Notes under the pieces: model-generated | Database searches by the model: none | What the model was told of the DNA's origin: nothing | What the model saw: only the letters and a program-made list of their open reading frames with translations | Shown here: piece after piece, positions 1-64,000 of the stretch | Layout: every line of letters begins with the position of its first letter | How positions within the stretch are numbered: position 1 is the stretch's first letter | Made by a program: the position numbers and the translations under genes | DNA from: Chloroflexus aggregans DSM 9485 | Lineage (GTDB): Bacteria > Chloroflexota > Chloroflexia > Chloroflexales > Chloroflexaceae | Assembly: GCF_000021945.1 (NCBI RefSeq) | Contig: NC_011831.1 | Span: 1,873,353-1,937,352 of the forward strand | Direction of reading: 5' to 3' | Length of the DNA stretch: 64,000 nt

Positions 1-501
1 ACGGCGAGCACGTGGCTGGCAGTTATACCATACTTCAGACAGTGCGGACCGCCGGAATTGTTAGCGATATTCCCACCAATTGTGCATGCTTTTTGGGAAG
101 AGGGATCGGGGGCGAACTGATAGCCAAACGGCTTGAGATATTGTGACAATTCCCAATTAATAACTCCGGGCTGGCAGAGCACGCGCCCATTGGCCGTATC
201 AACCTGTAAAATCTTATCCATGCGGGCCGTGGAGATGACAATCCCCCCCTGCATCGGCGTCGCCCCACCGGCCAACCCAGTACCGGCGCCACGCGGTACA
301 ATCGGCATACCGGCACGGGCAGCCAGCCGGACAATCGCCGCCACTTGCTCGGCGCTGGTCGGGAGAGTGACGACGTGCGGCTCGTGGGTATCCATCACGC
401 ACCCGTCGGCATCATACGTAAGCAGGGCATCGGGGTTGGTCACCACACCGCGCGGACCGAGGATGCGCTCAAGTTCTGCAATTAGTTCAGCCCGGTTCAT
501 T
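1..501 (-). CDS. glcD: FAD-linked oxidase, GlcD-like (partial, N-terminal 167 residues)
   Basis: This is the first 167 residues of a flavoprotein that continues past the window edge. The FAD-binding type 4 (VAO/PCMH) fold is visible: PRGAGTGLAGGA near residue 57 is the pyrophosphate-binding loop, and IGGNIANNSGGP near residue 143 is the second conserved flavin segment. The family oxidises 2-hydroxy acids such as glycolate or D-lactate; the substrate cannot be told from this part. The ATG is preceded by AGGAG at a normal distance. The gene is divergent from the methyltransferase at 669. The family is clear, the symbol less so. Confidence 0.85.
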
Positions 502-668
502 CCGCACTCCTGCGGCCACAAAGCCGCTCTTGAGGTGTTTCGATAGGAAGTTCTTTTAGAAGTGGATAATATACCTGTAGTATACCATAATTTGAAATAG
601 CGAGTTATTGTTGCACATACCGGTACAATAGCAAGGTTGAGCAACGCAGTAGCGAGGAAAAAGGACCT

Positions 669-1679
669 ATGCAATTGCCACCAATCCTCCAACGATCACT
701 CGAGCGAATGGTAGCCGGCCAACCGGCGGCAGCACTGGAGCAAACAGCTAGCGCACTCTCGACGCGCTACCGTGAGGCAAGCACCGGCCAGGCTCCACAG
801 ATCAATACACCGCTCGAAGCGGTTGCGTATGCGGCATGGCGTATGCCGGCTACCTACGCGGCCGTGCGTGCCGTCTTTCGACGTTTGGCCGAAGCGCAAC
901 CGACGTTTGCCCCAACGAAGATGCTGGACGTTGGAGCAGGCAGTGGTGCAGCAATTTGGGCTGCCGCCGAACAGTGGCCGTCACTGCAACGTGTGATTGC
1001 GATTGAACGTCAGTTGGCGATGGCGCGGATCGGCGAACAACTGATGGCCGGGGCCGGTTTACCGAAGGTAACATGGCAGCATGGTGATGTGCTCACCATC
1101 GAACGGTTACCGGAGAGCGACTTGGTTGTAGCGAGTTATGTGTATGGTGAAATTGAACCGTCAATGCGTTTGACCTTGCTTAGTCGGCTTTGGAAAGCCA
1201 CAAAAGGTGCTTTGATCTTTATCGAACCGGGCACACCGACCGGTTATACGACCATTCTGAGTATTCGGGATGAGTTGATAAAGCGTGATATTCCGATCGT
1301 AGCGCCGTGCCCTCATACCGCAGCCTGCCCATTGGCCGAACAGCACGATTGGTGTCACTTCGCCCAACGCATCGCACGCCCGGCTTTTCAACGTCGTTTG
1401 AAAGGAGCGACAGCGCCGTTTGAGGATGAAAAGTTTTCGTATCTGACCGCCGCTCGGCAGGGCACACCGTCAACTCGTGGGCGGATCGTCCGTCACCCGC
1501 TTATTCATAGTGGACGCATCGAGCTACAAGTCTGCACGGCACAGGGGGTACAATACATTACCGTTACGCGTCGGCAAGGTACGGTATGGCGACAGGCACG
1601 CGAGAGCGAGTGGGGTGATGGGTGGGACGTTGATCAACTGTCTCCACCGGTAGCGGATGATGCAAGAACGAACGGTTAA
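669..1679 (+). CDS. Rsm22-family SAM-dependent methyltransferase-like protein
   Basis: A 336-residue protein with a Rossmann methyltransferase core. The SAM-binding motif I is MLDVGAGSGAAIWA (about residues 85-98). The Cys/His-rich segment CPHTAACPLAEQHDWCHF (about residues 215-232) is typical of the Rsm22 family, where it is thought to hold a metal or Fe-S cluster. Relatives act in assembly of the small ribosomal subunit; the bacterial role is not well defined. An AGGA-like ribosome site precedes the ATG. It stands alone between a divergent oxidase and a sensor kinase. Confidence 0.8.
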   Translation: MQLPPILQRSLERMVAGQPAAALEQTASALSTRYREASTGQAPQINTPLEAVAYAAWRMPATYAAVRAVFRRLAEAQPTFAPTKMLDVGAGSGAAIWAAAEQWPSLQRVIAIERQLAMARIGEQLMAGAGLPKVTWQHGDVLTIERLPESDLVVASYVYGEIEPSMRLTLLSRLWKATKGALIFIEPGTPTGYTTILSIRDELIKRDIPIVAPCPHTAACPLAEQHDWCHFAQRIARPAFQRRLKGATAPFEDEKFSYLTAARQGTPSTRGRIVRHPLIHSGRIELQVCTAQGVQYITVTRRQGTVWRQARESEWGDGWDVDQLSPPVADDARTNG

Positions 1680-1771
1680 TATCTCTGCACGAAGCAGTGG
1701 TAGAAAAAGCCTTGAGAGTGATATACTAATAGATACCCGGTGCGATTTGTCGCTTCGGTTACCAATAGGAT

Positions 1772-2587
1772 ATGACCATGACCGGCAATCGCACCCACCT
1801 TCTCCTCTATGCCGTTGAAGATTTGCGGAAGCCTCTCATTCAACAACTACTCGCTTACCCGCAGATCAACTACTCATTTGCCGACACACCGAGTGAGCTG
1901 CTCTTCCAGATTGCTCAGCAACCACCGCTGCTCATTTTCTGCCGAACGACTGAGCGATCCCGTGTACCGACCAGCACACCACTGATCATCCTCTGCCCAA
2001 CGCACGAATATCATCCTGCACAGTTTATCCACGAACCGGCCATCGTTGACATTGTTGCCGAAACCGACCTTATGCGGTTGCCGTTCATTGTGCTGCGCGA
2101 ACTACGCGAAGAACACGCGATAGTACGTGAAACCCATCGCTTACGCACGCTGGTCGAGCATACCCCGTATGGTGTGATCGAGGTTGAAATCGATAGTCGG
2201 CAGATACGCTGGTCGAACAAAGCAATGCATCATCTCTTCGGCTATTCTGCTGGCGAAATGCAGAACCTTCATATCGAAGATTTGCATCCGAACGATATAC
2301 ATACCACCATCATCAATGCTTTTCAGCAGATGAGCAGCGGAGACGAAACACCGCTCATTCACATTACCTGTTTGCACCAAGATCGCTCAACATTTTTTGC
2401 AATATTGCACCGGGCGGAACTTACGGGAACGGGCAAACGTTCATCTTCATCTTTTTTACCGATGTTACTAGTGAATACGAAAGTCTCCGCACCCTGCAAA
2501 TCAATGCCCACCGGCTCGAACTCGCCTTGCGCGCGGCTAATCAAGGATTGTACGATCTCGATCTCCGCAGTGGTCGGACAGTTGTAA
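1772..2587 (+). pseudogene. N-terminal part of frameshifted hybrid sensor kinase (receiver-like + PAS)
   Basis: This frame holds about 110 residues resembling a degenerate receiver, then a PAS domain (about residues 120-215). From about position 2431 the translation becomes meaningless (poly-Ser, then a stop at 2587). In the -1 frame a normal PAS ending appears at once (GQTFIFIFFTDVTSEYE, 2431-2481), running into the kinase at 2527-4872. Adding one G to the GGG at 2431-2433 would join the frames as TGQTF. So this and the next entry are one gene with a one-base deletion or sequencing error. Two in-frame ATGs lie at 1772 and 1778. Confidence 0.8.
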
Positions 2588-4872
2588 CGGCTGAATATGC
2601 GACCATGTTGGGTTACGATCCGGCTACCTTCAGCGAGACCAACCAACAGTGGCGCAAGCGATTACATCCACATGACGCAGATACCGTATACCAAACCTTC
2701 CTCGATTACCTGGCCGGCAAGATCCCAGAGTATCGGGTTGAATACCGCTCGCGGATGCAGAATGGAAGTTGGAAGTGGATCCTATCGGTCGGCTCGATTG
2801 TTGAACGTGACGAACATGGGAATCCGACCCGGCTCCTCGGCACGCACACCGATATAAGTGCGTTAAAGCGTCTCGAGTTTCACGAGCGGTTACGGGTTCA
2901 ACTCTTCACCAGGTTACTGGGAGGTGAAAACGTGCAAACCCTTATGAACATTCTGATACAGGCGTTCGAAGAAGAGCAACCCGATACCTACGGTGCAATT
3001 ATCCTCTTCGATCCAAAACACCTTGCGATAAGCAGTGTGATCGGAGCTAGCTTACCACCACCACTCCGCGCTTTGCTCGAAACAGATGAATTGTTAGCGC
3101 CGACCAACCGCTGGCAGCCACTGTTCAGCCGCCAACGGATCATTATTCCGGTGCTCGCCAACCATCCGGCCTGGCATGATGTTGCGAATACAGTGCAGGC
3201 AAACGGTATTAGCACGCTGTGGGCCGAACCGATACTCGGCACCGGTGGCCTTGTTATCGGCACCTTCACGGTGTGGTCGAAACGAGCTGCGTCACCGGCG
3301 AGTGAAGACCTCATCCTCGCCCAGTTTATCAGCCACTTAGCCGGACCGATCATTGAGCAGCACATCATTTTGGAACGGTTACGACTAAGTGAAGAGCGCT
3401 ACACATTGGCCGAACGAGCGGTGCAAGATGGGGTATGGGATTGGGATATTAGCAATGGCATCACCTATCTTTCATCACAATGGAAAGCCTTATTCGGTTT
3501 TGATGAGGATGAATTACCAAATACGATCACTACCTTCTTCGAGCAGATTCATCCCGAGGATTGGCCGGCAGTGACGAAAGCGCTTGATCGCCATTTTGCC
3601 GGTCTTGAACCGTTTCATTTGGAATTCCGCATGCGTCATCGCGACAACCGGTATCGCCGGATACTGGCGCGGGGTGAAGCGTTGCGCGATGCAAACGGCA
3701 ACGTGACACGCATGATCGGGGCACTGAGCGATATTACCGAGCGCAAACAACTCGATGAACGCCTGCACGAAACGCAGAAGCTTGAGGCGTTGGGGTTACT
3801 CACCGGTGGGCTTGCTCATGATTTTAATAACCTGCTCGGGATTATTATCGGTAATCTCGATATGGTATTAGCCGATTGGCAGTACGATCCCGATGTACAG
3901 CAGATGATCCAGGCATCGCTCCACGCGGCACTGCGTGGCGCCGAACTAACCAAAAGTTTGCTGGCGGTAGCCCGCCGCCAACCGCTCGCACCAACGGCAA
4001 TTGAACTGCATCAGGTGTTGCGTGAGTTCTTACCGCTCATCCAAGTCTCGCTCGGCTCAAACGTGAAAGTTGCGTTGCTCGCACAAACCACTCTCCCGGC
4101 ACGAGCCGATCGCGCCGGGCTTGAGGCCGCTTTGCTGAATCTGGTGATCAACAGTCGTGATGCGATGCCGCATGGAGGAACACTGACGATCAAGGTTCGT
4201 GAGCAGTGGGTTTCTGCGGAAGATGTTATGTTCACAGCGATGTTGGCGCCCGGCTGCTATATCGTGATTGACGTTATCGATACCGGTAACGGAATGTCAC
4301 CAGAAGTAGCCAAACGTGCCTTTGAACCGTTCTTTACCACTAAAGAACGCGGACGCGGTACGGGTCTTGGTCTGGCGATGGTCTATGGTTTTGCTCGTCA
4401 ATCGGGAGGGACAGCCCAAATTTATTCCACCTCCAACCTCGGCACGACTGTCCGGTTGTACTTACCATGTGCTCAACAAACGACACCGGTTGAATCGCCG
4501 GTAGTTATACCGACAGCCCGTCGCCAAGCACGTATTTTAGTGGTTGATGACGATCCCGATCTGTTGAGAATGACGGTCAGCACTCTGATCCATCTCGGTT
4601 ATACCGTGTTGCATGCAAACAATGGGCGTGAGGCACTTACGTTATTGCAGAGCGAACCGGTTGACCTGTTGCTAACCGATGTCGTGATGCCGGAGATGAG
4701 CGGCCAAGAGCTGGTAAAGCTAGCACAACAGGCATTTCCTACCCTCAAGGTATTGTTGATGAGTGGGTTTGCAGCGCTGCAAGGGGCGCATATCGGTGAC
4801 ATCCCCCTGATTGAGAAGCCATTTCGCGCCAGTTCGCTAGAGGTAGCGGTACAGCAGGCGTTGGAGGGATGA
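2527..4872 (+). CDS. PAS-GAF-PAS hybrid histidine kinase with C-terminal receiver (main part of frameshifted gene)
   Basis: This is the body of the kinase begun at 1772. The listed start is a TTG inside a PAS linker, not a credible initiation site. Order by residue: PAS/PAC 1-115, GAF about 130-265, PAS/PAC about 280-400, HisKA with H-box LAHDFNN near 435, HATPase with N-box [16 protein letters not shown] and [14 protein letters not shown] (about 540-625), and a receiver with VVDDDPDL, phospho-acceptor Asp in [12 protein letters not shown] and Lys in LIEKPF (about 660-780). The kinase is likely soluble, as no membrane segment is seen. It could autophosphorylate and pass phosphate to its own receiver. 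Input signal and target are unknown. Confidence 0.85.
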
Positions 4873-4925
4873 CCGGAGCGGGTAGTAATCGGTTGAGTAC
4901 CTAAAGGATGCTGAAGCCCAGAACG

Positions 4926-5224
4926 CCACCCATAGGGGCACGGCGATGCCGTAACCCCACGAAAGGCTCACGCAAAGACGCTAACGCAAAGACGCAAAGG
5001 GCGCAAAGGGCGCTAACGCAAAGACGCAAAGGGCGCAAAGGCGCAGAGGGGGTAACGCAAAGACGCAAAGGGCGAAAGGGCGCAAAGATGTTGACGCACA
5101 GCGCACCACCCATCGAGGCACGGCAATGCCGTACCCCCACAAAGGGCTCACGCAGAGGGCGTAAAGGGCACAAAGATGTTGACGCAACGAGCGCCACCCG
5201 TAGGGGCACGGCATGCCGTGCCCC
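4926..5224. repeat. Three copies of a GGGGCACGGC palindromic element
   Basis: Three related elements occur at about 4926-4961, 5105-5142 and 5190-5224. Each has a GCCACCC lead followed by a palindrome. The last contains a perfect 22-bp palindrome, GGGGCACGGCATGCCGTGCCCC split evenly at its centre (5203-5224); the others have 1-3 base changes. They bracket the CGCAAAG array. The elements resemble REP-like hairpins and could also end transcription of the genes converging on this gap. Confidence 0.75.
4971..5092. repeat. CGCAAAG-type short tandem repeat
   Basis: About a dozen imperfect copies of ACGCAAAGACGCAAAGGGCG-like units lie in tandem, built on a CGCAAAG core with 7- and 10-base spacing. 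Variation between copies is mostly AGA versus AGGGCG. Weak long reading frames cross it on both strands, but they are repeat artefacts. A related, inverted-arm copy lies at 45750-45845, so this is a dispersed family. Confidence 0.8.
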
Positions 5225-5239
5225 AAGGCGCAAAGATTG

Positions 5240-6463
5240 TTAGTTTGTTGTACACGTTTGCAGGATGGTCAGTGCTGCGGCTGCCAATTGCCGGCGATCA
5301 AATTGTTGCTCGGCCAGATACCGAGCCTGTTGACCGGCGTGCTTGGTGAAGGCCGGATGGTCACATAAATAGGCGATCTGGGCTGCTAGATCGGCGGGAT
5401 CGCCGGCACGTGCATAGCGCCCACATTGATGCGTTTCGACCAACTGTTGTAACCAACCCGGTGTATTGACGATAACCGCTTTACCGGCGGCCAGTGCGTC
5501 GAAGAGTTTGTTTGGTGAGCACGTTGCCAGCACCGGTATGGCTTTGAAGATGGTCAGACAGACATCGGCGGCAGCGACCAGATCGGCGACCTCGGTTTTG
5601 GGTAACGGATCGAGAAAACGCACATTGCGCAGTTGGTAGTCACGAGTTTTTTCCTCAAGCTGCGGACGTTGCCGGCCTTGCCCCGCCAGCACAATCAGGA
5701 TGTCGTCACGGCCTTGTGACTGCAATATTCGTGCAGCCTCGATCACCTGCTGTAGATCGTTAGCCTCACCCATCGTGCCAAAGTAGAGCGCCAGAAATGG
5801 GGGATGACCTAGTCGTTCACGCCAACACCGACCATCACGTAACGGATGGAAGAGATCAAGATCGGCGGCATTGGGAATCACGCTAACCTTTTCCGGTGGT
5901 ACGCCGGTATCTAAGATGCCCTGCCGCATACCGGGCGAGAGTGCGATAATATGGCGCGAGTGGCGGTAGATAGTGCGTTCGAGCCAGCGTGCGGCCAGTA
6001 TCAAGGCCGGATGGCGCAATGCGCCCATCTGTAACGGCGCTTCCGGCCACAGATCGCGCACCTCGAATACCAGTGGAACGCGATGCCAACGGCTAGCGAT
6101 TATACCGGGAATGCCGATGGTAAGCGGTGTGCTGGTCGCGAAGACTACATCGGGTCGTGCGACGCGCAGTACGGCGATGACGCTGGCAAGGGCGAAGAGG
6201 AGAAACGCGACCATTCGCTGACCGTAACCAAGGGCCGTCTTTCGACGATAATCGGTATCACCGGCCCGTACCTCGACTACGTTAATCCCGTCTACCACAC
6301 GTTGCCGCCACCATCCGCCTGCCCACGGTGTCTGCGGATCGGCAGCCGTCACGATAGTCACCCGATGCCCGTTTTGAACAAAATAGCGAGCAAACTCATA
6401 CGAGCGGGTTCCGCCACTCCCGGCGCGGGTAGTAAAGTATTGATGCAGATAGAGAATGTGCAT
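5240..6463 (-). CDS. Family 4 glycosyltransferase, WbuB-like
   Basis: A 407-residue GT-B glycosyltransferase. The N-terminus MHILYLHQYFTTRAGSGGTR is characteristic of WbuB/WcaI-type enzymes of O-antigen and colanic acid synthesis. FEVRDLWPEAP near residue 140 and the donor-site region around YFGTMGEANDLQ (about 225-240) fit the GT4 fold. It probably adds a sugar from an NDP donor to a lipid-linked intermediate at the cytoplasmic membrane. It is the last gene of the polysaccharide cluster, 21 bases after the CapK-like gene. The acceptor and sugar are unknown. Confidence 0.85.
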   Translation of the reverse strand: MHILYLHQYFTTRAGSGGTRSYEFARYFVQNGHRVTIVTAADPQTPWAGGWWRQRVVDGINVVEVRAGDTDYRRKTALGYGQRMVAFLLFALASVIAVLRVARPDVVFATSTPLTIGIPGIIASRWHRVPLVFEVRDLWPEAPLQMGALRHPALILAARWLERTIYRHSRHIIALSPGMRQGILDTGVPPEKVSVIPNAADLDLFHPLRDGRCWRERLGHPPFLALYFGTMGEANDLQQVIEAARILQSQGRDDILIVLAGQGRQRPQLEEKTRDYQLRNVRFLDPLPKTEVADLVAAADVCLTIFKAIPVLATCSPNKLFDALAAGKAVIVNTPGWLQQLVETHQCGRYARAGDPADLAAQIAYLCDHPAFTKHAGQQARYLAEQQFDRRQLAAAALTILQTCTTN

Positions 6464-6484
6464 CGGTCTCGCTCGCGTCCATTT

Positions 6485-7870
6485 CTATACGTCGGGAACT
6501 TCACGCACGACGTGACGCAACTTTCCGGCACGTGTCCGAGGTAAGCGTTCCACCAATTCCCACTCAACCTGCATCGTCGGTCCAAGGTAACGTTGGGCCG
6601 CTGCAACCACCGCTTGCATTGAGGCAGGCACAAAATCAGGGGCCGGCACCACACGGATGATAATCCGATCACGAGCTACTTGCGCAATCTGACTCTCTTT
6701 GATCCCGATGCCGGGTTTCGTTACGTGGCTCAGACGGCCAACCCAACGCCCATCAGGGGTTTTGATCCGATCATCGATCCGGCCCTCAATCGCCAACCAC
6801 GACGGACTATGCCGACCACACGGACAATCATCGGCGGCCAGCGTTGCCAGATCACCGGTTTGATACCGGATAAACGGCGTCCCTGAGCTGGCAAATGAGG
6901 TCACGACTATTTGACCGGTCTCGCCGGGAGCGACCGGTTGGCCGGTCTCATCAACGACTTCGACAATGGCAGCGCGACTGAGCACGTGGTAGCGGCGATG
7001 CTCACACTGCCACGCGATTTGCCCCACCTCGCCGGTACCGTAGGTTTGCACGACGGGGCAGCCAAACGCTTGTTCGACCACAGCTTGCTGTTCGAGCGAG
7101 ATGCCCTCGCTATCGGTAACGATGGCCCGCAAACGGGGCGGTTGATCGCCGTGTTCGCGGATGTACATCGCCAAGAGATGCCACGCCGTCGGGTAGCCGG
7201 TTCCATAAACCACCCGATGCTCGCGCAGGGCACGGAGATAATGCGGGTAAAACTCGGGTGCGAGATGGTAGGCCGAGCATTGTAATTGACGGTAGAGGTC
7301 GATCCAGATCCAGAATGGCGGTTGAATACGTGTATACGGCACGACATACGCTCCCGAAAAGCGAGCACGCGGTTCGCCAAACCGACACCCAAGCGCAGCC
7401 AGCATCGCATCGGCCGGAGCCTGATGGTTCCGGGTCGCTTCGCGGTCAAGGTAGAAGGTCAGTGGCGTCCCGGTAGAGCCACTTGTCTTGCGTGGCCAGA
7501 GGGTACGTCGGTCGAGATCGGTGGCGACCAGCGCAAACGGATCGCGCCGAACCTGCTCTTTGCTTAGCATCGGCAACGTGGTGAGTTCGTCAAGCCCGGT
7601 GAGTGGACGGTCGGGCAAGATAGGCCGGTAGAAAGGCACCCGCCGACGAACTTCGGCCAACAGGCGATTGAGTTGGGCAAGCTGCCACGCTTCCTGCTCG
7701 GCACGCGAGCGATAGTACCACGCGGGATCGTGTTCGCGTACCAACTGCTGATACGCACCATAACGCCGAAACCACTCGCGACGTACCGCTTCGGCATTGA
7801 CCAACACCCGCTGTAACCAACGTGGGGCGGTATCGTAGATCTGCTGTTGCGAAGGCAAACGCAGGTTCAT
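6485..7870 (-). CDS. CapK/PaaK-like AMP-forming ligase
   Basis: A 461-residue member of the phenylacetate-CoA ligase-like (CapK) branch of the adenylate-forming superfamily. The ATP-binding loop KTSGSTGTPLTFY is near residue 128, YGTGEVGQIAW near 285 and the hinge GRIDDRIKTPDG near 375. CapK homologues are common in capsule and exopolysaccharide loci and are suspected of activating an acyl or other carboxylate group for glycan decoration; the substrate is not known. The start overlaps the ChbG-like stop by 4 bases, so the two are probably translated together. Confidence 0.8.
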   Translation of the reverse strand: MNLRLPSQQQIYDTAPRWLQRVLVNAEAVRREWFRRYGAYQQLVREHDPAWYYRSRAEQEAWQLAQLNRLLAEVRRRVPFYRPILPDRPLTGLDELTTLPMLSKEQVRRDPFALVATDLDRRTLWPRKTSGSTGTPLTFYLDREATRNHQAPADAMLAALGCRFGEPRARFSGAYVVPYTRIQPPFWIWIDLYRQLQCSAYHLAPEFYPHYLRALREHRVVYGTGYPTAWHLLAMYIREHGDQPPRLRAIVTDSEGISLEQQAVVEQAFGCPVVQTYGTGEVGQIAWQCEHRRYHVLSRAAIVEVVDETGQPVAPGETGQIVVTSFASSGTPFIRYQTGDLATLAADDCPCGRHSPSWLAIEGRIDDRIKTPDGRWVGRLSHVTKPGIGIKESQIAQVARDRIIIRVVPAPDFVPASMQAVVAAAQRYLGPTMQVEWELVERLPRTRAGKLRHVVREVPDV

Positions 7871-8718
7871 CGCAACACCTCAAAGCCGGTTGTCTGGACA
7901 CCGGCAGCAGCTAAGCGGTTGACGAGTATCGGATCGCGAAAGACTTCATACTCGCGCAGACGTGAATCGGTCAACGACCCAAAAAGTTCGGGGATCAGCC
8001 GGGTGGCCGGGTGGATGACCAACTCGGCAGGCGCGTGGCGCGGCCACGTCATTTGGTGCACGATCTGTTCAACCGCTGCCTTCCCCGGCCCAAATCCCGG
8101 TGTGCTCACGACGCCGGCAGGCATACGCAGCCCATATCGAGCGGCTGCCGCAGCCCAGCGGGCAATGATTTGGCCCTTCAGCCAATACACCGGATGGGAG
8201 AGATGGTAGGTCAGAGCCGATCCATGACGTGGGACGGTAATCCGACGGTGCGAGCGCATAGCCGGGATACCCAGTTCATGTGCAAGGGTAACGACCACCA
8301 TAAAGAGACCGGGTAACACATGTATATTCTGGTGCGTATTCCAAAAATCGGGTTGGCCGGCAACGGCGACGAACCGCGCATACTGAGCGTGCAGTTCGTG
8401 GCGCACCTGCTCCGGTGCAATACGGCGGGCGAGCCAGCGGCGCCGGAATTCCGCTGCCGGCCAAAATTGACCGTTTGGTGCCAGCAGATCGGGTACCTGT
8501 TTAGGGGCTGCGACCGGCTTCCCCAGCGTGAGGGTCCAGTGAATGCCGATTGAGGCTTGGGGAAAGGCACGGCGGAGTTGTGCGGCATCGGTATCATACG
8601 GCATGTTCGCCATCACACACGTCGCTCGTAATGCGCCGGCAGCCAGACACTCCTCGATGGCCCGATTCACTTCTGGACACATCCCGTAATCATCGGCGGT
8701 AATAATGAGATGGTGCAT
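7867..8718 (-). CDS. ChbG/HpnK (YdjC) family carbohydrate deacetylase
   Basis: About 283 residues. ITADDYGMCPEVNRAI at the N-terminus carries the family's metal-binding Asp pair, and IGIHWTLTLG (about 75-85) holds a conserved His. Family members remove acetyl groups from N-acetylated sugars such as diacetylchitobiose. Here the enzyme likely trims an N-acetyl sugar of the exported glycan or its lipid-linked precursor. The ATG at 8718 is chosen; a TTG two codons upstream is possible. The ribosome site is weak, and the gene follows the upstream glycosyltransferase by 13 bases. Confidence 0.8.
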   Translation of the reverse strand: MHHLIITADDYGMCPEVNRAIEECLAAGALRATCVMANMPYDTDAAQLRRAFPQASIGIHWTLTLGKPVAAPKQVPDLLAPNGQFWPAAEFRRRWLARRIAPEQVRHELHAQYARFVAVAGQPDFWNTHQNIHVLPGLFMVVVTLAHELGIPAMRSHRRITVPRHGSALTYHLSHPVYWLKGQIIARWAAAAARYGLRMPAGVVSTPGFGPGKAAVEQIVHQMTWPRHAPAELVIHPATRLIPELFGSLTDSRLREYEVFRDPILVNRLAAAGVQTTGFEVLR

Positions 8719-8731
8719 AAGCAATCGTGAT

Positions 8732-9964
8732 CTATGAACCTAATAACTCGGCATACAACGCTAACAGGTATTGTGACTCGCGCTGCCAATTAAACTCCTT
8801 GATCACCCGCGCGCGACCCTCAGCCCCCATTGCGTGCCGCAATGCCGGATCGGAGAGCAAACGGATGATCGCATCAGCATACGCTTCGCTGTCATCGGGC
8901 GGTACCATGATGGCACACTGACCGTCACCAACAAATGGCCGGCTAGGCGGTAAATTGCTAAGCACGGTCGGCATACCCAACGCCATAAACTCAAACAGCT
9001 TGGTCGGGATATTGTGCTGGAACTTCGGCAGATTGGGCAGCGGAATAAACCCGATCTTCGCCTGTCGCACGCGGGCCGCCACCTGCTCGTGCGGCACCAG
9101 ATTCGCATCAAGCACAATGTCGTCTTGCAAGCCACGCCGTTCGATCTCGGCCTGCGCCCATGCCGCCTCCGGGCACTTCCCGAAAAAGAGCCAGCACGCC
9201 CGCCGACCACGCCGACGTAATGCCTCGGCGACGGCAAAGGTCACCTCGAGGTGATAGCGCGGGATGGTGCCGTGATACACCAGATCGAACGGTGCGTCGT
9301 CGGCGGGTGGTGGCTGTTGCAAAAACAGATCAAGATGCGGAAAATTGTGGATCGTCACCACCCGGTGCGCACGAAACCGGCGTAGATACAGATCGGCCAC
9401 CCCCCGATCGGCGGTGATAATCGCATCAAATGTACGAGCCGCCAGCCGTTCCAGCATTGCCATTCCCCACGACAAACCGCTGCGCACCACGGGAGGCATC
9501 TGATGTTTTTGGTGCAGATACGCCGTATTATTTTCGTGACAATCGAAGATCACTCGTGCCGATGTGGTAGCCTTGAGCCAGAGACCAAGCGGGATCAGCT
9601 CGGGATCGTGCAGATGGTACAGAGCGGCATCTAACTGTCGAGCAAGGAGCGCCGCTTGCCGCATCCGCCGCCATCGCCGCTTGAGCGCCAAACCTAACCG
9701 TTGGTCGGCCAGCACTCCAACACTGTGCAAATACACCCCTTGCCGTTCGAGGGCGGTAACCGGCAACGGCACTAACAGATGCGTTTCATACCCGGCAGCC
9801 GCCAGACTCGCACATTCACGGTGAAAAATGCGCTGATCGAACGGCTGATGCACGGTGGAAATATGGACAATCCGGTATGCTCCGGTCAGAGACCGCTCAG
9901 CCGAGCGCGTAACCGTTCGGGTAGCAACGGTATGACTGGGTAGATGAGTGTGCGGTTGAGCCAT
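8732..9964 (-). CDS. Family 4 glycosyltransferase
   Basis: A 410-residue GT-B protein: N-terminal acceptor half with IVHISTVHQPFDQRIFHREC near residue 32, and C-terminal donor half with KLFEFMALGMPTVLSNLPPS near 320, containing the EX7E-like region of GT4. It lacks membrane segments. The chosen ATG has a strong GGGGGA ribosome site, which places its first 79 bases inside the end of the preceding gene; about 28 residues before the fold are poorly conserved-looking. The sugar specificity is unknown. Confidence 0.8.
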   Translation of the reverse strand: MAQPHTHLPSHTVATRTVTRSAERSLTGAYRIVHISTVHQPFDQRIFHRECASLAAAGYETHLLVPLPVTALERQGVYLHSVGVLADQRLGLALKRRWRRMRQAALLARQLDAALYHLHDPELIPLGLWLKATTSARVIFDCHENNTAYLHQKHQMPPVVRSGLSWGMAMLERLAARTFDAIITADRGVADLYLRRFRAHRVVTIHNFPHLDLFLQQPPPADDAPFDLVYHGTIPRYHLEVTFAVAEALRRRGRRACWLFFGKCPEAAWAQAEIERRGLQDDIVLDANLVPHEQVAARVRQAKIGFIPLPNLPKFQHNIPTKLFEFMALGMPTVLSNLPPSRPFVGDGQCAIMVPPDDSEAYADAIIRLLSDPALRHAMGAEGRARVIKEFNWQRESQYLLALYAELLGS

Positions 9965-10698
9965 CGCATTCCCCCAAAGACGGCTTCATACAGCCACCGT
10001 TCCCAAGGCGTATAGACGGAAGCCAACGCACGGGCCCGCTCGGCATCACGGCGCGGCGACGATCGCGTACTTGTCCCGCCACCGTCGAAAATGGCGAGTT
10101 CGTGGGCGATATGGGCGTAGCGTACCCGGCGGTGCAATACCATATCGAGCAGATAGGCATAATCGGCCAGAATGCGGTAATCAGTGGCAAACGGTTGCGC
10201 CGCATAGATCTCACGCCGCACAAACCAGACTTGGTGACAAATCATTTTGCGGTATAACCAAAACCGACTCAGCCGGTCAGGGTAACGGATCAATCGTCCG
10301 CTTCCGTCAGTTCCGGTACCGAGAAACGGATGGTCGACCAACGAGCGTACATCACCGTAGAGAAAATCAGGTTCACCATGACGGGCTAGTGCATCGGCCA
10401 CAATGTGTAACACGTGAGGGCTACTAAACACATCGCCTGCATTGAGGAAGCAGACGTAGCGCCCACGGGCATAGGCCAGACCCTGGTTCATCGCATCGAA
10501 GATACCGCTATCGGGCGACACCATCACCCGTACCCCCAACGCCTGCAACCGTTCTGGTGTTCCATCGGTCGAGCAACCGTCTTTGACCAAATACTCAACA
10601 TCGGGAAACGTCTGAGCCAACACACTACGCGCCGTTCGTTCGGCATCGGCGGCGCAATTGAGGGTGATCGTAATAATGCTGAAGAGTGGTTCGGTCAC
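9886..10698 (-). CDS. Family 2 glycosyltransferase (WcaA-like)
   Basis: About 270 residues with a GT-A fold. FSIITITLNCAADAERTARSVLAQ starts at residue 5, DGCSTDGT follows, and the DxD-like metal site is in FLNAGDVF (about residue 100). The GTG at 10698 is chosen because AGGAGA precedes it, and it overlaps the previous stop as GTGA; the frame stays open 70 codons further upstream without a better start. It probably transfers one sugar to the growing repeat unit. Confidence 0.82.
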   Translation of the reverse strand: MTEPLFSIITITLNCAADAERTARSVLAQTFPDVEYLVKDGCSTDGTPERLQALGVRVMVSPDSGIFDAMNQGLAYARGRYVCFLNAGDVFSSPHVLHIVADALARHGEPDFLYGDVRSLVDHPFLGTGTDGSGRLIRYPDRLSRFWLYRKMICHQVWFVRREIYAAQPFATDYRILADYAYLLDMVLHRRVRYAHIAHELAIFDGGGTSTRSSPRRDAERARALASVYTPWERWLYEAVFGGMRWLNRTLIYPVIPLLPERLRARLSGL

Positions 10699-11888
10699 GT
10701 TGCGTCTCCTGAACGGATTGAACGCTGATAGCGAAGAAGTTGCTCTTGATACCGCCGTCGATACTCGGGAATAAACTTGCGTCGGAGCGCGGGCGGCAAG
10801 CGCTGCACCAATGCCGGCGGTGTCTGCTCTTGAATGAATTGCACCAGATTCGACCGTGGACGCCACCACAGCAGATAGATCAGATAATTGCGCCATGCCT
10901 TTAGCCATTCCTGCCGCGCAGCGACACGCACCATCTGGAGATAGCGTGGATCGGCTAACAAGCGCTCGATGTCATCGGTCCGGCGTTGTTCAATCTGCAC
11001 ATGCCCGGCAGCAATATCGGCACGTAACGCTTCGATCTGCGGCGGATGTTGCCCGTGAAAGCGAGTCAGCCAGTTGCGCGTCCCGTACTGATCCATAATG
11101 TGCAAGCCGTTGGTCAGATTCACCTCGCCGAGCAGATCGAGATTCTTTTGCAAACGGCCACGTTCGCGTTCCCAAGGCTGATTTTGGTAGTAAGCCCCCT
11201 TACGTGAAAATTGATGAGGAAAAACCATGTAGTAGTGGTACATCCACACCCCGAATGAATCGGCGACATACATTCGCCGCCGGGTAATATTACGCCCCCG
11301 TTCATCGACAATGGTCGGTGGACGGTGCGAATCGTAGCGATAACCCGGTCGCCAGCGCAACACGCGCCGATAGCGTCCCCACGGTTCCCCCTGATATTGA
11401 CGATGCCAGAAGAGACCACCCTCGGCGCAATAATCGAACCCACCCCAGAAATGGTAGGCCCGAAAACACAGGCAGGTCGTTTCGGGATGTTGTTGCAAAA
11501 ATGCGATCACACGCGCGATGTCAGACGGATGGTAAAACTCGTCAACATCGATCTGCCACAACCAATCACCGGTAGCCCGGTCGGCGTAGGCCCGGCTTTG
11601 TTCGTCCTTCTCACCCGGCCAAAACCCGTTGGGATGACCACACATCTCAGCCGTCACGATGATCAGCTTATCGTCTGGGTCTTCTTCGGCTTTGAAGCGG
11701 TAGAGTGCTGCCAAAGTACCATCAAGCGAATGACCGTCCGGTGTAGCCGCATGCGCTGCGCGTGGGCTAGCTCCCTCGGCCACGATAATCTGGTGCGCAA
11801 ACGGGTAAATAGATCGCAGGTTGTAGCGCAAAAATGGCTCACCGTTGAGCACGATCATACCAAAGGTGATACGTGGTTCGTGACTCAT
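10695..11888 (-). CDS. Glycosyltransferase family 2-like protein
   Basis: About 397 residues. The N-terminus ITFGMIVLNGEPFLRYNLRS and the segment WLWQIDVDEFYHPSDI (DVDEF as the DxD-like metal site, about residue 105) match the GT2 branch with long C-terminal extensions. The last 150 residues are Arg-, Trp- and Gln-rich with no recognised fold. The start at 11888 forms an ATGA overlap with the upstream ligase gene; the frame is open further upstream, but with a Gly/Ala-rich sequence typical of read-through. The sugar and acceptor are not known. Confidence 0.75.
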   Translation of the reverse strand: MSHEPRITFGMIVLNGEPFLRYNLRSIYPFAHQIIVAEGASPRAAHAATPDGHSLDGTLAALYRFKAEEDPDDKLIIVTAEMCGHPNGFWPGEKDEQSRAYADRATGDWLWQIDVDEFYHPSDIARVIAFLQQHPETTCLCFRAYHFWGGFDYCAEGGLFWHRQYQGEPWGRYRRVLRWRPGYRYDSHRPPTIVDERGRNITRRRMYVADSFGVWMYHYYMVFPHQFSRKGAYYQNQPWERERGRLQKNLDLLGEVNLTNGLHIMDQYGTRNWLTRFHGQHPPQIEALRADIAAGHVQIEQRRTDDIERLLADPRYLQMVRVAARQEWLKAWRNYLIYLLWWRPRSNLVQFIQEQTPPALVQRLPPALRRKFIPEYRRRYQEQLLRYQRSIRSGDAT

Positions 11889-13240
11889 GCTCGCACCCCC
11901 GCCGATAGTGTGCGTGGTCGTACCCGCACCGGCAGCGGCAACGGTGCATGCGCCGGTGCCGTAACGACACCCGCACTCAACGCCCACACCGCCCACAACG
12001 GCCAATGGAGATGGGCTGTCACCATCGTATTGCCCGACGCTTGACCATGCACCACGGCAAAGACAAAGATGGCAAAGAAGGTTATGCGCCAGACTCCGCG
12101 ATCATCGGTGGGGGTCTGTGCCCAAATCGCCGGCAAACGTCGCAACGCCCAGATCAGATAGCCGATGAGGAACGTCATCCCAACCAACCCTTGATCGGCC
12201 AGCGTACCGATAAAAATATTGTGCGACCAGAGCTTGTATTCAAATCCCCAACCCCACACCGGTGATGCGAAGAAGTAGTTCAGACCGATCTGCCACAATC
12301 CACCGCGATCCGCGAAGATGTTGAACGATTCGTCAAGACCACTCTCTCCTTCCCGCACAACTAAATGCGGTGCCACCTGATAAATACTGACGACGACGAT
12401 GATGATGATCGCGATAGCCAACGGCACTCGCCAAGACTTGTTGCCGGTACGAGTCAGCGACCAGCCAAAGATGAGCGCTGCGGCGATGCCTGAGCCACTC
12501 AACGATTGGCGAGCACCGGTCAGAAAGACACCGTAGATACACCACAGTGCTAGTGCCAATACCGCCGTAAGCGACCAGAACCGCCGCGCTTGTAAGAAGA
12601 GGGCCAGACCGAGAATAAAAGCGATGCTCAGATGATGTGAAAAGAAGTTATACTCGCGGATCCCAAGATTGCGGTACGGCAGCGACGATAAACCGGGATC
12701 GCTGAGCAGATAAGAGAGCGGGACACCGATAAAGCGTAACGCTGCGTACAAACCGTAAGCGCTCGTCAGTAGGTACGCAATAGCAAACCGTCGGGCCGCC
12801 GCCGCATCACGGATCGCGATCAAGGCCACGAACGCGCCCACGATAATGTACAAGACAACTGGGCGCACAATCGACATCTTATCCGGCAAGCGAAACTGGA
12901 ACAGGATCAACAATACCCACGCCCACCAGAATATCATCCACGGCACAATCCAGCCATCGGTAGCAGGAAAGATCTGGCGAGTCGTTGCATCAAGTTGTTG
13001 CGGTCGCAGCGACCATGGCCGCACGACGTGCAAATAGCGAATCAGTGCCACCACAATCGTTGCCAACAACGGCCACGTTGCCGCACTCGGTCCCACAAAG
13101 ATCGTGCGCGTCCACAGCGAAAACGAAAGATAGATCGCCAACGGAATCTCCGGTCGTCCGCGCCAGACCGCGTACAAACATACGAGGCCGAGTAACGCAA
13201 GCTCAAGCGGATTGAGAATGATGGCACCGGTTACAATCAT
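11885..13240 (-). CDS. O-antigen ligase/polymerase-like multispanning membrane protein
   Basis: About 451 residues with roughly ten hydrophobic segments spread along the chain and a large loop near residues 290-350 (VVREGESGLDESFN to WGWGFEYKLWSHNIF). The pattern and the loop's WGxGFE...HN signature fit the O-antigen ligase/Wzy family, which joins or polymerises lipid-linked glycans outside the membrane. Start 13240 has AGGAAG at a usual distance; a GTG at 13261 is possible. With an ABC exporter in the same cluster, a ligase role is more likely than Wzy polymerisation, but this is inference. Confidence 0.75.
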   Translation of the reverse strand: MIVTGAIILNPLELALLGLVCLYAVWRGRPEIPLAIYLSFSLWTRTIFVGPSAATWPLLATIVVALIRYLHVVRPWSLRPQQLDATTRQIFPATDGWIVPWMIFWWAWVLLILFQFRLPDKMSIVRPVVLYIIVGAFVALIAIRDAAAARRFAIAYLLTSAYGLYAALRFIGVPLSYLLSDPGLSSLPYRNLGIREYNFFSHHLSIAFILGLALFLQARRFWSLTAVLALALWCIYGVFLTGARQSLSGSGIAAALIFGWSLTRTGNKSWRVPLAIAIIIIVVVSIYQVAPHLVVREGESGLDESFNIFADRGGLWQIGLNYFFASPVWGWGFEYKLWSHNIFIGTLADQGLVGMTFLIGYLIWALRRLPAIWAQTPTDDRGVWRITFFAIFVFAVVHGQASGNTMVTAHLHWPLWAVWALSAGVVTAPAHAPLPLPVRVRPRTLSAGVRA

Positions 13241-13254
13241 TGTTGGCCATCTTC

Positions 13255-14169
13255 CTAGCACTCAAAGCCAAAATGCCGATACAGCCGCTGTCGCAGGCTC
13301 GCGTGTTTCTGCCAAAGCCACCAAAGGATGCGTAAGCCGGCATAATCGTGTGGAACGAGTGTTCGACCATAACGTCGTTGCAATAGCGCATGCTCGCGCT
13401 GCCAAACCGCCTGAAGAGTAGCGGTCTTCGCTTCCTCGTGGAGGCGAAAATCGCCCAGAGGCGGCCCCGGTATGCGGCGGCTCGGCCCGGCAGTGCTCAG
13501 CCGGATGAAGAGATCGCGATCCATACAGAAGCGTAGACTACGGTCAACCCCCCCCACGCGCTCATACACGCTACGTCGCCAAAAACATCCCTGCTGTGGC
13601 CAACGATGCACACCGAGTTGCGCAGTGAGCTTCCCGTTAGGTGGCAAGGCAAAGATCCGTGCCGTCACCCGCCCATCGGTATCGATGAAATTGACATCGC
13701 CGCTGGCGAAAGCCAGCCACGGACGTTTAGCAAAAAAACGTCCTACTCGCTGCAACGCTCCCGGCTGCAAACGGTCATCGGAATTGATCCACGCGAGAAT
13801 CTCGCCGGTAGCGCGGGCAAACCCATCGGCAAGTGCCGCCGACTGCCCACCATCGCGCTGCGATTGCCAGTAGCTCAACCACGGTGCGTAGCGTTGAATG
13901 ATCGCGACACTCCCGTCACGACTCCCGCCATCCATCACGATGTATTCAAGGTTTGGGTAGCCCTGCAACAACACCGACCGGATCGCCTCTTCGAGGTACT
14001 GGGCTTGCCGGTACGAGGGCGTCACAATGGTAATCCGGGGCCACGGGCGGCCATCGTCCAACAAGGCTGGCGCCGGTGGCGTTGCGATTGTCCACGGCCA
14101 ACCCTGTCGGTCAGGTGGTGGTGGCGGCAAATCGGTAATTGTCGGTATCGTCGAGGTTACAGTTGGCAT
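13255..14169 (-). CDS. Family 2 glycosyltransferase
   Basis: A 304-residue GT-A enzyme. After a Pro-rich leader of about 40 residues comes ITIVTPSYRQAQYLEEAIRS, then YIVMDGGSRDGS (about residue 78) and the metal-binding AWINSDDRLQPGA (about 128). It resembles cellular glycan GT2 enzymes of the WcaA type. It begins 3 bases after the GDP-fucose synthase gene, consistent with one transcript. Confidence 0.82.
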   Translation of the reverse strand: MPTVTSTIPTITDLPPPPPDRQGWPWTIATPPAPALLDDGRPWPRITIVTPSYRQAQYLEEAIRSVLLQGYPNLEYIVMDGGSRDGSVAIIQRYAPWLSYWQSQRDGGQSAALADGFARATGEILAWINSDDRLQPGALQRVGRFFAKRPWLAFASGDVNFIDTDGRVTARIFALPPNGKLTAQLGVHRWPQQGCFWRRSVYERVGGVDRSLRFCMDRDLFIRLSTAGPSRRIPGPPLGDFRLHEEAKTATLQAVWQREHALLQRRYGRTLVPHDYAGLRILWWLWQKHASLRQRLYRHFGFEC

Positions 14170-14172
14170 AGG

Positions 14173-16297
<2,125 letters not shown>

Positions 16298-16354
16298 CCT
16301 TCCAACCTCCTCTAGTGGTGTGCTAACTACGCATTGATACCTGACGCACCCAAA

Positions 16355-17869
16355 CTACGGTCTTGCGGCAAAAGTCACTTGCGCGTTCATATTCCACCGC
16401 AGACGCTGATCCCAGCTATCGGGAATAATATGGACGGTATACGTCGTACCGATTCCGGTCTCTTGACCAACCGGTTCGATATAACTAACCCTTCCACTCA
16501 ACCGAACATCAGGCAACGCGATAAAGCTTATGGTCACCGGATCGTTCTCTTGGACCAGACTGATGTGTAGCTCACTCAGATTGGTCACGACAATCTGCCA
16601 CCGATCGAGGGTTGCCAACGTAATCACGCGCTGGCTAGCCTCAACCGTCTGACCCGGTTGGGCGTAGACACCTACAACGGTTCCGTCGATTGGGGCACGA
16701 ATTTGGTAACGTTCACGGTTGAGTTCTGCTTTGCGCAGCTCAATTTCGGCCCGCTCAATCCGTGCTTGCGCGATGGCGATTTGCGCACTGGGGGGGGGAG
16801 CGGTCAGACGAGCCAAATCAGCCTCGGCCTTGCGTAGCTCAGCCTCATACACAGCTACCTCGTTGGGATGATTGATCGTAAACTGAGCCAGTTTCGCCTC
16901 GGCTTGCAAGATGCGCTTTTCCGCCGCCGCGATCTGATCGAGTGTTACCGGACGCAACGCCTCGGCCAAGAGCGCTTCCGATTGTTGCACTTCAGCCTGA
17001 TACGCAGCGATTTCGCTGAACTCATTCTGGCGCACAGTTTCCAGCGCTACGCGAGCCTCTTGCAACCGATGCTCAGCATTTTCCACGGCCCGCAACAGTC
17101 GAGTCTCGTTGTCGATCTGGGCCTGCGTTAACTGACCACCGCTGGCGATGATCTGTTCGTTCGCCCACTTCGTGCGCGAGTAGTCATCTTGGGCGTTACG
17201 CAACTCATTTGCCAAGCGCTCGATCTGCGATTCAAGTTGCGTCTTTTCACCGGCGAGCGTATTGATCCGAGTCTGCAACCGGGCACGAGCTTCGGCTACA
17301 GCAGCTTCGAGGCGCGCCTTGTCTTCCGGTGTGATACCCTTTTTGAGCCGTTCGAGCACTGCCTTCGCTTCACGCAGCTCAGCTTGCGCTGCGGCAATAT
17401 CGCTCTGGGTCACATTCGTGCGGCCATCGGCCAGGCGTGCGCGCGCCCGAGCAATCTCCACTTCGGCCTGTTCGATCTGTTCGGGCGTTGCCCCACTAAT
17501 CAACTGTTCGTAATTGGCTTGCGCTTCAGCTAACGCCACCCGTGCCTCGGCAATTGTCAAGTCGAGTGTGCGTACATCGAGACTCGCCATCACATCACCG
17601 GCCTGTACCCGATCACCGAGTTGCACAACCACCTCTGCCACCGAACCCGGGTTTACAAAGCTGAGATCAAGCACCGTCATCGGCTGAACCCGACCGGAAG
17701 CCATCAGCGTCCCGTTTACAATCACCGGTTCAGTAGTGGGTGCCGGTGCTGCCGCTGCTTCAGTAGGAACAGTTGTTGCAGACGACTCAGGCTCAGAGAT
17801 CACCGGCTGACTGCAACCGGTCAGTATGGAAGTACCTAGTGCAATCAAGAGAAACCAAATTCGCGACAT
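16355..17869 (-). CDS. HlyD/RND-type periplasmic adaptor, predicted lipoprotein
   Basis: A 504-residue protein. The N-terminus MSRIWFLLIALGTSILTGC ends in an LTGC lipobox, so it is probably acylated and anchored outside the membrane. A biotinyl-lipoyl-like segment (SGRVQPMTVLDLSF...VQLGDRVQAGDVMASLD, about 58-105) and its second half near 390 flank an Ala/Glu-rich coiled coil (about 105-375). The C-terminal part is a beta-barrel. No partner transporter ATPase or permease is adjacent, apart from Wzm/Wzt far upstream. It sits 3 bases after the BY-kinase-like gene, so a role in glycan export or chain control is plausible. Confidence 0.8.
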   Translation of the reverse strand: MSRIWFLLIALGTSILTGCSQPVISEPESSATTVPTEAAAAPAPTTEPVIVNGTLMASGRVQPMTVLDLSFVNPGSVAEVVVQLGDRVQAGDVMASLDVRTLDLTIAEARVALAEAQANYEQLISGATPEQIEQAEVEIARARARLADGRTNVTQSDIAAAQAELREAKAVLERLKKGITPEDKARLEAAVAEARARLQTRINTLAGEKTQLESQIERLANELRNAQDDYSRTKWANEQIIASGGQLTQAQIDNETRLLRAVENAEHRLQEARVALETVRQNEFSEIAAYQAEVQQSEALLAEALRPVTLDQIAAAEKRILQAEAKLAQFTINHPNEVAVYEAELRKAEADLARLTAPPPSAQIAIAQARIERAEIELRKAELNRERYQIRAPIDGTVVGVYAQPGQTVEASQRVITLATLDRWQIVVTNLSELHISLVQENDPVTISFIALPDVRLSGRVSYIEPVGQETGIGTTYTVHIIPDSWDQRLRWNMNAQVTFAARP

Positions 17870-17872
17870 AGA

Positions 17873-19282
17873 TCAATCTCCTGTGTCGCCCGCTATCTCG
17901 CTGCGGTTCGCAATAGTCGCCGATTTGATCAATGGCGAAGAGCTGAAGCCGGTAAACTGCAACCGTCGGCGACGTTTGACAACACCGTTCAGCACCACGC
18001 CAAGACATGCGATCTCGGTCTGGCGCAGGAGATCAAGCATATGGCGTAGTTCTTCTTCAGTCGTCTGCTTGACCCGCACCACTGCCAGCGTGGTATCGAC
18101 GGCGCGCAACAGAAGGGCGGTGTCGGCAAATGTGAGTAAAGGTGCACTATCGATCAACACCACATCGGCGTGTTGCCGTAGGACCGCCAGCACCTTTTCT
18201 AACTGTGGCCCACCTAGCAACTGAGCCGGCAAACCACCGGCATTCCCTGCCGTCAATACATACAAGTTTGGTTGCTCGGTCACGCGCAAGAATGGCTCGA
18301 TCGCCTGCACCGGTGTACTCAGGAGGTTGGATAATCCACCTTGATGTGGGACGTTGAAGATGGTATGCAGGATGGGATGGCGCAAATGCGCATCAACCAG
18401 CACCACCCGTCGCCCGGTTTGCGCGAGTGCGACGGCCAGATTAGCCGCGGTCACGCTTCGTCCTTCACCGGGTGACGGGCTGATCACGGCAATCACCTGG
18501 GGGCGTTCGTCGCCGGGGATTGCATCAAGGTGCAGTCGCATCATGCGATACGCCTCGGCATCGAGCGAGGCTGGATCGCGGAGCGTGACGAGTTGTGCCG
18601 CCGGCGTAGCGCCGTTCAGCTTACCAACAACGACTAACGGACGGCCACCACCCCGGCGCGTAAAATCACCTTCATCGCGGATACGGGTATTGAAATAGTC
18701 GTATAAAAATCCGATCCCAATTGCCAGCACAACCGCAATAAAGATACTAAGCACAATATTGCGCGTATAATCAGGACTCACCGGAGTGCGCTTGGCATGG
18801 GCCGGGTCAACGATGATCAAGCTCGAGGCTTGGGCATACGGGTTATCGAGCAAATCACGTTCGAGGGCTTGGAACGAAGCGACAATCGCATCGGCCAACC
18901 GCACCGCTCGCTGCCGATCGGTATCGCGTACCGTTAGTAAAAACAGCTCGGTCTTACCAACATCAGACGTACTCGTGCGGGCAGCGAGTTGAGCTGCCGT
19001 CACGCCATCAACCATCGAAGCAGCTCGTTCGAGTACCGGTCGGACGAGTAACAGTTCGCGTACCGTTAGCGCATAGCGCTCACGAGCACGCAGATCATCG
19101 AACGTGGGCGACGGACGGGCAAAAATACCCTGATCCTGATTGACCATCAGCATGGTCGAAGCAGCATAGAGACGTGGTTGAGTTTGCGAGTAGGCGTAGC
19201 CGATGCCACCGCCGATCACCGCGAACAATGCAATCAACCACGCCCAACGCCAAACAAACAGGAGATACAATCGTAGTTCCAA
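17873..19282 (-). CDS. Wzz/BY-kinase-like chain-length and ATPase fusion with altered P-loop
   Basis: About 469 residues. A Wzz-like part has membrane segments near residues 15-35 and 170-190, followed by a cytoplasmic CpsD/Wzc-type ATPase from about 255. The Walker A position reads PSPGEGRSVTAANLA: the invariant Lys is Arg (codon CGA, about 18458). Walker A' reads VVLVDAHLRHP, with His for the second Asp. Walker B is VVLIDSAP. The tail has no tyrosine cluster. It may therefore be a poorly active or non-kinase regulator of polymer length. The TTG at 19282 follows GGAGGG; a GTG four codons upstream is the alternative. Confidence 0.8.
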   Translation of the reverse strand: MELRLYLLFVWRWAWLIALFAVIGGGIGYAYSQTQPRLYAASTMLMVNQDQGIFARPSPTFDDLRARERYALTVRELLLVRPVLERAASMVDGVTAAQLAARTSTSDVGKTELFLLTVRDTDRQRAVRLADAIVASFQALERDLLDNPYAQASSLIIVDPAHAKRTPVSPDYTRNIVLSIFIAVVLAIGIGFLYDYFNTRIRDEGDFTRRGGGRPLVVVGKLNGATPAAQLVTLRDPASLDAEAYRMMRLHLDAIPGDERPQVIAVISPSPGEGRSVTAANLAVALAQTGRRVVLVDAHLRHPILHTIFNVPHQGGLSNLLSTPVQAIEPFLRVTEQPNLYVLTAGNAGGLPAQLLGGPQLEKVLAVLRQHADVVLIDSAPLLTFADTALLLRAVDTTLAVVRVKQTTEEELRHMLDLLRQTEIACLGVVLNGVVKRRRRLQFTGFSSSPLIKSATIANRSEIAGDTGD

Positions 19283-19501
19283 GGGACCCTCCACACAAAA
19301 TGGGTCATCGAGCCATTCCGGCTACCGAAAACGAGCAGTCTGGCAATGTGAGCGGAGTGATGAAGATATGAAACCCGACCGCTTTGGTGTTGACACACTG
19401 TACTACGCTAGTTGTAACGGGTTCATCTGACAGTGTAATGTCATTGAACAAAGTCAGCAATGACAAAACGTTCAACTATCGATTGCTGAAGGGGAGCCAG
19501 T

Positions 19502-20788
19502 TCATCCCACCCGTACTGTAGCATTGGCGGTAGTCGTAATTTGTTGATAGAGGTCGAGATAGCGTTGCGCCTGTATTTCTTGCCGATACTCAGCAAGGGC
19601 AATTTCTCGGCAGCGGCGTCCCAACCATACGCGCTCATCATCGTTGTGGAGCGCATGCCGAATGGCCTCACGCAACCCGTCGACATCACCGACCGGCGCC
19701 AACCAACCGGTTTGGCCGGGGCGCACCAATTCGCTAATACCACCGGTATCAAAACCGACGACCGGCGTGCCACATGCCAGTGCTTCGAGCACCGTACTCG
19801 GCATATTGTCTTGCAACGACGGAATAACAAAAAGATCAGCAGCGCTATAAGCTAAGGCGAGCCGGGTATCTTCATCAACCGTACCGAGAGGATGATGCGC
19901 GATGGGGATATTCAGGGTAGGCGGATGTTTACCGACCGAGACCAGCAATAAGTCGGGTTCATCATACAGACCGGCCAATGCCGCTGCTAATTGAGCAAAT
20001 CCTTTCCGACGATTATTGACCGAAACCGCGACAAACAGGACGATCTTTGCTTGCTGGGGTAAGCCGAGTATTGCCCGCGCGTAGGCCCGATCATACGGTG
20101 CAAAGACGGTGGTATCAAGACCGTTAGGAATGATATGCACCGGTAAATGCCCGAACAGCGAGCTACGGTGTACTTCGGCAGCCATCCAACGGTTGAGCGC
20201 AACGATGTGGAGATGACCGGGTGGCACGGCAGCGAGGGCAGCCCGTTTGCGTAACCAAATCCGGTGGGAAAGATCGTGATCATCGCGCGAACCGAGCTGC
20301 GGACATGCCCCACAGGTCGCCGTGTAGCGTCCACAGCCTTCATCGTAATGGCAACCGCCGGTAAAGGGCTGCTGGTCGGAAAGCCGCCACACGACCGGTA
20401 CTCGTTGCGGTACGGTCCGAAAGAAGCTGCCGTAATCGAGCAAACCGGCAACCCAATGTAAAGTGACCACATCGCAAGCCGGCAATGCTCTTGGTAATTC
20501 GTACCCATACCGACTGCGATCATCGCTGAATGGTTCGAGGCCGGGCGGGCGGGTTGTGAGGTACGGTTGCATATCGCGTCGGATCCGCCAACCACGCCAA
20601 CGTCGTTGCCACGTACCGATGAGAACGGGTTTCGACGCCAACTCCTGCACCGTCGGATCATCACTCCACCGATGGGCAACCACCATTCGTGAATCACACC
20701 CCAACTGCAATAAGCCCTGATGGAGCCGATACGCTGCCCGTGCCGCACCACCGCTGATGTCGTTCGTACTAACGTGAACTACACGCAT
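19502..20788 (-). CDS. Family 4 glycosyltransferase (WcaC/WcaL-like)
   Basis: About 428 residues, GT-B. RVVHVSTNDISGGAARAAYR is at the N-terminus, and a Cys-rich segment (GGCHYDEGCGRYTATCGACP, about 165-185) is typical of this GT4 branch and may bind metal. The donor half contains PSLQDNMPSTVLEALACGTP (EX7E, about 335). The ATG at 20788 has GGTGAG nearby and lies 4 bases after the upstream stop. The final residues TTTANATVRVG are poorly constrained. Confidence 0.83.
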   Translation of the reverse strand: MRVVHVSTNDISGGAARAAYRLHQGLLQLGCDSRMVVAHRWSDDPTVQELASKPVLIGTWQRRWRGWRIRRDMQPYLTTRPPGLEPFSDDRSRYGYELPRALPACDVVTLHWVAGLLDYGSFFRTVPQRVPVVWRLSDQQPFTGGCHYDEGCGRYTATCGACPQLGSRDDHDLSHRIWLRKRAALAAVPPGHLHIVALNRWMAAEVHRSSLFGHLPVHIIPNGLDTTVFAPYDRAYARAILGLPQQAKIVLFVAVSVNNRRKGFAQLAAALAGLYDEPDLLLVSVGKHPPTLNIPIAHHPLGTVDEDTRLALAYSAADLFVIPSLQDNMPSTVLEALACGTPVVGFDTGGISELVRPGQTGWLAPVGDVDGLREAIRHALHNDDERVWLGRRCREIALAEYRQEIQAQRYLDLYQQITTTANATVRVG

Positions 20789-20792
20789 ACGC

Positions 20793-21773
20793 TCACCGTG
20801 TTTCGAGCCGACGCTGGGCAAATTGCCCAATTGTCGGCAGTGAGTAGATAATCTCAGGGATCACTCGTCGGTAGTAAGCAGGAATGAACGGCAAGGCAAA
20901 ACCGGCTTTTAACCAATCGAGATATGCCTCACGGCCACGGTAGAGATGACGCCACCGCCCATAGTAGGTTGTCCAGATCACGCGAATAACAGCATTCCGG
21001 TAGCGACGCCACTCCTGCGGATGTTGACGGGCATACGCGCGCAGCGCCGGATGCTGATCGAGGAAAGCGAGGAACTGGCGCGATGCACGGGCCAAGCTCG
21101 CAATACTGACTGATTTACCAAAGCTGGTATCGTAGATACGATGGCGAAAAATAGCCTCGTGACAATAGACAATGCTACGCCCGATGCTCAAAGCAACGAG
21201 CAATGCGTTATCAATGCCGTTCCCGCCATCGAAATCGGGATAACCACCAACCATCCATATCTCGGACGTGCGGGCTACATTGGTGGTGAAACTAACAAAC
21301 TTATGCTCGTTGCGCCCCCACCGCTCAATCCAATCCGGGCCACTCATCAACGGCGGCGGCAACGGACGGTCGGCGGTCGATCCGATCACCCGATTGTGCT
21401 CATCGATAACCTCCACCCGCGAGATGGCTACGGCTGCGGAGGGATTCGCTACCAATGCTGCAACCATCGTCGAGACATAACCCGGCGCCAACTCATCATC
21501 ATCGCTTAACAAGATGAAATACTCACCGCTTGCGGCTGCTATCAATTGGTTGAAATGCGTTACAATCGGTACCGAAGCTGGGTTTTGGCGAAAAATAAAG
21601 GGACGCGGATAGTTGGCGTGGGCTATTTCCCATACAGCATTGCCGTTACAACCGTTGTCGGAGACAATGAGTTCAATCGCCGGATAGTCTTGTGCAGCCA
21701 CCGAGCGGATTGCCTGCGCCACATACGTGAGTCGTTTGTAGACCGGAATCGCAACTGTTACCGTCGCTACCAT
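20793..21773 (-). CDS. Family 2 glycosyltransferase
   Basis: A 326-residue GT-A enzyme. VTVAIPVYKRLTYVAQAIRS starts at residue 5, IVSDNGC near 36, and the metal-binding ILLSDDDELAPGY near 92. The C-terminal third is rich in aromatic and basic residues, suggesting membrane contact. It is separated by 3 bases from the acyltransferase gene upstream and 4 bases from the glycosyltransferase downstream. Confidence 0.82.
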   Translation of the reverse strand: MVATVTVAIPVYKRLTYVAQAIRSVAAQDYPAIELIVSDNGCNGNAVWEIAHANYPRPFIFRQNPASVPIVTHFNQLIAAASGEYFILLSDDDELAPGYVSTMVAALVANPSAAVAISRVEVIDEHNRVIGSTADRPLPPPLMSGPDWIERWGRNEHKFVSFTTNVARTSEIWMVGGYPDFDGGNGIDNALLVALSIGRSIVYCHEAIFRHRIYDTSFGKSVSIASLARASRQFLAFLDQHPALRAYARQHPQEWRRYRNAVIRVIWTTYYGRWRHLYRGREAYLDWLKAGFALPFIPAYYRRVIPEIIYSLPTIGQFAQRRLETR

Positions 21774-21776
21774 ATG

Positions 21777-22472
21777 TCACCTCATCGTGATAGGGTCAAT
21801 ATCGAGCGCTGTACGTTCACGCACAACCCGCGCCGGTGCTCCTACGGCAATCACCCCGGCAGGTAAACTTTTTGTTACAACACTCCCGGCCCCTACCACC
21901 GTCCCCGAACCGATTGTTACACCGGATAACACCACCACACCGTACCCTAGCCAGACATCATCTTCCAGCACAATCGGCCCTTTACTCGTCAGCGGTTGCA
22001 TACCGATCGGCTGACCGGACGCCGTGCCGTGATCGTAGGGGTAGAAGGCACATTGCGGTGCAATCTGGCATCCACGTCCGATTACAATAGGTTCAACATA
22101 GGCCGACAATTGGCAACGTGGTTGGAGACCCGTGCGCTCACCGATCACCACACTCCCGCCGCGTCCGCATTCGATAATCGTATCGCGATGCAGCTCGACG
22201 TAATCGGCCAGTTCAATCGGTCCACCGTCTTGCCGCTGATAGATCACCACTTCATCGCCGATAAACACATGGCGACCGCGCCGGATTCTGCGCCCATTCA
22301 GTTGTGCCGACGGTGCGATGTAACCTTGCGGATAACGATGGGCCAGCCCCACTCGCGCTTTATAGGGCGCATACGGTAAGGCCGCCAACCATGTCGCCAC
22401 TTTACCCAACCGGTGTGGACCGGCATAGCGCATCCATAGTGATGTCCACAAACGAACCACGTGCTGGCGCAT
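21777..22472 (-). CDS. Left-handed beta-helix (hexapeptide) acyltransferase
   Basis: A 231-residue protein with hexapeptide repeats from about residue 55 to 215 (for example LEDDVWLGYGVVVLSGVTIG and SGTVVGAGSVVTKSLPAG). The His of the catalytic YDHGTA (about 150) is as in WcaF/NodL-type O-acetyltransferases. It most likely transfers an acetyl group to a sugar hydroxyl of the glycan. AAGGAG precedes the ATG at a normal distance. Confidence 0.85.
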   Translation of the reverse strand: MRQHVVRLWTSLWMRYAGPHRLGKVATWLAALPYAPYKARVGLAHRYPQGYIAPSAQLNGRRIRRGRHVFIGDEVVIYQRQDGGPIELADYVELHRDTIIECGRGGSVVIGERTGLQPRCQLSAYVEPIVIGRGCQIAPQCAFYPYDHGTASGQPIGMQPLTSKGPIVLEDDVWLGYGVVVLSGVTIGSGTVVGAGSVVTKSLPAGVIAVGAPARVVRERTALDIDPITMR

Positions 22473-22490
22473 AAAACGGTACTCCTTAGC

Positions 22491-23267
22491 CTAGGTTGCG
22501 GGGTAACCGGCGGCAACCATGCCGGCACGATGGTATTGCCAGAACAGTTCTTCATCGTCTGGCGAAAACAAATTACGCCAATCGCCTGAGCCGCCTTTGC
22601 GCACAAAAAACGGCGTATTGGCTCCTTGGGCTGACCGCTCTTTGGCGCGCATCCGATCAAACGACGCAGCCTCAACCGCAGCCGCAATCTGTTCATCGCT
22701 CGCCTGCATGTGGCAAAACTCAAGGATCCGCCGTACTTGGGTGGCAGTGTCGGCATAGAGGTCTTCATATTTGACCAACAACAGCTCGCAATCACTATTC
22801 AGCCACCCTAAGACATGATCTGACCAACGACCCCAGTAGAAATCACCGGTGATGATCTCACGTAGGGTGATCGGTTTACCGGAGCGTTTGTTCCGCCAAT
22901 GGTAGAACGATGTCATTGCATCACGCCCATCACGCACAATGTAGATAGCCCGCCGAAAGATCGGGCGATACTGAAGGTGCGTCTTCACAAAGCGCGGTCG
23001 CATCTGATTGAACGGTGTGGTCGGATCGGCCATATAGGCCAGATCACCTTTGATATGGCTATCGGGCACATAACGACCAAACCCCTGAAGGCCCAATTCT
23101 TCACCGGCCAACAAATTCGCCAGCAAAAAGCGCACCCATGTGTTCCCCGATTTCGGAAACGAGGCGAGATAGTAGAAATCGGAATGCGGAGTAAAACCGA
23201 GATCGGCATATGGGCCTCTGATCCACCGACGCAGAGTACGACGCGCACGACGGAAGACGTTCACCAT
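22491..23267 (-). CDS. PAPS-dependent sulfotransferase
   Basis: About 258 residues. FPKSGNTWVRFLLANLL (about 37) is the 5'-phosphosulfate-binding motif, YIVRDGRDAMTSFYHW (about 110) the 3'-phosphate-binding motif, and RKGGSGDWRNLF (about 230) the C-terminal PAPS-gating motif, so all three signature sites are present. It would transfer sulfate from PAPS to a hydroxyl, most likely on the glycan made by this cluster. The ATG at 23267 has GGAGGG inside the end of the Sat-CysC gene, which suggests translational coupling. Confidence 0.88.
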   Translation of the reverse strand: MVNVFRRARRTLRRWIRGPYADLGFTPHSDFYYLASFPKSGNTWVRFLLANLLAGEELGLQGFGRYVPDSHIKGDLAYMADPTTPFNQMRPRFVKTHLQYRPIFRRAIYIVRDGRDAMTSFYHWRNKRSGKPITLREIITGDFYWGRWSDHVLGWLNSDCELLLVKYEDLYADTATQVRRILEFCHMQASDEQIAAAVEAASFDRMRAKERSAQGANTPFFVRKGGSGDWRNLFSPDDEELFWQYHRAGMVAAGYPAT

Positions 23268-23268
23268 A

Positions 23269-25727
<2,459 letters not shown>

Positions 25728-25738
25728 CTGTCCTGATC

Positions 25739-26638
25739 CTAGATTGCTAGGGGTGGGTAACGGTATTGCAGACTGCCTTGCAACAATCCGATCAACCATG
25801 CATTCACCCGCAACCATTCCGCCAACTGTTCGCGCTGACGGATCCGTATCGCCCGGCCCAAATGGCGGAACCAGCGCCTGGCATACGCCAACCAGGGTTG
25901 GAACGACCACCATTGCGCGAGTTGTTCACCGCCATAGCGACGAGCTAACGCCACATTGGCAATCGCCCGCTCGCGCGTTTGGCGCAACATCCCGCGTAAG
26001 GTGTCGCGGTACCGAACGTAGACGAGCGCCTCAGGAACGAAGGTCAATGGAACATTACCCTGCAACTGAATCCGGAAACAATAATCGGTATCCATCAAAC
26101 GGAACAGCGTCTCATCAAAACCACCAACCAGTTCGTGCAGCGAGCGCTCGACGGCTAAGCCACACCCACCGGCATGCGGCAAATACGGCGGATAATTCAC
26201 CCGCTGTAACCCGTCGGCCTGCGGATTACGCCGCGTCCGGCTCAGCCAGGAATGGCGATTGAGCCGCTCGATATCAAAGCGCGAGGCGACAAACGGGTGG
26301 CGGTCGAGAGCATTGCCGATTGCCGCCACCCAACCCGGCGCCACCATATCATCAGCATCAACGAAGGCCAAGGCAGTACCACGCGCGTGGCGGGCGCCTT
26401 CGTTCCGGGCAAAGGCACCACCACGCCGTGCGCTTGCATCAATAATGCGTAGGTGCGGCAACCGGTTGAGAAAGGCAGCAGCAACTCGGCGCGAATCATC
26501 GCGCGAACCGTTGTCGGCCACAATCACTTCCCATGGCCGATCCCACGTCTGATCGGCCAACGCAGCGAGCTGTTCACCCAGGGTTACCGCAGCGTTGTAA
26601 CATGGGATAATGATACTGAGTCGCACCTCACGTTGCAC
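25739..26638 (-). CDS. Family 2 glycosyltransferase
   Basis: A 299-residue GT-A enzyme: LSIIIPCYNAAVTLGEQLAA, VIVADNGSRDDS (about 38) and the metal-binding AFVDADDMVAPGW (about 92). GTG start at 26638 with AAGGAG upstream. It follows the nucleotide-sugar dehydrogenase by 89 bases. Specificity is unknown. Confidence 0.82.
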   Translation of the reverse strand: MQREVRLSIIIPCYNAAVTLGEQLAALADQTWDRPWEVIVADNGSRDDSRRVAAAFLNRLPHLRIIDASARRGGAFARNEGARHARGTALAFVDADDMVAPGWVAAIGNALDRHPFVASRFDIERLNRHSWLSRTRRNPQADGLQRVNYPPYLPHAGGCGLAVERSLHELVGGFDETLFRLMDTDYCFRIQLQGNVPLTFVPEALVYVRYRDTLRGMLRQTRERAIANVALARRYGGEQLAQWWSFQPWLAYARRWFRHLGRAIRIRQREQLAEWLRVNAWLIGLLQGSLQYRYPPLAI

Positions 26639-26727
26639 AGCTTATGCTCCTTACTGCTCGCCTCTTACGCACTTACGTTATGCCAAAGCCGGGTGAATGG
26701 CTGATGATTGCAGGTGTTACGAACAGG

Positions 26728-28050
26728 CTACAATACTGTAATCTTCTCGCGCAGTGGGCCTTGCAGATGCCGAGTAGCGTTGCGAGTGTCAACGATTGCC
26801 GGAGCTAATGTCGCAATCCGTTCGTAGTCGAATGCATTATGGTTGGTAATAATCACGGCACAATCGCACGAACGCAGCAGGTCATCCGTAAGCGGAACGG
26901 TCTGCATCCGGCGACCGTCGTGCAGTTCAAACTCGGTAATGTGGGGATCACAGGGGATTACCGTCGCGCCATCGGCAGTTAACAGATCGTACACCTTAAA
27001 CGCGGGTGATTCGCGATAATCGTCAACATCGGGCTTGTAGGCAATACCTAGCAAGATAATAGTGCTGCCGTTCAGCGGCTTACGCGCCCGATTGAGGGTG
27101 CGTACCACCAAATCATGGACGTGGCGCGGCATTTGGGTGTTGATTTCACCGGCCAACTCGATAAACCGAGTGGTTAAATCGAAAGACCGTGCCTTCCACG
27201 TGAGATAGAATGGATCGATAGGGATACAATGCCCACCAAGGCCAGGGCCGGGGGTAAACTTCATAAAGCCGTAAGGCTTCGTAGCTGCCGCCTCGATCAC
27301 TTCCCAGACGTTGATCCCCATCCGGTCACAGAGAAGAGCCAACTCGTTGACTAAGGCAATATTGACCGCCCGAAAGATGTTCTCAAACAATTTGGTCAAC
27401 TCGGCCACATCTGGCGAGCTGACCGGCACCACTCGGTTGGTGATGTAGCCGTAGAAGGCCCCGGCCAGTTCGGTACATTGTGGGGTAATTCCACCGACGA
27501 CTTTAGGGGTGTTTTCAACACTATACCCTTTGCTACTCGTCTGCCCAGGATCGATCCGTTCGGGAGAGAAGGCCAGAAAGATCTGTTCACCGACACGTAA
27601 CCCACTCCGCTCGATCCGAGGCTTGATCAGTTCACGGGTCGTACCGGGGTAGGTCGTACTCTCGAGAATCACCAACTGACCGGGTCGAATACTGGCGGCG
27701 ACATCATTGCTTGCCGCTTCTACATAGCGCATGTCGGGTTCGCGGGTCGCATTGAGCGGCGTCGGTACACAGATCACGAGGATATCACACTCACTCATGC
27801 GTCGCATATCCGTGGTTGCCTCGATCCGGCCTGCCTCGCGTAGCGCGGCCAACGCCGTGCCCGCCACATCACCGATATAGCTCTCACCGCGATTGACCTG
27901 CTCCACCCGCATCGGGCTTACATCAAACCCAAGCACACGAAAGCCAACCCGACCGGCACGCTCGGCCAGCGGCAAGCCCACGTAGCCCAAACCGATGACA
28001 CCAACACAGACCGACCGATCGTGGATGCGGTTCATTAATGTGTGAAACAT
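26728..28050 (-). CDS. Nucleotide-sugar 6-dehydrogenase, WbpA/TviB-like
   Basis: A 440-residue enzyme with three UDPG-dehydrogenase domains. VIGLGYVGLPLAERAG (about 18) binds NAD, LESTYPGTT is near residue 130, and TPGPGLGGHCIPIDPFYLTW (about 255-275) holds the catalytic Cys. The GHCIPIDPFYLTWKA form is typical of UDP-N-acetyl-sugar dehydrogenases rather than UDP-glucose dehydrogenase, so it probably makes a uronic acid such as UDP-GlcNAcA. GGAG lies at a normal distance before the ATG. Confidence 0.87.
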   Translation of the reverse strand: MFHTLMNRIHDRSVCVGVIGLGYVGLPLAERAGRVGFRVLGFDVSPMRVEQVNRGESYIGDVAGTALAALREAGRIEATTDMRRMSECDILVICVPTPLNATREPDMRYVEAASNDVAASIRPGQLVILESTTYPGTTRELIKPRIERSGLRVGEQIFLAFSPERIDPGQTSSKGYSVENTPKVVGGITPQCTELAGAFYGYITNRVVPVSSPDVAELTKLFENIFRAVNIALVNELALLCDRMGINVWEVIEAAATKPYGFMKFTPGPGLGGHCIPIDPFYLTWKARSFDLTTRFIELAGEINTQMPRHVHDLVVRTLNRARKPLNGSTIILLGIAYKPDVDDYRESPAFKVYDLLTADGATVIPCDPHITEFELHDGRRMQTVPLTDDLLRSCDCAVIITNHNAFDYERIATLAPAIVDTRNATRHLQGPLREKITVL

Positions 28051-28094
28051 AGTTTGTCAGCTCCGAATTGAGTAAGTTCTCTCAATAGCGGGTA

Positions 28095-29045
28095 TTATAG
28101 GCGAGAGTATCGTCGTCGCCGCCAAAGCCACATTCCGCTCCCGGCAACGACCATCCCGGCCACCAAACCGGCGCCAAACGCCAGCCACGCCAACCGTGAC
28201 CGCAACACCGTCGTGAGTCGCGTCATCCAGCCAGTCTGAGTAGGACGGGCCAGCAGATAATCGGCCACAATCGCCGCTTCGGATGGAGGTACGCCAAGGT
28301 TCGGCATTTGCGAGCCTCGGTTATCCCAACGCGGCTCCACGATCTGATTAATAATCCACTGACGGACTGCTGCTTCACCGGAAAGTGCACGGACTGCTGC
28401 CCGTGCTTCCCGTGTGGAAAGCCATGGCTCTTCATTAAGTTGATCGAGTTCGTCTAACAGTTGTCGGTATTGCGGATTATTCAACCGAGCCTGAATATTG
28501 GCGATGAGCAATTCACGATTTAACGGCGGCCCGGCAGCGCCGCCAAAGCCACTATCCCCATTGATCTGATGACATCCCAGACAGCCGCGTTCGCGAATAA
28601 TTTGACGCGGGTCGTCCACTTGTGTGGGTCGGTAGGGGTAGCTATTGGTGGAGTCGGGTACGATCTTGTAGATCGAGGTCTGACCGGCCTGGTTCGCGTA
28701 GAGCGGAGCAAAATAGAGACCATCAGGCCCGATGGCAACAGCCACGACCATTTGCTCTTGTTTACCACGGTATCGTAAGAAGTAGTCGGGCACGGCCATC
28801 ACCCGACGCTGATCCATGTCGTACCAGATGCGCACAATACCCGGCATTTTGCCGCGTCGTACCGATCCGGCCATACCAAGGAAGAACTTGCCGGCATTGG
28901 CTTCTCCCAACAAGTAGTTATCGGGTGGTAGATACTGCAATATGGTCGGTGCCAGGCTTGGTACCCAAACATATGCCGCCCGTAATATGGATGCTGTGCT
29001 CTTGACCATTCCAGCCATAATCTTCACCGCGCTGTACTTCGACAA
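28095..29045 (-). pseudogene. C-terminal part of frameshifted sugar dehydrogenase-cytochrome c fusion
   Basis: This frame continues the beta-propeller enzyme encoded at 28918-29856. Meaningful sequence starts near 28979 (AAYVWVPSLAPTI). It ends the propeller, then has a cytochrome c domain with the heme site CLGCH (about residue 155), a distal Met candidate in SQMPNLG (about 247) and a C-terminal membrane helix (about 290-308) followed by Arg residues, so the cytochrome faces outward. One extra C at 28979-28981 (plus strand) separates the frames. Whether the protein is made depends on the reading being correct. Confidence 0.75.
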
Positions 29046-29856
29046 AGCGATCGGTGCCTACGCCATTATCACCGACAAACACACGGTCATTCACGACCTT
29101 CAGGGCATACGGGTTGCGAAACCCCGTTGCCCACACATAATTACGCGCCTTGGTTATGTCATCATCGACGTAAAATGGGTTGTCAGGTAACGGCTTACCA
29201 TCGAGACTCATGCGGTAAATCTTGCCGACCATCTGATCAGGATCGCGAGCTAAATGCGGTTGCCACGCCTCCCCAATCCCGACAAACAGTTGATCACCAA
29301 CGACTTGACAGGCACCAATATGATGAGCTAATCCCGATTCGTATTTGGCAAACACGTCGGTAAATGCCATAAAACCATCTGGCGTTAGACCAAACGTGCC
29401 GGGTTTGGTCTGGTAGCGTACAATGTTGTTGCGCATCCACCCGTTGGCATCGTTGTATAGAAACGTAACGAAAACGTAGCCATGCGCCGGATCGAGACAT
29501 AACCCGCCCATACCGCCTTGCCCACGTCCAGAAGGCAATTCTGCGGTTGGTTGAAAATGGAAAATGTTCTCGGCAAAGGTATACACACTGCGATCATTGG
29601 TCACGACTTTAATTGTTCCGCGCAGTTCGGTTACAAAATAGAGCGGATCTTTCGGATCAGGGCCGGGTTGCGGAACAAAAGCAATCGCGCTGGGGAATGT
29701 ATAACCGTTTGTATCTTCGACAATGGTAAATCCCTCGGCTACTGCCCAATCACTACGCCAATCGAACGTAGTCGTTTGCGCTATCACAACGTTACTTGTT
29801 ATCAAGCCAATGCTGACCACAGCGAGCAGTAAGATCACACGTTGACTATGCGTCAT
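28918..29856 (-). pseudogene. N-terminal part of frameshifted PQQ-like sugar dehydrogenase
   Basis: MTHSQRVILLLAVVSIGLIT is a signal peptide (cleavage near VIAQ). The rest resembles soluble aldose sugar dehydrogenases with a six-bladed propeller: PLYFVTELRGTIKVV, GGLCLDPAHGYVFVTF, SGLAHHIGACQVVGDQLFVG and ATGFRNPYALKV. Such proteins oxidise sugars, often with PQQ. Translation becomes unrelated after EDYGWNGQEHSIHI, and the homologous continuation is in the other frame. The ATG at 29856 has AGGGGG upstream. It lies inside the polysaccharide cluster, so a sugar-linked role is possible. Confidence 0.78.
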
Positions 29857-29867
29857 AGTACACCCCC

Positions 29868-31346
29868 TTACGACCAAGGTTTGGTCAGCCAACGCAGGAC
29901 GATGCTTCCGATTAGTACCGTAACCTCACCGCTCACCATCATCACACTACTTAGCGGTTGGACGGCCACCACCGCCGATGCACTACCGACGATTAATGGC
30001 CCGACTAGCGCCGGCAGCCACATCCACCACCGCCGATCGCGCCACGGCAAGCCAACCAGTACTAACGGCATACTCAACCCCACCGCTAGCACACTACTCC
30101 AACCACCGATCTGATGCGACTGCACCGGAAAGAGACGGTTCACCAGTACTTCCCCCGGCCCGAAGGCATACCACTGCCGGTGGAGTTGCCCGTCGACAAA
30201 CAAACGGGCGACGACGCCATCGTAACTAAATGCCACTACCCGCGGTTGCGCATCGTGAAACACATCGGCAAACCGTAACGGTGGTCGATCATCAACCGGA
30301 CGGGTAAACGGTAAGCGCATCCGAACTAACAGATCAGACCCTGCCTGGATCAGACTGATGTTGTGGGCATCAATTTGCCGACCATAATTGATCATCAAGC
30401 CTTCGGTCGCACGAGTCGGCTCATGGGGTGCAACCTGCGCCACAAGGGTGAAGGCCCGCGACCGAGCAACAGCCCCGGCTACACCGCTCAGCGGTTCAGT
30501 ACTTGCCAGCCAACGTTGGTAGCCCACACCCACTCCCTCCGTGGTAAAGGTCGGTTTGCCTTGCACAACCAGAGGACGCACCAAAGGCCCAGCCTGTACC
30601 GGCGGATAGTGGGTAAAATCGTAGGCGAGTAGCGGGGCACGAGCAAAAGCGTTGTCCGGCGTCAGCACCGCTTGGGCATCAGCCTGATCAAAGGCGCGGT
30701 CGTACAGGGCGACAAACCCGACATACCCCGGCCAAAAGCGACGACCATCGCTCGCCGCTCCGATCTGAAACGTGTAGCGCTCCGACCAATTGACCGGCAA
30801 CGTCGCCCGCTGCCAATGGAGCTGCGCCCAGCCAGCACTGACCAGCCAGACCACCATTCCACCGACCGCAACTATCGCCGGCACACGTTGAACGATCGAT
30901 AAGCCGGTCCGAGTGATCTGATCAACCACCGGCATCGCCAAGGGGGCCAGCACCCATCCACCCAACGCTGCACCACCGGCATTCGCCAACACATCAAGCA
31001 GCGCAGCAGTACGACCGGGGACGAGTAGTTGCGCGCACTCGATACCGAATGCCACCACAGCGGCTACAATAAACACCCCACCAATCTGACCGCGTCGCCC
31101 CATCCCGAATCCGGCCAATACCCAAGACAACGCCACCCCCAGTGGCACAAACAGGATGACGTTTTGCAGCATATCCACACCATGGCTGAACCCAAACCCC
31201 AAAACGTACCAGGGTTGGGGCGGCCACGGATCGGAAAAATCGAAGGGATACAATGTCAGGCTGAAGATTCCGACCAGCACGGGGAGCAACAGCGCTACCC
31301 CGTACCGCACCAAGCGGGGATCACGAGCGTCACACCAACGGCTCAT
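29868..31346 (-). CDS. VanZ-LamG membrane protein
   Basis: About 492 residues. An N-terminal VanZ-like domain has about four membrane segments (about residues 10-155; FSHGVDMLQNVILFVPLGVAL and FGIECAQLLVPGR are typical). A hydrophobic helix (about 160-180) leads to an extracytoplasmic LamG/concanavalin-like region (about 190-430), then two more C-terminal helices. LamG folds often bind carbohydrates. This suggests a membrane protein touching the exported glycan. The ATG at 31346 overlaps the ABC ATPase gene by 17 bases. No enzymatic role is claimed. Confidence 0.75.
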   Translation of the reverse strand: MSRWCDARDPRLVRYGVALLLPVLVGIFSLTLYPFDFSDPWPPQPWYVLGFGFSHGVDMLQNVILFVPLGVALSWVLAGFGMGRRGQIGGVFIVAAVVAFGIECAQLLVPGRTAALLDVLANAGGAALGGWVLAPLAMPVVDQITRTGLSIVQRVPAIVAVGGMVVWLVSAGWAQLHWQRATLPVNWSERYTFQIGAASDGRRFWPGYVGFVALYDRAFDQADAQAVLTPDNAFARAPLLAYDFTHYPPVQAGPLVRPLVVQGKPTFTTEGVGVGYQRWLASTEPLSGVAGAVARSRAFTLVAQVAPHEPTRATEGLMINYGRQIDAHNISLIQAGSDLLVRMRLPFTRPVDDRPPLRFADVFHDAQPRVVAFSYDGVVARLFVDGQLHRQWYAFGPGEVLVNRLFPVQSHQIGGWSSVLAVGLSMPLVLVGLPWRDRRWWMWLPALVGPLIVGSASAVVAVQPLSSVMMVSGEVTVLIGSIVLRWLTKPWS

Positions 31347-32598
31347 AGGTTGTCGTCCACGGAAGAATAGGCCGCACGACACCCGACAAACTACCGGCCC
31401 AGTCCCCCCGAGCCGTATCACCATCGAGGCTGTCGATCACCTGAAACGCGACGGCATCACGTTCGGCAAACTGCTTGACCGGCGGTTCGAGCGTCGTTAA
31501 TGCAGCCTCCACATAAAACGAACCTTCGGCGAGAAAATTGCCGGGGATTGTCACCTGTGCGCGATACCGGCCAGGAGGACGGGGCCGTCGTCGCCATGTC
31601 GGATCAAGGTCAAGACTGGTAAAGACCGCCACATTATCATCGTTGTAGAGACGGATATGTGGCATCAAGATATAACCACCGCTCACAACCACAAACTCAA
31701 GCTCAATCGTCACCGGAGTACGAATATCAATGGTGTCGGCGACATCACCATCGCTATCGCGCACCCGCACTGCTTGCAAGTACGCGACCTCACCACCCGG
31801 CGCCGTCTTCCGATCCGGCCAGACTCGTTCGGCTATCGAATGAGCACCTTTCCCAAGGTATACACTGACCACCTGCTGAGCCGGCCCATCGGCGATCACC
31901 TTCCCCTGATTGAGCAAGATCGCACGCTGGCACATGCGCAAAATTGACTGCATACTGTGCGAAACAAAGAGCACGGTACGACCTTGCTGACCGACATCTT
32001 GCATCTTGTTGAGGCACTTCTTTTGGAAGCGGGCATCACCGACGGCCAACACCTCATCAACGATGAGGATTTCGGGTTCAAGGTGAGCAGCGACGGCAAA
32101 TGCCAAACGCACGTACATACCGGATGAATAAAACTTCACCGGCGTATCGATAAACTTCTCGACTTCGGCGAAGTGGACAATCGCATCGAAGTTGCGATCG
32201 ATCTCGCGCTTGCGCATACCCAGAATGGCACCATTGAGATAAATATTTTCGCGCCCGGTCAATTCGGGATGAAAACCGGTCCCCACTTCGAGCAACGAGG
32301 CCACGCGCCCGTACAACTCAGCCCGCCCGCGCGTCGGCTCGGTGATCCGCGAGAGAACCTTGAGCAACGTACTCTTGCCGGCGCCATTCCGCCCAATAAT
32401 CCCAACCACTTCGCCTTGGTGAATATCGAATGACACCCCATCGAGCGCCCACAGCTCGGTAGTAGCAGAGGCCCCACCTCGTCCGCGCAATCGCTCAACA
32501 ATGGCATCACGGAGCGTGATATAGCCTACATTGCGTTGTTTGATCGCACCGATCCGGTACTGTTTTGCTAAATCACGGGCACGGATTGCGTATTGCAT
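31330..32598 (-). CDS. wzt: Wzt-type polysaccharide ABC transporter ATP-binding protein
   Basis: A 422-residue protein. The ATPase half has Walker A GRNGAGKSTLLK (about 69), signature KFYSSGMYVRLAFA (about 155; YSSGM is the usual Wzt/TagH form), Walker B ILIVDEVLAVGD and the H-loop in LFVSHSM. The C-terminal region (about 255-400) is a beta-sandwich like the Wzt carbohydrate-binding domain that recognises the finished glycan. It energises glycan export together with the adjacent Wzm. Confidence 0.9.
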   Translation of the reverse strand: MQYAIRARDLAKQYRIGAIKQRNVGYITLRDAIVERLRGRGGASATTELWALDGVSFDIHQGEVVGIIGRNGAGKSTLLKVLSRITEPTRGRAELYGRVASLLEVGTGFHPELTGRENIYLNGAILGMRKREIDRNFDAIVHFAEVEKFIDTPVKFYSSGMYVRLAFAVAAHLEPEILIVDEVLAVGDARFQKKCLNKMQDVGQQGRTVLFVSHSMQSILRMCQRAILLNQGKVIADGPAQQVVSVYLGKGAHSIAERVWPDRKTAPGGEVAYLQAVRVRDSDGDVADTIDIRTPVTIELEFVVVSGGYILMPHIRLYNDDNVAVFTSLDLDPTWRRRPRPPGRYRAQVTIPGNFLAEGSFYVEAALTTLEPPVKQFAERDAVAFQVIDSLDGDTARGDWAGSLSGVVRPILPWTTTYEPLV

Positions 32599-32601
32599 AG
32601 G

Positions 32602-33486
32602 CTAGATAATATCGGCAAACTTGCGTTCAACCGCCTGAAAATAGATCAAACCGGAAAAGAAGATCATGACCGCCATCGTAACTGAAACCAGCATTAACAA
32701 ACTCGGCGGTTGCGTCCCGATCAACGCCCAACGAAACCCTTCCACTACCCCAACCATTGGGTTAAGCGCGTAGACTACTTGCCAATACCCTTCGATGAGG
32801 TTACTTGGATAGACTACCGGCGTAGCGAAGAGCCAAAGCTGAACGAGAAACGGGGTGGCATGGCGTACATCTCGATAGCGAGCATTAATCGCTGAAAGCC
32901 AAAACCCAACGCCAAGCGCCGTGATCATCGCCAGCACAAGGAAGAGTGGCAAGAGGAACACAGCCGGTGTTGGTAGCCACCGATACCAGATCATCAACGC
33001 GAGCAAGATCAGGAACGACAAACCAAAATCCACAACGCCGGCCAAGACACTGGCAGTTGGAATGGCCAGTCGCGGAAAATAGACCTTCCGCACGATACTG
33101 GCACTGCCAACGAGACTGTTCGCTGCTTGACCAACGGTATTCGCAAAAAACTGCCACGGCAACAGCCCGGCCAGATTGAACAGTGGGTAGGGAATGCCGT
33201 TTGTATTCACACCGGCCAACCGTCCAAAGATAATGGTAAACACGACAAGTTGGAGCACCGGTTGAATAATCGCCCAACTTGCCCCTAACAGAGTCTGTTT
33301 GTAGCGGACTTTGACATCCCGCCACACGAGAAAGAAGAGCAATTCACGATACGCCCACAGATCACGCCAATTGAGCTGCCACCAACCTTTGCGCGGTTCA
33401 ATAATAGTTGGGGTTTGAGTGTATTCAGTCGATAATGCGGATGAATTGATCAACGGTGTTGTAGTAGGCGGTTCCAATGTTGCCAT
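32602..33486 (-). CDS. wzm: Wzm-type polysaccharide ABC transporter permease
   Basis: A 294-residue ABC-2 permease with about six membrane segments. KVRYKQTLLGASWAIIQPVLQ (about 60-80) is the conserved segment of O-antigen/teichoic-acid exporters. It forms the channel with Wzt. AGGAAA is upstream of the ATG. It is the first gene of the 28-kb minus-strand polysaccharide cluster, so the promoter for at least the first genes should lie in 33487-33700. Confidence 0.9.
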   Translation of the reverse strand: MATLEPPTTTPLINSSALSTEYTQTPTIIEPRKGWWQLNWRDLWAYRELLFFLVWRDVKVRYKQTLLGASWAIIQPVLQLVVFTIIFGRLAGVNTNGIPYPLFNLAGLLPWQFFANTVGQAANSLVGSASIVRKVYFPRLAIPTASVLAGVVDFGLSFLILLALMIWYRWLPTPAVFLLPLFLVLAMITALGVGFWLSAINARYRDVRHATPFLVQLWLFATPVVYPSNLIEGYWQVVYALNPMVGVVEGFRWALIGTQPPSLLMLVSVTMAVMIFFSGLIYFQAVERKFADII

Positions 33487-33708
33487 ACGAAGCTTGTTTC
33501 CTCACTGTGCGTGCAAGAATATAGCGCTTAACGATGTGAAAAGGCAACTATGGGTCGGATATCGTTCACACCGATCGGCCATGGATGTATTGATGTCGTA
33601 CCTCTTCCTGTAGCATAGCCGGTTTTGAACCTTCCTGCAATTACAAATTCGTCAATTTGGTAAGCGTCGGGTACGACTTCCTCCCCGCTATACACTGGGT
33701 AGTAAATC

Positions 33709-33717
33709 TGGTATCAT
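33709..33717 (+). promoter_or_regulatory. Extended -10 promoter candidate for the CoxL-like gene
   Basis: TGGTATCAT matches the extended -10 pattern TGnTATnnT and lies about 55 bases before the ATG at 33772. No good -35 box is visible. The sites at 40654 and 42014 have the same TGGTAT core. Confidence 0.4.
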
Positions 33718-33771
33718 ACCCATAGCACCAGAGTGGTTGATCGCTAACAAAACAGAAAGGTGACACTCGCT

Positions 33772-36084
33772 ATGGCTTATGCAGCCCTGATTGGCGCAGA
33801 AGTGAAACGCCGCGAAGATCCGCGTCTCATCCGGGGTCAGGGCACGTATGTGAGCGATTTGCGTCTACCGGGGATGTTATACGTTGCCATTGCCCGTAGT
33901 CCGTATACCCACGCCCGGATTATCGCCATCGACAAAGCTGCCGCGCTGGCGATGCCTGATGTCGTAGCCGTCTATACCGGCACCGACCTGCTCGCTTGTT
34001 GTCAGCCATTGCCGTTGGCCAGCTCAGGCGAAGGCGGCGGCGGGCCACAGCGCTACACGGGCCGCACTCGCTATGTGCTGGCGGTAGAGCGGGTGCGTCA
34101 CGCCGGTGAAGCGGTCGCCGCAGTGATCGCCCGGACGCCAGAAGCCGCGCTCGATGCCGCGCTTGCCTTGCCCATTGAATGGGAGCCACTACCGGCAGTG
34201 GTTGATCCGCTCACCGCAATTGCCCCCGACGCCCCGATCATCTTCGATGGTCTGCCTGACAATATTGACCACCGTCGTCGCCGGCAAAAGGGTGATGTCG
34301 AGGCCGCCTTCGCCACTGCTCATCGGGTTATCCGCCAACGAATGGTCAATCAACGTCTGCTCGGTTTCCCGATGGAAGGACGCGCAGTGGTTGCTGCGCC
34401 CGACCCCGCTAACGATGGTGTGACGGTATGGACGAGTACGCAGACCCCGCACCAGGTGCGTGGCGAGATCGCTAAAGTGGTCGGCCTTGACGAGAATCGG
34501 GTGCGCGTGATTGCGCCTGATGTCGGCGGTGGCTTCGGGGTTAAGATCGGTATCTACCCCGAAGAGGCGCTGCTGGCAGCGCTAGCCCGTCAGCTTAATA
34601 CACCATTGCGTTGGATCGAACACCGCCTCGAACATGTACAGGCAACGACTCACGGACGCGGGCAAGTGTGCGATGTCGAGGCTGCCGTTACCGCTGATGG
34701 CGAAGTGACTGCGCTGCGTATGCAGATCGTAGCCGATCTCGGCGCTTATCCTCTCGCCCCCGGTCTACCCGATCTGACCACTGCCATGGCTATTGGCGTC
34801 TACAAAATCCCTGCCGTCGATCTGGAAGCAATTTGTGTTTATACCAATACCACACCGGTCGCTGCCTACCGTGGTGCGGGTCGGCCCGAAGCTGCGTACT
34901 ATATCGAACGACTGATGGATCTGATTGCCGCTGAATTGCATATCGATCCCGCCGAGGTTCGTCGCCGTAACTTCATTCCCCCCGACGCCTTCCCGTACAA
35001 GACGCCGACCGGCCTGACGTATGATAGCGGCGAGTACGATCGCGCCCTGACTAAAGCTTTGACATTATCGCGATACGAACAGTTACGCGCCGAACAAGCT
35101 GCCCGCCGCGCCGCTGATGACCGGATGTTGCTCGGCATCGGGATTGCCTGTTATGTCGAGATGTGCGGCTTCGGCCCCTACGAAAGCGCTCAAATCAAGG
35201 TCGAACCGAGCGGTACGGTGACGGTGACGACCGGCATCTCGCCGCACGGTCAGGGCACTGCCACCACCTTCGCCCAGATCGTCGCCGACCAGATCGGGGC
35301 TGACTTTGAGCGGATTGTGGTTAAGCACAGCGACACCGCGATCACGCCGATGGGTATCGGGACGATGGGGTCACGGTCGTTGGCCGTTGGTGGCGCAGCG
35401 CTCGTGCGGGCAGCGACAAAGGTACGCGAGAAAGCACGCCAGATTGCGGCAGCCATGCTTGAAGCTAGTGTGGCCGATATTGAACTGCACGAGGGTCGCT
35501 ATCGGGTACGCGGCGTGCCCGACCGTGCCCTGACCCTAACCGAGATTGCCCGTCGCGCCTACAGTAACAAACTCCCGCCAGACCTCGATCCCGGTTTGGA
35601 AGCGGTCGATTACTTCCGTCCACCCGACCTGATCTATCCCTTTGGCGCGCACGTCGCCGTGGTCGAAGTCGATCGCGAAACCGGCCACGTTCGCATCCGC
35701 GAGTACTACTCGGTTGATGATTGCGGGCCGCGCATTAGCCCACTGATCGTTACCGGTCAGGTGCATGGTGGGTTGGCCCAAGGTATTGCTCAAGCGCTCC
35801 TCGAAGAGGTCGTGTACGACGCAAACGGCCAATTGCTCAGTGGTACCCTGATGGATTACGCCTTACCGCGCGCCGACTTCTTCCCACCCTTCACAGTTGA
35901 TAAGACCGAAACGCCGACTCCGCTCAACCCGCTCGGCGTCAAGGGTATCGGTGAAGCGGCAACCATTGGTTCAACACCGGCTATTGCGAACGCGGTGATC
36001 GACGCACTCGCACCGTTTGGCGTGCGCCATCTTGATATTCCACTCCGCTCAGAAAAGATCTGGCGAGCAATCCACGGCCGATAA
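33772..36084 (+). CDS. Xanthine dehydrogenase/CoxL-family molybdopterin-binding subunit
   Basis: About 770 residues. The N-terminal domain AEVKRREDPRLIRGQGTYVSD and molybdopterin motifs VTTGISPHGQGTATTFAQI, GGGFGVKIG and KGIGEAATIGSTPAIANAV are present; the Glu of GIGEA is the catalytic base. The active-site loop reads AYRGAGRPEAAY, the form-II (non-CO) type, not the AYRCSFR of true CO dehydrogenase. The substrate is unknown. The usual FAD and [2Fe-2S] subunits are not beside it. moeA follows on the same strand. AGGTGA precedes the ATG; an in-frame GTG lies 12 bases upstream. Confidence 0.88.
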   Translation: MAYAALIGAEVKRREDPRLIRGQGTYVSDLRLPGMLYVAIARSPYTHARIIAIDKAAALAMPDVVAVYTGTDLLACCQPLPLASSGEGGGGPQRYTGRTRYVLAVERVRHAGEAVAAVIARTPEAALDAALALPIEWEPLPAVVDPLTAIAPDAPIIFDGLPDNIDHRRRRQKGDVEAAFATAHRVIRQRMVNQRLLGFPMEGRAVVAAPDPANDGVTVWTSTQTPHQVRGEIAKVVGLDENRVRVIAPDVGGGFGVKIGIYPEEALLAALARQLNTPLRWIEHRLEHVQATTHGRGQVCDVEAAVTADGEVTALRMQIVADLGAYPLAPGLPDLTTAMAIGVYKIPAVDLEAICVYTNTTPVAAYRGAGRPEAAYYIERLMDLIAAELHIDPAEVRRRNFIPPDAFPYKTPTGLTYDSGEYDRALTKALTLSRYEQLRAEQAARRAADDRMLLGIGIACYVEMCGFGPYESAQIKVEPSGTVTVTTGISPHGQGTATTFAQIVADQIGADFERIVVKHSDTAITPMGIGTMGSRSLAVGGAALVRAATKVREKARQIAAAMLEASVADIELHEGRYRVRGVPDRALTLTEIARRAYSNKLPPDLDPGLEAVDYFRPPDLIYPFGAHVAVVEVDRETGHVRIREYYSVDDCGPRISPLIVTGQVHGGLAQGIAQALLEEVVYDANGQLLSGTLMDYALPRADFFPPFTVDKTETPTPLNPLGVKGIGEAATIGSTPAIANAVIDALAPFGVRHLDIPLRSEKIWRAIHGR

Positions 36085-36097
36085 CACTATGCCGGTA

Positions 36098-36133
36098 CCT
36101 ACACATCAGTGGAACCTCACGCTGATGTGTAGG
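36098..36133. terminator. Hairpin after the CoxL-like gene
   Basis: CCTACACATCAG (36098-36109) pairs with CTGATGTGTAGG (36122-36133), a perfect 12-bp stem with a 12-base loop. No T tract follows, so it may end transcription imperfectly or stabilise the message. Confidence 0.5.
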
Positions 36134-36209
36134 CTATCACCACATAGCCGAGTTACCATCGAATGTACCGGTGAGTCAACGTGTCGCGCATAACCAAAGG
36201 AGAATCCAC

Positions 36210-37454
36210 ATGTCTGTGCTCATTCGTGAGTCACCATACCCGATGGTGAGCATCGCCGATGCTACGGCGATGATTATGGAGCGTGCCCAACCGCTTGGTA
36301 GTGAAGAGATCGATGCTCTCACCGCGCTAGGCCGAGTATTGGCAAACGATATTACCGCACCGGAAGACATTCCCGATGTACCAAAATCGGCAATGGACGG
36401 CTATGCCCTCCGTGCCGGTGATAGCCTTGCCCCGCGCCGCGTCGTGGGTGAATTGACCGCCGGTGGACCGTCAACTGTAACACTCGGCCCCGGCGAAGCA
36501 ACCCGGATTATGACCGGCGCACCGATGCCGCCCGGTGCCGATGCCATGATCCCGGTAGAAATGACCGAAGAGCGTGACGGCATGCTCTATATTCAGCGCG
36601 AACTAAAACCCGGCGATTACGTGCATGTGGTCGGGCAAGATGTTGCACGGGGGCAGACGGTACTTACCGCCGGCACAACCATCGGCGCACCCGAAATTGG
36701 CATCCTCGCAACCCTCGGTATCACCCGCATCACCGCTTATCGTCGCCCGCGCGTTGCCGTCCTCGCTACCGGTGATGAGGTGGTCGAACCGAGTGAGTTG
36801 CGCCCTGGCGGTGCCGTGCGTGATAGCAACCGGTATACACTTATGGCTGCGGTGCGCGAAGCCGGCTGTGAACCGATTTCACTCGGTATTGCCCGCGATG
36901 ACATTGCCGTCCAGCGCCAAGCCATCTTGCGTGGCCTTGAGCAGGCCGATGTCTTGATTACCAGCGGCGGCGTCAGTATGGGTACCCGCGACCTCATCAA
37001 GCCCCTGCTCGCCGAACTCGGCACGGTTCACTTTGGCCGCATCGCCTTCAAACCGGGCAAACCCACCACTTTCGCCACGGTGAACGGCAAACTCGTCTTT
37101 GGCCTGCCGGGCTTTCCGGTCTCATCATTAGTGTCGTTTGAAGTGTTTGTCCGTCCGGCGCTGCGCGCGCTGCAAGGTGATGCACGGCCGTTCCGCCCGC
37201 AGGTTACCGTCACCCTAGGCCAACCGGTACGGCCTTCACCTGACCGACCCGAATACCAGCGCATCATTGTTTCGTTCCAGGAAGGGAAGCTGGTCGCCGT
37301 CACAACCGGAAGCCAAAATAGTTCGCGTCTGCTCTCACTGCGTGGCGCTAATGGTCTACTCCTTGTCCCGGCCGGAGACACCGTCTATCCGGCAGGTAGC
37401 ACCTTGCCCGCCCTGCTGACCGGCCCGTTGATCGGAGAAGGAACTACATGGTGA
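36210..37454 (+). CDS. moeA: Molybdopterin molybdenumtransferase MoeA
   Basis: About 414 residues, matching MoeA. Domain order: N-terminal with PKSAMDGYALRA (about 50), MoCF/MogA-like domain with VLATGDEVVEP, DSNRY and ITSGGVSMGTRDLIK (about 270), KPGKPTTFA, FGLPGFPVS (about 300) and a C-terminal beta-barrel. It inserts molybdate into adenylylated molybdopterin to make Moco. Its position fits cofactor supply for the preceding molybdoenzyme. AAAGGAG precedes the ATG at 36210. Confidence 0.92.
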   Translation: MSVLIRESPYPMVSIADATAMIMERAQPLGSEEIDALTALGRVLANDITAPEDIPDVPKSAMDGYALRAGDSLAPRRVVGELTAGGPSTVTLGPGEATRIMTGAPMPPGADAMIPVEMTEERDGMLYIQRELKPGDYVHVVGQDVARGQTVLTAGTTIGAPEIGILATLGITRITAYRRPRVAVLATGDEVVEPSELRPGGAVRDSNRYTLMAAVREAGCEPISLGIARDDIAVQRQAILRGLEQADVLITSGGVSMGTRDLIKPLLAELGTVHFGRIAFKPGKPTTFATVNGKLVFGLPGFPVSSLVSFEVFVRPALRALQGDARPFRPQVTVTLGQPVRPSPDRPEYQRIIVSFQEGKLVAVTTGSQNSSRLLSLRGANGLLLVPAGDTVYPAGSTLPALLTGPLIGEGTTW

Positions 37455-37588
37455 CATTGTCATCCGCTACCTTACTTGACATCGTGCAACAAACACCCGA
37501 ACCATGGCCCGGTCCGTTGACGTACATCGGTCTGGCTTTGCTCATCGTTGCAGCGCTCATGACCATCTACAACCGGCGCCGTAAGTGA
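37448..37588 (+). CDS. Small single-pass membrane protein (46 residues)
   Basis: An open frame of 46 codons overlaps the last 7 bases of moeA. GGAGAAGGA lies 5 bases before its ATG, a strong ribosome site. The protein has a mostly polar first 20 residues, one hydrophobic helix (about residues 26-40, GPLTYIGLALLIVAALMTIY) and a basic C-terminus NRRRK, predicting the N-terminus outside and the tail inside. The stop TGA overlaps a possible GTG start of aroB. The function is unknown, and coupling to moeA and aroB is likely. Confidence 0.65.
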   Translation: MVTLSSATLLDIVQQTPEPWPGPLTYIGLALLIVAALMTIYNRRRK

Positions 37589-37617
37589 TTGCACCGCTGA
37601 AAGATAGTTCAATTGTT

Positions 37618-38742
37618 ATGACAACTACGCTCACCGTCACTACCAGCACGACCCAGTATCCGGTGATTGTCGGCGCCGGCGTACTGGCGACCCTCGGCGA
37701 CCGGCTCACCGAGCTAGGACTACGCGGTACGCTCTGGCTGGTCGCCGACGAACATCTAGCAGCCGTCGCCGAGCAGACTACGACAATGCTACAGGCCGCC
37801 GGTTATCGCGTCCACACCATCACCGTCCCTTCTGGAGAAACGAGCAAATCGTTCACCGAACTACACCGGCTCTACGATTGGATGATCGAGAACGGCATCG
37901 AACGACGTGACGCCGTGCTTGCGCTTGGTGGTGGTGTGATCGGCGATCTGGCCGGCTTTGCTGCGGCTACCATCTTGCGCGGTGTGGCTCTTGTACAATT
38001 ACCGAGCACTCTTTTGGCGATGGTCGATGCTGCGGTCGGCGGCAAAACCGGAATTAATCACCCATTGGGCAAAAACCTGATCGGTGCGTTTCACCAACCC
38101 CGGCTGGTGCTGGCCGACACCAACCTGCTGGCGACACTGCCGCCCCGTGAGTTACGCGCCGGTTGGGCAGAGGTGATCAAACACGGGGTCATTCGCGACG
38201 CCAGCCTGTTTACCGCCCTCGAAGATCTTGCCGCTACCCGCGGATGGAACGCCGCGCATCCCGCCGGATGGAACGCTGCCGATGCAGAACTCACCACTTA
38301 TCTGACCGAGATCATTGCTCGTGCCGTCGCGGTGAAAGTTGCTGTGGTCTCGAACGATGAGTTCGAGCGCGGTGAACGGATCACGCTCAACTATGGGCAT
38401 ACCATCGGCCACGCTATCGAACAACTGCTCGGCTACCGCCTACTGCACGGCGAATGCGTCGCGATTGGGATGGATGCAGCAGCGCGGATTGCCGTCGCTC
38501 TCGGTCTGTGTCCACCCGCATTGGTAGAACGACAGCGCGCCCTGCTTGCAGCCTACGGCCTCACCGTTACGATACCGGACGAGACTGACCACACTGCGAT
38601 TCTGCGTCTCATCACGCGCGACAAGAAGGTACAGGCCGGGAAAGTACGGTGGGTCTTGCCGACGACCATCGGGCAGGTGGTTGTACGCAGCGACGTACCT
38701 ATCGAGGTGATCGAACAGGTATTATCATCGTCGGCGGGATAG
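37618..38742 (+). CDS. aroB: 3-dehydroquinate synthase
   Basis: About 374 residues. GGGVIGDLAGFAAATILRGV (about 95-115) and the metal ligands in AEVIKHGVI, NYGHTIGHAIE and LHGECVAIGMD are all present. It converts DAHP to 3-dehydroquinate, step 2 of the shikimate pathway. An unusual short insert GWNAAHPAGWNAADAE (about 205-220) contains a duplicated GWNAA unit. The ATG at 37618 has a weak ribosome site; the GTG at 37585 overlapping the small upstream ORF's stop is an alternative. Confidence 0.92.
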   Translation: MTTTLTVTTSTTQYPVIVGAGVLATLGDRLTELGLRGTLWLVADEHLAAVAEQTTTMLQAAGYRVHTITVPSGETSKSFTELHRLYDWMIENGIERRDAVLALGGGVIGDLAGFAAATILRGVALVQLPSTLLAMVDAAVGGKTGINHPLGKNLIGAFHQPRLVLADTNLLATLPPRELRAGWAEVIKHGVIRDASLFTALEDLAATRGWNAAHPAGWNAADAELTTYLTEIIARAVAVKVAVVSNDEFERGERITLNYGHTIGHAIEQLLGYRLLHGECVAIGMDAAARIAVALGLCPPALVERQRALLAAYGLTVTIPDETDHTAILRLITRDKKVQAGKVRWVLPTTIGQVVVRSDVPIEVIEQVLSSSAG

Positions 38743-38759
38743 ACGCGCCGGCTTAAGCA

Positions 38760-39425
38760 GGAACACGGATGAAGACGGGTCCTAACGGATGATACGGATC
38801 GCGCCAATTTGCCTTATCAACCGCTCTCGAATCCGTCCCCATCCGTCTCATCCGTGTGCTCCCCTTCCCCCCGCCGTATTCGCACCGTTTTGGGGAGGAA
38901 CACGGATGGACACGAGGCCTCACGGACAGCACGGATCGCGCCAATTTGCCTTATCAACCGCTCTCGAATCCGTCCCCATCCGTCGCATCCGTGTGCTCCC
39001 CTTCCCCCCGCCGTGTTCGCACCGTTTCGGGGAGGAACACGGATGGACACGGGGCCTCACGGATGGCACGGATCGCGCCAATTTGCCTTATCAACCGCTC
39101 TCGAATCCGTCCCCATCCGTCTCATCCGTGTGCTCCCCTTCCCCCCGCCGTATTCGCACCGTTTCGGGGAGAAATACGGATGGACACGGGGCCTCACGGA
39201 TAGCACTGATCGCGCCAATTTGCCTTATCACCGCACGCGAATCCGTCCCCATCCGTCCCATCCGTGTGCTCCCCTTCCCCCCGCCGTGTTCGCACCATTT
39301 TAGGGAGGAACACGGATGGACACGGGGCCTCACGGATGGCACGGATCGCGCCAATTTGCCTTATCACCGCACGCGAATCCGTCCCCATCCGTCCCATCCG
39401 TCGCATCCGTGTGCTCCTCCCCTCA
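38760..39425. repeat. Five tandem copies of a 137-bp repeat
   Basis: GCCAATTTGCC recurs at 38803, 38940, 39077, 39214 and 39350, a spacing of 137, 137, 137 and 136. Each unit carries several CACGGATG and CATCCGTG words on both strands, so it can fold on itself. Units differ by a few base changes. Reading frames of 60-235 codons cross it on both strands but lack ribosome sites and run through the whole array, so they are rejected as genes. It separates aroB from the convergent lycopene cyclase gene. Confidence 0.88.
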
Positions 39426-40598
39426 CCCCATCTCCAACTCACGCCGCCCCAACGCACTCATACGCCCCCACGCCACCGCCAACGCCGCAACCATAAACGG
39501 CGTAATCTCCACCGTTGACATCAAGGCCAAATCCTCAGCAAGTGTCGTCTCCTCATCGAGGAAGCGAAGTACGCGCTGGATCGGGTTATGACGGAACAGA
39601 TTGGCGAAGAAACGATGCCCCGGCGTGCGTCCGGCATCGAGCACGTTAAGCAGCACGCTATCCATCAGTGCATGCCGGTTGAAGCGTGGCGGCTTGTAGA
39701 ACGGATGCCCATTCCGTAGCAGACTCTCGACAATCTGGCGCACCTGCCACTGAATACGCTGGAAGGTGTAGCCGGTCGATGGCTTACTCATCCCCCCTGC
39801 GGTACCGATATTGAGCACATGAGGGCTAGGGCGCAGCGGCAACGGCACATCACTCATCGGGATGACGCCATACTCGACGTGCGTAATCTCATAGCGGTCA
39901 ATACCGAGTTGATCGGCAATGTACCGCTGCAAACCGGCTTCGTATTCGGCCTGGCTGACGAGTTGGGGTGAGAAGATAGTATATTCGACGAGCGCAGTAT
40001 AGGTATCGAACGGTAAGACATAGCCAAACCGGACATCACCAACCTGTGGAATGCGGAAGTCCATAAAAGTAGCGGCTTCGGCATCAAACACCGGACGAGG
40101 CGTAGTGATGACCCATCCTTTAAAATGTTGCAGCCACGAGTGATAACCGGGTGGCGTAGGAGTGGGGCGATACACGCTATTAAAACCAAACCGCGCGGTG
40201 TACGTCTTACCACCAACAACGACAGCTACACCGTCGGGCAACTCGATAAACCGATCAATAGTCCCCTGTAAGCGGGTGATCTGCGGTCGTTGCGCGATCC
40301 AATCGTCAACGTAGCGATAAAAATCAATTCCCTGGATCAACTTATACTGATACGGGGCAATCGCCAACCGCGCCGACCAACTCTCATCGTACAGCCAGAG
40401 ATAATCCCAACGCCGGGATACCACAGCCTCAAACGGGCCGGTACCCACCTCCCAAAAACACCATGTGCGATCATTGCGTCGGACAGCATTGGGGTCTACT
40501 AAAAGGATTGAATGACCGGCTAACGGACTCTGACCAAGATGATAAGCTAAACTCAAACCGGCAGCACCTGCGCCGGCAATGATGTAGTCGTAATCCAT
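39423..40598 (-). CDS. Lycopene cyclase, CrtY-type
   Basis: A 391-residue flavoprotein. DYIIAGAGAAGLSLAYHL (about 5) binds FAD/NAD, and RRNDRTWCFWEVG (about 42) is the CrtY cyclase signature. GTAGGMSKPSTGYTFQRIQ (about 275) is another conserved segment. It would cyclise one or both ends of lycopene to make gamma- or beta-carotene, pigments of phototrophic Chloroflexota. GGGAGA precedes the ATG. Regulation is not apparent. It stands alone; no other carotenoid genes are in the window. Confidence 0.85.
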   Translation of the reverse strand: MDYDYIIAGAGAAGLSLAYHLGQSPLAGHSILLVDPNAVRRNDRTWCFWEVGTGPFEAVVSRRWDYLWLYDESWSARLAIAPYQYKLIQGIDFYRYVDDWIAQRPQITRLQGTIDRFIELPDGVAVVVGGKTYTARFGFNSVYRPTPTPPGYHSWLQHFKGWVITTPRPVFDAEAATFMDFRIPQVGDVRFGYVLPFDTYTALVEYTIFSPQLVSQAEYEAGLQRYIADQLGIDRYEITHVEYGVIPMSDVPLPLRPSPHVLNIGTAGGMSKPSTGYTFQRIQWQVRQIVESLLRNGHPFYKPPRFNRHALMDSVLLNVLDAGRTPGHRFFANLFRHNPIQRVLRFLDEETTLAEDLALMSTVEITPFMVAALAVAWGRMSALGRRELEMG

Positions 40599-40653
40599 AC
40601 GCTCGATTCTCCCATGGCCATGTGGCCTGCCCTGTTTGCATTATAACCCGGAG

Positions 40654-40662
40654 TGGTATACT
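40654..40662 (+). promoter_or_regulatory. Extended -10 promoter candidate for osmC-like gene
   Basis: TGGTATACT matches an extended -10. A TTGCAT at 40636 has only a 15-base spacer and may add little. The start codon is about 65 bases downstream. Confidence 0.45.
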
Positions 40663-40727
40663 AACGATGACATTTTCAGTATTTATACTGCTTTGTTCAC
40701 GCCGTTTATTCAACAAGAGGGCTACAT

Positions 40728-41168
40728 ATGGGATCAGTCATCAATGCCAGTGTCCGCTTACGCGAAGGTCTGCACTTCACCGCCGTTGCCGACTCAGGCC
40801 GCCCGATCGAACTCGATAGCCCGCACGAAGGGAAGAGCGATCTCGCCGGACCTTCACCGATGGAAACTGTCTTGATGGCGCTGTCCGGTTGTACCGCAAT
40901 GGACGTCATTAGCATTTTGCGCAAGAAGCGTCAGCCGGTTACCGGCCTTGAAGTGCGGGCACAAGGTACACGAGGCGATGAGTATCCAAAACCCTACACC
41001 GAAATCGAACTGGTATACCGCTGCTCTGGCAATGTCGAGCCGGCGGCACTCGAACGCGCCATCGAGCTGTCACGCGAACGTTACTGCCCGGTTTGGCGCA
41101 TGCTCGGTGCGACTGTCACCATTCGCTATCGTTACGAGATTGTACCATCGTTGGATGAAGCGAATTAA
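40728..41168 (+). CDS. OsmC family peroxiredoxin-like protein
   Basis: A 146-residue protein. The conserved catalytic Cys pair is in MALSGCTAMDVISIL (about 55) and ERYCPVWRML (about 122). GPSPMETVLMALSGC is typical of the YhfA/OsmC subfamily, which reduces organic hydroperoxides through thiols. GAGGG precedes the ATG. It is single-cistronic, ending in the hairpin at 41202. Confidence 0.9.
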   Translation: MGSVINASVRLREGLHFTAVADSGRPIELDSPHEGKSDLAGPSPMETVLMALSGCTAMDVISILRKKRQPVTGLEVRAQGTRGDEYPKPYTEIELVYRCSGNVEPAALERAIELSRERYCPVWRMLGATVTIRYRYEIVPSLDEAN

Positions 41169-41201
41169 GCTGAACTACTCCCATTCTCCTATGACCGCAG
41201 C

Positions 41202-41230
41202 GTAGAGACGACCTGCCAGGCCGTCTCTAC
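41202..41230. terminator. Long palindromic hairpin after osmC-like gene
   Basis: GTAGAGACG (41202-41210) pairs with CGTCTCTAC (41222-41230), with an inner CCTG/CAGG pairing. GTAGAGACG...CGTCTCTAC palindromes are a dispersed repeat type in many bacteria, so it may be a repeat element doubling as a terminator. Confidence 0.6.
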
Positions 41231-41347
41231 TTCCCTCTTCCCCACTTAGCTTGCCTGCTAATGTTCACGCTCCTGTCTACGCGCTTGTTTACGCACGCCT
41301 GTTATGCTCCTTTACGTGAGCATGATCGATTAAAGGAGCAACAACGT

Positions 41348-41896
41348 ATGACATGGACAATTGACGCTTCACACTCGACGATTACCTTCTCGGTTCGCCA
41401 CATGATGATTTCAAAGGTGCGTGGCCGCTTTAGCCGGTTTGAAGGCACCGTCAATTTTGATGAACAGAATCCGGCCAACTCGTCGGTGCAGGTAACCATT
41501 GATGCCACAAGCATCGACACGCGCGACGAGCGACGCGACGGTCATCTGATGTCACCGGATTTTCTCGACGTTGCCAACTACCCATCGATCACCTTTGCCG
41601 GCAAGCGCATTGAACTGATCGATGAGACGCATGGTCGCATCATCGGTGATCTGACGATCCGTGGCGTCACACGCGAAGTCGTCCTCGATGTCGAATACAA
41701 CGGCCAGTCGAAGTCACCGTGGGGCACGACGAGCGCCGGCTTCAGTGCCAGCACCAAGATCAATCGGAAAGATTGGGGGTTGACGTGGAACGTTGCCCTT
41801 GAAACCGGCGGAGTATTGGTCGGCGAAGAGGTATCAATCGAGATTGAGCTGGAGATCGTGAAGCAGGTACCGCAAGAAGTGCCGGTCACCGCCTAA
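41348..41896 (+). CDS. YceI family protein
   Basis: About 182 residues forming a lipocalin-like barrel. WTIDASHSTITFSVRHMMISK is the family signature; ISKVRGRFSRFEGTVNFDE and VEIELEIVK follow. Family members bind isoprenoid-like lipids. No signal peptide is seen with the ATG at 41348, which has AAAGGAG; the frame runs 29 codons further upstream without a better start. It is probably cytoplasmic. Confidence 0.85.
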   Translation: MTWTIDASHSTITFSVRHMMISKVRGRFSRFEGTVNFDEQNPANSSVQVTIDATSIDTRDERRDGHLMSPDFLDVANYPSITFAGKRIELIDETHGRIIGDLTIRGVTREVVLDVEYNGQSKSPWGTTSAGFSASTKINRKDWGLTWNVALETGGVLVGEEVSIEIELEIVKQVPQEVPVTA

Positions 41897-41942
41897 CGAC
41901 CATCAAACAAATTCACTATCAAACGGGTATGTCAAACGATGA

Positions 41943-41980
41943 GGGGAAGGGGCACGCTATCTAGCCTCCGTTCCCCTTTT
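41943..41980 (+). terminator. Terminator after YceI-family gene
   Basis: GGGGAA (41943-41948) pairs with TTCCCC (41971-41976), followed at once by TTTT. The inner part pairs less well. Orientation fits the upstream plus-strand gene. Confidence 0.6.
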
Positions 41981-42013
41981 CACAATGATTATGCTATTAT
42001 TCTTGCAAAAAAC

Positions 42014-42022
42014 TGGTATACT
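42014..42022 (+). promoter_or_regulatory. Extended -10 promoter candidate for the glutaredoxin
   Basis: TGGTATACT is identical to the site at 40654-40662. It lies about 65 bases before the ATG. No -35 box at usual spacing. Confidence 0.45.
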
Positions 42023-42085
42023 CCATTATGAAGCCGCATTGAGCGGCTTTGCTATTGTTCACCATTTTACTCTATCGAGGAGACT

Positions 42086-42337
42086 ATGTCACTGCAACCG
42101 ATCATCGTCTATGGTACCAACTGGTGCCCCGACTGCCGCCGTGCCCAGCGCGTCCTCGATCAACACGGAGCGCACTACACCTACATCAATATCGAACACG
42201 ATCCGGCTGCGGCCGAATTCGTGATTAAGGTCAACAACGGCAACCGCAGTGTGCCGACCATCGTCTTTCCCGACGGCACGATCCTCGTTGAGCCATCGAA
42301 CCGGGTACTACAAGAGAAGCTGAGCCAATTCGCATAA
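42086..42337 (+). CDS. Glutaredoxin/mycoredoxin-like protein
   Basis: An 83-residue thioredoxin fold: IIVYGTNWCPDCRRAQ has the active site CPDC, and NRSVPTIVFPDGTILVEPS has the cis-Pro. The size matches NrdH/mycoredoxin-type glutaredoxins, which reduce disulfides in the cytoplasm. AGGAG lies just upstream. It is monocistronic, with promoter at 42014 and terminator at 42360. Confidence 0.88.
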   Translation: MSLQPIIVYGTNWCPDCRRAQRVLDQHGAHYTYINIEHDPAAAEFVIKVNNGNRSVPTIVFPDGTILVEPSNRVLQEKLSQFA

Positions 42338-42359
42338 CGCACCGCACCAGAACGACGGT

Positions 42360-42386
42360 GAAGGGCACAGCGCTGCTGTGCCCTTC
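42360..42386. terminator. Bidirectional terminator between convergent genes
   Basis: GAAGGGCACAGC (42360-42371) pairs with GCTGTGCCCTTC (42375-42386), a perfect 12-bp stem with a 3-base loop. It sits between the glutaredoxin and the convergent DUF1338 gene. Confidence 0.8.
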
Positions 42387-42402
42387 TTCACATCGCACCG
42401 GG

Positions 42403-43332
42403 TTATACCTCGGCCGTTCGTTTCACCGTTTGCGTGCTGTAGGTACTCTCAAAAATCTTGTCGGCGTTGCCGGCTTCAAACCCCTCACGACGATGTTCGC
42501 GCCGCAGCTCATGGGGTGGCAGATGGGCAAACTCGTCGAGTGGACGCCGTTCGGCAAACTCAACATACGACCCGGCAATGAGATGCTGCTCGCCACCGGC
42601 AAACTCGGCCCAGATCATCTCGGCCACCGTACTCGACTGGAGAAGTTTGCCATCGGGACTAATTTTCATCTTGCCGCCGGAATCGTTAAGTTTGAAGCCA
42701 TGCCGCTCAAGGAAGGCATTAAAATCGGCAATCGTATTGTAGCCGGCCGGCAGATTATGCACTGTAATCGTAAAATGATTCAGGTAGTAGCGGTTGTAGA
42801 TCACCCACGCCGCATACTCACTCTCGGCGGCTAACCGTTGATAGTCAGACCACGTAGGCAAACGCCAGAGCGGCCGGTGTAAGAACTCATCAACCTGGGC
42901 CGCATCGTTCAAATCGAGTTCATCAACCGGATCGGATGGCACCTCATCAGTATAGCTGCGAATAATTGCAGCCGCCTCCGGCGATAGATCATTGACCCGC
43001 AATTCAGAAATGAAGATCCGCGGCAGATCGGGGCGCGGTGGATGATACCAAAAGGCATCGAGTTTCTTAGCCGGGAAGTGATAGCGATCGCGCCGCTCGT
43101 AACCGTAGTACAGAAAAATCTTTTCAAGCGAGCGAATACCAAGTTGCGGCACTCCCATTGTGCGAAACGCAATATGATCGTTCTCGATCTGGTCGGGCGC
43201 AGCAATGATCCCCTCAGCAACCATCGCTTGGGCAATAGCGGTCACATCGGGCACACGTTCGCGGTAGCGGTGCATTAATCCTTGGAGTACTTGCTCAAAG
43301 ATGTGGATACGGTCGGTGGTTGTCGTTGTCAT
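42403..43332 (-). CDS. DUF1338/HglS-like 2-oxoadipate dioxygenase family protein
   Basis: A 309-residue protein matching the DUF1338 family, members of which act as non-heme iron 2-oxoadipate dioxygenase/decarboxylases in lysine breakdown. Likely iron ligands are the His in ENDHIAFRTM (about 50), the His of LNHFTITVHN (about 185) and the Glu of GSYVEFAER (about 265). GAGGAG precedes the ATG. No lysine catabolism genes adjoin. The family is clear, the substrate less so. Confidence 0.78.
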   Translation of the reverse strand: MTTTTTDRIHIFEQVLQGLMHRYRERVPDVTAIAQAMVAEGIIAAPDQIENDHIAFRTMGVPQLGIRSLEKIFLYYGYERRDRYHFPAKKLDAFWYHPPRPDLPRIFISELRVNDLSPEAAAIIRSYTDEVPSDPVDELDLNDAAQVDEFLHRPLWRLPTWSDYQRLAAESEYAAWVIYNRYYLNHFTITVHNLPAGYNTIADFNAFLERHGFKLNDSGGKMKISPDGKLLQSSTVAEMIWAEFAGGEQHLIAGSYVEFAERRPLDEFAHLPPHELRREHRREGFEAGNADKIFESTYSTQTVKRTAEV

Positions 43333-43350
43333 AACTCCTCACCATTGATC

Positions 43351-43370
43351 ACACCACGCCTTCGTGGTGT
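43351..43370. other. Small perfect hairpin
   Basis: ACACCACG and CGTGGTGT pair (8 bp, 4-base loop) between two minus-strand genes. It is terminator-like but has no T tract in either direction. Confidence 0.4.
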
Positions 43371-43431
43371 CTGCTCATAATCGTATCTTACCCGACAACC
43401 ACTGCACGATGGAATCCGCCGAAAGTCGCAC

Positions 43432-44820
43432 TTAAACCACCGTGACCGTCGAATAGATCAACGGCAACCACACGCGCACCTCAGTACCATCACCGGGTCG
43501 CGAGATGATCGTTACCTGCCCATCGAGTGCTGCTGCCCGTTCCCGCATCTGACGTAACCCAAAATGACCTGATGGTGGCTCAACTCCTGGATTAAACCCC
43601 ACGCCGTCATCACGGACGTGAATGATCAACCCCTGATCGCGCACACCGAGTTTGACCCATACCCGTTGCGCCTGCGCGTGTTTTGCGACATTATTGAGCG
43701 CCTCCTGGACAAAGCGAAACGCAGCCAATTCAAGCACCGGCGGCAGATCGGGCGGTACATCGGTGAGATCGATCTCTACATCCCAATCTTGCTGATCGGC
43801 AAACTCGGTGATAAAGCGACGGAGCGCACCGCCGAATCCCAGTTGACCGATCTCAATTGGGCGCAGCGCAAAAATGGCGCGCCGCAATTCTTCGATCTGG
43901 CGACGGAGATTTGCTTTGAAGGTTACAAACTCTTCCCGCAACCGTTCCGGTTCTTGTTGGAGCCAATCTTCCCACAAATCTATCCGCATCCGCATAAACG
44001 CAAGCGATTGAGCCACCCCATCGTGCAGATCACGGGCAATACGAGTGCGTTCGGCACTGATTGCCCGTTCTACCGCCGCCACGCTCGCGATGACGCGGTC
44101 GCGCCGCCGGCTATTGATCACTGCCTCGGCCAGTTCACTGGCAACAGTAGCCAGCAACGGTTGGCGGATCTCTCGCCGAGCCGATTCACCCTCTTTGAGG
44201 AACGCCTCAATCCAACCGATGGGTTGCGTACCACGTTCGATCAGCGGTACAATCAAACAGGCGCTCCATCCACACGGATGCTGCGGATACAACATAACCG
44301 GATCGGTCGGTGATTTCACCGTTGACCACAGCCCGAAGGCCGCCCGTGCCCGTTCAAGGGTCGTTGCATCAAGCCCGACCACCCGTGCCGTATACGGCTG
44401 ACCCTGCTCATCGGTCAGCACAATGGTAGCAGCGACGGCATCGACCAACCGAGCCGGTAAGGTGATAGCGTAATCGAGCACCTCATCGAGCGTCGCACTC
44501 GACGCGACCCGTTGATTGATCTCGTACAGGAGTTCGAGCCGTTCGTTACTCTCGCGTAATGCTTCAAGCATGCGTGCCTCAGTCGAGAGCCGCTCTTGCT
44601 CTTGCCGGATCGCCCAACTCAAGACGATCCAGATTGCCGCAAACGCCAGCACACCCCACACAATTGGATCAACCGCGCGTCCGGTTGCCGTTTCCATTGC
44701 CGAATCGAAGAACAACCCCTCGACCAGCCGAGTAAGGGCAAACAATAGCCCAACGATCGCGGCAAATGGCCAACGCAGGCGCACCAGTAATTCGATGGTA
44801 TTACGCGGAGGTGATTTCAT
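43432..44820 (-). CDS. Membrane-bound GAF sensor histidine kinase (NarL type)
   Basis: A 462-residue kinase: two membrane helices (about 15-35 and 50-70), a GAF domain (about 95-245), HisKA_3 with phospho-His in IARDLHDGVAQSLAFM (about 270), and HATPase with NNVAKHAQAQRV, VRDDGVGFNPG and HFGLRQMRERAAAL. This class partners with LuxR-type regulators, none of which is adjacent. The start overlaps the esterase stop by 4 bases, so it is probably translated with that gene. Confidence 0.87.
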   Translation of the reverse strand: MKSPPRNTIELLVRLRWPFAAIVGLLFALTRLVEGLFFDSAMETATGRAVDPIVWGVLAFAAIWIVLSWAIRQEQERLSTEARMLEALRESNERLELLYEINQRVASSATLDEVLDYAITLPARLVDAVAATIVLTDEQGQPYTARVVGLDATTLERARAAFGLWSTVKSPTDPVMLYPQHPCGWSACLIVPLIERGTQPIGWIEAFLKEGESARREIRQPLLATVASELAEAVINSRRRDRVIASVAAVERAISAERTRIARDLHDGVAQSLAFMRMRIDLWEDWLQQEPERLREEFVTFKANLRRQIEELRRAIFALRPIEIGQLGFGGALRRFITEFADQQDWDVEIDLTDVPPDLPPVLELAAFRFVQEALNNVAKHAQAQRVWVKLGVRDQGLIIHVRDDGVGFNPGVEPPSGHFGLRQMRERAAALDGQVTIISRPGDGTEVRVWLPLIYSTVTVV

Positions 44821-45728
44821 TGCTGCCCTGCTATCACCCGCTCAAACGCCCGATAATGCAACGGCAATGCCTGTTCCAGATGTCGATCAGCAACAGCCCA
44901 CGTATGAGCTCCATCGGGCAGAGCTGCAACCGGCGCCGCATTAGTGATACCCAACGTCGCCAATACGCGCAGCAGATACTCACCGCGATAGAAGTTTGAC
45001 CCCCACGGCTCAATATGCTCTGGGCCGTACTGGATCATCCACGTGATGCGACGAAGGGCAGTACGATCCGCACGCAACAACAAGCAGATTGGGTTATGAT
45101 CGGTCAAACGTTCCAAATTACGTGGACGTCCTAACGCCGGATCGAACATCTCCGCCAACAAAAGCGTATCATACCGTCTCGCTCTGCGCCCGCCGTCGCT
45201 CGCATAAGGAAACGAGCCATCGTAGGCGCTAACACTGACAAACAGATCAGGCCGCAACGCCACCGCCTTGACTGCCATATACCCACCGAGTGAAAAACCG
45301 GTGATCGCGCGTGCCATAGGGTGAGCGCCAAACTCCCGCTCCATCAACGGCAATACCTCGGTAAAGAAGAAAGTAGCAAATCGACCGGTGCCGATGCCAG
45401 GTGCATCGGTCAACTGCGGTGCGACAAAATCGGTCAACAGGCCGGGGATCCGATTATCGGCGCTGGCCAAACCCGGCATCGCCAACAATAACGGCCCAAT
45501 CTCGCCACGCAACCGTACCCGCTCATACACATCAATGGCCGTCCCGATCCGGCTATCGTCTTCACTGCGATTCACCCACTCTCGCTCGTGGCCGCGTAGC
45601 AAATAGACGACCGGAAGCGGTGGGCCATCGGGTCGATATTCCGGTGGAGTATACACATACATCCGCCCGCTGACGCCCAACACCGTGCTCGGCCATTCGA
45701 TAAGCCGTGCCCGCGGATCGATCTCCAT
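44817..45728 (-). CDS. Alpha/beta hydrolase, esterase D-like
   Basis: A 303-residue esterase. The nucleophile Ser is in ITGFSLGGYMAVKA (about 142); PVVYLLRGHEREW near 40 fits the oxyanion region and the acid/His are expected near the C-terminus (DGAHTWAVADRH, about 275). No signal peptide is seen. GAGGAAGG sits just before the ATG. It forms a two-gene unit with the downstream kinase; the substrate is unknown. Confidence 0.8.
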   Translation of the reverse strand: MEIDPRARLIEWPSTVLGVSGRMYVYTPPEYRPDGPPLPVVYLLRGHEREWVNRSEDDSRIGTAIDVYERVRLRGEIGPLLLAMPGLASADNRIPGLLTDFVAPQLTDAPGIGTGRFATFFFTEVLPLMEREFGAHPMARAITGFSLGGYMAVKAVALRPDLFVSVSAYDGSFPYASDGGRRARRYDTLLLAEMFDPALGRPRNLERLTDHNPICLLLRADRTALRRITWMIQYGPEHIEPWGSNFYRGEYLLRVLATLGITNAAPVAALPDGAHTWAVADRHLEQALPLHYRAFERVIAGQQ

Positions 45729-45749
45729 CCTTCCTCTCCAAGCCTATAC

Positions 45750-45845
45750 CCATAACGCGAAGACGCAAAGTATTGCTGTTTCCAAGACCACATCCTTTGC
45801 GCCCTTTGCCTCCTCTGCGCTCTTTGCGTGAGAACTTTTGCGTTA
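45750..45845. repeat. CGCAAAG-type repeat with inverted arms
   Basis: One arm has CGCGAAGACGCAAAG (about 45756-45770); the other, reading on the opposite strand, has a run of CTTTGCG words (45793-45827). It is related to the array at 4971-5092 and could fold into an imperfect hairpin, serving as a terminator for the acyl-CoA synthetase. Confidence 0.6.
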
Positions 45846-45846
45846 C

Positions 45847-47496
45847 TTAAACATCGGCAATAGCCTGTCGAGATTTAGCTTGTTCTCGCAAGATATACTT
45901 CTGAATCTTACCGGTCGAGGTCTTAGGCAATGGCCCAAAGGTAAACTTCTTCGGAACCTTATAACCGGCCAAATACTTCCGGCAATGCTGCTGCAACTCC
46001 TCCTCAGTGACCGTCATCCCATCACGCAACTCGATAAAGGCATGCGGCACCTCACCCCACTTCGGATCGGGAGCCGCCACAACTGCGGCCAACAACACCG
46101 CCGGATGTTTATAAAGCGCATCCTCAACCTCAATCGACGAAATATTTTCGCCACCCGAAATGATAATATCCTTCGCGCGGTCGGTAATCTTGATATAGCC
46201 ATCAGGATGTACGACGGCCAAATCACCGGAATGGAACCATCCATCGCGAAAAGCAGCTTCGGTTGCCGTCGGGTTTTTCAGATACCCCTTCATCACAATA
46301 TTGCCACGAAACATTACCTCACCCATCGTTTGCCCATCCCACGGCACCGGTTGCATCGTTACCGGATCAAGCACACTGACTGCCTCTTCAGCGTGATAAT
46401 TCACCCCTTGCCGGCCATTTAAGCGTGCCTGTTCTTCGATCGGCAAGCGATGCCAATCGGGCTGTTTCGCACACACCGCTGCCGGGCCATATGTCTCGGT
46501 CAAGCCATAGACGTGGGTAATCTCAAACCCGATCTCAGCCATTGCCTGCAAGACGGCTACCGGTGGTGGAGCAGCCGCAATCAAGCCACTGACTTTATAC
46601 GTCCCCTGTCCGGCCCGCCAGTGTGCCGGTGCGTTATTGGCGATCAGCGAATGCACAATCGGCGCACCGCAATAGTGGGTCACCCGATGTTCCTCAATCG
46701 CTTGCCATATCAAACCGGCATCCACCTTACGCAAACAGATATTGGTTCCGGCATTGGCCGCCATCGTCCACGGGAAGCACCAACCGTTGCAATGAAACAT
46801 CGGCAATGTCCACAGATACACCGCGTGATGCGGCATTCCCCACGAGACAATATTCGAGAGCGCATTGAGGTACGCACCGCGATGATGATACACGACTCCC
46901 TTCGGGTTTGCTGTAGTACCCGAGGTATAGTTCAACGTAATCGCCTCCCACTCATCGGCGGGATAGATCAACTCAAACGCCGGATCACCACCGGCAATAA
47001 ACTGCTCATACTCAACCGTACCAAGCCGGTCACCGGGACCGGTATACTCTGGATCATCGACATCGATCACCAACAACGAACGTTCAATCCGGTCAAGAGC
47101 AGCCCTCACCACCGGTGCAAACTCACGGTCGGTGATCAACACCTTGGCTTCGCCGTGCTCAAGGATAAAGGCAATGGTCGCCGCATCGAGACGAACATTG
47201 ATCGTATTGAGCACAGCGCCGGACCCCGGTACCCCAAAATGGCACTCATACATCTCCGGTGTGTTGCTCAGCACAACAGCAACCGTATCGTGTCGGCCCA
47301 CACCGGCAGCCCGCAACGCCGATGCCAACCGACGTACCCGCTCGTAGACCTGTGCCCACGTATAACGACGCTGTCCATGGATAACTGCCGGTAACTGCGG
47401 ATACACCATCGCTGTACGCTTAAGAAACGACAACGGTGTCAGCGGCACATAGTTGGCTGCTGTCTTGTCCAAACCCACTTCGTACAACCCGGTCAT
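45847..47496 (-). CDS. Acyl-CoA synthetase (AMP-forming fatty acid ligase)
   Basis: About 549 residues. TLNYTSGTTANPKGVVYHHRG (from about residue 180) is the ATP-binding P-loop, HVYGLTETYGPA the motif II, SGDLAVVHPDGYIKITDRAKD the hinge and STGKIQKYIL the C-terminal catalytic Lys. It activates a carboxylic acid, likely a medium- or long-chain fatty acid, to its CoA ester. GGAGGAGAA precedes the ATG at 47496. It is divergent from the tmRNA and has no adjacent beta-oxidation genes. Confidence 0.88.
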   Translation of the reverse strand: MTGLYEVGLDKTAANYVPLTPLSFLKRTAMVYPQLPAVIHGQRRYTWAQVYERVRRLASALRAAGVGRHDTVAVVLSNTPEMYECHFGVPGSGAVLNTINVRLDAATIAFILEHGEAKVLITDREFAPVVRAALDRIERSLLVIDVDDPEYTGPGDRLGTVEYEQFIAGGDPAFELIYPADEWEAITLNYTSGTTANPKGVVYHHRGAYLNALSNIVSWGMPHHAVYLWTLPMFHCNGWCFPWTMAANAGTNICLRKVDAGLIWQAIEEHRVTHYCGAPIVHSLIANNAPAHWRAGQGTYKVSGLIAAAPPPVAVLQAMAEIGFEITHVYGLTETYGPAAVCAKQPDWHRLPIEEQARLNGRQGVNYHAEEAVSVLDPVTMQPVPWDGQTMGEVMFRGNIVMKGYLKNPTATEAAFRDGWFHSGDLAVVHPDGYIKITDRAKDIIISGGENISSIEVEDALYKHPAVLLAAVVAAPDPKWGEVPHAFIELRDGMTVTEEELQQHCRKYLAGYKVPKKFTFGPLPKTSTGKIQKYILREQAKSRQAIADV

Positions 47497-47682
47497 TGGC
47501 TTCTCCTCCACTTACCTTGCCCTAAAGACGACGCCCCATCACAACGTCACCCACCTTTGCGACCATCTCGGTACCCTAGAATTATTTCAGATCATTGCGA
47601 TATATATAATATCTCGTATCGTGCATATCTGTGCAAGCGAGCAAAAAGCTGGTATGTTAACACATCTCTATCGTAAGACCGA

Positions 47683-47710
47683 TTGACATACCGGTCAAAG
47701 TTGCTATACT
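47683..47710 (+). promoter_or_regulatory. Sigma-70-type promoter of tmRNA
   Basis: TTGACA (47683-47688) and TATACT (47705-47710) are separated by 16 bases, placing the start near 47717, 9 bases before the mature 5' end. TTGAC-N6-GTCAA forms a short palindrome across the -35 box (47683-47698). Confidence 0.8.
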
Positions 47711-47725
47711 ACACTAATGAACTAT

Positions 47726-48086
47726 GGGGATGCTCCGGTTTCGACAGGGAGTGAACACCGTAGACTGCAGGTCGTGCCGCCCAGTCACGTAAAAGGGGCA
47801 AGGCAACAACTGCCAACAACAACGCTCGGGTTCAGCCTCGGCTGGCCCTCGCTGCCTAAGATTGGCAGCGCGCTCACCGCAGCTTTCCCGATGGTTGCGG
47901 ATCGAGCGTCGCATATCGGGTGCTCCGGTAGTGCTTGCCTGAGCGCTATCGGCTAAGACAACAGGCTGGCCCAACGGTCGCTCTGCCACTCGCGCGACCA
48001 CGGGCGAGATAAAGCGAGGGGCTAAACCTGTAGATGTCTGCGGTCTAGCTTTCTGGACGGGGGTTCGACTCCCCCCATCTCCACCA
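47726..48086 (+). ncRNA. ssrA: Transfer-messenger RNA
   Basis: The 5' end GGGGATG and the 3' end CATCTCCACCA (to 48086) pair as the acceptor stem, and GGTTCGACTCC is the T-arm. The tag reading frame ends ...NNNARVQPRLALAA then TAA (47857-47859), the LALAA-type proteolysis signal; the resume codon is probably the GCC or AAC just before it. tmRNA rescues stalled ribosomes with SmpB. CCA is encoded. The RLALAA tag end is, from memory, like that of Chloroflexus tmRNA. Confidence 0.95.
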
Positions 48087-48097
48087 CCAGATGTTAC

Positions 48098-48139
48098 AAC
48101 ACGCAGGGCAGTCGATTGGCAGCCCTGCGTGTTGGTTTT
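48098..48139 (+). terminator. Rho-independent terminator of tmRNA
   Basis: AACACGCAGGGC (48098-48109) pairs with GCCCTGCGTGTT (48122-48133), a 12-bp stem with 12-base loop, followed by GGTTTTA. Confidence 0.85.
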
Positions 48140-48149
48140 AGTGTTGCGA

Positions 48150-48360
48150 TGGCCCTCACCCCCGCCCCGCTCCCACGTTGCGGACTGCTCTGATTGGGTA
48201 GAGCTGAGCCACTTGGCGCCGTTCGATAGCCCTCACCTCCGCCCCACTCCCACGTTGCAAGAGAGGGGGGCCTGCTTGCGCTTCACCAACCTGCCACCGT
48301 CCTCAATCACCATACTTCTCCCTGAGCTGCTGGCATTCGTCTCTCTCCCACTCCCTGGGT
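48150..48360. repeat. Two imperfect CCCTCACC...CTCCCACGTTGC elements
   Basis: A roughly 30-base element (CCCTCACCcCCGCCCCgCTCCCACGTTGC form) occurs at about 48152-48182 and 48230-48260 with few changes, followed by CTCTCCCACTCCC. The 443-base gap between tmRNA and the TPR gene otherwise holds the terminator and the site at 48396. I see no gene here. Confidence 0.5.
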
Positions 48361-48395
48361 GAAGCGAGGAAGCCGAGAAGTAAGGACCATCAAAA

Positions 48396-48414
48396 TGTGA
48401 CCGTACATGTCACA
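48396..48414. promoter_or_regulatory. TGTGAC-N7-GTCACA inverted repeat upstream of the TPR gene
   Basis: Perfect 6-base arms about 115 bases before the TPR gene's ATG. It looks like a Crp/Fnr-type half-site pair, but the TGTGA to TCACA spacing is 9 rather than the usual 6, so the factor is unclear. Confidence 0.35.
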
Positions 48415-48529
48415 ACCCTCTGTTATCTTGTGCGTAGCAGCCTCACACAACAACCGAACACAGATAGCGTGTCCTGCCTATCAACTGCTCTTGGATTGAT
48501 AAGCGCTTGTTTCAGAGGGAGGAAAAGAC

Positions 48530-49108
48530 ATGACCACACGTCCGTACAAAACGATTAGCCAACAGCGCCTCACCCATAACAGCCTTAGCGCAGATGTTCT
48601 CATGGCAGGAAAGGACAAGGTCACACGTCCGCGCATTCGCCCGCATCGCCTCGCCACTCACCAACTGGGTCGGATATTGCTGCAAATGCCAGAATTACCG
48701 GTAATACTCGTTGGTGGTCTGTGGATGATGCAGACTGGCTTGAACGTTATCAATAGTTTCATCTGCCTTACCGCCATTGTGTGGTTCCTGAGTCGGACCT
48801 TCCTTCTACAGCATGCAGAAAAGTTACTGGGGAAAAGTCGGTATCACGATGCAGCGAAATATATTCACGTCGCCCTCAAGCTCAACCCAAATAATGCTAA
48901 AGCATGGCTACTTCTCGCCTGTAGTGCCTCACAGCGTAACCAATTTGATTGGACAATACGCTATCTCGAACGTACTTGCTATCTTGCACCGAACAATATC
49001 GTTGCGCAGTCGATGCTCAACGCAATATCGCAGTTGGTCAGAAAAGAGGCTGAGCCACATTACGGCTTTCGGTTTGCAGTGGTTGAGGCGACGTATAAAG
49101 TTATCTGA
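48530..49108 (+). CDS. Membrane-anchored TPR protein
   Basis: A 192-residue protein. A basic N-terminal stretch of about 45 residues precedes a hydrophobic hairpin (about 54-90, ELPVILVGGLWMMQ... SFICLTAIVWFLSR). Then come two TPR-like helix pairs: AEKLLGKSRYHDAAKYIHVALKLNPNN and LLLACSASQRNQFDWTIRYLERTCYLAPNN. TPRs bind partner proteins; none is identified. GGGAGGAAAAG lies just before the ATG. The gene ends where the 98-bp array region starts. Confidence 0.7.
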   Translation: MTTRPYKTISQQRLTHNSLSADVLMAGKDKVTRPRIRPHRLATHQLGRILLQMPELPVILVGGLWMMQTGLNVINSFICLTAIVWFLSRTFLLQHAEKLLGKSRYHDAAKYIHVALKLNPNNAKAWLLLACSASQRNQFDWTIRYLERTCYLAPNNIVAQSMLNAISQLVRKEAEPHYGFRFAVVEATYKVI

Positions 49109-49180
49109 TGTAGGCTAGCTTTCGACGATCCTGGCGCTTGGAGAGTGGATCAGCACAGAGAACCCAGCGACCACAACAGC

Positions 49181-50345
49181 CTTGCGCCACGCGATACCCG
49201 CTGCCTTCACTAGGAGACTACCGCGCCACCGCAGACGCAGATGTAGGTATGTTCGCTGCACAGGCAAACCACAAGCGGGTCGCGCCGCGCTACCCGGTGC
49301 ATTCGCCGGAGAACTACCGCGCCACCGCAGACGCATAGATGTCGGTATGCGCGCTGAACAGGCAAGCCGCAAGCGGGTCGCGCCGCGCTACCCGGTGCAT
49401 TCGCCAAGGGACTATCGCCCCACCTCAGACGCACTGATGTCGGTATGTGCGCTGAACAGGCAAGCCGCAAGCGGGTCGCACCGCGCTACCCGGTGCATTC
49501 GCCAAGGGACTATCGCCCCACCTCAGACGCACTGATGTCGGTATGTGCGCTAAAAAGGCAAGCCACAAACGGGTCGCACCGCGCTACCCGGTGCATTCGC
49601 CAAGGGACTATCGCCCCACCTCAGACGCACTGATGTCGGTATGTTCGCTGCACAGGCAAACCACAAGCGGGTCGCGCCGCGCTACCCGGTGCATTCGCCG
49701 GAGAACTACCGCGCCACCGCAGACGCACTGATGTCGGTATGCGCGCTGAACAGGCAAGCCACAAACGGGTCGCACCACGCTACCCGGTGCATTCGCCAAG
49801 GGACTATCGCCCCACCTCAGACGCACTGATGTCGGTATGTGCGCTGAACAGGCAAGCCACAAGCGGGTCGCACCGCGCTATTCCGTGCATTCGCCAAGGG
49901 ACTATCGCCCCACCTCAGACGCACTGATGTCGGTATGCGCGCTGAACAGGCAAGCCACAAACGGGTCGCACCGCGCTATTCCGTGCATTCGCCAAGGGAC
50001 TATCGCCCCACCTCAGACGCACTGATGTCGGTATGTGCGCTGAACAGGCAAGCCACAAACGGGTCGCGCCGCGCTCCCCGGTGCATTCGCCGGAGAACTA
50101 CCGCGCCACCGCAGACGCAGATGTAGGTATGTGCGCTGCACAGGCAAACCACAAGCGGGTTGCGCCGCGCTCCCCCATGCATTCGCCAAGGGACTATCGC
50201 CCCACCTCAGACGCACTGATGTCGGTATGTGCGCTAAAAAGGCAAGCCACAAACGGGTCGCACCGCGCTCCCCGGTGCATTCGCCAAGGGACTATCGCCC
50301 CACCTCAGACGCACTGATGTCGGTATGTGCGCTGAACAGGCGTGG
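49181..50345. repeat. 98-bp tandem repeat array, about 12 units
   Basis: GGTATG recurs at 49246, 49344, 49442, 49540, 49638, 49736, 49834, 49932, 50030, 50126, 50224 and 50322, a period of 98 with one 96. Two unit types differ: one has GGAGAACTACCGCGCCACCGC, the other CAAGGGACTATCGCCCCACCTC, and they are mixed along the array. A short stem GCACCG/CGGTGC is in most units. As 98 is not a multiple of 3, no repeat protein can be encoded. The array is conserved throughout, unlike CRISPR spacers. The rest of the gap to 50573 holds no clear gene. Confidence 0.9.
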
Positions 50346-50573
50346 CATCACCGAGGGCTTAGGCACAGCACCATTGTTACGCTTTCCCTTAGGAAGGGGA
50401 AGGCTGCTGGAAAGGCGTGGCATCACTGAAGACTCAGGAACTACAGTGTGTCAGTTGCCCCTCCTATTTCTGGCATACGGTTACCCCGCAGCGCGCGCAC
50501 TACCATACGGAACCCTTTCGCTTCGTGATCGCCGGGGCACCTCCCATCACAGACACAAGGCAGGCAAGGAAAC

Positions 50574-51218
50574 TCACCGCGCAAACACACCATAATCAAG
50601 AGGATTTTGATTTATCCACCGGCCATCACGCCAAACCCAAACCTGATAATCCAAATGTGGCCCACTTGACATACCGGTCGAGCCGATATAGCCGATCAGA
50701 TCGCCGGGATTGACCCACTGACCATCACTCACCGCAAACCCACTAAGATGCGAGTAACCGGTACGGTAGAGTTCGTTCGTCACCCAGATATGATTTCCTG
50801 CCGGCCAGCTATCGTAGGTTAAGGTGACGCGCCCGGCGTGCGTTGCATACACCGGTTGGTTCTGCGTCCCGGCGGGATCGGCTTTACCATCGCCATCTCC
50901 ATCGAGCGCGAGATCGACAGCGCCCCAAACCTGTGCCGGGGCATGCGTACCCACACCATAGCCCTGCGTCATGACAGTATTAGCTACCCGTAATGGATTG
51001 CCACTCGGAATCATGGCAGCATCAAAGCCACGACCCTGCGGCTGTACCACGCCGACTAACGCTTCCTGCGCTGCGTTATTGATACTATTGACCTTCAGTG
51101 CCTGATCAACCGAACCACGCCAATTGCTCAGCACGGGTTGGTCAGGGTTGAACAAGCGCGGTAGAGCGCTGAAGACGATAAATAGAAGCGTGATAATAAT
51201 CGCAATACTTGGTCGCAT
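50574..51218 (-). CDS. Degenerate M23/LytM-like membrane-anchored protein
   Basis: A 214-residue protein with an N-terminal membrane helix (about 4-18), then an M23-type beta fold near residues 85-205: QGYGVGTHAPAQVWGAVDLAL, QPVYATHAGRVTLTY, TGYSHLSGF and SGPHLDYQVW. In M23 enzymes the zinc ligands are His and Asp in HxGxD and the second His of HxH. Here those positions read W-G-A-V-D and H-L-D, so two ligands are changed. It is likely a binding or activating LytM protein rather than an active endopeptidase. A Ca-binding-like DGDGDGK loop follows. Its own promoter is not identified. Confidence 0.75.
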   Translation of the reverse strand: MRPSIAIIITLLFIVFSALPRLFNPDQPVLSNWRGSVDQALKVNSINNAAQEALVGVVQPQGRGFDAAMIPSGNPLRVANTVMTQGYGVGTHAPAQVWGAVDLALDGDGDGKADPAGTQNQPVYATHAGRVTLTYDSWPAGNHIWVTNELYRTGYSHLSGFAVSDGQWVNPGDLIGYIGSTGMSSGPHLDYQVWVWRDGRWINQNPLDYGVFAR

Positions 51219-51444
51219 GGAGCTTAGAACCTAACAACACCACTGAACATTGGTATTCGTGATTGAAATGTCTTGAACTATCAAGCAATTGTCCATTGCC
51301 AACGTTCTTCAGTACGATGTTTTCAACGACATGTCTTGCCCACAAAAGATCGCGGCCCGCAGCTCATCACCGACCGCGAGAGGGACAGCAATTCTGAAAG
51401 AGCGAAGCCGAACGTCTCGGGATACATTCACCGCTATCAAAAGC

Positions 51445-51465
51445 AGCGCACCGAGGCTGCGCCAA
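51445..51465 (-). terminator. Weak hairpin terminator candidate
   Basis: On the minus strand GCGCA-GCCTCGG-TGCGC is followed by TGCTTTT. It lies just after the glucosaminidase-like gene. The stem is only 5 bp. Confidence 0.35.
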
Positions 51466-51482
51466 GCGCCGTATGACTAGCG

Positions 51483-52730
51483 CTAGGGAATTTGACCACT
51501 CCGCCACCGATCGACCAGACCGGTCACAACCTGTATGTAGCCCTGCACGTCATTTTCAAACGACGGTGCATAAATCGGAATAATGTCAGCCACGGTTTGC
51601 AAACCACGCCAACGAAGATACTCGACATCGATAAGCCGATACCAATCGGCAATCCCGGTCTCCCAGTCGGGGTAATCACGAAACCGGCCATAGCACGTCG
51701 GATAACCGGCACAAATGATGTTACCGACATTGTGCGTTGTACTGCCATCGGGCTTCATACCGGCCCAATTCGGGTTCGTCCCGGCACCACTCTCATGAAT
51801 GAAGAAAGCTATCGCATAGGCTGGATCGATGTTGTACTCCAACCCAAGGCGGTACCAGATCTCACCGGTACCGGTTGCCGGCGAGCCATAGCTGCGCAGA
51901 ATTTCATCGATCTGCGCCGGAGTCAGACTTGGCGCCGAACGCAGTCGGTAATCACCTGGTGCCGGGATATTGGCGAGACTGACAGCATTCATCGGTACCG
52001 CTTGGCTAATATCCGCCGCGTACTGAAAGCTCAAGATAGGCGAACGCGATAAGGTCACTAACCAAACAACAATAATCACGAGGCTTACCAAGCCAATCCC
52101 TACCATCACCGGCCACTGATTGGCTTGAGCAGCCCACACCCATGGAGCAGAACGCTGCCTTACCGGCAGGAGCAGATCGGTTGCTTCGGGCAGAGGTGTG
52201 AAACCCACAGATGTCGCATCGGCTAATCGGTGGTTAGGTAGTCTCCGATCAACACCTACAGCAACAGTGTCTCGGGCTAATGTTACCGGCGTTCGTTCTG
52301 AAACGGCCACCAACCGTGCGGTTGGCGATGAACCATTGCTCCTCGCATAAGCACCAACAGCATGCCTTGCCGACGGAATTGGCCGCACTGTGTTGCCACT
52401 CGGCGCTGCCGAGAGCGTAGTGTGATCGGTGACAGACTGTTCCGGCGCTATGAGCCGGGCGTGTTTGGCAGTTTGATATGGGCGGTGATGAGCATCCGTC
52501 CGGCTCCGCTGCGCCCGTCGGTACGCCGATCTCACGTCCTCGGGCACACGCAACCCGATCGGCTCTTCAGGACGAGACGGCTGAACACGCTGTTCGAGCA
52601 AGGCATCGAGATCCGACGTCACTTCAGCAAGCGGTTGCCTTGGGGGACGCTGAACAGACTCCGTCTCTTCAATTGAAAAGAGCGGTTGGCCTAAGCGTCG
52701 ATTCCGGTTGCGGCGAGAGAAGGCACTCAC
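51483..52730 (-). CDS. Membrane-anchored glucosaminidase-like protein
   Basis: About 415 residues. Residues 1-210 are Arg/Pro/Ser-rich and probably disordered in the cytoplasm. A hydrophobic helix follows at about 212-235, and a C-terminal domain (about 270-415) resembles endo-beta-N-acetylglucosaminidase/lysozyme-like folds: AIAFFIHESGAGTNPNWAG has the candidate catalytic Glu, then HNVGNIICAGYPTCYGRFRDYPDW. It likely cleaves the peptidoglycan backbone outside the membrane. The GTG at 52730 overlaps the previous stop as GTGA and has AGGAG upstream. Confidence 0.7.
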   Translation of the reverse strand: MSAFSRRNRNRRLGQPLFSIEETESVQRPPRQPLAEVTSDLDALLEQRVQPSRPEEPIGLRVPEDVRSAYRRAQRSRTDAHHRPYQTAKHARLIAPEQSVTDHTTLSAAPSGNTVRPIPSARHAVGAYARSNGSSPTARLVAVSERTPVTLARDTVAVGVDRRLPNHRLADATSVGFTPLPEATDLLLPVRQRSAPWVWAAQANQWPVMVGIGLVSLVIIVVWLVTLSRSPILSFQYAADISQAVPMNAVSLANIPAPGDYRLRSAPSLTPAQIDEILRSYGSPATGTGEIWYRLGLEYNIDPAYAIAFFIHESGAGTNPNWAGMKPDGSTTHNVGNIICAGYPTCYGRFRDYPDWETGIADWYRLIDVEYLRWRGLQTVADIIPIYAPSFENDVQGYIQVVTGLVDRWRSGQIP

Positions 52731-53233
52731 TTGCTTCGCTCCTGCGCCAGCCGGTGCCACTCTTCGGGGTTAGGCAGGCGAAATGTACCATCACGGTTGA
52801 GATACACCACTTGCTCGTTGTGGATGGTGACGACGAGATCGGCCAAACCATCACTATCAGCGTCTGCTAAAGATAATACCACAGGGGTGAGATCTTCGTG
52901 TAACCCAAATAGGTATGGGCCTTGCCACGTCTGCACGTAGGTCGGGTCACCACCGGGTAACACGACGATCACGGTTTGTCGATCGAGATTCATGGCAATA
53001 AAGTGAGACGGACGCCCTGTCCGCTCGGCAGCTAAACCGGCATAGCCGGTGAGATGAGTGGTTCGTGGTCGCCCATAACGCCAGTCATCGAGCACGATGC
53101 GACCAAAGTCAATCACGACGCTCACGATGATGGCGATTGCTACAATGGCCGTCGCCGTCACGAGCCATCGAACGATGGCATTCCCTCCAACTGAACGTCG
53201 TGTCGGTGATAACACGCGACTGGTGGTTGCCAT
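52727..53233 (-). CDS. Small membrane protein with Asp-rich loop (SOS-box-controlled candidate)
   Basis: About 168 residues, family not recognised. One membrane helix is at about residues 20-42 (IVRWLVTATAIVAIAIIVSVV); the rest should lie outside. SLADADSDGLADLVVTIHN (about 125) looks like a calcium-binding FG-GAP-type loop. AAGGAGG precedes the ATG at 53233. It is first in an operon with the glucosaminidase-like gene (4-base overlap). The promoter lies about 100 bases upstream with two palindromes at 53322-53358. Confidence 0.65.
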   Translation of the reverse strand: MATTSRVLSPTRRSVGGNAIVRWLVTATAIVAIAIIVSVVIDFGRIVLDDWRYGRPRTTHLTGYAGLAAERTGRPSHFIAMNLDRQTVIVVLPGGDPTYVQTWQGPYLFGLHEDLTPVVLSLADADSDGLADLVVTIHNEQVVYLNRDGTFRLPNPEEWHRLAQERSK

Positions 53234-53321
53234 GCCTGCCCTCCTTCCGCATCGATGACGGTACCACTTGCTCCGCGCTTGCGTGAGCGCTATCGTGCCT
53301 ATCATTGTGTGCAGAATGATC

Positions 53322-53365
53322 GAACATTTGTTCTGATTATAATTTAGAACAATTGTTCTTGTCAA
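53322..53365 (-). promoter_or_regulatory. Near-consensus promoter with two GAAC-N4-GTTC (LexA-type) operators
   Basis: On the minus strand TTGACA (53360-53365) and TATAAT (53336-53341) are both perfect, with an 18-base spacer. GAACAATTGTTC (53347-53358, within a 14-bp palindrome) lies in the spacer. GAACATTTGTTC (53322-53333, plus-strand reading) lies at the likely start. Centres are 25 bases apart. GAAC-N4-GTTC is the LexA/DinR box of Gram-positive bacteria, also reported for Dehalococcoides. Strong repression with release after DNA damage is inferred. Confidence 0.75.
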
Positions 53366-53551
53366 GTCGGTTTTTAGGCATTATCATGAGCTAGATCGCT
53401 CACGATTCGTCACAATTGGTAGTACGATGGTTCGCTAATAGGGGTACAATAATAGAAGTACGAACCTTACCTCGGCACCATTGACGCCTCCGTTCCCACG
53501 CTCGTGACGGGCTATTCCCATTTCACATCTACTACCGACAAAGGGAGTTTT

Positions 53552-55168
53552 ATGCGGTATTTACTCGATCAACGCTCATACGAAGAGATGTTGGCGCGTA
53601 AAAACCATCCACGCGATTGTTATGTGCGCAACCAGGAGTATTGCCACCATATCTACATCGATGGCGTGAAGTACACGGTTGCGCGAGCCGTCTATGCCTG
53701 TCTAAAAGAGGCACAGGCGAAAAACGATGTTGATGCGCTCTTGCATCTGCAAATGCACGTCACCGATCTCGAACGATTGATCGGGGAAGCGCGCGCTCGG
53801 GGCGAAAATGTTGCCACGTTACGACTCCTTGGCGACCCCCCACCATCGGACGAAGAGGCCCGTCCAACAATGAACAACTCGTTCTTACCGGCGCAACCGG
53901 TCACTATCGAAGAAACCGGCCTCAACCGTACCTTCCTGACCGAACAATTCCTTCGCATTCTCTACAACAAGGGTCGAGCGACCGGTATGGAATTGGCCAA
54001 TGCAATGGGGCTGTTTTACCGCGTGATCGAACCCATTATTGTTGACCTGCGGAATGTGGAGCAAATCGACATCGTCGGTCAACGTAGCTTTGGCGATATT
54101 AACTACGAATACATTTTGACACCGCGTGGACAAACGGCCGCGCAAGCGGCGATGGAGAAGGTGCAGTATACCGGTGTGTGCCCGGTCCCCCTCGATACGT
54201 GGATCGAGTCGGTGAAAGCGCAGACGGTGAAGAACGTCAAGGTTACTCGTCGTAATATCCGTGATGCTTTTGAAGGCCTCGTCATCGACGAGTCGATCTT
54301 GAATATGGTTGGCCCTGCCGTCAATTCCGGCTCATCGGTGATGCTCTTCGGATACCCCGGCAATGGGAAGACGACAATCGCCGAGCGGATCACCTATCTG
54401 ATGGGTGACGATATCTTCATTCCCTACGCTATCTACGCCGACGGGGCGATTATCAAGATGTACGATTCGGTGATTCACGAGCCGCCACGACGACCACTTC
54501 CTGAAGAGACTGAGTACGACAAACGCTGGATTCGGATTAGCCGACCCGTCGTGATCGTCGGTGGTGAATTGACGCTCGAGCAACTGAACCTTGTCTACAA
54601 CCCGACCTCAAAAGTCTATGAAGCACCGTTCCAGATGAAAGCCAACTGTGGCATTTTTCTGATCGATGACTTCGGGCGACAACAGGTGCGTGTCTTTGAT
54701 TTGCTGAATCGCTGGATCGTACCGCTGGAAAAGCGCTACGACTTTCTCAATACGGTTTCTGGGCAGAAGATTCAGATTCCGTTTGATCAACTGATCATGT
54801 TCAGCACCAATCTCGATCCCAAGGACCTCGGTGATGACGCCCTGCTGCGCCGGATCAAGTTTAAGATCGAAATCATCGATCCGACCGAAGACCAATGGCG
54901 CGAGATCTGGAAGATTATGTGTAAGGTGCGGAAGGTACCTTACGATGACCGTAGTATCGATTATCTGATCGCGAAGTGGTTTCGCCCCGATAACCGACCG
55001 TTTCGTATGTGTCAACCGCGTGATATTCTCGACCAGTTGATCGCGATCGCGCGTTACAATATGGAAACGCCTACCCTCAGCCCCGATCTGCTCGATGCAG
55101 CGTGCCTCTCGTACTTCCCCAGTAAGGAGAAGAAAGACTTCGGTGCCAAGGTGCGGTTGGATTTATAA
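53552..55168 (+). CDS. AAA family ATPase
   Basis: About 538 residues. Walker A FGYPGNGKTTIAERI (about 265-280), Walker B GIFLIDDFGRQQ (about 368), sensor 1 MFSTNLDPKD (about 415) and an Arg finger in LLRRIKF are present. The N-terminal 110 residues and a winged-helix-like segment (about 140-215) are less familiar. It resembles MoxR/RavA-like or pilus/gliding-associated ATPases but I cannot place it. GGGAG precedes the ATG at 53552; an in-frame GTG lies upstream at 53504. It is divergent from the SOS-box operon, so the two may share a region of control. Confidence 0.78.
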   Translation: MRYLLDQRSYEEMLARKNHPRDCYVRNQEYCHHIYIDGVKYTVARAVYACLKEAQAKNDVDALLHLQMHVTDLERLIGEARARGENVATLRLLGDPPPSDEEARPTMNNSFLPAQPVTIEETGLNRTFLTEQFLRILYNKGRATGMELANAMGLFYRVIEPIIVDLRNVEQIDIVGQRSFGDINYEYILTPRGQTAAQAAMEKVQYTGVCPVPLDTWIESVKAQTVKNVKVTRRNIRDAFEGLVIDESILNMVGPAVNSGSSVMLFGYPGNGKTTIAERITYLMGDDIFIPYAIYADGAIIKMYDSVIHEPPRRPLPEETEYDKRWIRISRPVVIVGGELTLEQLNLVYNPTSKVYEAPFQMKANCGIFLIDDFGRQQVRVFDLLNRWIVPLEKRYDFLNTVSGQKIQIPFDQLIMFSTNLDPKDLGDDALLRRIKFKIEIIDPTEDQWREIWKIMCKVRKVPYDDRSIDYLIAKWFRPDNRPFRMCQPRDILDQLIAIARYNMETPTLSPDLLDAACLSYFPSKEKKDFGAKVRLDL

Positions 55169-55195
55169 CGACCACCATAAGCATGCGATCAACAA

Positions 55196-55220
55196 GCGAC
55201 ACAGCGATCTGTGTCGCTTT
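55196..55220 (+). terminator. Terminator of the AAA ATPase gene
   Basis: GCGACACAG (55196-55204) pairs with CTGTGTCGC (55209-55217), loop CGAT, followed by TTTGTTA. The outer AACAA/TTGTT also pairs with a one-base bulge. Confidence 0.8.
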
Positions 55221-55415
55221 GTTATAGTGCCCAACACCTCTAGCCAACCGATGCTCGATTGCGTCATATTTACGACCTATTACAGACTTTTTTGCTATTG
55301 ATTCAAGATCAGCAAGTTCTTTGCTCGTCTCGTTACTGCGGTGTCAATTGCGTTTGACCGCATTGTGAAGCCTCGCGTGTTCCTTCACAAAGTATGGTGC
55401 TATTGTTGCAGTTGG

Positions 55416-55444
55416 TAGACAATTGATCGGAATTCCGTTATAAT
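55416..55444 (+). promoter_or_regulatory. Promoter of the sdhCAB operon
   Basis: TAGACA (55416-55421) and TATAAT (55439-55444) are 17 bases apart, an almost ideal sigma-70 promoter, and the start should be near 55451. This leaves a leader of about 125 bases to the sdhC ATG. The rest of the 407-base gap, after the terminator, shows nothing else. Confidence 0.65.
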
Positions 55445-55575
55445 TCATTAGCAGTACAATAGTTTGTGGACTAAGTCACGAATAATTTACTACTGCCGGC
55501 TTATGCCGGCAGTTGATTGTCATTCTTTTGATTTTACAGGGAGATGGTGGTCTTCGGTAAGGGAAGGATGGAACG

Positions 55576-56295
55576 ATGACAGGAGTGCTCACCCTCACCC
55601 GCACGTCGGTCGGCAAGAAGGTGATAATGGCCGTAACCGGCTTCATTCTCGTCGGTTTTGTTGTGTTTCACATGTACGGCAATCTGAAAATGTATCAGGG
55701 TCCCGAAGTCTATAATGCGTATGCCGCCGGCCTGCGATCACTCGGTTATCCCGTCTTCGGACACGAACACCTCCTGTGGATTGCGCGCGTCATCCTGTTG
55801 GCGTCGGTCTTTTTGCATATCTGGGCCGCAACCAGCCTGACATTACAGAGTCAACGCAGCCTACGGGCCAGCAGTATTTCGGCTATCCGGCGCTACGGAC
55901 AGCACAAGCGCCAATCGAGCTACGCCGACTACACGATGCGGTTCGGCGGGGTATTGATCTTCTTCTTCATCGTATATCACATTCTCCACCTGACTTTTGG
56001 CGTTGTTGGCTACGAGCAGGGTCAGTTCATCCATCCGCACGGCGATGTGTATGAGACCTACAACAACGTCGTGTACGGGTTTCAGAATCCGCTGATCGTC
56101 GGTTTCTATTTGCTGACGATGGTTTTTCTTGGGCTACACCTGTACCACGGCGTCTGGAGTATGTTCCAAACCCTTGGTTGGAACAATCGCACCTACGATC
56201 GGCTGTTACGCGGGTTAGCAATCTTGGTAGCGGCAGCCGTCTTTATCGGTAATGTCTCCTTCCCGTTGGCGGTCTTTTTTGGTTTTGTTGCGTAA
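55576..56295 (+). CDS. sdhC: Succinate dehydrogenase/fumarate reductase cytochrome b subunit
   Basis: A 239-residue protein with five membrane helices (about 15-35, 65-85, 120-140, 170-190, 210-230). His residues in FHMYGN, LHIWAA, YHILHL and LHLYHG are candidate axial ligands for two hemes, as in type-B (di-heme, single-anchor) complexes. It anchors the enzyme and passes electrons between quinone and SdhB. It is first in the operon, with GAAGGA before the ATG. Confidence 0.92.
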   Translation: MTGVLTLTRTSVGKKVIMAVTGFILVGFVVFHMYGNLKMYQGPEVYNAYAAGLRSLGYPVFGHEHLLWIARVILLASVFLHIWAATSLTLQSQRSLRASSISAIRRYGQHKRQSSYADYTMRFGGVLIFFFIVYHILHLTFGVVGYEQGQFIHPHGDVYETYNNVVYGFQNPLIVGFYLLTMVFLGLHLYHGVWSMFQTLGWNNRTYDRLLRGLAILVAAAVFIGNVSFPLAVFFGFVA

Positions 56296-56335
56296 ACCAT
56301 CATCCGCCTAACGCTAGAAGAGTGAGGAACTCCGC

Positions 56336-58309
56336 ATGAGCGAGACGAAGAATGAGACGACGGTTCGCACCGGTACCCGGCAGGTCGAGTTTGTGAGTGT
56401 CCTCGACTCGAAAGTACCGAGCGGTCCTATTGAGCAACGCTGGGATAAGCACCGCTTCGAAATGAAGTTGGTCAACCCGGCCAATCGCCGTAAGTATACG
56501 ATTATTGTGGTCGGTTCCGGGCTGGCCGGAGCGTCAGCCGCAGCTACCCTTGGCGAGGCGGGCTACAACGTGCTCTGCTTCTGCTATCAGGATAGTCCGC
56601 GCCGCGCACATAGCATCGCTGCACAGGGTGGGATTAACGCCGCGAAAAATTATCGCAACGACGGTGACAGCATCTACCGCCTCTTCTACGATACGATTAA
56701 GGGTGGCGACTTCCGTGCTCGCGAGAGTAACGTCTATCGGCTGGCTCAAGTTTCGGTGAATATTATCGACCAGTGCGTTGCCCAAGGTGTGCCGTTCGCC
56801 CGTGAATATGGCGGTCTGCTCGATAACCGCTCGTTCGGTGGTGCCCAGGTGGCCCGTACTTTCTATGCTCGTGGTCAAACGGGGCAGCAATTGTTGCTCG
56901 GAGCGTACCAGGCGCTGAGCCGTCAGATCGCAGCCGGTACGGTGAAGATGTTCCCTCGCACCGAGATGCTCGATCTGGTGGTCGTCGATGGCCGGGCACG
57001 CGGTATCATTACCCGTGATCTCGTGACCGGCAAGATTACGCGCCATGTTGCCGATGCAGTGGTACTGGCGACCGGTGGTTATGGGAATGTCTTCTACCTC
57101 AGCACTAATGCCAAAGGCTGTAATGCAACGGCCATTTGGCGGGCCCACCGTCGCGGTGCTTTCTTCGGTAACCCATGCTTTACCCAGATTCACCCGACCT
57201 GTATTCCTATCAGCGGCGAATATCAGAGTAAATTGACACTCATGTCGGAGTCGCTGCGGAACGATGGCCGGATTTGGGTACCGAAGAAGAAAGGTGATAC
57301 TCGCCGACCACAGGATATTCCCGAGTCCGAGCGCGATTACTACCTCGAGGAGCGCTACCCTAGCTTCGGTAATCTGGTGCCACGCGATATTGCCTCACGG
57401 GCCGCCAAGCAAGTCTGTGACGAAGGCCGCGGTGTTGGTCCCGGTGGTCTCGGTGTGTACCTCGACTTTTCTGATGCAATTAAGCGGCTTGGTCGCCAGA
57501 AGATTGCCGAACGCTACGGGAATCTGTTTGACATGTACAAGCAGATTACCGGTGAAGACCCCTACGAAACGCCTATGCGCATCTATCCCGCCGTACACTA
57601 TACGATGGGCGGGTTGTGGGTCGATTACAATTTGCAGAGCACGATTCCCGGCCTCTTTGTGATCGGTGAGGCAAACTTCTCCGATCACGGCGCCAATCGA
57701 CTCGGTGCGTCGGCGTTGATGCAGGGTTTGGCCGACGGCTACTTCATCCTGCCCTATACCATCGCCAACTTCCTTGCTCAAGTCAAACCCGGTGGGATAA
57801 GCATCGACCGGCCTGAGTTCGCCGCAGTGGAAGCTGAAGTCCAACAGCGGATTAATCGGCTACTCAGCATTCGCGGTAAGCGCACCGTCGATTCCTTCCA
57901 CCGCGAATTGGGTAAGCTCATGTGGGATAAATGCGGCATGGCACGCAACGCCCAAGGCTTGCGCGAGGCGTTGGCCCGCATCCCCGAGATCCGTGCCGAG
58001 TTCTGGGAGAACGTGAATGTACCCGGTGAGGCCGGTGATCTGAATCAGGCTCTTGAGAAGGCTGGCCGTGTCGCCGATTTTCTCGAATTGGCCGAGCTGA
58101 TGTGTATCGATGCCCTCCATCGCGAGGAGTCGTGTGGTGGTCACTTCCGCGAAGAGTATCAAACCCCTGATGGCGAAGCGCTGCGCAACGATGAGCAGTT
58201 CTCGTATGTAGCAGCGTGGGAGTTTACCGGCGATACCGCCAAGCCCCGTCTGCACAAGGAACCGCTTGTGTTTGAATACGTCAAGCCGACTCAGCGCAGC
58301 TATAAGTAG
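56336..58309 (+). CDS. sdhA: Succinate dehydrogenase flavoprotein subunit
   Basis: A 657-residue flavoprotein. [20 protein letters not shown] (about 62) binds FAD, and the His in [17 protein letters not shown] (about 90) is the covalent FAD-attachment site. Active-site residues are in HPTCIPIS (about 285) and [11 protein letters not shown] (about 350), and [19 protein letters not shown] follows. The sequence fits the Bacteroides/Bacillus-like type. It oxidises succinate to fumarate, serving the TCA cycle and, in Chloroflexus, the 3-hydroxypropionate bicycle. Confidence 0.95.
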
Positions 58310-58354
58310 GCGACGGTTGTAGCGCAATCCTCGTTGACTTCGATCAGCCTTACT

Positions 58355-58382
58355 GCCACCGGTTGGCCTGCCAACCGGTGGC
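58355..58382 (+). other. Intercistronic hairpin between sdhA and sdhB
   Basis: GCCACCGGTTGG (58355-58366) and CCAACCGGTGGC (58371-58382) form a perfect 12-bp stem with a CCTG loop. It ends 2 bases before the GGAGATA ribosome site of sdhB. No T tract follows, so it more likely tunes message stability or translation than terminates. Confidence 0.7.
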
Positions 58383-58394
58383 CGGAGATAACCT

Positions 58395-59177
58395 ATGAAG
58401 ATCACGCTCAAGATCTGGCGACAAAAGAACCGTTCAACACCCGGCGAGTTTAAGACGTATGTCATGGATAATGTCAATCCCGACATGTCTTTCCTCGAAA
58501 TGCTCGATGTACTGAACGAGGAATTGATCATGAAGGGTGAAGAGCCGGTTGCATTTGATCACGATTGTCGGGAAGGTATCTGCGGCATGTGCTCGCTGAT
58601 GATCAACGGCGTAGCCCATGGACCAAAGAACGCAATTACTACCTGCCAGTTACATATGCGCAGCTTCAATGACGGTGACACAATTACCGTTGAGCCATGG
58701 CGCGCCTCTGCCTTCCCGATCATCAAAGACTTGGTTGTCGACCGCAGCGCGTTCGACCGGATTATCCAGGCTGGCGGCTATATCAGCGTGAGCACTGGCT
58801 CAGCACCAGATGCTAATACTATCCCCGTCCCGAAGACTGCAGCCGACCGCGCAATGGATGCCGCTGCCTGCATCGGTTGTGGTGCTTGTGTCGCAGCGTG
58901 CCCCAACGGCTCGGCAATGCTCTTCACCGCTGCCAAGGTTACGCACCTCGCCCTATTACCGCAGGGTCAACCTGAACGGTATCAGCGCGTGGTGAATATG
59001 GTTGCTCAAGCTGACTTCGAGGGGTTTGGGAATTGTACCAATATCGGTGAATGCGCCGCGGTCTGCCCCAAGGAGATTAGCCTCGAGACGATTGCCCAAC
59101 TCAACCGCGATTTAGTGATGGCGGCGTTGCGCGGGATCGAACCCAATACACCAATTGGTGCAGCAACCAGACGGTGA
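58395..59177 (+). CDS. sdhB: Succinate dehydrogenase iron-sulfur subunit
   Basis: A 260-residue protein. [20 protein letters not shown] with a later Cys (ITTCQLH) holds the [2Fe-2S]; [14 protein letters not shown] (about 155) and [15 protein letters not shown] (about 215-229) bind the [4Fe-4S] and [3Fe-4S] clusters. It moves electrons from FAD to the membrane subunit. GGAGATA precedes the ATG. The intergenic hairpin at 58355 sits just before it. Confidence 0.94.
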
Positions 59178-59683
59178 TTGTACGGGCGCTCCCCATGTAC
59201 GGGCACCCTCCCATGTACGGGCGACCCCACGGGTCGCCCCTACGCCCCCACCGCGCCCCCTATGTACGGGCCACCCGGCAGCACGGGCGACCCGTCGGGT
59301 CGCCCCTACGTCCCACCGCGCCCCCATATGTACGGGCGACCCCAATGTACGGGCGACCCGGCGGGTCGCCCCTACGTCCCACCGCGCCCCCATATGTACG
59401 GGTGACCCGGCGGGTCGCCCCTACGTCCCACCGCGCCCCCATATGTACGGGTGACCCGGCGGGTCGCCCCTACGTCCCACCGCGCCCCCATATGTACGGG
59501 TGACCCGGCGGGTCGCCCCTACGTCCCACCGCGCCCCCATATGTACGGGCGACCCGGCGGGTCGCCCCTACGTCCTCACCGCGCCCCCATATGTACGGGC
59601 GACCCCAATGTACGGGCGACCCGGCGGGTCGCCCCTACGTCCCACCGCGCCCCCCATGTACGCGCGACCCGGCGGGTCGCCCC
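59178..59683. repeat. 49-bp tandem repeats with GGGCGACCC-GGGTCGCCC palindromes
   Basis: A unit of about 49 bp (ATATGTACGGGTGACCCGGCGGGTCGCCCCTACGT... then CCCACCGCGCCCCC) is repeated about 8-10 times; ATATGTACGGG recurs at 59392, 59441, 59490 and 59539. Each unit can form a strong hairpin from GGGCGACCC and GGGTCGCCC. The first units are more diverged. It fills the gap between sdhB and the convergent glycosyltransferase gene and ends at that gene's stop codon. Long open frames across it are artefacts. Confidence 0.88.
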
Positions 59684-60868
59684 TTAACCTATCTCTTCGC
59701 GATGCTGCTTGCGCTCGATCACCAACGCTTGGGCCACCTGTTCAAGTATGGTGAGCGTCGTCGCTGCAGTACGCTGGTACGAAAAACTGGCTGCCTGCAC
59801 CATACCACGCTGACCGAGTTCGGCACGGAGTGTCTCATCGTCGAGCAGACGGGCGATCGCCGTCGCCCATCCGGCTACATCATCAGGCGCAATCTTGATT
59901 GCTGCCGCGCCAACCACCTCGGGTAACGATGTTGCATCGCTGACAATCACCGGTGCAGCACAAGCCATTGCCTCGAGTGGTGGTAGCCCAAACCCCTCAT
60001 AGCGTGACGGATAGGTAAAGATCGTACAGGCTTGGTAGAGCAATGGACCATCCTCAACGGGCACATCGATCCGGCGTACAGCCAAGCCGAGATCGAGATC
60101 GGCGATCATCTGATCGATGTCGGGAAAGAGTCGCCGATCGCGCCCCAGTGCGCGTCCGGCAATAACTAACGTAACATGCCGATAACGATTCCGCACTAAC
60201 GCAAAGGCGCGGAGTAATGTATATACATTTTTACGCTCATCCAACCCACCAACGTAGTAGATAAACGGCGGCTGTACCTTATAACGGGCTGCAACCAACT
60301 GCTGAACGGCAACCTTATCGACCGGCGGGCGAAACTGCTCACCGGCTGCTAAGTACGTCACCGTTACACGGTCGGGCGACAAGCCAAGATAGTTCAAGAT
60401 TGTTGTCCGACTGAACGATGAAAACGTGAGCACGTGAGTACTGTGCAACGCGGCCCGTCGTACCAAGGCCATGTAGATGCGCACCGCCCAACTACCGCGG
60501 TAGGCCGGCAACAATAGTGGGATGAGATCGCCAATTGTCGTCACTACCGGTAATTTTGAGCGTAACGGGGGGGCAAAATAAGGCACGAATAGCACCGTCG
60601 GTTCACCGTTGCGCGCCAAGCGTGCAGCAATAACCGGCACGGCAACCTGTTCAAAGATCACCTTAGCAACCTGACGCGGACCACCGATCTTGACCGGCAG
60701 CACCTCGATCCCGTCGGGTAGTGCAGGGATCGTGGTACCCGCCGGTAACAAGATCACGTAACGATGCTGTGGTGCTAGCCGGTACATCCATGGCAACAGG
60801 TTGTGTACGTATTGACCGATACCTACGGTCGGCTGGGACCAAAAACTGCCATTAATCACAATTTGCAC
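59684..60868 (-). CDS. Family 4 glycosyltransferase
   Basis: A 394-residue GT-B protein. [21 protein letters not shown] is at the N-terminus, [20 protein letters not shown] near 205 and [20 protein letters not shown] (EX7E, about 282) near the C-terminus. It is separate from the main cluster and convergent with sdhB. GAGGAGG is upstream of the ATG. The 381-base gap after it holds a promoter for the next gene; I see nothing else in it. Confidence 0.85.
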
Positions 60869-61133
60869 ATCGACCTCCTCAATAGGTAACGAGGATGAGG
60901 TGATGATTCCCGATATAACGATCCACAGATGCGAGAACGAGAAGGGCAGAGTTGGTGCGCACGCTCAGTTTCGCGACCCAAAACTCAGCGATGTGATACC
61001 ATCACTAGCCCCTCTGATTGCACCTTCGTATCACACCTGTTGCGTAGCTTGGCGTTATCTTGTAGCGGCTGGCAATGTTATTTGGTTGTCATGATAGCTG
61101 ATTTTGATACAGATATATGCATGCCCAGGATAA

Positions 61134-61162
61134 TTGACAGTTTACCCTCGCAATGCAATAAT
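61134..61162 (+). promoter_or_regulatory. Promoter of the cystathionine gamma-synthase-like gene
   Basis: TTGACA (61134-61139) and AATAAT (61157-61162) are separated by 17 bases. The leader of about 80 bases contains a small GTAACC/GGTTAC hairpin (61186-61202), but I do not see a SAM or other riboswitch core. Confidence 0.6.
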
Positions 61163-61249
61163 CACCGTCGCAGCATACGACTGCTGTAACCACGTTGGTT
61201 ACTCGTCCTCCGCACCTCATATCACACAGAACGAAAAGGCAGGTATATT

Positions 61250-62371
61250 ATGGAGCAGCATCCCTCCGGCCTGAAACTCGCATCGTGGCTGGTGGCCGCC
61301 GGACGTACCGTCGATCCCGGTGCATCGCTAAACGTACCACCGATCCCGGCCTCCAACTTTATTCTTGGGCAGGGACGTTCGTATGCACGCGGTGACTCCA
61401 CACCGACGTGGGAAGCACTGGAAGAGGTGATCGGTGGGCTAGAAGCCGGCAAAGCGGTAGCCTTCGCTTCCGGTATGGCGGCAGTCGCTGCCATTTTCGA
61501 TCAACTTCCGTCTGGCGCACGAGTAGTCTTGCCCGACGACTGCTACCAGGGCGTTGTCGGTTTGGCTATGGCCGGCGCCGCTCGCGGACGCTGGTCGGTG
61601 CAACGCATTGCCCTGACCGATACCGCCGCCTGGCAACAAGCTTGTACCGAAGCCGATCTGATCTGGCTTGAGTCACCGTCTAATCCGCTGCTAACCGTCG
61701 CCGATCTCGACGTGATTTGTGCTGCACCGCGCAAACCCGGCACGATTGTGGCAGTTGATAATACCTTCGCTACTCCACTAAACCAGCAACCACTCGAACT
61801 AGGAGCAACGGTATCCGTCCAATCGGCAACGAAGTTTATCGGCGGCCATTCCGATTTATTGGCGGGGGTCGTCACTACTCGCGACGAAGCACTTTGGCAG
61901 CAACTCCACCAAACCCGTACCCTCGCCGGTGCTATTCCCGGCACACTCGAAGCATTTCTGGCCGTGCGTGGCGCGCGTACCCTCGCGTTGCGGCTCGAAC
62001 GGGCTCAATACAACGCTATGATCCTCGCCCAACGGCTGCTCGAACATCCTCTGGTCACGTGTGTCCGTTATCCGGGATTGCCATCCCATCCGACGCACAC
62101 TACCGCCAAGCGGCTGTTAAAAGGATTTGGGACGATCATTTCGTTTGATGTCGCCGGTGGAGCGGCTACCGCCGATGCCGTTTGTCGGCATGTGCGACTG
62201 ATCCGCCACGCAACCAGCTTAGGGGCAGTTGAGTCGACGATGGAACGGCGCGCAGCAGTTGCCGGTCAAGAGCATTTACCACCATCACTACTACGACTCA
62301 GTGTGGGGATCGAAGACGTTCATGATCTGTGGAACGATCTCGATGCGGCTATTCGCGCTACAATTACATGA
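61250..62371 (+). CDS. Cystathionine gamma-synthase-like PLP enzyme
   Basis: A 373-residue PLP enzyme of the Cys/Met metabolism family. The PLP Lys is in VQSATKFIGGHSD (about 185), FASGMAAVAAIF (about 75) contacts the cofactor phosphate, and the Asp in VAVDNTFATPL holds the pyridine. Family members make or break cystathionine or related thioethers; the exact reaction cannot be told from the sequence. AAAGGCAGG precedes the ATG. It is convergent with the HD gene downstream. Confidence 0.85.
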   Translation: MEQHPSGLKLASWLVAAGRTVDPGASLNVPPIPASNFILGQGRSYARGDSTPTWEALEEVIGGLEAGKAVAFASGMAAVAAIFDQLPSGARVVLPDDCYQGVVGLAMAGAARGRWSVQRIALTDTAAWQQACTEADLIWLESPSNPLLTVADLDVICAAPRKPGTIVAVDNTFATPLNQQPLELGATVSVQSATKFIGGHSDLLAGVVTTRDEALWQQLHQTRTLAGAIPGTLEAFLAVRGARTLALRLERAQYNAMILAQRLLEHPLVTCVRYPGLPSHPTHTTAKRLLKGFGTIISFDVAGGAATADAVCRHVRLIRHATSLGAVESTMERRAAVAGQEHLPPSLLRLSVGIEDVHDLWNDLDAAIRATIT

Positions 62372-62394
62372 TACGGTGAGCGTACCCAACACGA

Positions 62395-62973
62395 TTACAC
62401 ATCTGGATCGGGCTGCCACTGTAGTTTGGCACGCTCGGCTCGGAGATGGGCAGCCAACGCTTCAACCGGCGGAAACTCGGCTGCCCAGTCGTCATTAGGC
62501 GGCCAAAATTCGTCAAGCCCACGCGCACCGACTCGCTCGTAGGCTATGGCTTGCGCCATCAATTCGAGTCGGTCGACGGCCTTCACCAAACGCGCTTCGC
62601 GGGATGTCCCGTCCGTGTATTCCTCCCATAACGCCAGATATTCATCTGCCTGCGGTAAATGGCCGATCAGGCTCACTAAACCATCTCGCTCAGCCTGGCG
62701 CTTCGTCGCTTTACCCAACAACCGTGTTGCTGTAGCCGGCAAATCACCGAGCAGCGACTCGGCTAAATCGTGCAATAGCGCAATTGCCAGCAAGCGCCCC
62801 CGATCAATACCCTCGATTTGATCACCGATGAGCAAGCAGAGTACGGCAACACTATACGAATGCTCAGCAATGCTCTCGACATCACGCACACCGCGCTGAA
62901 GCCAACCGGTGCGTGGCAGCAGTTTCAACGACAACAAACGGGGGAGAAATGCGCTCAGATCGGGCTGATCCAT
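62395..62973 (-). CDS. HD-domain hydrolase (YfbR/HDDC2-like)
   Basis: A 192-residue HD phosphohydrolase. ESIAEHSYSVAVLCLLI (about 33), ALLHDLAESLLGDLP (about 67, the HD pair and Glu) and KAVDRLELMAQA (about 131) match 5'-deoxynucleotidase-like HD proteins. It probably dephosphorylates a nucleoside monophosphate. AAAGGAAG precedes the ATG. Metal binding is inferred from the intact H..HD..D set. Confidence 0.82.
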   Translation of the reverse strand: MDQPDLSAFLPRLLSLKLLPRTGWLQRGVRDVESIAEHSYSVAVLCLLIGDQIEGIDRGRLLAIALLHDLAESLLGDLPATATRLLGKATKRQAERDGLVSLIGHLPQADEYLALWEEYTDGTSREARLVKAVDRLELMAQAIAYERVGARGLDEFWPPNDDWAAEFPPVEALAAHLRAERAKLQWQPDPDV

Positions 62974-63102
62974 ACATACTTCCTTTGTTTCCGTTGGTAG
63001 ATAATCGGTTAACGGGTCGATTTGGGTAACTTTTGCTACGATGATAATGGGGCGCGTATACGCCCCGCCGCTATCAAGTAAATCACATGTGCTCGAATAC
63101 GC

Positions 63103-63756
63103 TTACTCATAGCCGATCTCCGCGGCTGATTCACCTCCACTTTCACGCAAGGCAAAGAGGCGGAGTGTTCGGATCGTTGTCACGTGCTGAGCAACCGTCT
63201 CTGCCATCCGCACGATCCGATCAAGGCTGCTCAATAACGATGCATCGGTTACTTCTGCTCGCACCAGTTGTGCTTCCCCCATGATCGCCGTCAGCGCTTG
63301 GCTAATAGAATGCGCCACCTTCCGTACCGTGATAGATGCCTCTTCTATCTCGGTCTTGAGTTGCTCATACTCACGCACCTGCTGACGAAGCTGGTCATAA
63401 CTCACCGCGCGACGCAACGTGTACCGCAACGTCTCGTGATTAATCGGCTTCGTAAGATAATCAAACGCACCGAGCGACAGCGCCTCCAACGCTGCCTTCG
63501 GCGAGTCGTTAGCCGTGGTCACGATGATCAATGGTCGATCCGGTTCCGTTGCACACGCTTTGAGAATATCAATACCGCTGCCATCGGGCAAACCGAGATC
63601 GAGCAACACAATTCTCGGCCGACGAGATACAAGTGCTAGCCGAGCTTCAGATACGTTACGCGCTGTATCAACAGCATATCCCTCGCGACGAAGGATGGTG
63701 GCTAGCGAAAATTGTAAAATGTAATCATCTTCGACGAGCAGAATTGGCTCTTGCAC
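63103..63756 (-). CDS. Response regulator with orphan DHp-like C-terminal segment
   Basis: A 217-residue protein. The receiver (1-120) has VEDDY, phospho-acceptor Asp in VLLDLGLPDGSG and Lys in YLTKPI. A coiled linker leads to RKVAHSISQALTAIMGEAQL (about 150-170), which strongly resembles the H-box helix of HisKA dimerisation domains, but there is no ATPase domain and no DNA-binding output. It may be a phosphotransfer or dimer partner for a separate kinase. GTG start at 63756, with GAGAGGG ahead. Confidence 0.78.
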   Translation of the reverse strand: MQEPILLVEDDYILQFSLATILRREGYAVDTARNVSEARLALVSRRPRIVLLDLGLPDGSGIDILKACATEPDRPLIIVTTANDSPKAALEALSLGAFDYLTKPINHETLRYTLRRAVSYDQLRQQVREYEQLKTEIEEASITVRKVAHSISQALTAIMGEAQLVRAEVTDASLLSSLDRIVRMAETVAQHVTTIRTLRLFALRESGGESAAEIGYE

Positions 63757-63833
63757 GTAATTACCCTCTCACGCAGAACGTTTGGTATCCCAATCTCCTC
63801 GTGTCGTGCTTGTATTGTACATAGGTATATTCG

Positions 63834-64000
63834 CTACTGCACCAACACTTGACACAATGGGCAGAAAAAGGTGCTACGTTGCGCCACTACAATCCGTTCG
63901 ATCGCAGTTTGACAACGAGGACACGGTTTTCCTACCCGATCGTAGACATTGAAATGCTCTTGATAGTTGCCACGACGACCATATCCATCACGATAGTTGC
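63834..64000 (-). CDS. mutM: Formamidopyrimidine-DNA glycosylase, C-terminal part (partial)
   Basis: The last 54 residues of a protein running off the window's right edge. The zinc finger with Cys in [20 protein letters not shown] and FCPLCQ is the signature of MutM/Fpg, and [14 protein letters not shown] is the usual approach. Fpg removes oxidised purines such as 8-oxoguanine. It ends 77 bases before the response regulator start, on the same strand. Confidence 0.9.

Follow-up and report, generated by a model that had tools for sequence, protein, structure and literature searches.

A conserved Chloroflexales operon with LexA-type boxes as a probable SOS-regulated system of cell wall remodelling

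An operon on the minus strand of the window (the whole 64-kb stretch of Chloroflexus DNA analysed here) is read as a LexA-repressed SOS operon that would remodel the cell wall and serve as an envelope or division checkpoint; the probability of this reading is put at roughly 0.62. The operon encodes a small membrane protein with a propeller-like outer domain (gene 1), a GH73-type glucosaminidase (gene 2) and an M23/LytM-like protein (gene 3), and what exceeds chance is that a single perfect promoter bears two boxes and that a box recurs 5′ of the same gene in related genomes. The role of the products is judged somewhat more likely than not to be SOS-timed remodelling of peptidoglycan with a checkpoint-like effect.

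Promoter and operator boxes

The promoter consists of a -35 hexamer TTGACA (53360..53365, minus strand) and a -10 hexamer TATAAT (53336..53341, minus strand) separated by 18 nt; the minus-strand stretch 53365..53336, TTGACAAGAACAATTGTTCTAAATTATAAT, has the form TTGACA-N18-TATAAT and agrees with the consensus at 12/12 positions. A perfect TTGACA-N15-19-TATAAT occurs a single time in the 64-kb window, against a shuffle mean of 0.01. LexA-type box 1, GAACAATTGTTC (53347..53358, minus), occupies most of the 18-nt spacer, while box 2, GAACAAATGTTC (53322..53333, minus; GAACATTTGTTC on the plus strand), starts 2 nt past the -10 and therefore spans the expected transcription start. Further downstream, an RBS-like GGAGGG (53239..53244, minus) lies 5 nt 5′ of the gene 1 ATG; GGAG is found within 20 nt 5′ of the gene 1 start in 13/16 relatives, as counted by eye. 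An earlier, sequence-only reading had placed two LexA-type palindromes on a near-perfect promoter at 53322-53365; its coordinates and sequences are correct on re-reading of the minus strand, the promoter matches at all consensus positions, and the boxes do lie in the spacer and over the start.

GAAC-N4-GTTC is the LexA/DinR box of Gram-positive bacteria; it is also said to occur in Dehalococcoides, the present host however being Chloroflexus. Taken alone the motif is weak evidence, since the window holds three GAACN4GTTC sites against 1.03 expected (13 of 100 shuffles reach three; the site besides the two promoter boxes is at 13353) and the genome, a single contig of 4,684,931 bases, holds 48 against 54 for the reversed control. 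With the window's three sites excluded and a crude ORF rule applied, 8/45 exact sites fall outside ORFs; on these counts the exact palindrome was rejected as a genome-wide marker.

A further comparison is with the lexA and recA promoters of the same genome. One LexA is found by a PF01726 profile search; its translation of 216 aa retains the segments ITAGSPLPDP, which we take to be the cleavage-site region, and GQSMIDALIDDGD and VTLKKF, whose roles are likewise presumed. The lexA promoter reads TTGACA-AAACAAGTGTTC-GGAAGT-TATAAT, an 18-nt spacer with an internal box like that of the operon promoter, and an additional GAACATCCGTAC lies immediately upstream. Across the genus AAACAAGTGTTC is identical in 7/7 Chloroflexus lexA promoters (this genome and six genus-mates, loci L029-L035, G007 not being among them), and TTGACAAAACAAGTGTTC with TATAAT after an 18-nt spacer is likewise present in 7/7; boxes in the lexA promoters of other genera are variable. 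The recA promoter carries the degenerate boxes GCACAAGTGTAC and GCACATATGTAC; by eye, GTACACTTGTGC lies within the spacer of TTGCAA-N17-TATTAT and GCACATATGTAC directly behind the -10, which is the two-box layout of the operon promoter. Box 1 holds, also by eye, the position of AAACAAGTGTTC in the lexA promoter and of GTACACTTGTGC in the recA promoter, and the operator of the operon is of the type and placement of the lexA and recA operators, with placement judged by eye and those boxes being degenerate.

The exact GAACN4GTTC is absent from the lexA and recA promoters of this genome, which carry degenerate forms only. The sequence-only reading had proposed LexA control, and had made it depend on the motif being present at lexA and recA; boxes of the same type do stand at the same places, so the outcome favours LexA, with the qualification that the exact palindrome is missing from both promoters. 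The genome search for GAACN4GTTC that it had suggested does yield an exact box near recN, lexA and recA again giving degenerate boxes only. Judged by the likeness of these promoters, control of the operon by LexA is considered very likely.

A degenerate motif, RMACAWNYGTWC, was derived from the lexA, recA and operon sites and counted genome-wide; it has 68 matches, those sites included and fully palindromic sites scored on both strands, against 24 for the reversed control. Of 51 degenerate sites looked at, only 10 are not inside an ORF of 110 aa or more, so matches of either the exact or the degenerate pattern are probably mostly background. The sites outside ORFs include a near box 41 nt 5′ of mutL and another 70 nt 5′ of a DNA polymerase III alpha gene. 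Elsewhere, at position 1501 of locus L188, GAACAATTGTTC (the same sequence as box 1) lies 24 nt 5′ of the gene for an N6_N4 DNA methyltransferase, which to judge by this box may be another LexA target. At position 1501 of locus L223 a GCACATATGTTC-type box lies behind a TTGACA-containing promoter-like stretch, 62 nt 5′ of a 231-aa frame for which neither Pfam nor NCBIfam gives a match at E 0.001.

Proteins of the operon

Gene 1 (52727..53233, minus strand) encodes a 168-aa protein whose outer domain is FG-GAP-like and two-blade propeller-like according to Pfam and a structure model. Hydropathy gives a single hydrophobic segment at residues ~17-51, by which the product is classed as a single-pass membrane protein; its regulation through LexA boxes is suggested by the boxes themselves. 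The N-terminus displays a conserved MA[VT]TSRxL-type motif, and this segment suggests a cytosolic partner. The best Pfam match is FG-GAP_3 (27.3 bits against a cut-off of 26.9), other matches being weaker; the profile of gene 1 has no match in the PDB at E ≤ 1, and none was found in PHROGs. The AlphaFold model (pLDDT 80.3) features a long N-terminal helix and eight strands. Foldseek returned no match to it at E ≤ 0.001, its rows including RSL, a two-blade lectin, at a best E of 0.089 and PVL, a lectin for GlcNAc, at E 0.38; VIA-align gave a Z of 9.1 for an integrin-alpha propeller (89 aligned, 2.7 Å), 7.9 for a periplasmic lysozyme inhibitor and about 7.5 for RSL. As the VIA-align guidance holds that a Z below 8 may reflect merely a common arrangement, these middling scores lead to the outer part of gene 1 being read as a two-blade propeller-like domain to which no function is assigned. 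The two-blade unit of the Ralstonia lectin RSL and of integrin-alpha FG-GAP propellers does resemble this domain; however, the Foldseek E values are 0.089 or worse and the Z values middling, and the likeness implies no shared function.

Gene 2 (51483..52760, minus strand) starts within the end of gene 1 and encodes a 425-aa protein with an N-terminal tail of about 210 residues, a hydrophobic segment at ~213-246 and a C-terminal domain of catalytic type. The match to the GH73 family PF01832 is 24.3 bits (E 5.3e-05), or 26.8 bits in a second search, under the Pfam cut-off of 30.2, and one further stretch of the genome matches PF01832, likewise under the cut-off; assignment to the family is therefore based on the motif together with a weak match in the PDB. 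Glu323, in an HES motif, is invariant in 18/18 aligned sequences (21 were read) and aligns with a Glu of the solved glucosaminidase 5wqw (E 0.002, a weak match). Among PHROGs there is one weak endolysin match (E 0.00082). The predicted GH73-type domain would be expected to have hydrolase activity.

Gene 3 (50574..51218, minus strand) encodes an M23/LytM-like protein of 214 aa that carries a hydrophobic segment in its N-terminal part; its match to PF01551 scores 68.4 bits, above the cut-off of 28.7, and the genome has nine M23 matches, this one included. The sequence-only reading had the first two genes right and missed this third one. In an alignment of 16 sequences the zinc ligands of the canonical motifs HxxxD and HxH are not kept: W98 stands at the expected position of the first His ligand in 16/16 (placed by eye) and the last His ligand is, by alignment, replaced by D190 in 13/16, with His in 3/16, while D102, H157 and H188 are invariant in 16/16. 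The product may be an inactive LytM-type activator, or may bind metal in another way, for instance via the invariant H92. Its PHROGs matches include several endolysins, and its matches to the NlpD and ActS models are weak and far under the cut-off. A hydrophobic anchor segment is seen by hydropathy in all three operon proteins, none of which has a match in PADLOC.

The distance between genes 2 and 3 is 264 nt in the window and 56-487 nt in five Chloroflexus relatives; in another, G004 (L073), the DNA read past gene 2 shows no M23-like match. A terminator-like hairpin lies between the two genes in the window (51444..51464, minus strand), but is not above chance level, the region having three such hairpins against a shuffle mean of 2.3. 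Outside Chloroflexus, genes 2 and 3 overlap or adjoin in 12/14 neighbourhoods, at distances of -56 to +6 nt when counted from the earliest possible start. At L082 they are fused into one 566-aa frame, the N-terminal tail of which contains a stretch of unknown bases; at L084 no match to gene 3 was found in the neighbourhood read.

Conservation across the order

Gene 2 was searched for in 25 relatives in addition to this genome and was matched in 25/26; 20 neighbourhoods were read besides the window, six from Chloroflexus relatives and 14 from other genera. Gene 1 precedes gene 2 in the window and in 17/20 of these neighbourhoods; at L080 the contig ends before the position of gene 1, and at L082 and L084 gene 2 is not preceded by gene 1.

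The 300 nt upstream of gene 1 were examined in the window and 16 relatives. An exact box is present in 16/17 genomes (18 sites), a count in which kinship among the genomes is ignored; shuffles of the same regions gave a mean of 0.07 and a maximum of 2 in 300 rounds, and the control palindromes CTTGN4CAAG and GTTCN4GAAC were found in 0/17. The exception, L076, has GAACATTAGTTT and GCACATAAGTTC. L079, where the automatic call gave no start, was left out of this count; exact boxes lie there at two places, 203 and 225 nt 5′ of the gene 1 start at 5014. In the nine genomes of other genera that have an exact box, it sits, by eye, within the promoter spacer, L075 having another behind it; the six Chloroflexus relatives have a single exact box right after the -10, and the window has both positions.

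A larger collection comprises at least 80 loci with gene 1 relatives, several of them from the same genomes as the count of 17; among those listed, 37 are linked to GH73, 34 are unlinked and nine are truncated, with starts partly estimated. Among the matches listed, GH73-linked loci carry an exact box in 30/37 and an exact or near box in 34/37 (0 and 3 for the reversed motif); the other seven have no exact box, and three of these no near box either. Unlinked loci among the matches listed have an exact box in 8/34 and an exact or near box in 20/34 (reversed motif, 0 and 4), and truncated loci 4/9 and 7/9 (reversed motif, 0 and 0). An M23-like match follows GH73 in 35/37 of the linked loci among the matches listed, and is missing at L092 and L165.

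Relatives of gene 1 occur in 71/400 genomes of the phylum. All 40 of the 40 order members listed have homologues, with two matches in 32, three in two and one in six; since the listed genomes without a match, beyond which a further 309 fall outside the listing, begin with those of the same class, presumably every member of the order has one. Outside the order, relatives were found in 1/14 listed genomes of the same class and, further out, in 30 genomes, 29 of which belong to family f24 and have from 3 to at least 8 matches each. The f24 copies bear N-terminal extensions, so that the DNA read may not be their true upstream region; in the eight loci from six genomes no box was found near the start, though L297 of this family has a site at -433 that is exact and another at -360 that is a near match. 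On presence and similarity, the module is taken to be widespread in the Chloroflexales and probably ancestral to the order. Two contigs titled Candidatus Gracilibacteria (L094 and L129) contain Chloroflexales-like homologues of gene 1 and are probably misbinned.

A second homologue of gene 1 lies in the same genome at G000:C1:4127739 (L189 1501-2065), with GAACTTTTGTTC 37 nt 5′ of its ATG. It is divergent from recN, the exact box being in the shared intergenic region; the recN call covers 438 of 563 positions of TIGR00634 over the 446 residues read. The exact box at this copy is present in 7/7 Chloroflexus genomes read, and recN is found within the 1.5 kb read in five of six Chloroflexus relatives. 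Three further copies from other genera of the family (L285-L287) have no box of the listed kinds; L289 of family f4 has a near box only, and the more distant copies L288 and L290 have an exact one.

Relation to known SOS and wall systems

SOS checkpoints of division or the envelope are known in several bacterial groups, with proteins that differ between groups. YneA of Bacillus, SosA of Staphylococcus and DivS of Corynebacterium are small SOS-induced proteins that act on division, and their membrane topology resembles that of gene 1; gene 1 differs from them in its two-blade propeller-like domain and in having no LysM match, and a likeness in division inhibition is not implied. EnvC and NlpD are degenerate LytM factors with an M23 fold and missing zinc ligands. 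Gene 3 is like them in this respect and in being encoded with a wall hydrolase that it possibly activates; however, their partner is an amidase and that of gene 3 a glucosaminidase, and gene 3 keeps two histidines of catalytic type. ChiZ and gene 2 are alike as damage-regulated wall hydrolases (gene 2 being a predicted hydrolase and, to judge by the boxes, probably so regulated) with an outer part and a tail or disordered segment, which in ChiZ is presumably located in the cytoplasm; compared by description only, ChiZ bears a LysM domain whereas the operon has a GH73-type domain and co-encoded proteins.

ChiZ (Rv2719c) of Mycobacterium is described as a damage-induced cell wall hydrolase and a negative regulator of division (PMC3989709), and as having a disordered segment (PMC7355643); YneA is described as having an extracellular LysM (PMC3989709). 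For the operon proteins Pfam gives neither a LysM nor a SulA match, and SulA was not found in the genome; as far as these searches reach, they bear out the suggestion of the sequence-only reading that the proteins are unrelated to YneA and ChiZ. Going by these matches, the operon is not a member of the LysM-bearing YneA/ChiZ kind, and the best reading by analogy is that it would work like the YneA and ChiZ checkpoints with unrelated proteins. LysM proteins encoded elsewhere in the genome (three frames, four places) were considered as hidden counterparts of YneA or ChiZ and rejected: two of the frames have no listed exact or degenerate site within 1 kb, and the third, of 470 aa and also matching M23, has one degenerate site (2629308) inside its own frame and not upstream.

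Proposed mechanism and alternatives

LexA dimers would bind both boxes, covering the -35/-10 spacer and the start, and would thereby block the perfect-consensus promoter; upon damage, RecA-triggered self-cleavage of LexA would let this promoter fire strongly. The products would sit in the cytoplasmic membrane and face the wall: gene 1 as a small protein, bitopic and bearing the two-blade propeller-like domain, gene 2 as a GH73-type glucosaminidase whose long tail is cytoplasmic, and gene 3, usually present, as an M23/LytM-like protein that has an altered zinc site and may scaffold or activate instead of cutting. Most likely the three proteins would jointly modify septal or lateral peptidoglycan during DNA repair as an SOS envelope or division checkpoint. 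We infer LexA occupancy, induction by damage, membrane topology, hydrolase activity and an action at the septum or role in division from the sequence features described above. A more specific and tentative form of the proposal is a new SOS envelope system of the Chloroflexales in which a protein of the MAVTSREL family, a new family of membrane-anchored two-blade propellers that mostly occurs twice per genome and in Chloroflexus has LexA-type boxes at each copy, would steer the co-encoded glucosaminidase and the LytM-like activator to the shared septum, so that damage halts division or cuts the multicellular filament at damaged cells.

The operon could instead serve wall maintenance, elongating damaged cells needing extra peptidoglycan turnover for which the glucosaminidase and its helpers are induced by SOS and division is not blocked. 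Turnover fits the GH73-type domain with its conserved glutamate and the anchor segments of all three proteins, as well as the lack of LysM and SulA matches in the operon and of SulA in the genome. This lack however says little, because SOS division inhibitors are described as differing between bacterial groups and DivS as unrelated to YneA (PMC3989709), and the conserved MA[VT]TSRxL segment of gene 1, with the cytosolic partner that it suggests, speaks against simple maintenance; the explanation is considered rather doubtful. The module also recurs across an order of filamentous bacteria, and the glucosaminidase might open the shared septal wall under SOS to release damaged cells or break the filament. 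Three Chloroflexales species are described from tomography as multicellular filaments, and neighbouring cells of C. aggregans and of 'Ca. Viridilinea mediisalina' are described as having in common a septum formed by a peptidoglycan-like layer (PMC7332563); this shared septum makes filament splitting a live alternative, but relatives of gene 1 are also present beyond the order, most of them in family f24, and splitting is judged unlikely.

A programmed lysis cassette or prophage remnant, the hydrolases of which would kill the cell after DNA damage, is suggested by the resemblance of wall hydrolases under LexA-type control to lysis genes and by the endolysin matches in PHROGs (several for the M23-like protein, the one weak match for gene 2) in a phage-gene scan that covered four proteins by Pfam and three by PHROGs. 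Gene 1 however has no counterpart in that collection, the proteins carry N-terminal tails and membrane anchors, the M23 zinc ligands are altered, and recurrence throughout the order (gene 1 in every member listed) speaks against a prophage-type lysis gene, which leaves this explanation quite improbable. Least probable is that the boxes are sites of another regulator or chance palindromes. The exact motif is not enriched in the genome, three sites in the window compare with about one expected, and genomic matches of either pattern are mostly inside ORFs; against this stand the same type of box at the lexA and recA promoters, the near boxes at mutL and the DNA polymerase III alpha gene, and the recurrence upstream of gene 1 in all genomes counted except one, where the shuffles reached two at most. 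The preferred reading remains that of a LexA-repressed operon for remodelling of the wall.

Significance and neighbouring elements

If this reading is true, DNA damage is tied to wall remodelling in multicellular filaments, and the operon may represent an undescribed way to adjust the wall upon DNA damage in an order of filamentous bacteria. Among the open-licence PMC papers listed none was found on LexA control of this operon or on an SOS division or envelope checkpoint for Chloroflexota, and none on LexA in Chloroflexus by title or abstract. RegPrecise 3.0 is described as having, among its collections, one for Chloroflexi with 5 genomes and one for LexA (PMC3840689), and may already contain a prediction for this operon. 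As an order-wide operon with LexA-type boxes it is a named candidate for expression tests; furthermore, the RMACAWNYGTWC-like motif and a short gene list would be useful in reconstructing the SOS regulon of Chloroflexus, for which the candidates are lexA, recA, mutL, the DNA polymerase III alpha gene and the gene 1 family with one copy by recN.

A divergent AAA-type ATPase gene (53552-55168, plus strand) is found beside the operon, ~94-95% identical, in 5/6 Chloroflexus relatives and in 0/14 neighbourhoods of other genera, and was rejected as a part of the module; its product matches the IetA/IteA anti-phage ATPase models weakly, with nothing firm. The window also contains three tandem arrays: one with a 98-bp unit in 11.8 copies shortly 3′ of the M23-like gene (49190-50341), one of 137 bp × 4.7 (38759-39401), and one with units of 49/66 bp (59179-59670).
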